Positions 1 to 64,000 of a stretch of DNA of 64,000 nucleotides are shown here, piece after piece. This DNA comes from Panorpa germanica. Lineage: Eukaryota; Arthropoda; Insecta; Mecoptera; Panorpidae. The stretch lies in the NCBI GenBank assembly GCA_963678705.1, contig OY783220.1, positions 11,677,001 through 11,741,000 on the forward strand, written 5' to 3'. The translations under genes were made by a program, and so were the position numbers. The notes beneath the pieces are model-generated. The model was not told the DNA's origin, did no database searches, and saw only the letters and a list, made by a program, of their open reading frames with translations. Positions within the stretch are counted from its first letter, which is position 1, and every line of letters begins with the position of its first letter.

Positions 1-83
1 TCCAATCATTAAATGTCAACAGTCCACCTCACTAAGTTTTTCCATTCCTCATAATGCTACGGTCGGTCTACGAATGCTTTCTG

Positions 84-95
84 CGCATGCGCGGT
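84..95. promoter_or_regulatory. Palindromic NRF-1/Ewg-type site
   Basis: The sequence TGCGCATGCGCG matches the core of the NRF-1 (insect Ewg) consensus, which usually marks CpG-containing promoters and can act in both directions. It stands out because the surrounding DNA is AT-rich. It may be the promoter of a gene to the left of the window or of the weak coding island just to the right. No transcription start can be proven from the sequence. Confidence 0.35.
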
Positions 96-243
96 AGTGT
101 TATAGTACATTCAATGGCAATGAACGAATCCTAAGAAATGCTTTCAAATCAGGGTGTTTATTAGTTTCCCCATGTTGTTATTAGATCCTCTTGTCTCTTG
201 ACAGTCACCAAGTTCTTGAGTTGTGTAAACAGATTAAAAACTT

Positions 244-669
244 AGCTAATATCTGCCACCCGCGTCTGCCAACCCATCGTACTCTTCCAGACCGACCACC
301 AGGCGGCAGCAGAATCGCCACAGATTGTAAACAAAGCGGAGAACGGTCCTGACAACATGCGTTCAATCATCCCCTACTCCCCCCTCTTCACAACCACCCC
401 TCCTGTATAAAACTTATCCATGTTTGGAATATGATTTTTAATGTGAAATTCAACATCACTATATTTTTTAAAATAGTAAATTTGTCACTTATAGGTTTGG
501 GCGGGAGCGCTATAGTGCCACTATGAATCATTGCGGACCTGACTATGGCATCATTCAGGGGAACAGAGGTGCCTATTCTCAGAATGCTGATACAGTGGCT
601 TTGGCGACACAAGACTTTGGGATTCGCCTTTAGACCTTTGACACATAGATCGTTTAAGAGACCTGACAT
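244..669. other. Possible coding island, strand unresolved
   Basis: A GC-richer block in AT-rich DNA that looks protein-coding, on a strand I cannot settle. Plus-strand reading: an open frame from about 244 contains NKAENGPDNMRSIIPYSPLF and meets a splice donor (GTATAA) near 404; an acceptor (CTTATAG) lies at about 495, and an AATAAA lies near 699. Joined in phase, the plus model stops at about 516, soon after the acceptor. Minus-strand reading: an open frame from the ATG at 669 gives a 93-residue ORF with motifs such as GLKANPKVLCRQSH and LRIGTSVPLNDAIVRSA; it turns AT-rich after about position 490 and ends at 388. I recognise no family in either reading. One of the two is probably a shadow of the other. 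Confidence 0.3.
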
Positions 670-719
670 TGTACATATTTGATTGGAATTAATTATTAAT
701 AAATGATTGTTATAAAACT

Positions 720-1200
720 ATTGACTTTTAATTGAAAGAACCCTAACACTACCTTTAGAACTATATCATATGGTAACATATTAATCTTGACTATAATAAA
801 TTATTTTATAAGATATAAAAACAATTAACTAAACCAATTAAACGGTTTGAACTTTGGCTTAATATTTGTTTCAAGTGCTGCCATCTGTTTTACACATCCA
901 TAATTATATTAATTTAACTATCGTTCTATAGATGGCGGTAGTCATTCTACAAAATTAATCTCCCTAAATGATATGCAACTATAGTAACACTACATGACTT
1001 TTTTATATAAAAATGTTAAATAAAATTAAAACTATAATTAGATATTCGCTTTATTTTTAAATATTAAAAACTACTGCATTATATTTTTAAGGTTATGAAA
1101 AGTGTTTTAAACAACCGGACCTCAACTTTGAATTTTCTAATCTTAAAGAAAAACAAACTTTCTTGGTTCTTTTACTGTATTTATTTTAAAGAAATACAAT
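720..1200. other. AT-rich intergenic DNA, no gene seen
   Basis: No open frame, RNA gene or repeat was recognised here. It separates the possible coding island from the first tandem array. Confidence 0.5.
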
Positions 1201-1211
1201 TGATTCTGCAA

Positions 1212-2688
1212 TGAAAGAAGGTTATCATCTTGTTAAAAATGATGAAAAGGTTCACTTTTATGACTTTAAAAGCAATACAATTTTCTCAGTTTTTTACAAT
1301 GAAACAAGTGTATAACCTTCTTAAAATTTATAAAAAGTTAATATTTTTAATTTTATTAAAAATAGAATTTTTTTATTTTTTCCAACGAAAGAAGACTATA
1401 ATCTTGTTAAAAATGATGAAAAGGTTCACTTTTATGACTTTAAAAGCAATACAATTTTCTCAGTTTTTTACAATGAAACAAGTGTATAACCTTCTTAAAA
1501 TTTATAAAAAGTTAATATTTTTAATTTAATTAAAAATAGAATTTTTTTATTTTTTCCAACGAAAGAAGACTATAATCTTGTTAAAAATGATGAAAAGGTT
1601 CACTTTTATGATTTTAAGAGCAATACAATTTTCTCAGTTTTTTACAATGAAACAAGTGTATAACCTTCTTAAAATTTGTAAAAAGTTAATATTTCTAATT
1701 TTAATAAAAATATTTTTTTTTGATTTTTTCCAACGAAAGAAGACTATAATCTTGTTAAAAATGATGAAAAGGTTCACTTTTATGATTTTAAAAGCAATAC
1801 AATTTTCTCAGTTTTTTACAATGAAACAAGTGTATAACCTTCTTAAAATTTATAAAAAGTTAATATTTTTAATTTAATTAAAAATAGAATTTTTTTATTT
1901 TTTCCAACGAAAGAAGACTATAATCTTGTTAAAAATGATGAAAAGGTTCACTTTTATGATTTTAAGAGCAATACAATTTTCTCAGTTTTTTACAATGAAA
2001 CAAGTGTATAACCTTCTTAAAATTTGTAAAAAGTTAATATTTCTAATTTTAATAAAAATATTTTTTTTGGATTTTTTCCAACGAAAGAAGACTATAATCT
2101 TGTTAAAAATGATGAAAAGGTTCACTTTTATGATTTTAAAAGCAATACAATTTTCTCAGTTTTTTACAATGAAACAAGTGTATAACCTTCTTAAAATTTG
2201 TAAAAAGTTAATATTTCTAATTTTAATAAAAATATTTTTTTTTGATTTTCTCCAACGAAAGAAGACTATAATCTTGTTAAAAATGATGAAAAGGTTCACT
2301 ATTATGATTTTAAAAGCAATACAATTTTCTCAGTTTTTTACAATGAAACAAGTGTATAACCTTCTTAAAATTTATAAAAAGTTAATATTTTTAATTTAAT
2401 TAAAAATAGAATTTTTTTATTTTTTCCAACGAAAGAAGACTATAATCTTGTTAAAAATGATGAAAAGGTTCACTTTTATGATTTTAAGAGCAATACAATT
2501 TTCTCAGTTTTTTACAATGAAACAAGTGTATAACCTTCTTAAAATTTGTAAAAAGTTAATATTTCTAATTTTAATAAAAATATTTTTTTTTGATTTTCTC
2601 CAACGAAAGAAGACTATAATCTTGTTAAAAATGATGAAAAGGTTCACTTTTATGATATTAAGAGCAATGCAATTTTCTGAGTTTCTGC
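1212..2688. repeat. 174-bp tandem satellite array, about 8.5 units
   Basis: Units begin near 1212, 1387, 1561, 1735, 1909, 2083, 2257, 2431 and 2605, a constant 174-bp spacing after the first. Each carries GAAAGAAGACTATAATCTTG followed by a conserved core, then an AT-rich tail of two kinds. The A tail has AAAAATAGAATTTTTTTATT; the B tail has TAATAAAAATATTTTTTTTT. Their order is A A B A B B A B, suggesting amplification of dimers or larger blocks. Because 174 is divisible by three, one frame stays open across units, but the predicted peptides only repeat the DNA and are not credible proteins. Confidence 0.95.
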
Positions 2689-3650
2689 GTAGATATTTAA
2701 AATGTAATGGTGCAGTTCTTTATTTTAAAGCCTAACGAACATAACTGCATCAAAAAATTTCAAGAAAACGTAATTTTTTCTTTTGGAAAAAAATGTCCAT
2801 GAAAATAAAAAAGGTCGCTCAAAAGCCAGAATCGTGTAGATATTTAAAATGTAATGATGCAGTTCTTTATTTTAAAGCATAACGAACATAACTGCATCAA
2901 AAAATTTCAAGAAAACGTAATTTTTTCTTTTGGAAAAAAATGTCCATGAAAATAAAAAAGGTCGCTCAAAAGCTAGAATCGTGTAGATATTTAAAATGTA
3001 ATGATGCAGTTCTTTATTTTAAAGCATAACGAACATAACTGCATCAAAAAATTTCAAGAAAACGTAATTTTTTCTTTTGGAAAAAATTGTCCATGAAAAT
3101 AAAAAAGGTCGGTCAAAAGCCAGAATCGTGTAGATATTTAAAATGTAATGACGCAGTTCTTTATTTTAAAGCATAACGAGCATAACTGCATCAAAAAATT
3201 TCAAGAAAACGTAATTTTTTCTTTTGGAAAAAAATGTCCATGAAAATAAAAAAGGTCGCTCAAAAGCCAGAATCGTGTAGATATTTAAAATGTAATGATG
3301 CAGTTCTTTATTTTAGAGCATAAGAAACATAACTGCATCAACAAATTTTAAGAAAACGTAATTTTTTCTTTTTGAAAAAAATGTCCATGAAAATAAAAAA
3401 GGTCGCTCAAAAGCCAGAATCGTGTAGATATTTAAAATCTAATGATGCAGTTCTTTATTTTAAAGCATAACGAACATAACTGCATCAACAAATTTCAAGA
3501 AAACGTAATTTTTTCTTTTTGAGAAAAATGTCCATGAAAATAAAAAAGGTCGCTTAATAGCCATAATCGCGTAGATATTTAAAATCTAATAAAAAAGTTC
3601 TTTATTTTAAAGCATAACAAACATAACAGCATCAAAAGAAATTAGTTGCA
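2689..3650. repeat. 147-bp tandem satellite array, six units plus a decayed end
   Basis: The word GTAGATATTTAAAAT recurs at 2689, 2836, 2983, 3130, 3277, 3424 and 3571, exactly 147 bp apart. Most units contain GATGCAGTT and, about 25 bp later, AACTGCATC, which pair as a 9-bp stem. The array starts directly where the 174-bp array breaks off, and the last unit decays after about 3640. Units differ by only a few substitutions, so amplification looks recent. Confidence 0.95.
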
Positions 3651-3816
3651 ATACCTCTGCAATAACTATGAGTTCAGCAACGCACCCTCTCACTAACGGT
3701 AAACTGGTGTTATGTCTTTCAAAAAAGGACAAAGAAGTACTAAAGGCGTAAAATAAGACGTAAAAGGATAAACAGGACAAAAAGGAACTTTAAAGCACAC
3801 TTGTTCAAAAAGAATG

Positions 3817-3890
3817 TGGCCCATGAGGGGATCGAACCCGCGACCTTCGCGTTATTAGCACGACGCTCTAACCAACTGAGCTAATGGGCC
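3817..3890 (-). tRNA. tRNA-Ile (anticodon AAT)
   Basis: The minus strand folds as a full cloverleaf. The acceptor stem is GGCCCAT/ATGGGCC with discriminator A at 3817. The D arm contains AGCTCAGTTGGTTAGAGC. The anticodon stem TCGTG/CGCGA carries loop CTAATAA with anticodon AAT at 3854-3856. The T arm contains GGTTCGATCC, which matches the B box. There is no intron. A run of five T on the minus strand (plus 3807-3811) supplies the Pol III terminator. Genomically encoded AAT is read as IAT after deamination. All expected stems pair, so the gene looks functional. Confidence 0.96.
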
Positions 3891-4866
3891 AGTTATGAGC
3901 TTTTTAAAACAAGTGGTACATTAATGTTTCTTTTCGAGTACGCAATATTTACTAATTAAAAATAAATCTATAAAAATATTCCAAAACTAATTAATACCTA
4001 TAGTTAATTCATTTAAAATAATTAATTATAAGTAAAACATATTTTTAATTCTAAACACACATAGAATCGCACCATTATCAAAGACACCAACCTTTAGTTT
4101 TCATAAATCTTAATAGATGGAGCTGTTGCATTGAATTTAAAAATATGTATATTTTACATAAAACAGTTGATATTGAACTTGAGCAATAGTCTTACGAAAT
4201 AATCACGTGATTTTACGTACTGAACTGCTGGCACAGAATTTGTATCATGCGTCATTCTAATTGTATGTACAATATGTTTTATGGTTAATGACGCTAACGG
4301 TACGCGAAATATTATTACGTGGACGTTTTTTAAAAATAGAACCAGAAAGTAATCAAAAACAATTTACAAAATAAACGAAAACGATCGTATACAATATATA
4401 CATACAAATAATCAATAATTTCTTTTAAAATAGATAAAAGGATATCGATATTTAACTTATCCTTTGCTCTAAAACTTTTTCTTTTATCTCTCCAGATTTT
4501 ATATGAGTGTGAAAGAGAAAGCAATATTAATTAACATTGTTGCAATTGGTAATAACCTTTGATATTTTCAACAACACTTTTGCAAGTACTGCTCTAGAAT
4601 TATAAGTGCCACGGTGAAGTGATTGAAGTGTAGGAAAATTTTAGTTTAGGTATAGCAACAGATGTCTATTACAAATGCTACAAAAATGCAATTTCGAAAC
4701 CTTTTCATACTCTGCTACGAAATCCAGGAAATATTACAGATTTGCTCATGAATTAATTATTATCATATAATATTATAGCTCAATTGAAATCATAGCAACT
4801 CTCTAAAAACTTAATAAATAAATATATTTTTCTAAATCAAAAACAGAAGAACTAACTGAATTCTCT
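3891..4866. other. Intergenic DNA, no gene seen
   Basis: AT-rich sequence between the tRNA and the first family A transposon. The only open frames are short and uncharacteristic of coding DNA. Confidence 0.5.
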
Positions 4867-5505
4867 AATGGGCTTGTGTCCTCATTTTTTAGTGGTCGAT
4901 TTTTCAATTGTTGATTGAAATTGATGTTAATAAATGTGTATTGGCGTGTCTATTTTATTAAATATCTAAATATTGACGGAGATATAGCAATTAAAAGTTT
5001 GAATTGTAGTTTTAGCGCTAGAAATGGTTGGCCATATTTGTATGACATGGAATGCATTTTAACGTCAGTTATTTGTTGAGTAGGTCAGTGTTGTGGTAAT
5101 GTTTTGTAGCTGTTGGTACTCAAACAATCCAGTCAAGTCAAAGAATAATAAGTTTTTACTTTATTTAACCCTGTTAAGGCAGACATAATATTGAAATTTT
5201 ATTGTTCCTTGAAATAACTGTAAATAATATTTGATATTTTGATATATAAATACATAGAGCAGAGATTTATGATCTGTAAGGTTGGTAACCTTACACAAGG
5301 TTTGTGATGTCACATGCATTTGGAGTTTGTACAACGTTGAATCCCTTTAATAATTAAAGAGACAAAATGACTTTTTTAATTGTTAATATCTCCTAACATA
5401 TATGGAGTTATTAAAAAATAATTGAACATTTGAGGTTCTAGTAACCCACTTTATCAATATATAGTACAGTTTTATAGAAATTAAGACATAGGACACAAGC
5501 CCATT
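4867..5505 (+). mobile_element. Family A inverted-repeat element, copy 1 (intact)
   Basis: This non-autonomous element begins AATGGGCTTGTGTCCT and ends with the exact reverse complement, AGGACACAAGCCCATT. It is about 639 bp, encodes no transposase, and its interior is shared with six other copies in this window. No clear target-site duplication is visible, so I cannot assign a superfamily. The interior includes a short inverted repeat, AAGGTTGGTAACCTT. Confidence 0.9.
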
Positions 5506-7319
5506 GTTAAAAATTATCGTTAACTATATTATTACCAGATGTATCAATAAACTACAGAACAATATTATTAACTATCCCTACATCGGGCAATACTTCTAGT
5601 AGTTAACAGTATAGTTTAGTTATCAATAAAGTTAGGAAATATTGCTTACAGATTGGTAGAATTCTTACTGGAAGGATTTTAACACGCGATGAGACTTAAA
5701 ACAAAAAAATATTCCTAGTACAAGAGCCTGAGACTCTGTTAATTGGTACTTCAATATTTTTTTATGTAAAACTTATAAAAAATAAGTTGCCCCATGATGT
5801 AACGTTCCATTCGGCACCCTTTTCTCTTTCAAAAATTACCATTTCTTTATTCTACAGTGCGACAAGGAAAGTGCCTTCATTTTTTTATTTTTTATTTACG
5901 ATTTCTCGGGCTTCCTAGCCTTTTATCGCTCCTAATAATGTTCTGCTTATAATTAAGCCATTCTTTTAACAAAGAATTTAACATTCTTATAACTGAATGC
6001 AGAAGTTACATCATTGTTATTTAATTTCTAAAACCCCAATGAACAAAATCTTGAACCCCTGTTCGTTTGTTTTTTATACGACCAACGTTACTCAAGTATT
6101 TATTGGAATAGAGCTACAAATATAATATCAGAGTGGGGGGTTATCTTTCGGAGTGGAGGGGCACCGTGTGCAACTTAACTAAGCGCATGTACCGCCACAG
6201 CACGTTTAGTATACATTTTAACTTCAACGTGTCAAGTTTTACATTAACTACGGTTTCATAACCTCAAATATTTTTAATACAACACAAAGATACAGATATC
6301 GTTAAGTGTAAATAAAGTGATTCATTCTTCAATACAAAATAATTATTCCTATTATAATCAAGGTAAATATTTTTATTTATTTTATGTACATTCCCTCTTT
6401 TATGCATGCTTGCTTCGTGCATTATATTCCTTAACAAAACTTGTTCGTTTTTAGACATTCCGAATTTTTAAAACCGGTTATCAATGAATGAAAGTAATGG
6501 ATTAGTTTGACATTTTTTACCTGTACCATATTTGACATATTTTACTACAGTGTGAGAGAAACATATTTATACTTACCTCTCTTTTTAACCAATAAATTAC
6601 GTATCCGTTGATACATAAAAAAATATTTTTACACTTCCTTTTCAACCGATTAATTAGTAGTTTTTATTCCTAAGAATTAAGATAGTACTATCATAATTTT
6701 AAGAGGATGTTATTTTTAATTGAAACAATAATTGCAATATAAAACATAATTTAAAAACAAAGCGCACAAGTCGATACAAAATAATCGTTGATTATGTGAC
6801 CTAAATCTAAAATAAAAATAAATATTTACGAGCTATTTGTAAATATTATGTAAGTCAAATTTAAGGAAGCATAGACAGTTTTTATTTTGCTATTTATATT
6901 AAGCATGGTTTAATTTTAACTAATGGATAAACTGCAGTACTTTTCCAGGTCATTAGTGATCACGCATTTACCATGTTTACAACAAAACTGAAATATTTCC
7001 ATGTCTAATTTAATTACAATAAAATTTCTTAGGTATAATTTTATGTAACAAATATGTTTAATTATAATGCGCACAACTCTAGCAACGCAACGAGTCATTT
7101 GGCTAGACGACAAGCGTTGCAGCCAAAAGCGTTTTTTGTAGACTTTTTGCAAACCTGTCTCGCTAAGCGCATACCTGAAAGTAAATTGGAGACATGAATA
7201 AAACCTTGCCAACGGGTATTTACAACGTCATGCATTAATTTGTATAAATTATAAAATGATTCATTATTGTCCATGTTGTAAAGTTTCCTTCAACTTCGTC
7301 TTGGAATGCATTTTGGGAG
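5506..7319. other. Intergenic DNA, no gene seen
   Basis: AT-rich DNA with scattered short open frames, none with a recognisable motif or coding-like composition. Confidence 0.5.
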
Positions 7320-7600
7320 TCAAACTAAATTAAACTATAACACCCCCACAAAATTTTGTAAAGAACTTTTAGAAGTTTGGTAGTGTAGTGATAGTTTTGT
7401 GTACAAGAAGTTGTAGTAGTGCAGTACTATAGCAAAGTTAATAACTACTTAAAATAACTACAAAAAGTTGTTAATAATATTATTATTTACAAAAAAATAC
7501 TTCACAAAATTTTTGTGGGGGTTATAGTTTTCAATATAAACATGAAAATTTATTTAAGTACTAAAACGCCTTATTTTCAAGATAGTGGCCAGTGGGGGTA
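7320..7600. mobile_element. Foldback-like repeat, family E copy 1
   Basis: Two arms containing ACTATAAC followed by CCCCCACAAAATTTTGT on the left are inverted on the right as ACAAAATTTTTGTGGGGG followed by TTATAGTTTTCAA. The arms are imperfect. The right arm and the sequence after it resemble the repeat at 59285-59840. No coding sequence or clear target-site duplication was found. Confidence 0.55.
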
Positions 7601-9234
7601 TTTCCTGCACTCTGAAAATTCACATTTAAATCTAGGTTTGACCTTTTTAATTAAAACAAATGCTGCCTACCCAAAATGTACGGCTGAGTCTTTTAACGTC
7701 ACAAAATAAAACAAACATTATTAACTGCCATTTACAAAAAAGTAACTACTTTTAACAGATTTCCCAGACTACAAAATTAATTTAAAATGTTCATTTGGTT
7801 ATGATGCATAATGAGGCGGTATAACCTGCTAACATTGTTGATTTAATATAAAAACTAATGACGTTGCTGATAACGACCATATACGTAATTGCCATTTGAT
7901 AATAAAATATTCAAAATAGATAACAATACTAATTAGATATACTAATTAGTAATTCAGTGTTCAGAAATTTAATGAAAAGCCTGCAAGTATATACTAGCGC
8001 CACTTGTGTAGTTTTGACCGATGGTTTGTGCGAAATTTGGCATACATATTATCTTATTATGTCAATTGTTTATGTTAGAAATGAAACCTGGCTTATTTTT
8101 AGCTACTAATATATCATCCCTTTCTTGCTTGAGCCTTCATACGATTACAGAGAAAAGAATATGTCTTCAACGCGAAACACGTGCCTTCATTTATCAACAT
8201 TTACGTGTTAATTAACACGATTGCGTTAAACTCGTGCCGAAGATATTAAATAAGAAATTTTTTACATGTTAGTTCCTAATATTACCGCTAGGAGGATGTC
8301 AGTTAAATGCCAGTGATTTAGAGAGATGTCGGATCTCGGTATTCCGCCAATGCAGCCTTGCATAAAAATAACACGCATTCATTCTATCTTACGTCATATT
8401 AATAGCAAACCAACGAACATGTTTTGATAATTCTAAATATATTACTTGGAAGTAGTAAACAAGAATCTGACCACGTGGCGACGCTGTAATGACGCTGTGC
8501 ACGCAAATAAGAAGACAACAAGCCACTGGCATTCGCAAACTATTATTATTGTTGATATTTATGTTTTTAATACAGTTTCCTTGTTTCGTAATGTTTACCT
8601 ACAATAGTTAACGCACGTGGTCGCCACGCCTACAATAAGATAATAGCACCCTACGCCTAAATGGCCGTAGCGAGGTATACGTTTCCTTTTCTATTCTATT
8701 CTCTTTAGTTTTTCTTACAATACGCTAAGAAATTATCACTGTAAATCATCATCCTGTCTTATTTTTACACACAACAAAATATTTACAACTGCGTCGCAAT
8801 CTTAGGAATGTTGGCTGGCGTAATGTTTCGAATTTAGCAAATGGCCACAAAAATGTGGCTGTAGTGAGATGCTATCTGTAATATAATAGGTACAGTTCAC
8901 ATTTAGCGCCATGTGGCGCTTGTGCTATTTGCAAAACTCGTGTTTACGCCTGTAGAATCTATTCTGGCATAACTGTGTTATCATATTTAATGCCAAGGTC
9001 ACGTTTTGTTATCATTGTCATCAAGTCAAGTAAATTTTGTTATCGGGTAGATCGATACGAGACCCGTTGGACAAGTGTTCACCGTTATTCAATACACACA
9101 CACACACACACACACATAGGGAACTCTACTTTTTATCTGGATGATTTGTGTACAAGAAATGAATTTGATTACTCAACAAAACGTACTTTGAGATTGCGAA
9201 TACTTAGGCATTATTCTTTATCTTATTATAGTCC
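7601..9234. other. Intergenic DNA with short palindromes and a CA run
   Basis: No gene was recognised. A (CA)n run of about 12 repeats lies at 9094-9116. There are several E-box-like palindromes, including CCACGTGG near 8471 and GCGCCATGTGGCGC near 8907. The stretch 8817-8950 has weak inverted ends GGCGTAA/TTACGCC with further matching inside, and may be a decayed miniature transposon. Confidence 0.45.
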
Positions 9235-10033
9235 AAGATCCCAGAGCGATCTGACATAACTTATTTTCAAAAGCATAGAACTTTCGGTTCTAAGTAATCT
9301 CTACATGTACTTTTAATACCTGCGTATTTGTGGAGTTCGCTCGGTGACACCTGGGCAGGTACCAGGTGAGAAAGGTAACTAAAAATCAGAGTTACTTTAC
9401 TTAAATTTGTATGACTGATTTTTAAATATATTTTGTAGAATGTTATTCTGAAGTAAAATTAAAAGTGTCAGACGCTTTCCATGGGCCAGAACTTTTGTTT
9501 GACAAAATGTTATTCTGAAGTAAAATTAAAAGTGTCAGACGCTTTCCATGGGCCAGAACTTTTGTTTGACAAAATGTTATTCTGAAGTAAAATTAAAAGT
9601 GTCAGACGCTTTCCATGGGCCAGAACTTTTGTTTGACAAAATGTTATTCTGAAGTAAAATTAAAAGTGTCAGACGCTTTCCATGGGCCAGAACTTTTGTT
9701 TGACAAAATGTTATTCTGAAGTAAAATTAAAAGTGTCAGACGCTTTCCATGGGCCAGAACTTTTGTTTGACAAAAGTTCTGGCCCATGGAAAGCGTCTGA
9801 CACTTTTAATTTTAGTTCAGAATAACATTCTACAAAATATATTTAAAAATCAATCATACAAATTTAAGTAAAGTAACTCTGATTTTTAGTTACCTTTCTC
9901 ACCTGGTACCTGCCCAGGTGTCACCGAGCGAACTCCACAAATACGCAGGTATTAAAAGTACATGTAGAGACTACTTAGAACCGAAAGTTCTATGCTTTTG
10001 AAAATAAGTTATGTCAGATCGCTCTGGGATCTT
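9235..10033. mobile_element. Large foldback element with internal 67-bp repeats
   Basis: Left arm 9235-9507 starts AAGATCCCAGAGCGATCTGA and is mirrored by a right arm ending TCAGATCGCTCTGGGATCTT at 10033. The arms match closely for over 200 bp. On the left the innermost 67-bp segment is present five times in tandem (starts 9441, 9508, 9575, 9642, 9709); the right arm has one inverted copy. Within the left array the copies are almost identical. The structure resembles foldback transposons with tandem-repeat arms. No coding sequence or clear target duplication is visible. Confidence 0.9.
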
Positions 10034-12124
10034 ACTCTATTACTTGCTGAACACGGTATCTAACCTTTGATTATGAAATTCACTTTTTTTGCATGAAAAT
10101 TCATTAGAAGTAGAGGTAACAGAGATAACATCAAGCTATGACTTTGTTTAAATATTGATCTCTTTAATTATTAAATGTAGAAGGTGTATTTTCTATAATA
10201 TTGCGACTTAAAAATAACTTTATCAATAAATTAAGACATGGTTCACAAGTCAAGCGGGTCATCTTTTCTCTACTATCAAATCTTTAGCGAATGTTTGCGA
10301 TATTACAAACTGTTTCTTATGCTTAACCTGTTGACCTGCATTGTTTTATCAATTCTGTTCAAAAACCGCGATTGCATGAATCGTGAAATATCACAAAAAA
10401 ATGAGCTGATATCATCGAACCATATAACGTGGAAGTATTACACGATTTAAAAAAAACTTGCTAGCATTTTTGTACATATTTATAATGTGTGAAGAAAGTA
10501 TGGTTTTATTTTAAAATATATCGAGTAACTGGAAATAAGAAACTCTTATTGTTTTAGCTACTAACGACCAAGTTATAGGCATAGACATTCCTAGCTGCCC
10601 GTAGGTAGATGCAAACGTTCAACAAATAATTAAATAAAACTTGCAAAATGCTTTTCTGATAGACATACAAAAAAATGTTGTACACAAAAATTGTAGAAAA
10701 TTGAGTCCTAGGACCCACCGATAACGAGATATTGCAAAAAGAATAAGTTATAGGTGCCATTTTTTCAAGATGGAGGCTTAAATCATTCATATTGAGTCTG
10801 GTAAACAAAATTAGCAATTCCAGGTGATTTACAGCTATGTTTAGATTATGTTAACAAAGCTAATTATGTCAAGTGAAAGAAATAAAGTCAATCATTGCTT
10901 AAGGCTATTATGACAGGTCACAGGTCGGAATATTCCGTTAAGATAAAACAAATAAGATGATAATATTTATTTAGGCTACATATTAGCTAGTAGATAATAA
11001 ATATAACACTAATTTAAATCAAAACAGAAATATGAAAGTTCATAAACTTTAATAATATCTTAAATTAATATTTAAAACGTAATAACGCGTCATAACCTCA
11101 AATTGCGCATGGCGTTAACGTCGGCAACACCACCTATAGCGAGAAGCGAGAAGCACCTCGATGTATTGATCCATATTAGGAATAGAACACGCAACAATAC
11201 TAAAATAACTGCAAGCAAAAAACACGATATTTTTCTGTAATACGCAATAAAATATTTAGTTTCAGTTACAGTGCAATTTTAACCGATTTAAAAGTGAGTG
11301 AGAGGGTGAAGAGAAATATATAACCGAATTGTGATTTACCCGGTTTCAATATTCGTGTTATACTAGTGAATATCTAAAATCAAATAAAATTGGATGCCGG
11401 ATCATATAGAATTTAAAATTGGTATCAAAATTAATTAAATATTTTTTTAATTGATTGGTTGTCTAATTATCTAGTAGATGGCGCTTTGATTTTTTGTATT
11501 AAATTTAAAAAATATATTTTTTTTTATTACTTTTGCATATTTTAATGCTGTTGCATTACATTGGCTGTTATTCACATTTCTATTATAGTTTTATGAAGTT
11601 TTTATGCTTAAAAATAGTTTGTGATATATTTGGAGTATAAATATATATCTTACAAACAAATCAATGGTTTGTAATGGTGTTGCTTCGAACGTCATAATAA
11701 CAAAATCGATTTCGTTGCAAAATAATAAGATTTGCGGGTTTGTATATACATAAGTATATACACATGTTGTCAGATATATACACTGTGAGAAATATACAGC
11801 AAAAATTACTCTGTGACATAGTACGGGAGTGCTTTAATGGTGTTATGACAAATATGTCTATATAAATATTAAAAATACTATGAGTATAGGTTTTTAATGT
11901 GTCACTTGTATCAATAAAGCTATTAAATTATCTTACTCATACCTTCTTATTAAAAAACCAATATGTGAACAATGTAACAGCTCACTACCAGTAAAGCATA
12001 TTACTCTTCAATGCTCCAAGTAGTCATCACACAGACAAAACTGTAATATGTCTGAAGACTATAAGCAGATATTTGAATTATAAATAGATTATTATATATT
12101 ATGGATAACAATTGTATATATTGA
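10034..12124. other. Intergenic DNA upstream of choline kinase
   Basis: No coding region was recognised. A GC-richer patch near 11100-11165 and a possible short leader exon at 11264-11293 are the only notable points. Confidence 0.4.
11264..11293 (+). promoter_or_regulatory. Possible start site and leader exon of choline kinase
   Basis: TTCAGTTACAGTG resembles the arthropod initiator (TCAGT). It is followed 30 bases later by a strong splice donor, GTGAGTGAG, starting at 11294. The choline kinase ATG at 14579 lies directly after an acceptor, so a non-coding first exon must exist upstream. This is one candidate on the right strand. Other positions are possible and no transcript evidence is available. 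Confidence 0.25.
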
Positions 12125-12546
12125 TTAAGGTGAAACGATACTTGGCCATTTTTTCTCGCGAAATATAGATGGCGATACTATACAGCAGGTTAAATATTAT
12201 AAAAAAAATCAAGTTAAATAAAGGTTAAAAAATTTATGTCAAACCCTTAGAAATGTAACCAGTCATATAAAAATTGGAATTTAACTAGAAAATATAGCAA
12301 TATTCAATTTCAAAACTTATTTGTGCGGTTCCAACTCATTAAAAGTCAGTGGAAGAAAGCTTAAAATGTAGATACGTTATTCATCTAACTAATTGCAGCT
12401 TTAGATTTTGATTCGCGTTTATAGTTACTTACATAAAACGATTTAAACGTAAAAAAACATGGTTTTTTTGATAATATTTAACCTGCTGTATAGTATCGCC
12501 ATCTATATTTCGCTAGAAAAAATGACCAAGTATCGTTTCACCTTAA
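12125..12546. mobile_element. Family C TTAA-flanked inverted-repeat element, copy 1
   Basis: The element is flanked on both sides by TTAA and has terminal inverted repeats of roughly 80 bp starting GGTGAAACGATACTTGG. The total is 422 bp including flanks, with no transposase. TTAA duplication is characteristic of piggyBac-type elements, so this is likely a piggyBac-mobilised miniature element. A truncated relative lies at 33561-33840. Confidence 0.85.
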
Positions 12547-12874
12547 ATGCTAATAACTTTCGAAAGTTGATGCAAAAACTATTGAATTAATAAACTAACA
12601 ATGCATTTTTAATAATTAGATACAAAAATATTTGATTACGTAGCATTTACGTAATTTAAATACATGTTTTACATAACTCGCTCCCCTTTCACTGACTCCA
12701 TTTGTTTGTTATTTGCAATAATAACTAAATTCACTTATAATTATAGGTTTTGCGTGCGCCTAATTGGTGTAACATCATCTCCGTAATAACACGCGATTGT
12801 AATCATTAAATAAATCTACGTTAAAACATCATTTGCGCATGAATTATTGTATTGAAACCTTACAGGTAAATATA

Positions 12875-13115
12875 AAGGCCTTGTTAGACAATCAGATCAG
12901 ATTTTGAATCAGATTCAGATGGTTTATCGTATGCATAACCTCAACTATCGGGGTTTTGCTTTTGCCGATTGCTCACCGTCAGTTTTTTGGAAATACGTTT
13001 CAGTTTACATGTGCATTTGTCGAGCTAAGGCTACTGTAGTGAGACAGTCGTTATTTATGTATCTATACACTTTAAATCTGATTGTAAATCTAATCTGATC
13101 GTCTACAAAAGCCCT
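12875..13115. mobile_element. Small inverted-repeat element, possible TA-flanked MITE
   Basis: The left end contains TTAGACAATCAGATCAGATT. The right end contains AATCTAATCTGATCGTCTAC, an imperfect inverted match over about 45 bp. TA lies beside both ends, as in Tc1/mariner-type elements. No coding capacity was seen. The imperfection suggests an old insertion. Confidence 0.5.
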
Positions 13116-13342
13116 AAAATAGATTGGTTTATGAAATATGTATATTAGAAGCTAATTGCATGCTTAGGCAATGGTATTAAACTGTACCTGATTTGCTAAT
13201 TTGTAATATCATGTATTAATCTCAAATTTGACAGACAATTGAAGTTGTACAATAATTTGACAATGACATGTAGTAATTGTATTGTAGTGAATCGAACTCG
13301 AAATCGAGAATTTAATCTCAAACATACAGCTGTCTGACATCT

Positions 13343-13931
13343 AATGGGCTTGTGTCCTATGTCTTAATTTCTATAAAAGTGTACTATATTTGATAAAGTT
13401 GGTTACTAGAACCTCAAATGTTCAATTATTTGTTAATAACTCCTTGTATGTTAGGAGATATTAACAATTAAAAAAGTCATTTTTCTCTTTAATTATTAAA
13501 GGGATTCAACGTTGTACATATTCCAAATGCATGTGACATCACAATCACTGCCAACCTTACAGCTCACAATTCCCTGCTATATGTATTTATATATCAAATA
13601 TTATTTACAGCTATTTCAAGGAACAAAATTTCAATATCATGTCTGCCTTAGCAGGGTTAAATAAAATAAAAACTTATTATTCTTTGACTTGACTTGATTA
13701 TTTGACTACCAACAGCTACAAAACATTACAGCACTGACCTACTCAACAAATAGCTGACGTATAAAATGCATTTCACGTCATACAAATACAAATACGCGCT
13801 AAAACTACAGTTCAAATTTTTAATTACTATATCTCCGTCAATATTTAGATATTTAATAAAATAGACACGCCAATACACATTTATTAACATCAATTTCAAT
13901 CAACAATTGAAAAATCTACCATTAAAAAATG
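13343..13931 (-). mobile_element. Family A element, copy 2 (right end lost)
   Basis: Reversed relative to copy 1. The left end TAATGGGCTTGTGTCCTATG is intact, but the element stops after the ACCATTAAAAAATG sequence and lacks the terminal AGGACACAAGCCCATT. Its interior follows copy 1 with scattered changes. Confidence 0.85.
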
Positions 13932-14578
13932 TTCGCTACTGATTGAATTGTTCACTACATGTAATATGTCAGGCCGATGCATTATCTAAGCTAACATCAC
14001 ATTACTGATGCTTTGTTATCTTTTTTGAGTCACCTGTCATGTGACAGTACATTCTAGTAAATATATGAGTACCACATACGTAGTCATTCATTAAACATAT
14101 CCTTTATCTAATTAAACACAATAAATACTGGTTACTAATTATATATACATATAGAATAGGAAAACAATAAACATTTACGAGATATAACCTCAAAATATAG
14201 AAACGAGCGTATGATGTTTGTTGGTACATTATTTCCAGCGTTACGTTAATTTCAAAACTGTCCCAGAACCTGCTTTGTTCTTCTACTAACCACTATTCTT
14301 AGCTGACGTTTCGTCAAGTACAGAAATGTTATAAGTAATGTCATCTCTTTTGTTGAAGGGAGAAGGAAATATACCGGGGTATATCATTGTATGTAACTAG
14401 GAAATTGTTATTTTGAAATGCCTGGAACCAATTTTTGTGGTATTTCTGTGACTAATAGATGCATGCGTTATCTTATCAATGGCTTAGTGCAATGTAGTTG
14501 CAACAACATGAATTATTCCATAATGGAAACTTTGTTATTGCGTACATTGTTTTTAACATGACATTTTTATTGTTTCAG

Positions 14579-23786
<9,208 letters not shown>

Positions 23787-25372
23787 CAGCTAAATAAAAA
23801 AGTGAAAATTGCGTGAAAAGTTCCGAGGGCAGAAGCGAATAATAAGTCTGAGAGATCTCCTGAACCAAAATATTTTTATTATAATTATCTACTGGTAATT
23901 GTTAAATATGTTGACAAGCAAGTTAACATATTAAAAAAACTAATTGTTTATCAAAGAATACCCAGAAAGTAAAATTTAAAAAAAGAGCTTAAAAGGGAAT
24001 ATTTCAAATTTAATTTGAAATCACTTATTTATGGGTCTGATTTGGGCAAAATGAAACACCAGTCAACGGTGATTAGAAAATATATATATTTATATCACTT
24101 TAAGACTCACGAACACAATAAAAAATCTAAAACGTTTGCTAAATCATCTTTACATTTAAATAAACAAAAAACTAACCCAATAAGCTCATTGTGATTACTT
24201 AGAAAATTTTATGGCAGTTTTTAAATTAATTTCATTCGATTTATAAATATATTTTACGTCATATGTAAAAGAAATGTATTTTTAAATCTTATCTTAATCA
24301 CACTTAAAAATTTATTTAAGACTAAAAAAGAAACTTTCCAAAAAACTTACACATATGATGTAAGGTTTTTATTTTATACAGCTCTTTGAAATTTTTATTA
24401 TAATTTTTTGAAATGACTTTATATTTTTATAAATTGTATTTTTTTTAAATTATAATACTAATTTATATATTATAACAATGGAGACAGTATTATACCATTT
24501 ATATATATTAAAAAAAAAGTAGCACCTAATTTAGTTATAGTTTCCACTATTAGTTTTATGTTTATGTTATGTTAAGTGCTAAGAATTTAAAGAATTAGAA
24601 ATCTATTTAACCAATACATGACTTAAATGACAACAAAGGCCTCGAGATGTACGATGTACTTATTTATATTTTTGTTCTGTTGCTGTAAACCTATATATTT
24701 ATTTGCATCAAAATTTATAGATTTTAAAAAAGATATAATTTGTTTTAAGTTAATATTAAAACAAACTCGAATATAAAATTTTCGGGCAGGAAATTAAATA
24801 AAAATTATAAAATTAACCAATATTGATAATTATATATATTATCAGACTGATAATTCAGTACTTATTTTTATTTCTAGTTTGTAAGTTGTTATTTAAAGGT
24901 GTAATTTTATTATTATTAATAAACATTTTGAAACAATATCTGTCTTTATTATATAACGTTTAAGATATCTGGATCTATAAATACGCCCAGTACATACCTG
25001 TGGCTTCAAGCCAGGCTAAAAGATGAGACCTTTTACTACGGCGGATTTTCATAAAGGCAAATGAAGCGTGCGTCTCAGACCCTCTTAACTCGGCCCCCCC
25101 GAGACATTACATTATATCTTTTCACATAATGTAATATAAGAATATATTTTATGTTTTCATTCATAAATAGTAAAACATGAAGTAGAGGCAGCACATATTG
25201 AAGAAGAGTATTTAATTCACAGTTTTATAGTCAGATGTAAAGAAAGTGGTCTTACCAAGTGTTCGTCCGATTGCAGTTCCTGTTCCTGTATAAACCCATG
25301 TTCTACTAAACTATGTCCGGTAACAGAGGTCCACAAATTATGCAATCAAATAAATTATATTATCTTCAATAT
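23787..25372. other. Choline kinase 3' flank
   Basis: Very AT-rich. AATAAA signals lie at 23793-23798, directly after the stop and probably too close to be the only one used, and at 24918-24923, which would give a 3' UTR of about 1.1 kb. The part 25140-25330 shares a segment, inverted, with 36300-36452 and more weakly with 37610-37680, so it contains an unclassified dispersed repeat. Confidence 0.55.
24918..24923 (+). other. Candidate choline kinase polyadenylation signal
   Basis: A canonical AATAAA about 1.1 kb after the choline kinase stop codon. It is followed by a T/G-containing stretch (ATATCTGTCTTTATT), as expected for a cleavage region. Confidence 0.45.
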
Positions 25373-25490
25373 TTTATTAGAAATACTTTTATAATGTACA
25401 TAAAACAATTAGGATTACAACATGATGCTATAAATAAGATAAATTTACATTAAGTCAACATATTAAATTAACTATAAACACAAAATCATA

Positions 25491-25843
25491 TTACTGACTT
25501 AAAGATGGAGACAAATTTTTACCAAGAACATTTTCACTGTATTTTAAAGATTTTACATTGGCAGCATTTTGAAGACCTTCCTCATCTGTAAGTCGGTCAG
25601 TACGTTTATCTTGAATAGAACCTGAAAATATAAACAAAGTTATTATAGTCTTTCTGCCTGAAATCAGATCAAAGGTTGATTATTAATACTGGAAACACAG
25701 GGTAATATTATACCTTGATAAGGAGTGTATTTATCAGAAACCATTCCTTCAACATAATATCCTACAACACCGACTACAGCAGCTACTGGCAATGTAATAT
25801 AAGGTGCATAGGATCGCATAAATCCAATTAAAATAGGCCACAT
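25491..25843 (-). CDS. SMIM12: SMIM12-like small integral membrane protein
   Basis: The protein has 86 residues in two exons, 25714-25843 and 25491-25621, joined in phase 1 at a GT-AG intron. It begins MWPILIGFMRSYAPYITLPV, followed by VGVVGYYVEGM, a hydrophobic segment with the Tyr-Ala-Pro and Val-Gly-Tyr features of the SMIM12 family. The second exon is polar and contains the QDKRTDRLTDEE and NVKSLKYSENVLGKNL blocks, matching the family's charged tail. Function is unknown in any animal as far as I know; a single-pass membrane protein is expected. It is transcribed away from PGK, with about 600 bp between start codons. A TTTATT at 25373-25378 is a plausible polyadenylation signal on the minus strand. 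Confidence 0.88.
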
Positions 25844-26443
25844 CGTTTCTATTGTACGTAAATAATAAATATCTTGTTAGATCAAATTTGAGGTTATGTA
25901 ATATCATGCAACATATTATGTATATATCATGCAACAAATTTATTATAATCACTTTATTATAAAAATAATATTATACCTATTCTGTTATATCTTTAAAATT
26001 GTCTTTACGATATTCAATAGTTTACTCTTATTAAATGTTAAATGTAATTTAAACAATCAAATACCTAATGTCAAAATGAAGGCAGACCAACACCAGAAAC
26101 ACCATGAACGCACAGCTAAAATAAAATACGCTAACAATTAAAAATGTCCATTGCAGTTAAATAACATCAAATATACTGAAATTTAAATTCTTTATATACA
26201 TGCTAATGTTCACTTAGAAATAAAGGGTTATTAAATTTAATACATATCAAGTAATTCATGTGAAATATTTACTTTTAAATTTTCCGCCATCTACATGTCC
26301 TTGCGTTTGACCTTTGTTGACATTCAGAGGTCATGCATTGCAGTTCTCCTCCAGTTCGCAATCCTACTTATAAATTATCAAATATTTAAAGTCTTTTCGC
26401 ATAAGTGAAGAGTAGTTAACAATAAGAACATTATTATTATAAG
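25844..26443. promoter_or_regulatory. Shared SMIM12-like/PGK divergent promoter region
   Basis: Both genes start from this 600-bp interval in opposite directions. Near 26280-26400 it is less AT-rich and contains TTTTCCGCCATC, a GCCAT motif of the YY1/Pho type. No TATA box at a convincing distance was recognised. Open frames here are shadows. Confidence 0.45.
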
Positions 26444-28353
<1,910 letters not shown>

Positions 28354-28488
28354 ATTTTTATAAAAATGATTTACTCGAAAATGTGTAATATATTGATAAT
28401 ATAGAATATCCTTTTTACTGTTTTACATTTATACCGGAGACCTGTAGGTGGTCACTAGTTTCAAATATAGCACTAAATATATGTTAAA

Positions 28489-28494
28489 AATAAA
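28489..28494 (+). other. Candidate PGK polyadenylation signal
   Basis: AATAAA on the PGK strand, followed by a T-rich stretch (TTGTTTTATTTATGG). It lies between the convergent PGK and PEX19 genes, whose stop codons are about 530 bp apart. Confidence 0.6.
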
Positions 28495-28881
28495 CAAAAT
28501 ATTGTTTTATTTATGGTTTATAGGTAAAGCTAGGTATAAAATATGTACATTTATAAAATTCAATAATTTAATGTAATACATAATATTTAAAAGCTTGTTT
28601 AAAAAATATAAATAAAACAAAAAATAACATATTATTAACTTATTATGTAAGCCAATGAATAAATAATTAATCATTTCCCAAAAAAGAATTCATTTGACCT
28701 AAATATATTTATAAATACCTCGTATATAAAAATTTACTCCCGATTTTTTATATTTGTTTCCTTAAATATTATATATATATATATATGCCATTGTTATGCA
28801 TATTAGTGCGTAGATTCTTATACATTCTTTAGACCGCTTTAATGAAGACTACCATAATTACTCTGATATAATTTATATAAA

Positions 28882-30436
28882 TCACATTAAGCTACACTGT
28901 GAAGGGTCAATATTTGACGGTACTTGATCGTCTAATTGTAACGGGACGCCCAAATCACCAACTAAATCTTTAGGAGGTTGTCCAAGGTCTTGCATCTAAA
29001 ACCACAAAAAAATGTATTGCTTGTATGAAGATCTTTTATTCTATATTGAATATTTAATTTTTACCTTTTGCATCAGCTCTAAAACTTTATCGAATCTTTG
29101 TTTCTTTACTTCTGGTGTATCACCTTCTTGTTCTTTTTCTAATTCTGTGCAAACTTCTTTCATTAAATTTTGTTGTTTCTGATATCTGTGATACATTTAA
29201 GTTTTAATTAACGTTGATGAAATCATTTATAAAAACCCAATGAATTATTTACCGTTCTAGATCTTCGGGAGTGACTTCAGCTTTGTGTTCTTCTATCCAC
29301 TGTGGATACTTTATTAATAAATCTTTTAAACTGGGTAATAAAACTTCAGCACTTAAAAGACTTTGCATCATTCCTTGCATAAAAGGTAAAAAAGAATTTG
29401 CATTTCCCTGCAATAATACATACATTAAATAATATTTCTTTATTACAAAAACAAAATTCTAAATAATAATATACCTCTAACATATCCAAATTTCCAAACA
29501 TTGAAGATAATTCATCCGAACTGAACGGCGTTTGTAGATTATCAGCACCTGAACTGATGCCCTTTTAATAATAATCAAAAATCAATAATCAGTTATATAC
29601 AGCGTTATGTAACTTCATTTTCCTGTACCTGTAACGTTTGTGCTATTGTTGAAGCAAAATCAGGATCTACTGGAGGTATATTGGACATATTTTCTGGCTG
29701 TAATGCTAAAGCAGCAGCTTCTGGAATACATGTTTAACTTTCACTATTACACTACCTGAACAGTTGGTTCTATTTAAGTAAATCACCAACCTGCCATTCT
29801 TTGAAAACTGCTACCAAGTTGATCTGGAGTTATAGCGTCTACCCCTGAACCCCCTAGTATGCCTGCCATGTGTGTTTCAAATTGAGCTGCTGCATGCCTA
29901 AGTTATAAATGCCAATGTTAATAAAAACAAATTGTGTTACGTGTAGTTGATATATTAGGCAGTATCTTACTTAAGAAATTCATCGCTCCAGAGAGCATCT
30001 CCAGCTAAAGGATCAGCTTCATCTGAAGAGGCGGTGGCTTCTACAGGAGCATTTACATCACTGGGTTTCGATTCAGCCTTTTTGTCAGGTTTATGACTTG
30101 AAAAATCAGCTAAAGCACCTTTAGAAAATATAAAATATTTGTGAAAGATATGTCAATGCTATTAAATATATAGTGTCTTATTAGAACATACAAAAGTAAA
30201 TTTATGTAGTATAATATATTATGTAACATTTATTAACATAGTTAAGTAACATTAGTGTGCTAAAAAGTATTAAAAATACATTATTTAAATCTATAACCAT
30301 TTTTATAATTGCATAATAAATATAGGTTAGAAAATAGTATATTATTCGAAATAATAAATATAGACTTACTGTCTAAAAGTTCGTGTAATTCTTTATCATC
30401 AGATGAAGGTACTGGCTTTTCTTTTTCGTCTGACAT
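28882..30436 (-). CDS. Pex19: Peroxisomal biogenesis factor 19
   Basis: Cytosolic and peroxisome-associated chaperone/receptor that binds new peroxisomal membrane proteins and docks on PEX3. Eight exons on the minus strand: 30370-30436, 29971-30118, 29791-29897, 29629-29720, 29475-29561, 29253-29407, 29065-29185, 28882-28995, giving 296 residues (human about 299). The N-terminus has an acidic helix, ELHELLDSALADF (about 17-29), typical of the PEX3-binding segment. The central and C-terminal helical part includes FLPFMQGMMQSLLSAEVLLP and KYPQWIEEHKAEVTPEDLER, the cargo-binding domain. The last four residues are CSLM, a CaaX farnesylation box that PEX19 normally carries. All intron phases agree. 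It is convergent with PGK. Confidence 0.97.
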
Positions 30437-30994
30437 TATATAATTTTTCACAAGTTATTTACCAGCTAAATTTGTAAACTTTAATTTAACTTAAATATTC
30501 CCAAAGAAATTTACTGACTAGATTAAAAATTAATGGCAGTAATGGTTATTAAAATTATTTACAATGACAGTTATACCAACCAATTGCTGACGATACTGTG
30601 CTGAAGTTTAACTTATAGAGCGGCAAACTCATTTATTTAAAAAATAGAAATATAATTAGCCATTTGAATAATTAATTATTAATACCTATAATAATCATAG
30701 TATATTGGTGATGAAAACATTATTATAGGGCGTATATTTTTCCATGAATGTCTAAATTAAAACAAAATAAAACTAGTAAATTATAGTTAAGTTTTGTAAT
30801 TTACTTCTAGTAAGTTCAAAAATAAAGTATGTAATATAGACTTAACATGGTTATTAAAAATAACATGAACATAAGTTTGCAGATTAAGATAATATATAAA
30901 ATAAGAATACTATATAAGGAATAGTTCAACTATTTCCGCATATAGTTTCGATAATGTACCGTACAGATTCTTTAGTTCTTAAAGATCATTGGAA
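30437..30994. other. Intergenic DNA upstream of PEX19
   Basis: AT-rich; it must hold the PEX19 promoter and the 3' end of the next minus-strand gene. No distinctive motif was identified. Confidence 0.5.
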
Positions 30995-31330
30995 TCAGCT
31001 GCCTATAAGTGGTACACAGTATGCTGGAAAATAAGAGCAACAATTGTTGATTGTAACCCGGTTGCACATATTATATGGTCTTGGGTAGTTACAATTTCCC
31101 GGAGTTGTGGATGTCGCACAGCAACAGTCTTCCTCAATAACATCGGTTGGTACATACATGTAACACACATTGTGCATTTCAGGTGTGTACCGAGTCCTCC
31201 TTATGGAGCCTGAGCGACGAATTTCTATAATGCCATTATACTGTATTACTGGTCGAAGATTTATTTCCTTGAATGGGTCACAGGAATTGTTACTATTAAC
31301 ATTTGGAGGACAACTATTAAAGCAACTCAT
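30995..31330 (-). CDS. Small Cys-rich protein, cluster gene 1
   Basis: The gene encodes 111 residues in one coding exon. The ATG lies directly after an acceptor (TTTTATTTTAG), and a good donor (GTGAGTAAC) lies near 31407, so a short non-coding leader exon is likely. The protein has many cysteines (CCCATS, NNCCSYFPAYC) and the module LRPVIQYNGIIEIRRSGSIRR at about 26-46. That module aligns with the HNGI(R/K)E motif of the other three genes in this cluster. There is no signal peptide or obvious membrane segment. I do not recognise the family. Cys/Pro-rich small proteins are often structural, for example in sperm tails, but that is only an inference. Confidence 0.7.
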   Translation of the reverse strand: MSCFNSCPPNVNSNNSCDPFKEINLRPVIQYNGIIEIRRSGSIRRTRYTPEMHNVCYMYVPTDVIEEDCCCATSTTPGNCNYPRPYNMCNRVTINNCCSYFPAYCVPLIGS

Positions 31331-31412
31331 CTAAAATAAAAACATTTAGTCAAGTTGCAAACCATTATTCATAAATAAATATATTTTTTTGTTGGTAGTT
31401 ACTCACCGATAT
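31329..31412 (-). other. Likely 5' UTR intron of cluster gene 1
   Basis: On the minus strand, AATATCG followed by GTGAGTAAC starts the intron. A pyrimidine-rich tract ending TTTTAG meets the ATG at 31330. The upstream leader has in-frame stops and no ATG, so it would be non-coding. Confidence 0.5.
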
Positions 31413-31885
31413 TCTTTCTTTTGAATTATTTATTTAGATATGTGGTAATACTTTTGTTCAAATTATCTTTTTCGTTTACGATTTTTTTATACTTTTTTAT
31501 TTTGATTATTTTTATTGGTTTCTTAATTTTTTCTTAATAATGTGTTACTTGAAATGATGTTTATTACTATTGTTTATTTATAAATTATTGTTTTGTTTTA
31601 TATACGATATATTATTAATCTATCTTCAGTGGTACCAACAAAATAACGGGCTAAAACGAACAGCATTTCGTTTTATCGAGTTGTAGTTCATAGATAATTC
31701 CGGCCCACTACAACTTGGCGTGATCATTTTACATTTTCAAAATACCGATTATATTTTTTGTTTATTTATAAAAGAAAAATATACAAGAAATATTAAACAA
31801 TCGTTATATTAAATTAACTTGTACAACAAAAACTTCCGATTTTTTTCTTGGGTAGATAGGATATCTTCTCCATTTTTTCTCGATG

Positions 31886-33288
31886 TTACCAATTTTGAAA
31901 GCATGGTGATGACGGAATAGGCTGCACATTTTCTTGTTGTTTTCTCTGGCTGCAGCAAGGACATGGCGGCTTTGGTGGGGAGCAGCTACAATGCTGTTGA
32001 GGCATGTTTGGATTTGGATATAAACATGGCGGCGTTTCCGGTGGTGGACACAAATTTGGTGTACTGGTGTTATATACATAAATAGGATTTGGTTTGAAGT
32101 AACGCTTATTCACTACTTCAGCTAATTTCTTATCGTAGTCTGGACTGTTACATACGTAATATTCTACGCCACTGGTGTCTGTAGGTCCGTACGTTTTTTG
32201 AACCCATCCAGTCGGTCGCATTTCCTTTATTCCATTATGGACAAATGTGGGGTTATGTTTTGGATGCCATATTGGATCTTTATCTATTAAGGTTGGTACG
32301 ACTTTCCGTTTTTTGTGCTTGAGGTGGTAGCATACCTAGATTTGAAAAATATAAATATTAATAATGTGACAAACTGATTTTTTACAGGTCAATTATTTAA
32401 CTTTTAATGGGCTTGTGTCCTTTGTCTTAATTTCTATAAAAGTGTACTATATATTGATAAAGTGGGTTACTACAACCTCAAATGTTTTTCAATTTTTTTA
32501 ATAACTCCTTATATGTTAAGAGATATTAACCATTAAAAAAGTCATTTTGTCTTTAATTATTCATCGTCTCCAAATGCATGTGACATCACAACCGCTGTCA
32601 ACCTTACAGCTCATAAATATCTGCTATATGTATTTATATATCAAAATATCCAATATTATTTACAGTTATTTCAAGGAACAATAAAATTCCAATATTATGT
32701 CTGCCGTAACAGGGTTAAATAAAATAATTTGACTTGACTTGATTATTTGACTACAAACAGCTACAAAACATTACCACAGCACTGACCTACTCAACAAATA
32801 ACTGACGTATAAAATGCATTTCACGTCATACAAATATGGCCGACCATTTTTAGCGCTTAAACTACAATTCAAACTTTTAATTGCTATATCTTCGTCAATA
32901 TTTAGATATTTAATAAAATAGACACGCCAATACACATTTATTAACATGAATTTCAACCAACAATTGAAAAATCGACCACTAAAAAATGAGGAGACAAGCC
33001 CATTGGTTATATTTCTATCTGGAAGAGACTCTTTTATATTGTATCACAAAGGTGACAAATAATTCGGTTTGTTCTTACCGCTTTCGGACCGTTTTCACAA
33101 GCTGGGTTTAATTTTGTTATCAGGGCCGGTATTAAAGGATCTTCATTCGACGCCGCATCAAAATTTTCCATATATACTGGACAAGCATCTATTGAATCGT
33201 TCATTAATCGGTCCAGTCGACATAGTACAGAATTAGGGTCTAAATTTGGACTAACTGTAGTAGGATTTAACTTTTGTGTGTTACTCAT
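31886..33288 (-). CDS. Cys/Pro-rich protein, cluster gene 2
   Basis: Two exons, 33079-33288 (70 codons) and 31886-32335, joined in phase 0 at GTAAGA and ATCTAG to give 219 residues. The N-terminal part is acidic to neutral with NLDPNSVLCRLDRLMNDS and resembles nothing I know. The second exon starts VCYHLKHKKRK, then carries the shared module NPTFVHNGIKEMRPTGWVQ. It finishes with a Cys/Pro-rich tail including CPPPETPPC, HCSCSPPKPPCPCC and SSPCFQNW. About 600 of the intron's 743 bp are a family A transposon. A 111-residue version starting at an internal ATG in exon 2 would lose the module. Function is unknown. Confidence 0.72.
32406..33004 (-). mobile_element. Family A element, copy 4 (inside an intron)
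   Basis: Reversed relative to copy 1, with both ends present; the right end GAGACAAGCCCATT has one change. It fills most of the intron of cluster gene 2, leaving about 70 bp on each side. The region around the internal palindrome has a deletion. Confidence 0.9.
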
Positions 33289-33560
33289 TACTTTTCAAAT
33301 ATTTAATAACACCTCTTCAAATTTTACTACTTTTTTTATATTATTTTACTTTTTTTCAATAATAATTCTTTGCAAATTATTATTTACGTCAGTTTAATTT
33401 TGTGTTCTGATTCATTTGTTTTTCTTTTAATAATTAGATAGGCTATAAACAGGTGCCTTCTCCTTTTACCCCGTCCAATACTCCGTAATTTTTTTTCATC
33501 GATAAACTCTCAATATTATTGGCAACACTTGTTTGAATAACATGGCTCGATACTGAAAAA

Positions 33561-33840
33561 TATAAAAATTGGAATTTAACTAGAAAATATAGCAATATTC
33601 ATTTTCAAAACTTATTTTTGCGGTTCCAACTCATTAAAAGTCAGGAGAAGAAAGCTTAAAATGTAGATACGTTATTCATCTAACTAATTGCAGCTTTAGA
33701 TTTTGATTCGTGTTTATAGTTACTTACATAAAACGATTTAAACATAAAGAACATGGTTTTTTTGATAATATTTAACCTGCTGTATAGTATTCCCATCTAT
33801 ATTTCGCGAGAAAAAATGGCCAAGTATCGTTTCACCTTAA
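33561..33840. mobile_element. Family C element, copy 2 (left part lost)
   Basis: Matches the right two-thirds of the element at 12125-12546, ending GTTTCACC followed by TTAA. The left terminal repeat is absent, so it cannot be mobilised. It ends about 190 bp beyond the stop of cluster gene 3. Confidence 0.85.
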
Positions 33841-34026
33841 GAAACAGCCAAACCAAAATTGTTCGGATCTATGCGACATGAAGTAGATCCTTTTGCAGTC
33901 GCTCTGATATCGAGATGTTTAAAGTGGTGTATTAATAAGGTTTTAAACAGAAATTTACTCTTATGATAAAGTGTGCTAATACGACTAGAAGCTCTTAGAG
34001 TAAATAATGAAGGATTCCTTAGTTTC

Positions 34027-34596
34027 TTACAATGTTTCTGAAGAACTCCGAGACGGGGCCAACTCACAAAATTGAAGACTAACATTCGAATATTCATCTT
34101 TCCTCAAATCCAACGGCCTTGCGGTGCGCCTAGTCTCTCGAATTCCATTATGGGTAATCAATGGTTTATTTTCCCCCCGATAAAGTCGTTCTACAGCCAA
34201 TACCCTCTGTTGCAATTCGTACCCCGGAGGACAAGTTGGCAAACCTGGACCAGAACATTGTGGATAACAAGATGGCTGACAACAGGGTTGACAACCTTGA
34301 GGAAAACATGGAGAACACTGTTGAAAAGGTGTAGGAGAGCATTGAGGATATGGAGGAGGGCAGCACTGGCTCGAAAAACTTGGAGGACAGCACTGAGGAG
34401 ACATAGCTGGAGGCCAAGCTGGCGCGAATTGTTGCTGAGGTCCTGGGAAACCGTAACCAGAATTTGTTGAGTAATCTGGTGGGCAAATATTGGAACCTGC
34501 TGGTGGAGCTCGAAATCCTTTTGGAGGAGGTGGTGGCGGTAAATAAACTTTCAAAATTTGCGGTTGCTCTTGACAATTTCCATATGAATTGTACAT
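34027..34596 (-). CDS. Cys/Pro/Gln-rich protein, cluster gene 3
   Basis: A single-exon frame of 189 residues. The N-terminal part has ILKVYLPPPPPPKGFRAPPA. Residues about 55-120 are dense in Cys-Pro pairs (SPQCCPPSFSSQCCPPPYPQ, CQPCCQPSCYPQC). The shared module NKPLITHNGIRETRRTARPL follows at about 143-162, then LRKDEYSNVSLQFCEL. The Cys-Pro-rich part resembles the Cys-Gly-Pro repeats of insect Mst sperm-tail proteins and mammalian ODF1 in composition only. There is no signal peptide. A long antisense frame across the gene reflects its composition and is not separate. Function is unknown. Confidence 0.75.
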   Translation of the reverse strand: MYNSYGNCQEQPQILKVYLPPPPPPKGFRAPPAGSNICPPDYSTNSGYGFPGPQQQFAPAWPPAMSPQCCPPSFSSQCCPPPYPQCSPTPFQQCSPCFPQGCQPCCQPSCYPQCSGPGLPTCPPGYELQQRVLAVERLYRGENKPLITHNGIRETRRTARPLDLRKDEYSNVSLQFCELAPSRSSSETL

Positions 34597-34871
34597 TATA
34601 ATGAACTATTGTAAAATTGGAATGTTTAAAATGAAATAAATTTTGTGCTATATGATTAAAACATATTGGTTGTTAAATTTTGTAAATGGTATTTTATTTT
34701 TTATCTAAAACAAGTGAATATTTGGTTATTGACAATTTCATTTAAACAGTGGAGAACTCGATCAACCTTTTTTTTTAATATACAATGAATTATTTCAAGA
34801 GTCTTCCTTTTTCTATTCAATCCAGATGTCTCCCGACAGAATTCATTTCGCAGATGGATGATTATTTCTTA

Positions 34872-35129
34872 CTAATTACCAGCAGAACCATCTACAAGAC
34901 AGTAAGTCGTGTCAGATAATTCCCTTATTCGCATGTCCAGAGGTCTTGCTGTGAATCTGACTTCCCGCGTGGATGTGCTGGTAATTGTTGGCATCATGTC
35001 ATATTTTCCAACGCACCACTTTCCTCTGGAAGTGCAGGACCATGGTTTAGGGTAGCAGGAGCATTGTTGAGAGGGTTGTGCATATTGCCGGCAACGACAA
35101 CCATTACAAATTTGACAACCTGGATACAT
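34872..35129 (-). CDS. Small Cys-rich protein, cluster gene 4
   Basis: The gene encodes 85 residues starting at the ATG at 35129; two codons of in-frame sequence upstream lack an ATG. The N-terminus is Cys-rich (MYPGCQICNGCRCRQYAQPS, CSCYPKPWSC). The shared module MMPTITSTSTREVRFTARPL is followed by DMRIRELSDTTYCLVDG. Within the cluster its closest match is gene 3: both have R-x-TARPLD-x-R. It is the shortest member and the most distal from PEX19. It may be complete or may have an unrecognised upstream exon. Function is unknown. Confidence 0.65.
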   Translation of the reverse strand: MYPGCQICNGCRCRQYAQPSQQCSCYPKPWSCTSRGKWCVGKYDMMPTITSTSTREVRFTARPLDMRIRELSDTTYCLVDGSAGN

Positions 35130-35282
35130 TTTCACAAGTATTTGAAAAAAAAACGCAGAATTTTGTATATTGCAGAACTACTTAAGAATTTTGATTTTAT
35201 TTCATTTAAAAAACAATTGAATTTGATGTTTTATTAGAAACATCACAGTAAACTTATATGTGGACAAGTTATTTATAGTTTT

Positions 35283-35946
35283 AATGGGCGTGTGTCCTAT
35301 GTCTTAATTTCTATAAAACTGTAGTAAATGAAGTTGGTTACTATAAGCTCAAATGTTCAATTATTTTTAATAACTCCTTATATTTCAGGAAATAATAACA
35401 ATTAAAAAAGTCATTTTTTCTCTTTAATTATTAAGGGATTCAACGTTGGACAACATTCCAACTGCATGTGATTACTATCTCTTTTACACAACGGAGCGTA
35501 AAAGAGATAGCATATTCAAGATGGAACTCTGACAAGTTTACAGGTTACCAACATTACAGCTCATAAATCTCTGCTATATGTATTTATATATCAAAATATC
35601 AGATATTATTTACAGCTATTTCAAGGAACAATAAAATTTCAATATTATGTCTGCCGTAACAGGGTTAAATAAAATAAAAACTTGTTATTCTTTTACTTGA
35701 CTTGATAATTTGACTACCAACATCTACAAAACATTACCACAGCACTGACGTTAAAATGTATCTCACGTCATACAAATATGGCCGACCATTTCTAGCGCTA
35801 AAACTACAATTCAAATTTTTAATTGATATATCTCCGTCAATATTTAGATATTTAATAAAATAGACACGCCAATACACATTTATTAACATCAATTTCAATC
35901 AACAATTGAAAAATCGACCACTAAATAATGAGGACACAAGCCCATT
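35283..35946 (-). mobile_element. Family A element, copy 5 with an extra hairpin
   Basis: Reversed relative to copy 1. The ends are AATGGGCGTGTGTCCT and GGACACAAGCCCATT. Near 35469-35504 it contains CTATCTCTTTTAC and, ten bases later, its inverted partner GTAAAAGAGATAG, a segment the other six copies lack. This makes it the longest copy, at about 664 bp. Confidence 0.9.
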
Positions 35947-36299
35947 CAACAATTCTAACCTATAATAACATATAATATGTAATAGGTATGATATAACAAA
36001 TAGTATTTTCTCATCTTTCCACACCTATTTTGCTGTTTTCACACATAGAAATTCTAATTAGACAAGGTATGCGTTGTAACGCAAGATATTTGTTATTATG
36101 CGTCTTCAGTCTTCGTCGTATGTTACCAACTCTTTGTGTCAAATCATTTGTTATTCAAAACATGTTCTCTACTGAAATCGAATGCAGGTGACATATTTGC
36201 GTGTCCCGCTTCAACCGATCAATCGCCGACATCAATCACAATATTGGGTCTGGGCCCATCACTTTCTAATACAATTATAACATCTGTATTACGTATTCT

Positions 36300-36452
36300 A
36301 CAGTAGGACATTATCACTCTTAAAGACATCATTATACTTCGACTGATAGTGCGACAACTCTGAATATGCGAATTTTGGGATAACAAACATAAAACTGTGA
36401 ATTAAATACTCTTCTTCGATATTTGTTGCGTCTACTTCACATTTTACTATTT
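36300..36452. repeat. Dispersed repeat shared with 25140-25250
   Basis: ATAAAACTGTGAATTAAATA followed by CTCTTCTTC and TTTACTATTTATGAATGA occurs here and, inverted, near 25150-25230. A weaker copy lies near 37620-37680. It is too short and diverged to classify. Confidence 0.55.
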
Positions 36453-36455
36453 ATG

Positions 36456-37079
36456 AATGAGCTTGTGTACTCATTTTTTAGTCGTCGATTGAAATTGATG
36501 TTAATAAATGTGTATTGGCGTATCTATTTTATTAAATATCTAAATGTTAACGGAGATATAGCAATTAAAAGTTTGAATTGTAGTTTTAGCGCTAGATATG
36601 GTCGGCCATATTTGTATGACGTGAAATGCATTTTAACGTCAGTTATTTGTTGAGTAGGTCAGTGCTGTGGTAATGTTTTGTAGCTGTTGGTATTCAAATA
36701 ATCAAGTCAAGTCAAAGAATAATAAGTTTTAATTTTATTTAACCCTGTTACGGCAGATATAATATTGAAATTTGATTGTTCTTTGAAATAGCTGTGAATA
36801 ATATTTAATATTTTGATATATAAATACATATAGCTGAGATTTATGATCTGTAAGGTTGGTAACCTTACACAAGGATTGTGATGTCACATGCATTTGGAAT
36901 GTGTACAACGTTGAATGCCTTTAATAATTAAAGAGACAAATTGACTTTTTTAATTGTTAATATCTCTTTACATATAAGGAGCTATTAAAAAATAATCGGA
37001 CATTTGAGGTTCTAGTAACCCACTTTATCAATATATAGTACACTTTTATAGAAATTAAGACATAGGACACAAGCCCATT
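36456..37079 (+). mobile_element. Family A element, copy 6
   Basis: Same orientation as copy 1. The left terminal repeat is altered (AATGAGCTTGTGTACT) and lacks about 15 bp just inside. The right end AGGACACAAGCCCATT is perfect. The interior includes the AAGGTTGGTAACCTT palindrome. Confidence 0.9.
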
Positions 37080-38212
37080 GTTTTGTACGGTGGCTCTGCT
37101 TTATTAAATTTCATTTCTTAGATCCTTACATAAGAGTCCGAGGCCCCGGTACCGTTTTTAGGAACCCCTGGTCTGAACCATAATACTTTACAGGTTGCAT
37201 ATAAACAAATATTTACCAAAAGAAGTCACTAAAAAAACAATTTTTAATAATAATTTATGATTTCAATTAGATACAACTTATTAAAAAACATATTGTATTA
37301 TGTTTACTTAAATCTTTTCGCATATTTATGTTGATTCTATAATCAGTATTTTGTCTAGCTATTCCGGAGGTACTTAAGTTAATTTAGCACGCATGGAGTC
37401 TTAGGTATAAAGTTGTGGTTTGTCTACACTAGTGCGACATTCATAGGAAGAAGTTGTACAACACGTCCACGGTGTAACATGTAATTTAATGCATCGTCGC
37501 ATGTTAAAGTCGCACCAGTCTGTACCGGGCATACATACATATGCTATAACGTGCGTTCCATACAGCAATAGGTCTTACAATCCAACTAACACCTGCTAAG
37601 ATCATTTTCTTAACATCTAACCATAAAACTATGAATGAAATACTCTGAAATACGTTTTAACTATTTATGAAAGAAAACACACATGAGTTGGTGTCTTTAC
37701 TTCCGCTATTTATAGATTTAAAACCCATTTTGACAGTCCCGTTACATTTAATAAACGGGTTTATATCAGGGTTGCATTAAAGTCATTTGGTTATATTTGG
37801 CGCAACATTCTTACTGCTAAAAAGATAAACCAGAATACACCCTTCGTTCTTCTGCCGTTCGTCCTTCAAGGTCGTTGCATTTCCGCTGCACGACTTGTGT
37901 TATTTATGTGTTCCCTTTAATGTGTGGAATTCAGAAAGTATTGCGATTATCTTAATCCCATACTTACTGACATAATTTGTATGAATGAATTTGAATATCC
38001 TTATTTCAATTTTAAATAGAATTGCATGGGAGTGCAAAGGGCGTCTTAATAGCCTGAAGCGCGTGAAAAATGTGCCACTGCGCACTACTCTGGACCAAAC
38101 TTAATTTAATAGGTTGTTTATCAACAACGCGTTTGAAGATTTGACTAGTGTATACCCCGTCGCAAAGCGACGTATGTTTGTTGACAATACACTTATTTAC
38201 CTGTTATGCATT

Positions 38213-38430
38213 TTATCGTATTGTTTATAAATAATTTGTTATTATATTTATTTATAATTTCTTTTCGCTAAATCACTGTTTTTACTTAATTACCAAATAT
38301 TATTCCAGTGTTTTTAATGTGATTAACACTAATTGTTTATTTCAAAACGATTAAATATGAATAATTAATGTGTTTTTATTTAGTATTTTATATTAGATAA
38401 TTGTTGTTTTATATTTTCATGGATTTTGTA
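38213..38430. repeat. Dispersed repeat family G, copy 1
   Basis: Shares TGTGATTAACACTAATTGTT, then TTCAAAACGATTAAATA and TTTTCATGGATTTTGTAAAA, with 41519-41717. The two copies are about 3.3 kb apart in the same orientation. There are no terminal repeats or coding sequence. Confidence 0.7.
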
Positions 38431-38717
38431 AAATAAATAATGTCTAATGACTAATTTGTTTTCACCAATAGAGCCACGTTTTAAATGCACGAAAATTTAG
38501 TATTTTATAGAGAGAATTTAAATAAGAGAAATGCAAAAGAGATGCAGAATTAAACGTCAAAGTTAAGGCAGCTGTTACGTCCATCCATAATGTTTTAATC
38601 TGTAATGAAAAATAAATTAGATTACTAGGACTAGGAATATTACGCAGTAAAACAATGTTCTCAATTTTTTGATATTTACTTTCTAGATTAGTTCAATTAT
38701 TATTATTACTTAGATTA

Positions 38718-39412
38718 TTTCAACTTTCTTTTTATTTATTTATATTAAAGTACAACATATTAAGTTTATTGTGTAAAAATTTGAAGTCAATTGGAGTAAA
38801 ACTGTCGGAGATATAGAGTTTCTAGTTCTCACCTCTCTGGTCTGCTTTCGTGTTACTTTGAAACTTTTAAATGCGGTTTCTCACTCATAGCTTTTTCAGA
38901 GTCGGTGCCATCTCTAGCTCAAAATCTACTGGACCGATTCTTTTGAAATTTTGTACACTCTTTCTTTAAATAAATGCCGAGGTAACGCTGTATAGTTTTT
39001 TTTTTTTAATTTTAACGTATTTTAAAATAACAAAGTTTCTGATTTTTTGCATGAAAAAATCGGTATTTTGACTTTTAAGTGCTGTAAAAAATTGAAAAAT
39101 AAATAAAAAAAGAAAAACTCGTCAGCGTTACCTGCAGAAACTTATCAACTAATGAAATCATTTTGGTTTTTCGATTTCAGAAAATTCAGTGATGAGTTAT
39201 GAGTGACACCGCAATGTTACTTTTTTTTGTGACGTCTACGGAGATTCGCTGTCAATGCCTCATTTCTTGATATTTATTTATGAAAATTTCACAAAGTATA
39301 CTTCTAATGTCATTTTATCATGTAGTAATTATAAAAATAATTACATATTAAATATGTCGTCAAAAAACATTACAGAAAATATGTTTCTTTTATATCGTTT
39401 TGACCTTACCCC
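38718..39412. mobile_element. Family B element, copy 2 (left end lost)
   Basis: Begins within the TTTCAACTTT segment, so it lacks the G-rich left terminus. It ends GTTTTGACCTTACCCC with no TTAA beside it. The interior is more complete than copy 1, including CATAGCTTTTTCAGAGTCGG. Confidence 0.85.
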
Positions 39413-39589
39413 ACAAAAATTAATTCAAAATTTTCCGAAAATTTTCCGTAATCGTTGGTCAATTTCAAACTCCTCGATTTCTTTGCAATATTGACTCTAT
39501 GCTGATGACTTATAGTGGTAACCGCGAATCGCAATCGCAAACCGCGACCCGCGTATCCTCAACAATATTTTCTCTCACGTCGTGTGTCA

Positions 39590-39749
39590 ATCCGTCAGTT
39601 GTCCATCAGGTGTTGTTGCGAGCACAGTCAATAAAAGTAATTAAAAATGTGCTGAACAATTAACTCTCAATAAATATTTAATTATCAGTGCCAAGTGTTT
39701 GAAAATTTGTTTTGGTGTTGTTTTTGATTTTAGTGAATCTAAATAAATC
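39590..39749 (+). promoter_or_regulatory. Possible first (5' UTR) exon of FAR-1
   Basis: A GC-richer patch (TCGTGTGTCAATCCGTCAGT) has initiator-like TCAGT. It is followed by a leader without a usable ATG and a strong donor, GTAAGT, at 39750. FAR-1's ATG at 46261 lies three bases after an acceptor on the same strand, so a non-coding exon is needed upstream. No other candidate in the interval looked better. If correct, intron 1 spans 6.5 kb. Confidence 0.3.
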
Positions 39750-41282
39750 GTAAGTATTAAAAATATATTTTTGGAAAAATTTTGCAATATTTGAAATTGG
39801 CCATCTTTAAGACTAGCTTACTATAGTTAAATAATGTGTAAAAAAAAAACTATAATATTTTTTAATTCCGTAACATACTGATTTTAATAGTGGGACAAAT
39901 TCCTAATCCTCCAAAATTCCTAATTTTGATTTTGTAGATAAATTAAGTCCTAAATTGACTATATTTCTTTTCTCAAAAATGCCTTAACAAATTTTTTTAA
40001 CATGCCGTCTAATTCAATTCCATTTATTATTTAAATTTATTTACTCTGTATCTCAAAATTCAGTTTAATTTGTTCTCTATACTACAGAGACCTGTATCAA
40101 AATTTGTTGGGGGGCCCAAATGATGGATAAGATTTTTCACAAAAGCAACAAAAACGATTGCATTGAATTAAAATAATTATATATTGTGAATTAATATAAT
40201 TATATACGTTATTACTTACAATTAATACTCGTAAAAACTAAGCTAAGTACGGCCTAAGAGTTTAAGTGAGATTGTGGATAATATTTTAGCTTACATACGT
40301 TTGGGGCACCTGTAGCCCGGGGGATCCGTATCATTGACGCGGCGCTAGCTACGCCACTGGAGACTTATGTAAATTTAAGAAAATAAGGTTGTATCCTAAT
40401 TACATAACCTCAAACTTAAGTCCTAACCTAAGCCCAGTTCACAGTGCAAAAGAAAGGCACAAAGGTTTTAAAGTTATCCAAAACGGGCGACGTCAAAGCG
40501 CGTCGCCCTCTTGAAAAAATGGCGGCCAAAAATGGTTGGAAATTTCATTAACAGCCTTAACTTATAAAAAACAAATACCAAAAATTAGAATGTAAGATAA
40601 AAGTTCCCAGGCATCCTAGCGAGTTTTTTAAACGGCCCTTTCTCAAAATTTATGGTTTTTAAGGTGTGTCACTATTGATTTCCAGCAAGCGATGTCTAAA
40701 GAAATAAAAGAAGAGATATTGCGTAGTATTCCTCAACTTATTAGGCTGTGACGTATTTAACCTTATTGCCATAAACATATCAAATACTTGAATATTACAG
40801 AATCTGTCACAATTCGTTCCACGAAGCAGCAGCTTCACTTTTATAAGTTGCTACATTCTGACGCTATGTGATCGATGGTTCCTTCTTTTCCACAAGTGTA
40901 GAATAATTACATACTATTTATGTAGCAAATAATTAAGTTATAATTGGAGCAATTGTGACGATTGTGTAGATGAAGTAATTGTAACTGGATACAATTGATT
41001 TTGATGAAGCAGTTGTTGTTGCTGAAGCCGGATCCGGGACTGTACATAATATATTTTGCTTACCATCTAATCCGACTCTGTAGATGCCTTGTTGAATATG
41101 CGTGGTACCCTAAATAATTTGAAAAAAGAATGAAAAAGAAATTTATTTTAGAACATTTATTGATAATATGTTTAATATTTATTGAATACAATTGTTCATA
41201 AAGCATTGATTTCTACTGGGAAAAAATACCGTAGCCTGTATAACACTTGTCAAGCCATTGCTTTGCTTGAATGGTATTTTTC

Positions 41283-41460
41283 ACATTAAAAATCAATACT
41301 TTATCAACACATGAAATTCAGATTTTTTCATTCTTTTGAAAATTACATAAGTAGCGTCACTAAAATCGCTGTAACTTGTAAACTAATGGTCCTAATGTCA
41401 TGAAATTTTGACACATATCATTTGAAGATTGGTACTAATAGTAGCGCTAACTATATGTCA
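41283..41460. repeat. Dispersed repeat family H, copy 2
   Basis: Matches the copy at 17195 through GAAATTCAGATTTTTTCATT and GAAATTTTGACACATATCAT, ending with AGTAGCGCTAACTATATG. It lies just left of family G copy 2. Confidence 0.5.
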
Positions 41461-41518
41461 CCCTACGAACTTATTGAGTGATGTGTTATGATGAATTTTA
41501 AAAGACGTTTATTCCACA

Positions 41519-41717
41519 AATTTATCGTATTAATGTTTATAATTAATTTGTTATTATATTCATTGATATTTTCTGTTTTTACCTAATTATAAAATATTTT
41601 TGATGTGATTAACACTAATTGTTTATTTCAAAACGATTAAATACGAATAATTATTGTTTTTGTTTAGTATTTTACATTAGATAATTGTTGTTTTATATTT
41701 TCATGGATTTTGTAAAA
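41519..41717. repeat. Dispersed repeat family G, copy 2
   Basis: Second copy of the repeat at 38213. It matches through the TGTGATTAACACTAATTG block to CATGGATTTTGTAAAA, with a deletion before the block. Confidence 0.7.
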
Positions 41718-42368
41718 CATTAAAGAAAAACATTAAAATGATACTGGTTTAAATGTTTTATGTCAATACAAATTGACTGATAAAACATTGGTTAATTAAA
41801 TTAATTGTAATAATTAGTATTTATAAGGAAATGTGCAAAATTTGAGCTCGATTGCTTACTAGGAAAGAGTCGTTTGCTAAGTTTTGACCCTAGTGACAAA
41901 CAAAGACCATGAGCGAGATTAAGAGCGAGATGCAGCTATAACTCGCAGAACCGTTGTCGCTTTATGATCGGATTGGGAAACCGTCTGATTCATTTTATTC
42001 TTTAGATTTATGTTATTACCAACGCCACCTGCTGAAGCACAAAGTACATGTAAATGTAAACTGCCATCTAGATGGTTTATGGCAGGAAATTATGACGAGA
42101 AGGTGAAGACGGAAACGGAAGTTTATAAATAAGATTACAGTCTTCACGCCTGAGTTATAGAAAATTCACCCGGAAGAACAATATTGTTGCACTTTCTCTA
42201 ATCATTTGAAACCTCTTGCAGAACAATATTTATAATTACTTTGTTATTAAATGATATCCAGAGGTGTATTCTGCTTTGTAGGTGCCCTATACTACGATAT
42301 TTAGCAAATTCTATTGTTGTAGTCTTGTTTTTGCACCAAATTTCATTCTTAATAGCCACTTTTTAGTA

Positions 42369-42560
42369 AAGTGTAAAATATCTCAGTGGTTTTGGGATAA
42401 TATCTGCATAATGCATAACAAAAGTAGCGTCACTCTTAGCACAATAACTCACAAACTACTGAATAGAATATCATGAAATTTTAACAGCTGTCTTTTGAAG
42501 GTTAGTATTAACTGAGAAAAAGGTGACTGCAATAAAACTAGCGCCATCTATGTGTTAGGC
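42369..42560. repeat. Dispersed repeat family H, copy 3
   Basis: Most diverged member. It keeps AGTAGCGTCACT, ATCATGAAATTTTAACA and the end AGCGCCATCTATGTG. Confidence 0.4.
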
Positions 42561-43969
42561 TTGGGACTTTTCAGCCCATGTGTTATTATATCCTGCCAAG
42601 CGCGAAACATAGGTGTTACTTTACATTAATGTCACAATTTATGTAAACAAATACTAATAAGTAGTAAGGTAGAGTATATTCAGTTATTTTATTGCTATTC
42701 CAAAAGCCTTTAGTCATTAAAAAGGATTTCTTAAGATTTTATAATGCTTGAAAAGTATACTGTAAAAGAAATTGATCGAAAAACTGCTTTAGACGCCTCT
42801 TTCGCGGAAATAAATCCGTAATTCTGTAACACATTGAATCAAATAAATGTACAAGCACTCTGCTGGTTTAAAAGTTCTATTCATGTATTTGTTATCATTA
42901 TTTGCGCGCTATTTCTTTTCGTAGTGGAAACTTAGCCTAAGAAAGAGGTGTCTAAAGCGACCAATTCTCTTGCAATGTATGCTAAGCTCAAAAGAATAGA
43001 TATAGTCCAAATCACGATAGTTCGGCGGCAACTTATACTTAAGAGGTAATAAGAGCGGTATAAATCTATAATACGATAATGAATTTTATCTTATTCGTTT
43101 GTATAAACATTATAGAAAAATAGGTGAGTCAGTGCTTTTTAGTTAAATCGGCAGTTTATACCCCACAACTTGTTTTAAGTTTGAGTCGCTGGCCAACTCT
43201 CGTAATTTGAACTATATATTTTTGCCAAAGTAGTAAAATAGATTAAAAAACATAACTGGTAACTTTTGCTACATTAGATAAACCTTGAATACAAATTACT
43301 GTGTTAGCTGTTACAATTTCAAGTTCGAACAATTATATGAAGCAGCATAATTACAATAGGGTCACGCTAGAAATCACGTCTCCAATTTGTTAATTGATTG
43401 TTCAAAGATCATGTTTCATAAATTGCTGAATTTAGAACAGAACTAACTCAGAAATAGGGAGATAAACATCTGTTGTTGTTCAATTTTTTTTTAGCGAAAT
43501 TGATAATGCAAATTAGCACCTCGTTACTTTCGCTGCAATTACATGGTCAGCACCATATTTACAGGCGCGGCCATTTATGCTGAGGATCGGTATGTTAGCA
43601 ACTTCATGGTTTAGAATTTCATCATATAACACAAGCTTCTCACTTATTACACATAATAAATGAAAAATATTATTTTGAAAAGTATAAAGAACTATTTAAG
43701 TTAAAAATATGTCACAGTAGTAGGGGTTACACCTTAATATAAGTAAACTCTTTTGTAATCATTTCTTAACAAATTACAACCAGATGTTTCGTTACCGCCT
43801 TTGAAAGTATTAAACATGACGTCTTTTTCTACAAGTGAATATTATTTGTAAAACTATGGAGTTTTAGATACATCTATGCACCATATTCTAGAAAGCACTG
43901 AAGCGGCTAAGAATAGAATACTCTAGATTAACATATTACCATCTATTGAACCCTATTCCTCCCCCACAA

Positions 43970-44040
43970 CCCAGTAAACAATTTGGTGAAGTGCCCTATT
44001 TGGTGAAGTTCCAGTCACTCGTACAATTCTATTCTAACGC
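43970..44040. repeat. Fragment of the 49984-50213 element
   Basis: Carries CCCAGTAAACAATTTGGTGA plus about 40 further related bases. This is the left terminus of the inverted-repeat element near 50 kb; no right end follows. Confidence 0.55.
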
Positions 44041-44948
44041 TTTACAAGTTCTCTACCTGTCACAGATTTTGTGTTAGTTTTTCATAATAATATTCTTTCC
44101 TTTTCCAACATCATTCATTAAGTATTTCTGTTTCTTTCCCACATGGATATATTTTTTTTATGTTCACTTTTATCTCATTTATTCCAAAGTACAGTATGTT
44201 TAGAGTATATGCTATCCTCTTTCAACAAATATTTCTTTAATGGTAATAGACAGACGGTATCTCCCTCAATCCCCGAATATAATGTATATAAACGAAGATA
44301 GTATTTAGCGATGGTAAGACAGAGGTTTTAAACCGAACGCAGACCTGCCGATCGTGGATTTTTGAATCACCAAAACAATGTAAAAAACTAATATAACGAG
44401 TATTGTTGAAGATGAATAATATTCATTAAAAAAATCACGATTTGTACTAAAGATTACATCTATTTATTTCTTCATTTAAATATTTATATTTTTCAGACTC
44501 TAAAAAGTAGAATTCCATTAAGTTTTATATCCCTGTTAACAGTGCAATACATATAATGGCCAAATAACAGCATGTACTAAGCCATTCAAGAAATACTGAA
44601 TATCAAAAGACAATTACAAGATGACATGGCTGACGATCGGAAGATAATAAACGAAACGAAACAGAGGATTTCGCCTATGTGAAATATAACCTAAAATTTT
44701 TCTTAGGATTCACTTATTTATCAATTCCAATTGAATATTTATATGTTGTATTATATTTTATAGTAGCTGCCTTTACGGTCTTACAACCTCTTTATATTCA
44801 TTTACAAATTTTTAACTTTTGTTTTTTAATTCTCTTCTTCCTTTTCACAACCTATCTCCTTACTTCCACAACCTATTTAATTTCCTCTCTTCTCTTGCAA
44901 TCGTTCCTTCAGACTCATTCTGCTTGCAAAGTTTCTCATCCTTCTCTC

Positions 44949-45314
44949 CAGAGGCGGCTTTAGGGGGTGGCAAGCAGGGCAATCGCCCAGGGCCTCGCAT
45001 TCTAGCACAACAACCCAAGTACAAAAATTCATTACTATTCATTCTATTAGTATTTGAATCTCACGCCTCGCTCTTTAGAAATCCCACTAGAATCACTGCG
45101 TATATCTTTTAAGGTATTCATGTACCTTACTTTAGCATCATTAATATTTGTCGTCTTTGTGCTTGTTAACTTTTATAAATCTTCCAATATAAAATTTTAT
45201 TTCTCGTCAATTATCAGCAAAATACTTACTTAAAATTTACATAAATTATACAAAGAACAAGTGCCTCGCAAAGATCTGCTACCCGGTGCCTCGCAATGGC
45301 TAAGGCCGCCCCTG
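44949..45314. mobile_element. hAT-like miniature element
   Basis: Left end CAGAGGCGGCTTTAGG; right end TAAGGCCGCCCCTG, an imperfect inverted match. CAGRGGCGGC is a typical hAT terminus. The flanks CTTCTCTC and ATTCTTTC agree at six of eight bases, fitting the 8-bp duplication hAT elements make. Open frames inside are short and lack transposase motifs. Confidence 0.65.
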
Positions 45315-46260
45315 ATTCTTTCTCATTACTTCCGCCATCTTTCATTCTCTCCGTTTCCTCTTACCCCTTCCTTTTTGCTTGTAACTCCGTCTCTTATTTC
45401 TTGCCCTCCTTGAATGCGCTCGACAAACCCTCTATTATCTTTTCCTTATTCTTCCTAACGTTTTAGATGATTGTCTTAACCGATTTGTGTGTTTTAACCT
45501 CTCAGTGTTCTGTGTCTAATGTTGTCCAAGCGCGTGTCCAAGAGTCGCTCAAATGCGTAGTCCCTCAGACACGTGCTAGAGCGTGCCCATCGTTACGTCC
45601 TGTTTCACAGACAAGAGTTTCACAGGTGGACTTCACTAGTACTTAAATCCTGCGGTGTAACACTTCTATTTAACAAAAGCCTTCAATTAATAACAAAACC
45701 ACAAATATTACTTTATTATTATTATTTCTATTATAATCATACGATTTTATTACTCAAGTTTTTTATATTTATATATAAGAAGAATGTATTTTTATAATAA
45801 TAAATAAATTTATATAACGTTTAATTCAATCAACAATTGTAATATAAAAACAATAAATAAAAAATGTTGTAATGTAATTGAACACTCATACCTATTACAT
45901 GTTTCAATTCATGAGCAGAATAATAAAATGCAATATCAGCAATAATATTGTATTATTTAATTTACTATAAAGCAAAACATTATATGTATACAAATAAATA
46001 TTTATTTGTATAAAAGCATGAAGTTGCTAAACTTGATTGAGTAATTTGTTATATACATGTATTACATATAGCGGATGTATGGTTTGCATATTAATAAATA
46101 TATAAACAAATGTGTCACTGATATACTTGCTATGATACTTACAATTTGTGTTTGTTGCATATATTTTTCAATATTTTTAAACAATATGTAATAGTAGTTG
46201 CATTCTTACGCCTGCAAAGTTTTTTCACTGACAATTCAATATTATGTTACTTTTTAGATA

Positions 46261-49200
46261 ATGTGTGACCTGCCTCAGAGTCAGATATCGTCATGGTACG
46301 CAGGACGATCCATTCTTATAACAGGAGGAACAGGATTTATGGGAAAAGTCCTTGTCGAAAAGTTGTTAAGATCTTGTTCAGGAGTTCGTACTATCTATTT
46401 GCTATTAAGACCTAAGCGGGGATGCAAACCAGCCCAGAGACTTCAAGAAATGATTAATGTTACTGTATGTAATACAGCATAACCTTAAAATACAACCATA
46501 AATATATACTAATAACGTTTTAAACTTAATCCTGATAGTTATTCGATTGGTTACGTGTTAATCATCCAACAAGTTTAACAAAACTCATTGCAATCACTGG
46601 TGATATTACTGAACCTAACCTTGGGTTAAGTCCTGAAGATGAGCTACTTCTAATGGAGACTGTTTCAGTAGTCTTTCATTCAGCTGCAACTGTTAAATTT
46701 GATGAGAAGCTTAAACTAAGCGTTGAGATGAATGTAATTGGCACTAAAAGGTTGGTGCAACTGTGTCAGAAGATGAAACACTTGGATGTAAGTGTCAAAC
46801 AGAAATAATTGTGAAGTAGATAAGTCTTTAATACTAATACTTAAATTTTCCAGAGTTTAGTTCATGTCAGTACTGCTTATTGTAACTGCGATAAGCCGAT
46901 TGTTACAGAGCAAGTGTATCCGGCTCCAGCTGATCCTGATGATATCCAACAGTGCGTTTCCGTTTTAAGCGATGATATTCTTGATGATGTCACTAAAAAG
47001 TATGCATTTATTTTATAGATTAATGATGGTATTGATGCATTGTAGATAATTGTTGATGTTCCTTTTCAGAATTCTTGGAAATCGTCCCAACACATATACA
47101 TTCACAAAAGCAATGGCGGAAAGTGTTTTAATTGACATGGCAGGCAACCTACCAGTCGCTATCGTTCGCCCAAGCATTGGTTAGTGGCTTAATGATTATA
47201 TCCTCCTATATTATAATGTTCCAGGTGTATCTAACTTGTTTATATGTTTGGTACTGAATTTTGTATGGTAGCTCGAAAACGGCTACGTCAATGTTTTTGA
47301 AAATTTCCTATTTCGTAGAGAAAAAAGTTCTAAGACTTTTGGCGTCCTCGAATTTTCTCTTGAATTTCCTGGAAACCGGTAATTTTCGAAAAACTAAAAA
47401 ATTTGATGTTAAATAGATTATTTAAGAAGTTGTTGATTTTCAGTAACTGCGGCTTGGAAAGAGCCGCTTCCTGGATGGGTTGATAACCTTAATGGTCCCA
47501 CAGGATTATTTGCAGGAGCTGGCAAAGGTACAGTTGAATTCCTTACCATACATTTCGATAAGCGATGACCTTTTTAGGAATCTATTTCTTCTTCCACAGG
47601 TATCTTACGCACAATTCTCTGCCACAGAGATCTGATAGCGGATTTAATTCCAGTAGACGTCTGCATCAATTTGCTTGTTGCGGTTGCATGGCACACTGCG
47701 ACATCTAGGTAAAGAAAAATTGAAACATTTAGGGCCTTGAAACCATCTCTCTGACGTCATTTGTTTTTTAATATAGTCAAACAAAAGCAAAATTAAATCA
47801 TAACCTAAAAATGTTCTTTTCAGGCCTAATAATATCATTGTCTACAACTGCACTTCCGGTACAGTAAATCCCATCCGATGGGGTCGAGTAGAATCTTTAG
47901 GGCATCGTTACATCCTAGAAAATCCTTTTAAGGAGGTCATTTGGTATCCTGGTGGCAGTTTCAAGCGATCTGTTCTTTTGAATAATACTTGCATTTATTT
48001 ATTCCATTTGGCGCCTGCTTATCTTTTGGATGCTGTTGCTAAAGCTTATGGGAAGAAACCGATGTCAGTTAAGTCACAAATTATTGTTTTCAGCCTCTTA
48101 AATATATTTTCTATATTATAACCTAAAAATATGAATAATTGATGTTGTGTAATTGGTTGATATCTTAGCTAAAAATAAAATAGTTTCTTTGTTAAGGCGG
48201 GGTAAGGTTTCAACTTATTTTTTTTATTTATTTGTATTATTGTACAACATATTAAGTTTATTGTGTAAAAATTTGAAGTCAATTGGAGTAAAACTTCACC
48301 TCTCTGGTCTGGTTTCGTATTACTTTGAAACTTTTAAATGCGGTTTCTTACACATAGCTTTTTTAGAGTCGGTGCCCTCTCTACCTCAAAATCTACTGGA
48401 CTGATTCTTTTGAAATTTTGCACACTCTTTCTTTACATAAATGCCGAGGTAACACTGTCGAGCTTTCTTTTATTTTTTTATTTTAACGTATTTTAAAATA
48501 ACAAAGTTTCTGATTTTTCTCATGAAAAATCGGTTTTTTGACTTTTAAGTGCTGTAAAAAATTGAAAAATCAATAAAAAAAGAAAAACTCGAGCGTTATC
48601 TGTAGAAACTTATCAACTAATGACAACATTTTGATTTTTCGTTTTCAGAAAATTCAGTGATGAGTTATAAGTGGCACCGCAATGTTACTTTTCTTTGTGA
48701 CGTCTGCGGAGATTCGCTGTCAATGCCTCATTTCTTGATATTTATTTATGAAAATTTCACAAAGTATTCTTCAAATGTCATTTTATCATGTAGTAATTAT
48801 AGAAATAACTATATATTAACTGTGTCGTCAAAAAACAATATCGAAAATATGCTTCGTTTTTATCGTTTTAATTTTGCGGGTGAGGGGGGGGGGGTGTTAT
48901 AACCATTAATATTTCTTCAAAACTAAAGAAAGAGCAGGATAATTAGCTCCGTCATAATTAATTTATAACACTGAACAAAATAATAAATTATTTAAAATTA
49001 TTTTTAAGGATGGTTGGAGTCCAAGCTAAACTTCGTAAAGCGGTTGACGCATTGGAGTTCTTTACGATCAATGAATGGCGCTTCCCGAATGACAATGTGA
49101 TGAGATTATTAGCACAATTAGATGCCACAGATCGTGAACTATTTGACTTTGATGTATCACAAATGAATTGGGAACAATATATCGAGAACACCGTTTTGGG

Positions 49201-49502
49201 AACTAGGAAATATATAATGAAGGAAGATAACAAAAGCTTGCCAGATGCGAGGCGGAATTTAATGAAGTATTACATATATGTTTATCCCACGTAATAATTT
49301 AATTATGACGTTTTAAGCTTGATGTTTTATGATATGTTTTAGGATGTATTGGATAGACAGAATCACAAGAACATTGTTTATCACCGCTGTTTGGAAAATC
49401 GTTTTGTCACAAAGTACGCATGCGCAATGGATATCAAATATTTTTTGGAATATAGCGCGGGAAATTCAAAATAAAGCTATTAGTATTATAATGAAAAAAT
49501 AA
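46261..49502 (+). CDS. Fatty acyl-CoA reductase 1 (alcohol-forming)
   Basis: Reduces long-chain fatty acyl-CoA to fatty alcohol with NADPH, for waxes, hydrocarbons, ether lipids or moth pheromone. Nine exons: 46261-46464, 46539-46787, 46854-46999, 47070-47179, 47444-47527, 47600-47708, 47824-48063, 49009-49266, 49343-49502, giving 519 residues. The N-terminus has the Rossmann motif [20 protein letters not shown] and LLLRPKRG. Later come [27 protein letters not shown] and HVSTAYCNC, then the catalytic Tyr-x-x-x-Lys in [16 protein letters not shown] and [13 protein letters not shown]. The C-terminal FAR_C domain holds INWEQY-like [14 protein letters not shown] and ends with [20 protein letters not shown], a hydrophobic segment seen in membrane-associated FARs. 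All key residues are present. It is convergent with FAR-2. Substrate length and tissue cannot be read from sequence. Confidence 0.95.
48192..48898. mobile_element. Family B element, copy 3, in a FAR-1 intron
   Basis: Starts TTAAGGCGGGGTAAGG and follows copy 2 closely. The right end is degraded into GCGGGTGAGGGGGGGGGG, with no TTAA. It fills most of FAR-1 intron 7 (48064-49008) and leaves the splice sites untouched. Confidence 0.85.
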
Positions 49503-52500
49503 AAAACATTATATATATATAAAGAAAGCTTAGAGTAATTTTATAAATAATTGTTTGAAAATAGATTTTAGAGAAGAAATAATAAGACTTACACTTCTTA
49601 AAGAAAATGAAATATTTAATAATTTAAATTAAACTTTATATTGTTTAGAATCATTTAAATCATGTTAATCTTGTCTTCAATTTCTCTGCTTAAGCTGAGA
49701 TGAAAAATATCTTTATTATTATAGAAATGTAAAATATTTCTATAAAACGTATTATCCGTCCCCGATAGGGTTGTGAACTGAATCTTACTTTCTATAAAGC
49801 TATATAAGTCACGATATTATAGAAAATATTAAAAATTTTGTCTTTTAGTAATAAAAGGAATCAAAATGCTATAACTGTTATACCACAGAGTTTGAGATAA
49901 GCCACCAAGGGCAGACAATAAAGTGCTAGTCAAACGTCAGTCAGTTACTACTTACAACTGTCCCGAGCAACAAATAAAATATTCCCAGTAAACAATTTGG
50001 TGAAGTGTCCTGTTTTGTGACGTTTCTATCACTATTGCACTTCAATTATAGGTTGCATAAATTTTATCTTCATTTGTATTCCGACAGATGGAGTGGTTTC
50101 GCCATTTGTAGCCAATAAAATAGACATTTCATATGAACGACTGTGAGAAACTGAACATAAAATCATACGCATCTTCAATATGATGGCAAAGTGACTCCAA
50201 AATGTTTACTGGGTTATATATTATGTATATGGTAAAGAAGAATAAATAAATTCGAAATAGAAATTTAAATTTTAAATAGCTATATCTACGTAAACTTACG
50301 GATATTTAAAAAAATTAAGAAATCGGTTGATTTAGTAAATACGACTTCCAGAAATTAGTTCACAATCCAAATACTTGTCAAATCTGTTCAATTTGGTACG
50401 GACAGTATTCCGCTAAACACAAAACGTAAATTTATGTATTATTTAACGTAATATTTTCTACCTAACGAACTGTGTTTAGAGGGATTAATATATTACACAA
50501 AAATATACCTAATATACATGTATTTTATATAAAACTTACCAAAAGCCAGCCCCATTAACCAAATAGATTTAAGGTTAGTTTAAGTGATTTGTTATTGTCT
50601 TTATACTTATTAAAAAAATATATTTTATTTAAAATTATTTAGTGCTTTGTTCATTTTAATAATATCGTCTGTTAGGTACCATATAGACCGCCCCAAAATT
50701 TGTAACATTTTGTTTATAGGTTAAGAATAATGTTTATTAATAAATTCCGAAGTTTCAGAATTTTTGGCAGCAATTTTCAGGCTCACCTTCCATTTGAAGC
50801 ATGTAGAACTACTTCTATTATACACAAAAAATTACTTGATAGAATTTTGAAAGAATTTAGAAGAGTAAAGAAAAATGTATTTCAAATAAATTAAAAAATC
50901 CTGTGAAGTGTAGATTCTGATAAATATAAATTAAAAATGCAATCATTTCATCGTTAATTATTATGTAATTTTAATTTGTACAAGTTCTTTCTTATTGTTA
51001 ATTAAATTTCATTTTTATTTATTTTTAAATCGTTTTAATTTCATAAACGTTTCGTTTCGGAAGCACTTGATTTTCTTTTTTTAAAAACATAATTAGCGCT
51101 ATTTTATAACTTATTATCTAATTTGGAAATATCTAACACTTTTAAATCGACCAGTTTGTTTAGAAAGAGTAAACAATACTATTTAAAATAGAAGTCGTGG
51201 AAACGAACTTGATTTAAAAGTGATCCCAGTTCGATTTCAATCAGAAAATTGAATTAAAGTGCACGATTTGATTATCCCGACGATTATTCATTGGAATTTG
51301 ATTAAAGAAACATAACTACAGAAGTGTCTAGAAAATAAACAACATTCTTATTTTTCATTAACCATTATTTAATACAATATAATTACGAATATAATTTACA
51401 ATGTGCAAATATATCCTTTTTATAAGTATAACCTAAATTAAATCGCTTATTTATTTATAATTTTATTTGTTTTTCTTTTTTAATTTTTTTAATAGTATAT
51501 ACAAACACGATAAAGCGCAAATAAAAAGAAAAATGGCGAATCGCCTTACTAAAATGGCTGATTTAAGACGAATCGCCTTACTAAAATGGCCGACAAAGAT
51601 AGCCATTATTTTTCATCATTTATAATGTTCATTAACATTTTTTTCTATTCATTATTTCTTTAATAATGTTAGTATTTTCTTTTAGTATCTAGCGGTCATT
51701 GAAATACAATTTAGGATTTAATTATCCTGTCAAAATACCCACAATCCTCGTCGTTTTAATTGATGCATATCATCAAAATTATAGATCTATTTCAATAATG
51801 ATTTATTTCACATTTGTAATTTGTATGTATAGATCAGAAAAATTACATTCTGTCAGGTTTGAGTCTTAGATATTATTTTATTTCTTTTTTTAAATATCAA
51901 CTACTTTAAAAATATAATAAACATGCAATTTGATATTTTTGAAAACTATAAAATATATTCTAAGTACACTTTTAAAAATTTATTAATTTTAGTTCACATT
52001 AAAATGGATATAAATGAAAATTGAAAATCAAAAATTGCATATTTATTAATTTCTCCTACACTTTCATTATTATATTTCATAGTTTAGCAAAATAAAGCGG
52101 TTAAGTTTTTTTTTAATCTACTAAAAAGGAATTAACCATATGCACAAAAATACACATTATATTTCCAATTCTTATATTCTTTTGTGCATATGGCTCTGTC
52201 TGTAGCTTTTTGAGAGAATGACATTTGGTTTTAAATTGTATAAATATTACTTAATTTAAAATAAATAATTAAGGTAGTTTATTAGTGACAATCGTACACA
52301 AAAGTATAGCTAGATATTAAATGTCCTTATTTACTTGTTATCGTCCATGTAGGATTTCTTTTTCACAAAGTCATATACAAAATTAATAAAATTGCACAGA
52401 TTCTAATTGACCAGTTCGCTGAAATATCAACAAATAGAAATGAAGTAATATTTATTCAACTTCCCCAGCATATTTGTGTCAATGTTCTGATTAACATTTG

Positions 52501-54820
52501 GCAGTTAGCAGTTCATTTCATATTCTACTATTATTTTAATTATATAATAATTTAATTTCTTTGTTTTCATTTTTATTTTATTGAGCAGAACTTTTTTATT
52601 TTCTCTTCTTCTTTAAAAGAAAACGCTAGCATTGCTAATAATGAAATGTCATTTAAACGGCATCTTTAAGATTATATTATTGAAGTATATTTTAGATTAA
52701 GATTATTAGAAAATAATTACATTAGATATTTTGTTTTAATTATTTATATTTGCTATTGATTTTTTATTTATAAATCTTTAAATAAAATGATTATTTTGTG
52801 AGATTAAAAACTGATTAAATTACATTTCTTTTTTTTATATCTGGGTAGTTTTTTTTTTGGGTATTTTTTCAGTGAAATTATTATTAAGGAAATGTAGTAA
52901 TAAGGGGAATGTTTAAATTATTTATCAATATTTCAAATCTATAGCTAATCACAGCCGATACTTTACGAAAACAACGAATTAGCAACATTTATTTCAAAAT
53001 AAAGTATACCAGAGGAAAAACTACACTTTGTTTGCGTCATAATGTTATATATATATATATTGAGATTACAAGATCGTTCAGATGCAAAATATCGCAGTTC
53101 TGACCATAGTAAACTACCCGCAAAACACAGTTACGTATATGAAAGGTTTGTTTAACATTTGAATCTTTTTAAGGTTATTTAGAAATTGGAGACATGTGAG
53201 ACAGAAGAAACAGGTGAGACATGCTAATATATATATTTAAATAAATAAAAATCAGATATGTTTTAAATGGCACAGCCATATTTTTAATTTCTAATATAAA
53301 TACGTTAATGCAATAACTTCTAAAAACTAAAAAATATTCTAATTTTGCTTAAACTATAAGAAAATCATAAAAATTTTCTCAAAAAAAATAATCATTGTAT
53401 AAAAAGTTTATTATTTACAAAGCATTAAATTATATTAATTAGCAAATATAATAATTAAAAACTAAATTCTCTTTATTTTTAGAATTACTTTTTTAGACAT
53501 TTTTAATCTTAATTATATAAACAATTAAGAATTTTTTCATGTTTCTTGGAAGTTTTTGAAATATATACTATGTACAAAAAATTGATTTTTCTTTTAACAT
53601 ATCGAGTTTATCAAAATTTTTATTATTATTATTATAATTTTTTTTTTAAAACAAAAATTTTAAATATAATATTTTTTTAAATAATTATTGTTCGGAAGAA
53701 TTATGAAAATATGTGCGAAGTTTGGGAAGCATTAGCGGTAATTAAATATATTTTTATTTTAAATTATTTTCAATAAAAATATTTTTTGGTGCATACGATA
53801 TCTTTTGTTGCTATCTCATTCTACCTTTTGGACAACGCAATATGTAGAGCGAGACAACATGAGTGATTTTTATAATATAATTTCATCTATGAAAAATACA
53901 AAATATTTAGCTTAGCATAACTAAAGGCAAATGTTTGCTCCGCCCAAATTTTTTCTAATTGATTTTCTATAACTACAGGGCTTACTATATGTTTAAACCC
54001 CTTTCTAACCCGTCACCTCCCCGAGTAGCGATGGAAAACGATATTTTTGTTGATTTGTAAGTTTTTGAGAATATTGGTGAATGAATTCTATCAATAAATA
54101 ATTCATTAATTTATCACAGTGATTATGAAGTCACCCTCACCCCCTTCCTTCCCCAGGAAGGATCTATTTGAAAACTTGAACTAAAATACGTTATTATATA
54201 TTGCAAAAAGAGTATAGGCTATAATTTTTAAGAAATATGAAAAATGCTTTGTTTCTTTCCTCAATTTGTTCCTAATCTTCAAGTTGAGATATCATTTATG
54301 TTTTAGATGGTGCTCAAAAACATCTTTCGCAAAATTTCGCTCAAAAAGTGCAACTTCCTTCGTTCAGTTGCAAAAAAAATTGATCATTTGCACAACCACA
54401 TAAAAATATTTTTATTAAAAATATGAAGAAACAAAAAAATGAAAACAAAAATTTGTAGAAAACAGATTGAGAAAGCGAGAGCTAAATTTAGTAAGTTATG
54501 AAAACCCATAACACAAAAACGTTTTATAGGGAACAAAACAACACCCTTAGAAAATATATTTGATTGTAAACAACTAAAATAAAATATAATAACAGAAATT
54601 AAAATAACAATTAAAATAAATAACAAATAAATAAAATTTGAAACAAAAAATTCCAAATTTTAAATTTTATTTAAAAAATTATTAATAAAATTAGTTAGTA
54701 GCGCTAGATCATCGATCATTGATCATAGACCATTCATTGATCATTTTATAAACTTATACAGTTTTTTTCTTTAATAATATTTCTTCCTGGATTTTTTTAA
54801 TTATTTATAAATTTATATTT
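49503..54820. other. AT-rich space between convergent FAR genes
   Basis: No gene was recognised in 5.3 kb. It holds the 3' ends of both FAR genes, the inverted-repeat element at 49984-50213 and a short direct repeat of CGAATCGCCTTACTAAAATG at 51538-51590. The remainder is low-complexity A/T. Confidence 0.65.
49984..50213. mobile_element. Small inverted-repeat element
   Basis: Left end CCCAGTAAACAATTTGG and right end CCAAAATGTTTACTGGG pair as inverted repeats of about 17 bp, extending imperfectly to about 27. The element is about 230 bp. No coding sequence and no certain target duplication are visible. A left-end fragment occurs at 43970. Confidence 0.65.
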
Positions 54821-57800
54821 TCAAACAAAAGGAACCATTCTTGCAATTCTAACTAAAAGTTCAGTTAGAGAATACCAAATATTTCTAAATTTGTTTGATT
54901 TGGCTATTAAAAATCTCCAAGTCATCAGTACTATTAAAATTTTTGATAATTGATGTACCCAATATAATCTGAAAGAAAATAATTGTTTTTAAATAAATGG
55001 AAACTTCCAATAAGTGATCTAGCTGCTTATAAAGATAGGGTGCATTTCTTACCTGCTCATTTGTTGTCTTGCCTTTGGAAGAGAGCTGAGTTTTTCTTTA
55101 AACATAAATTGTCTTACACCAAGTATATAACTTTCAATGTAGCTGTCCCAGTTGATATCGTTAACATCAAAAGGAAATACTTTCTTGTCTGATGGACTTA
55201 ATATTGCGTTCAGTCGCTTTACATTGTCGTCCCTAAATTGCCATTCTTGCGTTGTAAAATATTCCAAACAATGGACAGCTTTTCCAAGTTTATCCTGGAC
55301 TCGAACCATTCTAAAAATAAAATAACATCAGTATGGAAGATGAACGGGCTTGTGTCCTATGTCTTATTTTCTATAAAAGTGTACTATATATTGATAAAGT
55401 GGGTTACTAGATCCTCATATGTTCATTTATTTTTTAATAACTCCTTATATATTAGGATATATTAACAATTAAAAAAGTCATTTTGTTTAATTATTAAAGG
55501 GATTCAACGTTGTACACATTCCAAGTGCATGTGACATCACAATCCTTGTGTAAGGTTACCAACCTTACAGATCATAAATCTCTGCTATCTGTATTTATAT
55601 ATCAAAATATCAAATATTATTTACAGCTATTTCAAGGAACAATAAAATTTAAATATTATGTCTGCCTTAGCAGGGTTAAATAAAATAAAAACATATTATT
55701 CTTTGACTTGACTTGATTATTTGACTACCAACAGCTACGGAACATTACCACAGCACTGACCTACTCAACAAATAACTGACGTTAAAATGCATTTCACGTC
55801 AAACAACTATGGCCGACCATTTCTAGCGCTAAAACTACAATTCGAATTTTTAATTGCTATATCTCCGTCAACATTTAGATATTAAATAAAATAGACACGC
55901 CAATACACATTTATTAACATCAATTTCAATCAACAATTGAAAAATCGACCACTAAAAAATGAGGATACAAACCCATTGGTTTGGAGACTTAAATCTACAA
56001 CTTACATTGGTCTCTTTCCCATAATTTTTGATATTCCATCTAAAACGTAAGCAGGGAGCCAGTGAACAGCCAATGACACTGCAGCATTTGTGTAATAGTT
56101 TTTTCTTAATGTTCCAGTGGGATACCATACAGCTCCTTCTTTAAGGAAAAGAATCTAGTTAACAAAATGTAGGAGGGAATATTAAAGTGAAGACTTGACA
56201 TTGCAAATAGCTCACCGAATGGGTGTTTTATCATGTATTCTATTGAAGTCTCTACAAATTTTTTCCACGTTACTGGTTTCTGTTGTCCAGTACAACAATT
56301 ATAAACCGTTATCCCACGCCCACCATCTGAACCATCTTTTCGTTGTGAGGCTGTCCGCCAGGCAGCTACAACCATTAAGTTAATAACAGTATCTACAGGC
56401 ACTAAATCAGCTACTTTGTTTTCATGACAAATAATCGTGCGATAAAATCCTTTTCCAACAGCGGAAATAATACCAGTGGGTCCATTCCAATTATCCACCC
56501 ACCCTGAGAGCGGCTCGTGATGAGATGATAACACTGTAATAAATATAAATTAAAGTTTAAATGAATATTAATTACCTTTTAGTTAAGTTACAAACCAAAA
56601 TAATACTCACCAATAGATGGCCGTACTATTGCTACAGGTAAATTACCAGCTTCTTTTTGTAACATATGTTCTGTTAATGCTTTTGTGAATGTATAAGTAT
56701 TTGGACGTTTTCCTATTAAACTTGGTGTCATTACATCAATTAGATCTTCCGTAAGCCATTCAACTAGATTCATTATATGATCTGGGTCATAAGGTGGGGC
56801 GTATATAACTTCATTGACCTCGTACCGGTCACAATTGCAATAAGCTGTAGACACGTGGATTAGAGCCTGAAGAAATTCATTTAAATTTACTTTCTATATT
56901 TCTAATAATTGTTTTTTTTATTTGTTTTATTTATTTGGATGTTTACCTCTAGCGACAACATTCTATGGCAAAGTTGTACTAATCTTTTCGTACCCAGCAT
57001 GTTTATGGTAACACTTAAACGAAGTTTCTCGTCGAATTTGACAGTTGCCGCCGAATGGAATACTATAGATATGTTTCGACATAGTAGCGCTTGATCTGAA
57101 GGGCTTATGCCTAATTCCGGCTCTGTTATGTCACCAACAATTGGAACAATTTTATTTAAATCCGTTGGGCGCTCTTGACGTAACTTGTCGAACAACTGGA
57201 GCAATAATAATCCATTTAGTAAAACAGTAAACATAACATGACATTTTGAGGTTAGATATTGACAATGTTAAAGTGTTAAAGTAATAGACTTTGTAGTTGT
57301 GTGATTTTAACAGTGTTTTAAATGAAGAGACCAGCAGCTGGGTCGTTCTCTAGGTGAGTCTCCCGACCTACGTGCAACAACAATCCATTTAGTAAAACAG
57401 TAAACATAACATGAAACTTTGAGGTTAGATATTGACAATGTTAAAGTGTTAAAGTAATAGACTTTGTAGTTGTGTGATTTTAACAGTGTTTTAAATGAAG
57501 AGACCAGCAGCTGGGTCGTTCTCTAGGTGTGTCTCCCGACCTACGTGCTGTCAAATTCGTATCCAGTTTACACCACTGAAACCGGATTGTAAATAGTACG
57601 ACGCTTCTTCAGACCAGATTGTGTTTATACTTTGAGGTAAGGTGAGTAAACGCATGACCACACCATTAAATAACAACTAGTAGTTCTAATTTTATTTGTT
57701 TTAAATATTAAAAACACAATGCATGAGACAATACCTTTTAAGAAGGTTGAACAGACATGACAGAACGTCAACAATGTTGTTTTTAGACATGGGCAAACTC

Positions 57801-58454
57801 TTTAAAGACAGTTCCATCTCTATTCTGATCCTAGCCCAACACATAAATAATATCAATCGACAGAATGATGTTTTTAAACGAAGTAAACCAAACTTTCTAT
57901 TAACGGTATTCATTTCAGCAGACGGTGTTGTTTCTCATTCCACAATTTAAAACATTAAGTGTTATTTAAAATATTCAAATTTTTCGTGGTGTTTACTAAC
58001 AGTGGCGGCTCGTATTAATTTATAGTGAAGCAATAAATGTAAACAAAATAGAGTGAATCTTTATATTGGAGGAGGACCTATAATCGAGCTGTCACTGGTG
58101 GTGTTCTCTTGCATTGCGACCTACTTTAATGACGTAATTGTCTTAAGGAACAAGTACAATGACAAATCAGTATAAATTCCTTACCGGTGCATTCAACAGT
58201 TCATTGAGCCTAGTAGAAACATCTTGCCCTCGCTTTGGTCGAATTAACAAGTAAATATTTTTAATTCCGGGACAGGACCGAACTAGTTTCTCTACTAGCA
58301 CTTTCCCCATAAATCCGGTACCGCCTGTTATAAATATACATTTATCTGTATAAAATTGTGACACTGATGTCATTTCCGTTGTTTTTGGCGAATTAGATGT
58401 TGTAGTTGTTGAGTCCGCCATCTTGTTTTCATCTGACGTAGATGCTGACGTCAT
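54821..58454 (-). CDS. Fatty acyl-CoA reductase 2 (alcohol-forming)
   Basis: Paralogue of FAR-1 with the same reaction. Seven exons: 58185-58454, 56947-57195, 56611-56866, 56216-56533, 56006-56138, 55053-55310, 54821-54968, giving 543 residues. It has an N-terminal Ser/Thr-rich extension of about 35 residues, then [71 protein letters not shown], the catalytic [30 protein letters not shown] and [17 protein letters not shown]. The FAR_C domain has [18 protein letters not shown] and ends in a hydrophobic [18 protein letters not shown] segment. A second ATG (residue 12, context AAGATGGCG) is an alternative start. All junctions hold phase. Exon boundaries differ from FAR-1. Confidence 0.95.
55343..55977 (-). 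mobile_element. Family A element, copy 7, in a FAR-2 intron
   Basis: Reversed relative to copy 1, with both ends present but slightly altered (AACGGGCTTGTGTCCT; GGATACAAACCCATT). It occupies nearly all of FAR-2 intron 5 (55311-56005). Confidence 0.9.
57201..57546. repeat. 173-bp direct tandem duplication in FAR-2 intron 1
   Basis: Two nearly identical units, 57201-57373 and 57374-57546, share TCCATTTAGTAAAACAGTAA and GAGACCAGCAGCTGGGTCGT. Few differences suggest a recent event. The first unit begins a few bases from the acceptor of exon 2, so the duplication covers the probable branch region. Confidence 0.9.
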
Positions 58455-59284
58455 GTTGGTTCCAAATTGTAGTACGTTTTGTTTTTATTTATTATTGGAA
58501 TAATTTTGAAATAATTTATTAATTAATAATATTTTATATTCTCGATTGTGCGTTTTTATTTTTATTTTATTTATTTAGGAAGCAGAGTGGGGGAAGAATA
58601 AATATATAATAACTTAATTAAATATATACATTAAAGTTAATTTTAATTTTTATATTTTTATAACTTTTTTTTTATATTTATTTTCTTTGCTAGGATTTTG
58701 TTGTTAAATCTCGTTTATGCTTCATTTTTCTGATCTGGAAAGAAAAAGAAAAATAGGTTAGAAAATTATCTTAAAACATTAAAGAACATAGAAACAAACT
58801 AATATTATTGACACCCTATTCTTATGAGAAAAGATTATATTATTAAGAGCATATTAATCGCGTTTTAACAGGTCTTAATGTATTTATTATTTTATCAAGT
58901 CTTTGTAATTAAGAAAGGAAAATATTTATTTCGAAAACGCATTTAATCAGATCGATGATACATTATACATAACGGAAAAGAGCACATGGATGTTGTCTGA
59001 TCCCCCAGCCGCTCAGCCGGTGAACCTCGTACTCGAGAGACATTTCTTACCGCTATGTGAGGTACCTAAGGCAAGTCAAGGTATCCGTTCATTAAACACA
59101 GTGCCCCAGTGAATGTTTACGCAGTGCTTTCACTAGCATATGCAAGTTCACGCTGATGTGAGGCCATGGCGATGGAACGATACATAATTAGTAGCACGAG
59201 ATTTATCTGAATACATTAACTGAATACATTTTTGTAATACTTTTTAAAATTATTTACATAGGCGTACTAAAGGCGAAAATAAAG

Positions 59285-59840
59285 TTGTAATCAGTTTTCT
59301 TCGTTTATCTTGAAAACTAAAACTCTCACAAAAAAAGCTTCTATGCTTTTTTGTAGATAAGAATATTATCTACAACTTTTTTCTATAACTTTTTGTTGTA
59401 ACTTTTACAATAAAAAAGTTATAAGCAAAAATAAACTCAAAATCAAAAACTCAGTGTTCATTTGCGTATAACTTTTTTATTATAAAAGTTACAACAAAAA
59501 GTTATAAACAGAAATTGTAGATAGTGTTATTATCTACAAAAAAGCTTGTTCAATTTTTTTGTGGAAGTTATGGTTTTCAAGATAAATACGAAATTTGATT
59601 AGTACCTTATTTTAAAAAAGTTATAAGCAAAAATAATTGAGTGTAATTTACTACTCAGTGTTCATATGTGTATAGCTTTTTCATCATAAAAGTTACAACA
59701 AAAAGTCATTAACAAAAGTTGTACATAATGTTATTATCTACAAAAAAGCTTTCTACAAATTTTTTGTGGAAATTATGGTTTTCAAAATAAATAAGAAATT
59801 TGATTTGATTCTTATTTTTAAGATAGCGGTTTTACAAAAT
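59285..59840. repeat. Foldback/tandem repeat, family E copy 2
   Basis: An inverted arm at 59285-59415 (AAAAAAGCTT...TAGATAA then CAACTTTTTTCTATAACTTT) is mirrored at 59460-59590. A second direct copy of the right part follows at 59620-59840. Shared words are AAAGTTACAACAAAAAGT, GTTATTATCTACAAAAAAGC and TTTTTTGTGGAAATTATGG. Related to 7320-7600. Confidence 0.75.
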
Positions 59841-62095
59841 AAATAAAAACTAAAAATATACGGTTATTTTTAACGACAGATATATATGAAGTTCAAACGT
59901 AATACTCAGTAAGTGGGAATGGGGCTTTACACTAAAAACAGATACAATTTACTAGCATATCATTGTTTGCATTTCATCCTATTAAATATTGACTTTATAG
60001 AAAGTAAATAACATAATACAGCAGTTCACGTAACGGTTTAATGTTTTCAGTATGTTTAGGTAAAAATTATGCTATTAAGCAATATGACAGCAAATCAAAT
60101 AATGATTTGACACTCGGTAAATAAAGATGAAATTGTACACCACATAGTTGCAGCATTAATGTAAAATGGAACATAATTTTTATGTTAATTATTGTATCAA
60201 TCATTATACACATTCACTAAACGAAGTGACATATATTTAACGTTTATTAAACATAAAAATGTTTACCTGTTACATAAATTATTTAGGTTATATAAGAAAA
60301 AAATATCTATCGCAATAATATTACGATTTCTAAAGTAAATAAAACTTTTTGTGCAAGATTATGTAATATTAAGATAGGCGTGCAAGGTCCGCACTATTTG
60401 CATGAAACGCTTAGGCTTTATTAAATGCAACGTGAAAGAGAAGTAGATCAAAAAAAGACGTTTTCACGTTTTTTATTTAGCGGGAAGTTTGAACTTTTAA
60501 ACATTACAATATTTGACAAATTAGGTTATAACTTTGTTGCAACAATTAAATGGTATTTTCTAATACTTCAGGATAATTTCGTGTTATTTTAGATAAGATT
60601 ACAATATTCCTAAGAATTGATATGCACAAAATACTTCAATATAAAAGTATTTTTTTTTAGGTTATGTAACAACTATATTTTAGGTTAACTTTTAATACCT
60701 TTTTAATTCTCATTTAAAACACCAGGTGGCAAGTATGATACCATTTATAACCATAAAACTAATAAATCAATATAAAATAAATAATTTTTAGATATTTACT
60801 ATTTAAAAATCTACAAATGTTACTTTATAAAAGTGAAGTACTTTTATCTAGAAAAAATGATGTATAATCCAATCTAGCAGGTGTATTATCTTATCAGCCC
60901 GGCACTAGTTTAACCGGTTTTGAATTTTATCTTAATAAATATATATCTAACACATTCAGCGCCGCTTGTTCAATTGTCAGTTAAAATTGAGTTATGGCAT
61001 AACTGAAATTTAACCTAAAAATGAATTTTTAAATCTTAGTTTTCTCGAATACCGGTTGGTTATGTTTGGTTAATAATAATCAGAGCTGAGAAAGAAATAT
61101 TAACCAAGGTTTATAATAAACTTCAGCTAACGGCCGTCATAGACTAATTTTTTTATATCCGCTATAGATAGTATTACACTCTTATGTATGCGACAGCAGC
61201 TCCTCTATATTTGAGGCTTGCAAACTACCCGTAATTGTTAACTTCCGGATTATATTGCAGTCGACTCTATTAATAAGTACTTTGTTTGTTTGGTCCAGCG
61301 AGCTGGGAACCACAAACAGAAACATAAGATGTTTAACCTTAAAAGAAACAGTAAAGATATGTATGCTAAAACAAAATAAAAAATAAAATAAAAATTAAGT
61401 TTGTTAGTTGGTCTGTAGACCAGTTATAATTGGGTTGTGACTTTAGCTAAAATGTATTAAGTGAGTCCATACAGATAAGTGCACGATTACGTTAAGATTC
61501 TATTTCGAAAATATATGTCTAGACGTACGACATGTAGTATTTGATTATCTAATTTCATCACGGTTATTTATATAACATTACTAACTAAAATATCATTCAC
61601 CTGAAGTCAATTATATAAAACAACTTAATCTATTACTTTAAAATTAATCTCTTTCATTGTTTTTCAAGGTAACGGATGATTAATTCTTAAATTTTTATAT
61701 AGAAACAGTTAATTAAGGTGATAGCGACATTTCTTAGACTGATAACACCTCCATTTCGTGTTTAGAAGCTTTAAAGATGTCCAGTGTTCTTAATTACTGT
61801 AATTTATTAAGTAATCTAGTGTACTTTGTTCTACTAACATGCCATGCGAAGTTTGAGTTTGTATTAGGTGGCAGAAGATGTCACTGTGATAGAATTTATA
61901 TAGAAAGATTGAGGTTATGTTATTAATTTTAATTAAACTGGGGGATAGTTTAAAATTGGTGCAAGTTTTGACGTTCCGCTTTGATAGTAACAGAAACTCT
62001 TTTCTTAAAGTGAAACCCAAGTAGAAAATGAACCTTGTGGGAAGGTAGCAAATGTGAACGTTACATTGCAAGACAATTTTCAGTATAAAAAGTAA

Positions 62096-62884
62096 AGAAT
62101 GAACCTTTAAATAAGCTTGTAGCAAACTAGTATGTTTAAAACTGTATTATAAGACTATTTTCTACCTACGAAGTTTCAAAATTTCTATTTCTAATATATA
62201 GATCGTCCAGTTCATTACTGAGTCATCTCTGACAAATCGAGTATGCAGTTGTATGTAAAATTGTATCCTCTATCTAATGCAATACTCTGATAACTCATAA
62301 ATGCAACCAAACAAAATAAAAATGTAGATAAATTTGTGTATTTTTTTCGTCGTTCTTTCAAAATTCATTTTTCAAAGATGTCCCACTTCTGAACTGTACG
62401 ATCGATATGAGTATTGGCTTTTTTATGTTTTCTTAAATATTAAATTTTCCGGTTTCCGCTTCAACGTAGGGCCTTAAAAACTCGGTTTAAAAGGTAGCAA
62501 GTGTACCTTACATAAAGAATGAACTTTGGAATTAGCTTGTAGCAAACTTGTGTATTTTCTACCTAGGAAGTTTTGAAATTTTTATTGTTAATATATAGAT
62601 CGCCCAGTTCATTAGTGAGTCATCTTTGACAAATCGAGTATGCAGTTATATGTAAAATTGTATCCTCTAACTAATGCAATACTCTGATAACTCATAAATG
62701 CAACCAAACAAATTAAAAATGCAGATAAACTTGCATACCGTTTTCGTCGTTATCTCAAAATTCATTTTTCAAAGTTGTCTCACTTATGATCTGGACGATC
62801 GATATGAGTATTGGTTTTTATATTTTCTTAAATATTAAATATTCCGGTTTCCGCTTCAACGTAGGCCCTCAAAAACTCGGTTTA
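62096..62884. repeat. 397-bp direct tandem duplication
   Basis: The segment 62096-62487 is repeated at about 62512-62884, with GATCGTCCAG at 62201 and GATCGCCCAG at 62598. Shared stretches include GCAATACTCTGATAACTCAT and CCGGTTTCCGCTTCAACGTA. The two copies differ by scattered substitutions, so the event is not recent. No coding frame is conserved between them. Confidence 0.9.
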
Positions 62885-64000
62885 ATTATGAATAGATACA
62901 ATTCATTTTGCGTAAGATCTAAAAAGGGTGATCTCAGATAGGTTAGAAAGCAATTGTGGTTAGGTACAAGTGATGGTAGCTTAAAATAGGCTATGTTCTA
63001 TATTGAGCAGCACCCTAATCCCCTTTTAATCTCGGTATTCCACTGATGAAGACTTAGTATTAGGTTATGATCATTGAAAAAACAAAATGGCTATTTTAAT
63101 TGCAAAAATCTCGATATATCTATAATATTGTTACACATTACAAAACAATTGGACATTCGAGGTTCTGATAGCCAACTTTATAAATAAATAGAACAGTTTC
63201 GGTTCACAAATCCGTAGAAATCATAATTCTAACCTTACAAAGATGGCCGCTGGCAAATGTCTTTTATATCTATTCTAAATTATATTTCACTAATGTTTTA
63301 TTAAATTAAAGCTCAGCAACTTCACGCTGTGACATTTCATAATTTAATTATCATTTAGTGATGAAATATCCGTCTGTACGCCTAGCTGACGGCATCATAC
63401 ATTACATCAATTACCAAAATTGAATTACGTCACTTCCTCAAAGAGTTACTCTCATCGTAAAATAGGACAACAACATAATAAGCCCAAACGAGAATGAAAA
63501 TATTTCGCTTTGATCATTTGATTGACAAGTTAATTACCACCCAGTTATATTAACACCTAACAAAGATTAAAAATCAATATTTAAAAGTGTTCGTATATTA
63601 AACGTAATTCAATTTTATAGGTTATGTGAAGAGTGGGGGAAGTATATTCATCCGTACTGGCTTTATGGAATTATATATATGTGATATTTTCATTGAATGA
63701 AGGCTTCGGAAATTAAAGAAACGTATATACTGACATATATAGAATGACAGTTGTCATAGACAACTGGTGACAACTGTTATATGTTTTTTTCAATTTCAGA
63801 AATATAACTGACAGAAATAGATACATTTTTACAAGTATTTATTAAATGGTTTTACACTGGCTGCAGTTAGATACATTAAAGAAGTGGAACTTTAAACCAA
63901 AACATTTCTATTGTTTAAATTTGTTATTGTTATAAAAAATATGTAAATTTGTTAAACAGTCGTTGAAAATAATTGATTTGCTTAAAATAATTGAATTTGT

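Follow-up and report, generated by a model that had tools for sequence, protein, structure and literature searches.

A putative tandem family of four Cys/Pro-rich genes with a partly shared short module in Panorpa germanica

Four neighbouring coding units in Panorpa germanica raise two questions: do their Cys/Pro-rich products belong to one gene family, and in what kind of structure might such proteins work? The window (the whole stretch of DNA that was analysed, 64,000 nucleotides in length) lies in a genome of 464 Mb in 249 contigs and has a G+C content of 0.299. The units lie on the minus strand and span positions 35129-30995 in the order g4, g3, g2 and g1. An ORF check found all four open frames where a sequence-only reading had placed them, on the same strand, together with all four of the peptides that it had quoted. 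Genes nearby include choline/ethanolamine kinase exons (20.6-22.1 kb, plus strand) and phosphoglycerate kinase (27.1 kb, plus strand), both identified with Pfam, and two genes with fatty-acyl-CoA-reductase-type domains (Pfam NAD_binding_4 and Sterile) are in keeping with an insect. A minus-strand gene at approximately 30.4-28.9 kb is one that we take to be PEX19, recognised by the way it starts and by a farnesylation-type ending, QCSLM; its joined N-terminal exons matched 0 Pfam families. The features of the cluster are as follows.

34872..35129, minus strand: g4, an ATG-to-stop open frame of 85 amino acids (aa); best BLASTP partner g3
34027..34596, minus strand: g3, an ATG-to-stop open frame of 189 aa
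33079..33288, minus strand: proposed exon 1 of g2, 70 aa, starting with ATG and followed by a GT donor-like site in phase
32406..33008, no strand assigned: transposable-element copy of about 600 bp within the proposed g2 intron
31886..32335, minus strand: proposed exon 2 of g2, 149 aa from stop to stop, with an AG acceptor-like site just before it
31331..31406, minus strand: possible 5'-leader intron of g1, predicted from GTGAGT donor-like and TTTTAG acceptor-like sites
30995..31330, minus strand: g1, an ATG-to-stop open frame of 111 aa

The exon boundaries of g1 and g2 are predictions from sequence. In g1, a TTTTAG acceptor-like site immediately precedes the ATG and a GTGAGT donor-like site lies at 31406, which suggests an intron in the 5' leader; since the leader exon has in-frame stops, translation probably begins at the ATG at 31330. 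For g2 an upstream exon is needed, as the 149-aa exon has its first in-frame ATG only after the module. The proposed donor (GCG/GTAAGA) and acceptor (CTAG/GTATGC, before 32335) would join the two exons in phase, and the predicted splice gives a stop-free product of 219 aa. The transposable element in the g2 intron has six further copies in the window (one of them in two pieces) as well as a 35-base fragment; genome-wide, among the best 40 of 8828 candidates scored, it has at least 39 long matches besides the g2-intron copy, one of them inside the window.

In random first-order sequence, ATG frames that reach 85 aa occur on average 2.0 times per 64 kb and those that reach 111 aa 0.25 times, and 20 trials of 64 kb yielded none of 149 aa or longer. 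Against the expectation of about 2 per 64 kb, the length of g4 (85 aa) is not notable. Frame length alone supports only g3, with its 189 aa, because the 149 aa of g2 run from stop to stop. Another frame, at 34103-33837, overlaps the end of g3.

All-against-all BLASTP was carried out on the 275 window frames of at least 50 aa, with a low-complexity filter and composition adjustment. Among these frames, g3 and g4 match each other with E values of 6e-6 in one direction and 3.6e-5 in the other, g2 and g3 with 0.043 and 0.10, and g1 and g3 with 0.15 over the module. The g1-g2 match (E 0.016) is seen in a single direction only: g2 is unlisted at E<=10 when g1 is the query. For queries g2, g3 and g4, the top partner among the 275 frames is another gene of the cluster; for query g1, an unrelated frame (E 0.63) outranks the sole cluster match, g3 (E 0.69, in the Cys part). 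The BLASTP links thus appear as a chain, g1-g2-g3-g4, that is strong only for g3-g4.

When module segments were shuffled, the real score was reached in 1/2000 shuffles for g1-g2 and in 0/2000 for each of g1-g3, g2-g3 and g3-g4; by the same procedure, the module pairs g1-g4 (332/2000) and g2-g4 (196/2000) are indistinguishable from chance. BLASTP among 275 unpicked frames weighs more than these counts, since the shuffled segments were hand-picked. With leave-one-out profiles, the recovery of g3 was clear (7e-10) and that of g2 marginal (0.046); g1 (0.4) and g4 (0.88) were recovered weakly, and for g4 an unrelated frame scored better (0.59). When all four modules were combined into one profile, no fifth member was found among the window frames (next frame E 0.05, 10.3 bits). 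Full-length shuffles reached the real score, of 500 each, in 25 cases for g1-g2, 1 for g1-g3, 108 for g1-g4, 97 for g2-g3, 10 for g2-g4 and 0 for g3-g4; these full-length pairwise scores are not relied on because the Cys/Pro parts dominate the alignments.

The sequence-only reading had described a region near a single motif, P-x-I-x-HNGI-(R/K)-E-x-R-x-TARPLD-x-R, in all four genes. This description holds whole for g3 and partially for the other three: the NGI half is present in g1 and g2 (without TARPLD), the TARPLD half in g4 (without NGI), and both halves in g3 only. Across the four chosen segments, the only residues invariant in the alignment are P, E and R. The modules, whose outer limits are approximate, are located as follows.

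34890..34991, minus strand: g4 module (PTITSTSTREVRFTARPLDMR...)
34069..34164, minus strand: g3 module (PLITHNGIRETRRTARPLDLRKDEYSNVS...)
32141..32251, minus strand: g2 module (PTFVHNGIKEMRPTG...)
31133..31252, minus strand: g1 module (PVIQYNGIIEIRRSG...)

The stretches compared at the codon level are short and were chosen for similarity, such that they indicate selection rather than measure it. In the 13-codon core of g3 and g4 (RETRRTARPLDLR / REVRFTARPLDMR), 10 residues are identical and 9/10 of these are encoded by different codons, which points to selection on the protein. The differences at codon positions 1, 2 and 3 of this core number 5, 2 and 9, with an NG86 dN of 0.20 and a dS that is not computable (saturated); over 31 codons of the same pair they number 11, 14 and 21 (dN 0.55). 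A third-position excess is also found for g2-g3 (6, 5 and 10) and for g1-g2 (6, 6 and 12; dN 0.54, dS 3.5), and is absent for g1-g3 (8, 5 and 7; dN 0.47, dS 1.3).

The densest concentrations of Cys and Pro in the window also lie in the cluster. In Cys+Pro density its genes occupy ranks 1-4 of the 275 window frames (50 aa or longer), with 22, 21, 13 and 12 of these residues in the densest 40 (the next frame has 10). Taken together, the BLASTP results, the shuffles, the codon differences and the Cys+Pro ranks support the proposal that the four genes are diverged tandem duplicates with one kept module: their mutual similarity appears to exceed that due to composition, as expected of one tandem gene family.

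The order of parts differs within the cluster. In g1, the module is followed by a Cys-rich C-terminal part, and in g2 it lies near the start of exon 2, with a Cys/Pro-rich C-terminal part. In g3, the N-terminal part is Pro- and Cys/Pro-rich and the module is toward the C-terminal end; in g4, 8/9 Cys are within the first 39 aa and the module is near the C-terminal end. The order is therefore reversed, with the module before most of the Cys/Pro arm in g1/g2 and after the arm in g3/g4, and sequence similarity pairs the genes in the same way. An AlphaFold2 prediction for g1, for which the alignment consisted of the other three frames (exon 2 only for g2), was uninformative, with a mean pLDDT of 32. 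Because of the reversed order, the g1/g2 modules did not lie under the g3/g4 modules in this alignment, and the misplacement may have worsened the result for g1.

The database searches gave no relative. In Pfam-A at E<=1, 0 families were matched by g1, g3 or g4, and none exceeded the curated cut-off for any of the four; the only match of g2 was a sub-threshold one to MgsA_C (E 0.29, 11.4 bits vs a cut-off of 27). PDB sequence searches gave nothing better than E 0.14. The nine weak PDB matches of g1 (best CSL3, E 0.14) and the one weak match of the module profile (ribosomal protein S26, E 0.38) were taken as chance; the remaining PDB searches returned no match. As expected for animal genes, neither the 2 pattern-matching stretches found for g3 in IMG/VR nor the 18 pattern matches found for g4 in GTDB contigs were confirmed (0 in each case). 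A protein search of the insect's own genome with g3 returned g3 itself alone at E<=10 (one first-look candidate). In open-access literature text, searched by motif letters and by topic, no description of this gene family was noticed. The earlier label 'undescribed' accordingly means only that the family was not found in Pfam-A, PDB, viral/prokaryote contigs and open text, as none of these covers insect proteomes.

Known sperm proteins offer the closest comparisons. ODF1-type sperm proteins have a Cys-rich repeat tail and carry a Cys/Pro-rich part beside a non-repetitive part. The cluster proteins likewise combine a Cys/Pro-rich part with a non-repetitive part, but unlike ODF1 they are without CNP and without a Pfam match above cut-off. 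The Mst(3)CGP proteins of Drosophila (Mst84Da-d and Mst87F) are small and intracellular, as the cluster proteins probably also are. However, 0 of the 4 cluster proteins contains CGP, and for lack of this motif the cluster falls outside Mst(3)CGP. The likeness is that of Cys-rich genes in a cluster: in the available part of PMC10645079, Mst84D/Mst87F are described as clustered genes with repetitive Cys-Gly-Pro that are transcribed in primary spermatocytes and whose loss disturbs the axoneme, and the P-x-I-x-HNGI module is not named there for Mst(3)CGP. The testis element TCE of Mst87F has the core TCAAAATTT (PMC3439415, available part). Within 200 bp upstream of g1-g4, the best matches to this core have 2, 2, 1 and 1 mismatches, and background sequence has at most 1 mismatch in approximately 19% (minus strand) and 23% (plus strand) of 200-bp stretches; TCE-like sites with 1 mismatch at 2/4 genes are thus no clearer than background. 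Many proteins of lepidopteran sperm have no homologues beyond the Lepidoptera (PMC5712127, available part). The cluster is similar to these lineage-restricted proteins in having no relative in the databases searched.

The reading that we prefer, with a probability of about 0.4, is that the four genes arose long ago from one ancestor by tandem duplication, combine a kept module with a fast-changing Cys/Pro arm and most likely encode sperm-tail proteins. In each protein, a short module with E-x-R at its core, which selection has maintained between g3 and g4 if not more widely, would be joined to a rapidly diverging Cys/Pro-rich arm. The module may dock onto one common intracellular partner, and the arm cysteines may be linked, by disulphides or through zinc, inside a stable structure; the arm would provide cross-linked, flexible material. 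The likeliest place would be, by analogy, the sperm tail, in which small Cys-rich proteins of clustered genes, Mst(3)CGP among them, serve in insects; it leads because the clustered Cys-rich genes of Drosophila act there (PMC10645079, available part) and because of the lepidopteran sperm orphans (PMC5712127, available part). Our best guess is that the four act as structural proteins inside cells, perhaps in sperm, and evolve fast. Tentatively, P-x-I-x-HNGI-x-E-x-R-x-TARPLD-x-R could be a docking module, as yet without a name, whose place before or after the arm is swapped between members of a fast-evolving structural family, the arms diverging while the partner stays fixed.

The same family could instead supply an intracellular cross-linked structural protein to another tissue, such as epidermal or scale cells, in the style of keratin-associated proteins. 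The composition and the lack of a signal-like start would suit any cross-linked intracellular material, but we consider this unlikely, given that fast-evolving Cys-rich gene clusters are known from the insect male germ line (for example PMC10645079, available part).

The N-terminal regions bear on where the proteins act. By a Kyte-Doolittle hydropathy proxy (not a signal-peptide program), a hydrophobic start is absent from 4/4 proteins: the top 10-residue means in the first 45 aa are 1.00 for g1, 0.67 for g2, 0.47 for g3 and 0.22 for g4. An intracellular place is favoured for this reason. Secreted Cys-rich proteins (of cuticle, eggshell, seminal fluid or similar), among which small clustered genes are common, are thus improbable, even though further upstream exons are possible for g2-g4; in g1, the leader exon with its in-frame stops also argues against secretion. 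Metal-binding or redox-active cytosolic proteins of a metallothionein-like kind are more doubtful still: the numbers of cysteines (12, 13, 16 and 9 in g1-g4) and some C-x-C and CC pairs would suit them, but the Cys spacing is unlike among the four proteins and the segment that they have in common is the Cys-poor module. Finally, unrelated frames in AT-rich DNA, made similar by composition and segment choice, would account for the weak links (E 0.04-0.15, with g1-g4 and g2-g4 non-significant) and for the unremarkable length of g4, but chance is very improbable given the filtered and composition-adjusted g3-g4 match, the third-position excess in three pairs (g3-g4, g2-g3 and g1-g2), and the grouping of four frames with the top Cys+Pro ranks on one strand.

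At present, the cluster is a plausible, modest gene family for which no name was found in the sources searched (Pfam-A, PDB, viral/prokaryote contigs and open text). If the preferred reading of a sperm-tail family is correct and the genes are expressed in sperm, they would offer a compact example of a constrained segment joined to Cys/Pro arms that change freely, the two parts standing in opposite order in two neighbouring pairs. In rapidly evolving reproductive proteins, such a family would help to tell binding apart from material properties.

The intron proposed for the Cys/Pro-rich gene g2 holds one of seven copies, within the window, of a transposable element of about 600 bp, with an identity of approximately 83-92%:

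32406-33008, copy in the g2 intron
35279-35946, copy
36473-37079, copy
4867-5505, copy
13342-13931, copy
19002-19609, copy
55343-55981, copy

When 40 candidate genome matches to the g2 intron copy were scored, at least 39 long ones were found besides the copy itself. The termini of the element, judged by eye, resemble inverted repeats (AATGGGCTTGT...). The non-coding stretch at 33560-33841, between g2 and the neighbouring g3, has one other matching place in a genome search (C17:10359949-10360212, 88%), which lies near a further copy of the element.

The C-terminal ends of g3 and of g4, the next gene in the cluster, are uncertain, because a donor-like sequence lies at or beside each stop codon:

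34872 and 34030, minus strand, donor-like GTAAGAAA overlapping or adjoining the stop codon, in both g3 and g4

Open frames also occur in a tandem repeat and in a trio of related sequences:

1215-2735, tandem repeat that carries open frames, KKTIILLKMMKRFTF...
15413-15703, related frame of a trio
39207-39494, related frame of a trio
48624-48902, related frame of a trio

The tandem repeat has a unit spacing of 174 bp or multiples thereof and, across long frames, a protein likeness of at least 85% among the pairs listed. The trio, 76-87% identical, probably represents a further repeat family.

Two fatty-acyl-CoA-reductase-like genes face each other and share 50-62% identity (three matching exon pairs):

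46258-49294, plus strand, fatty-acyl-CoA-reductase-like gene
58484-55049, minus strand, fatty-acyl-CoA-reductase-like gene
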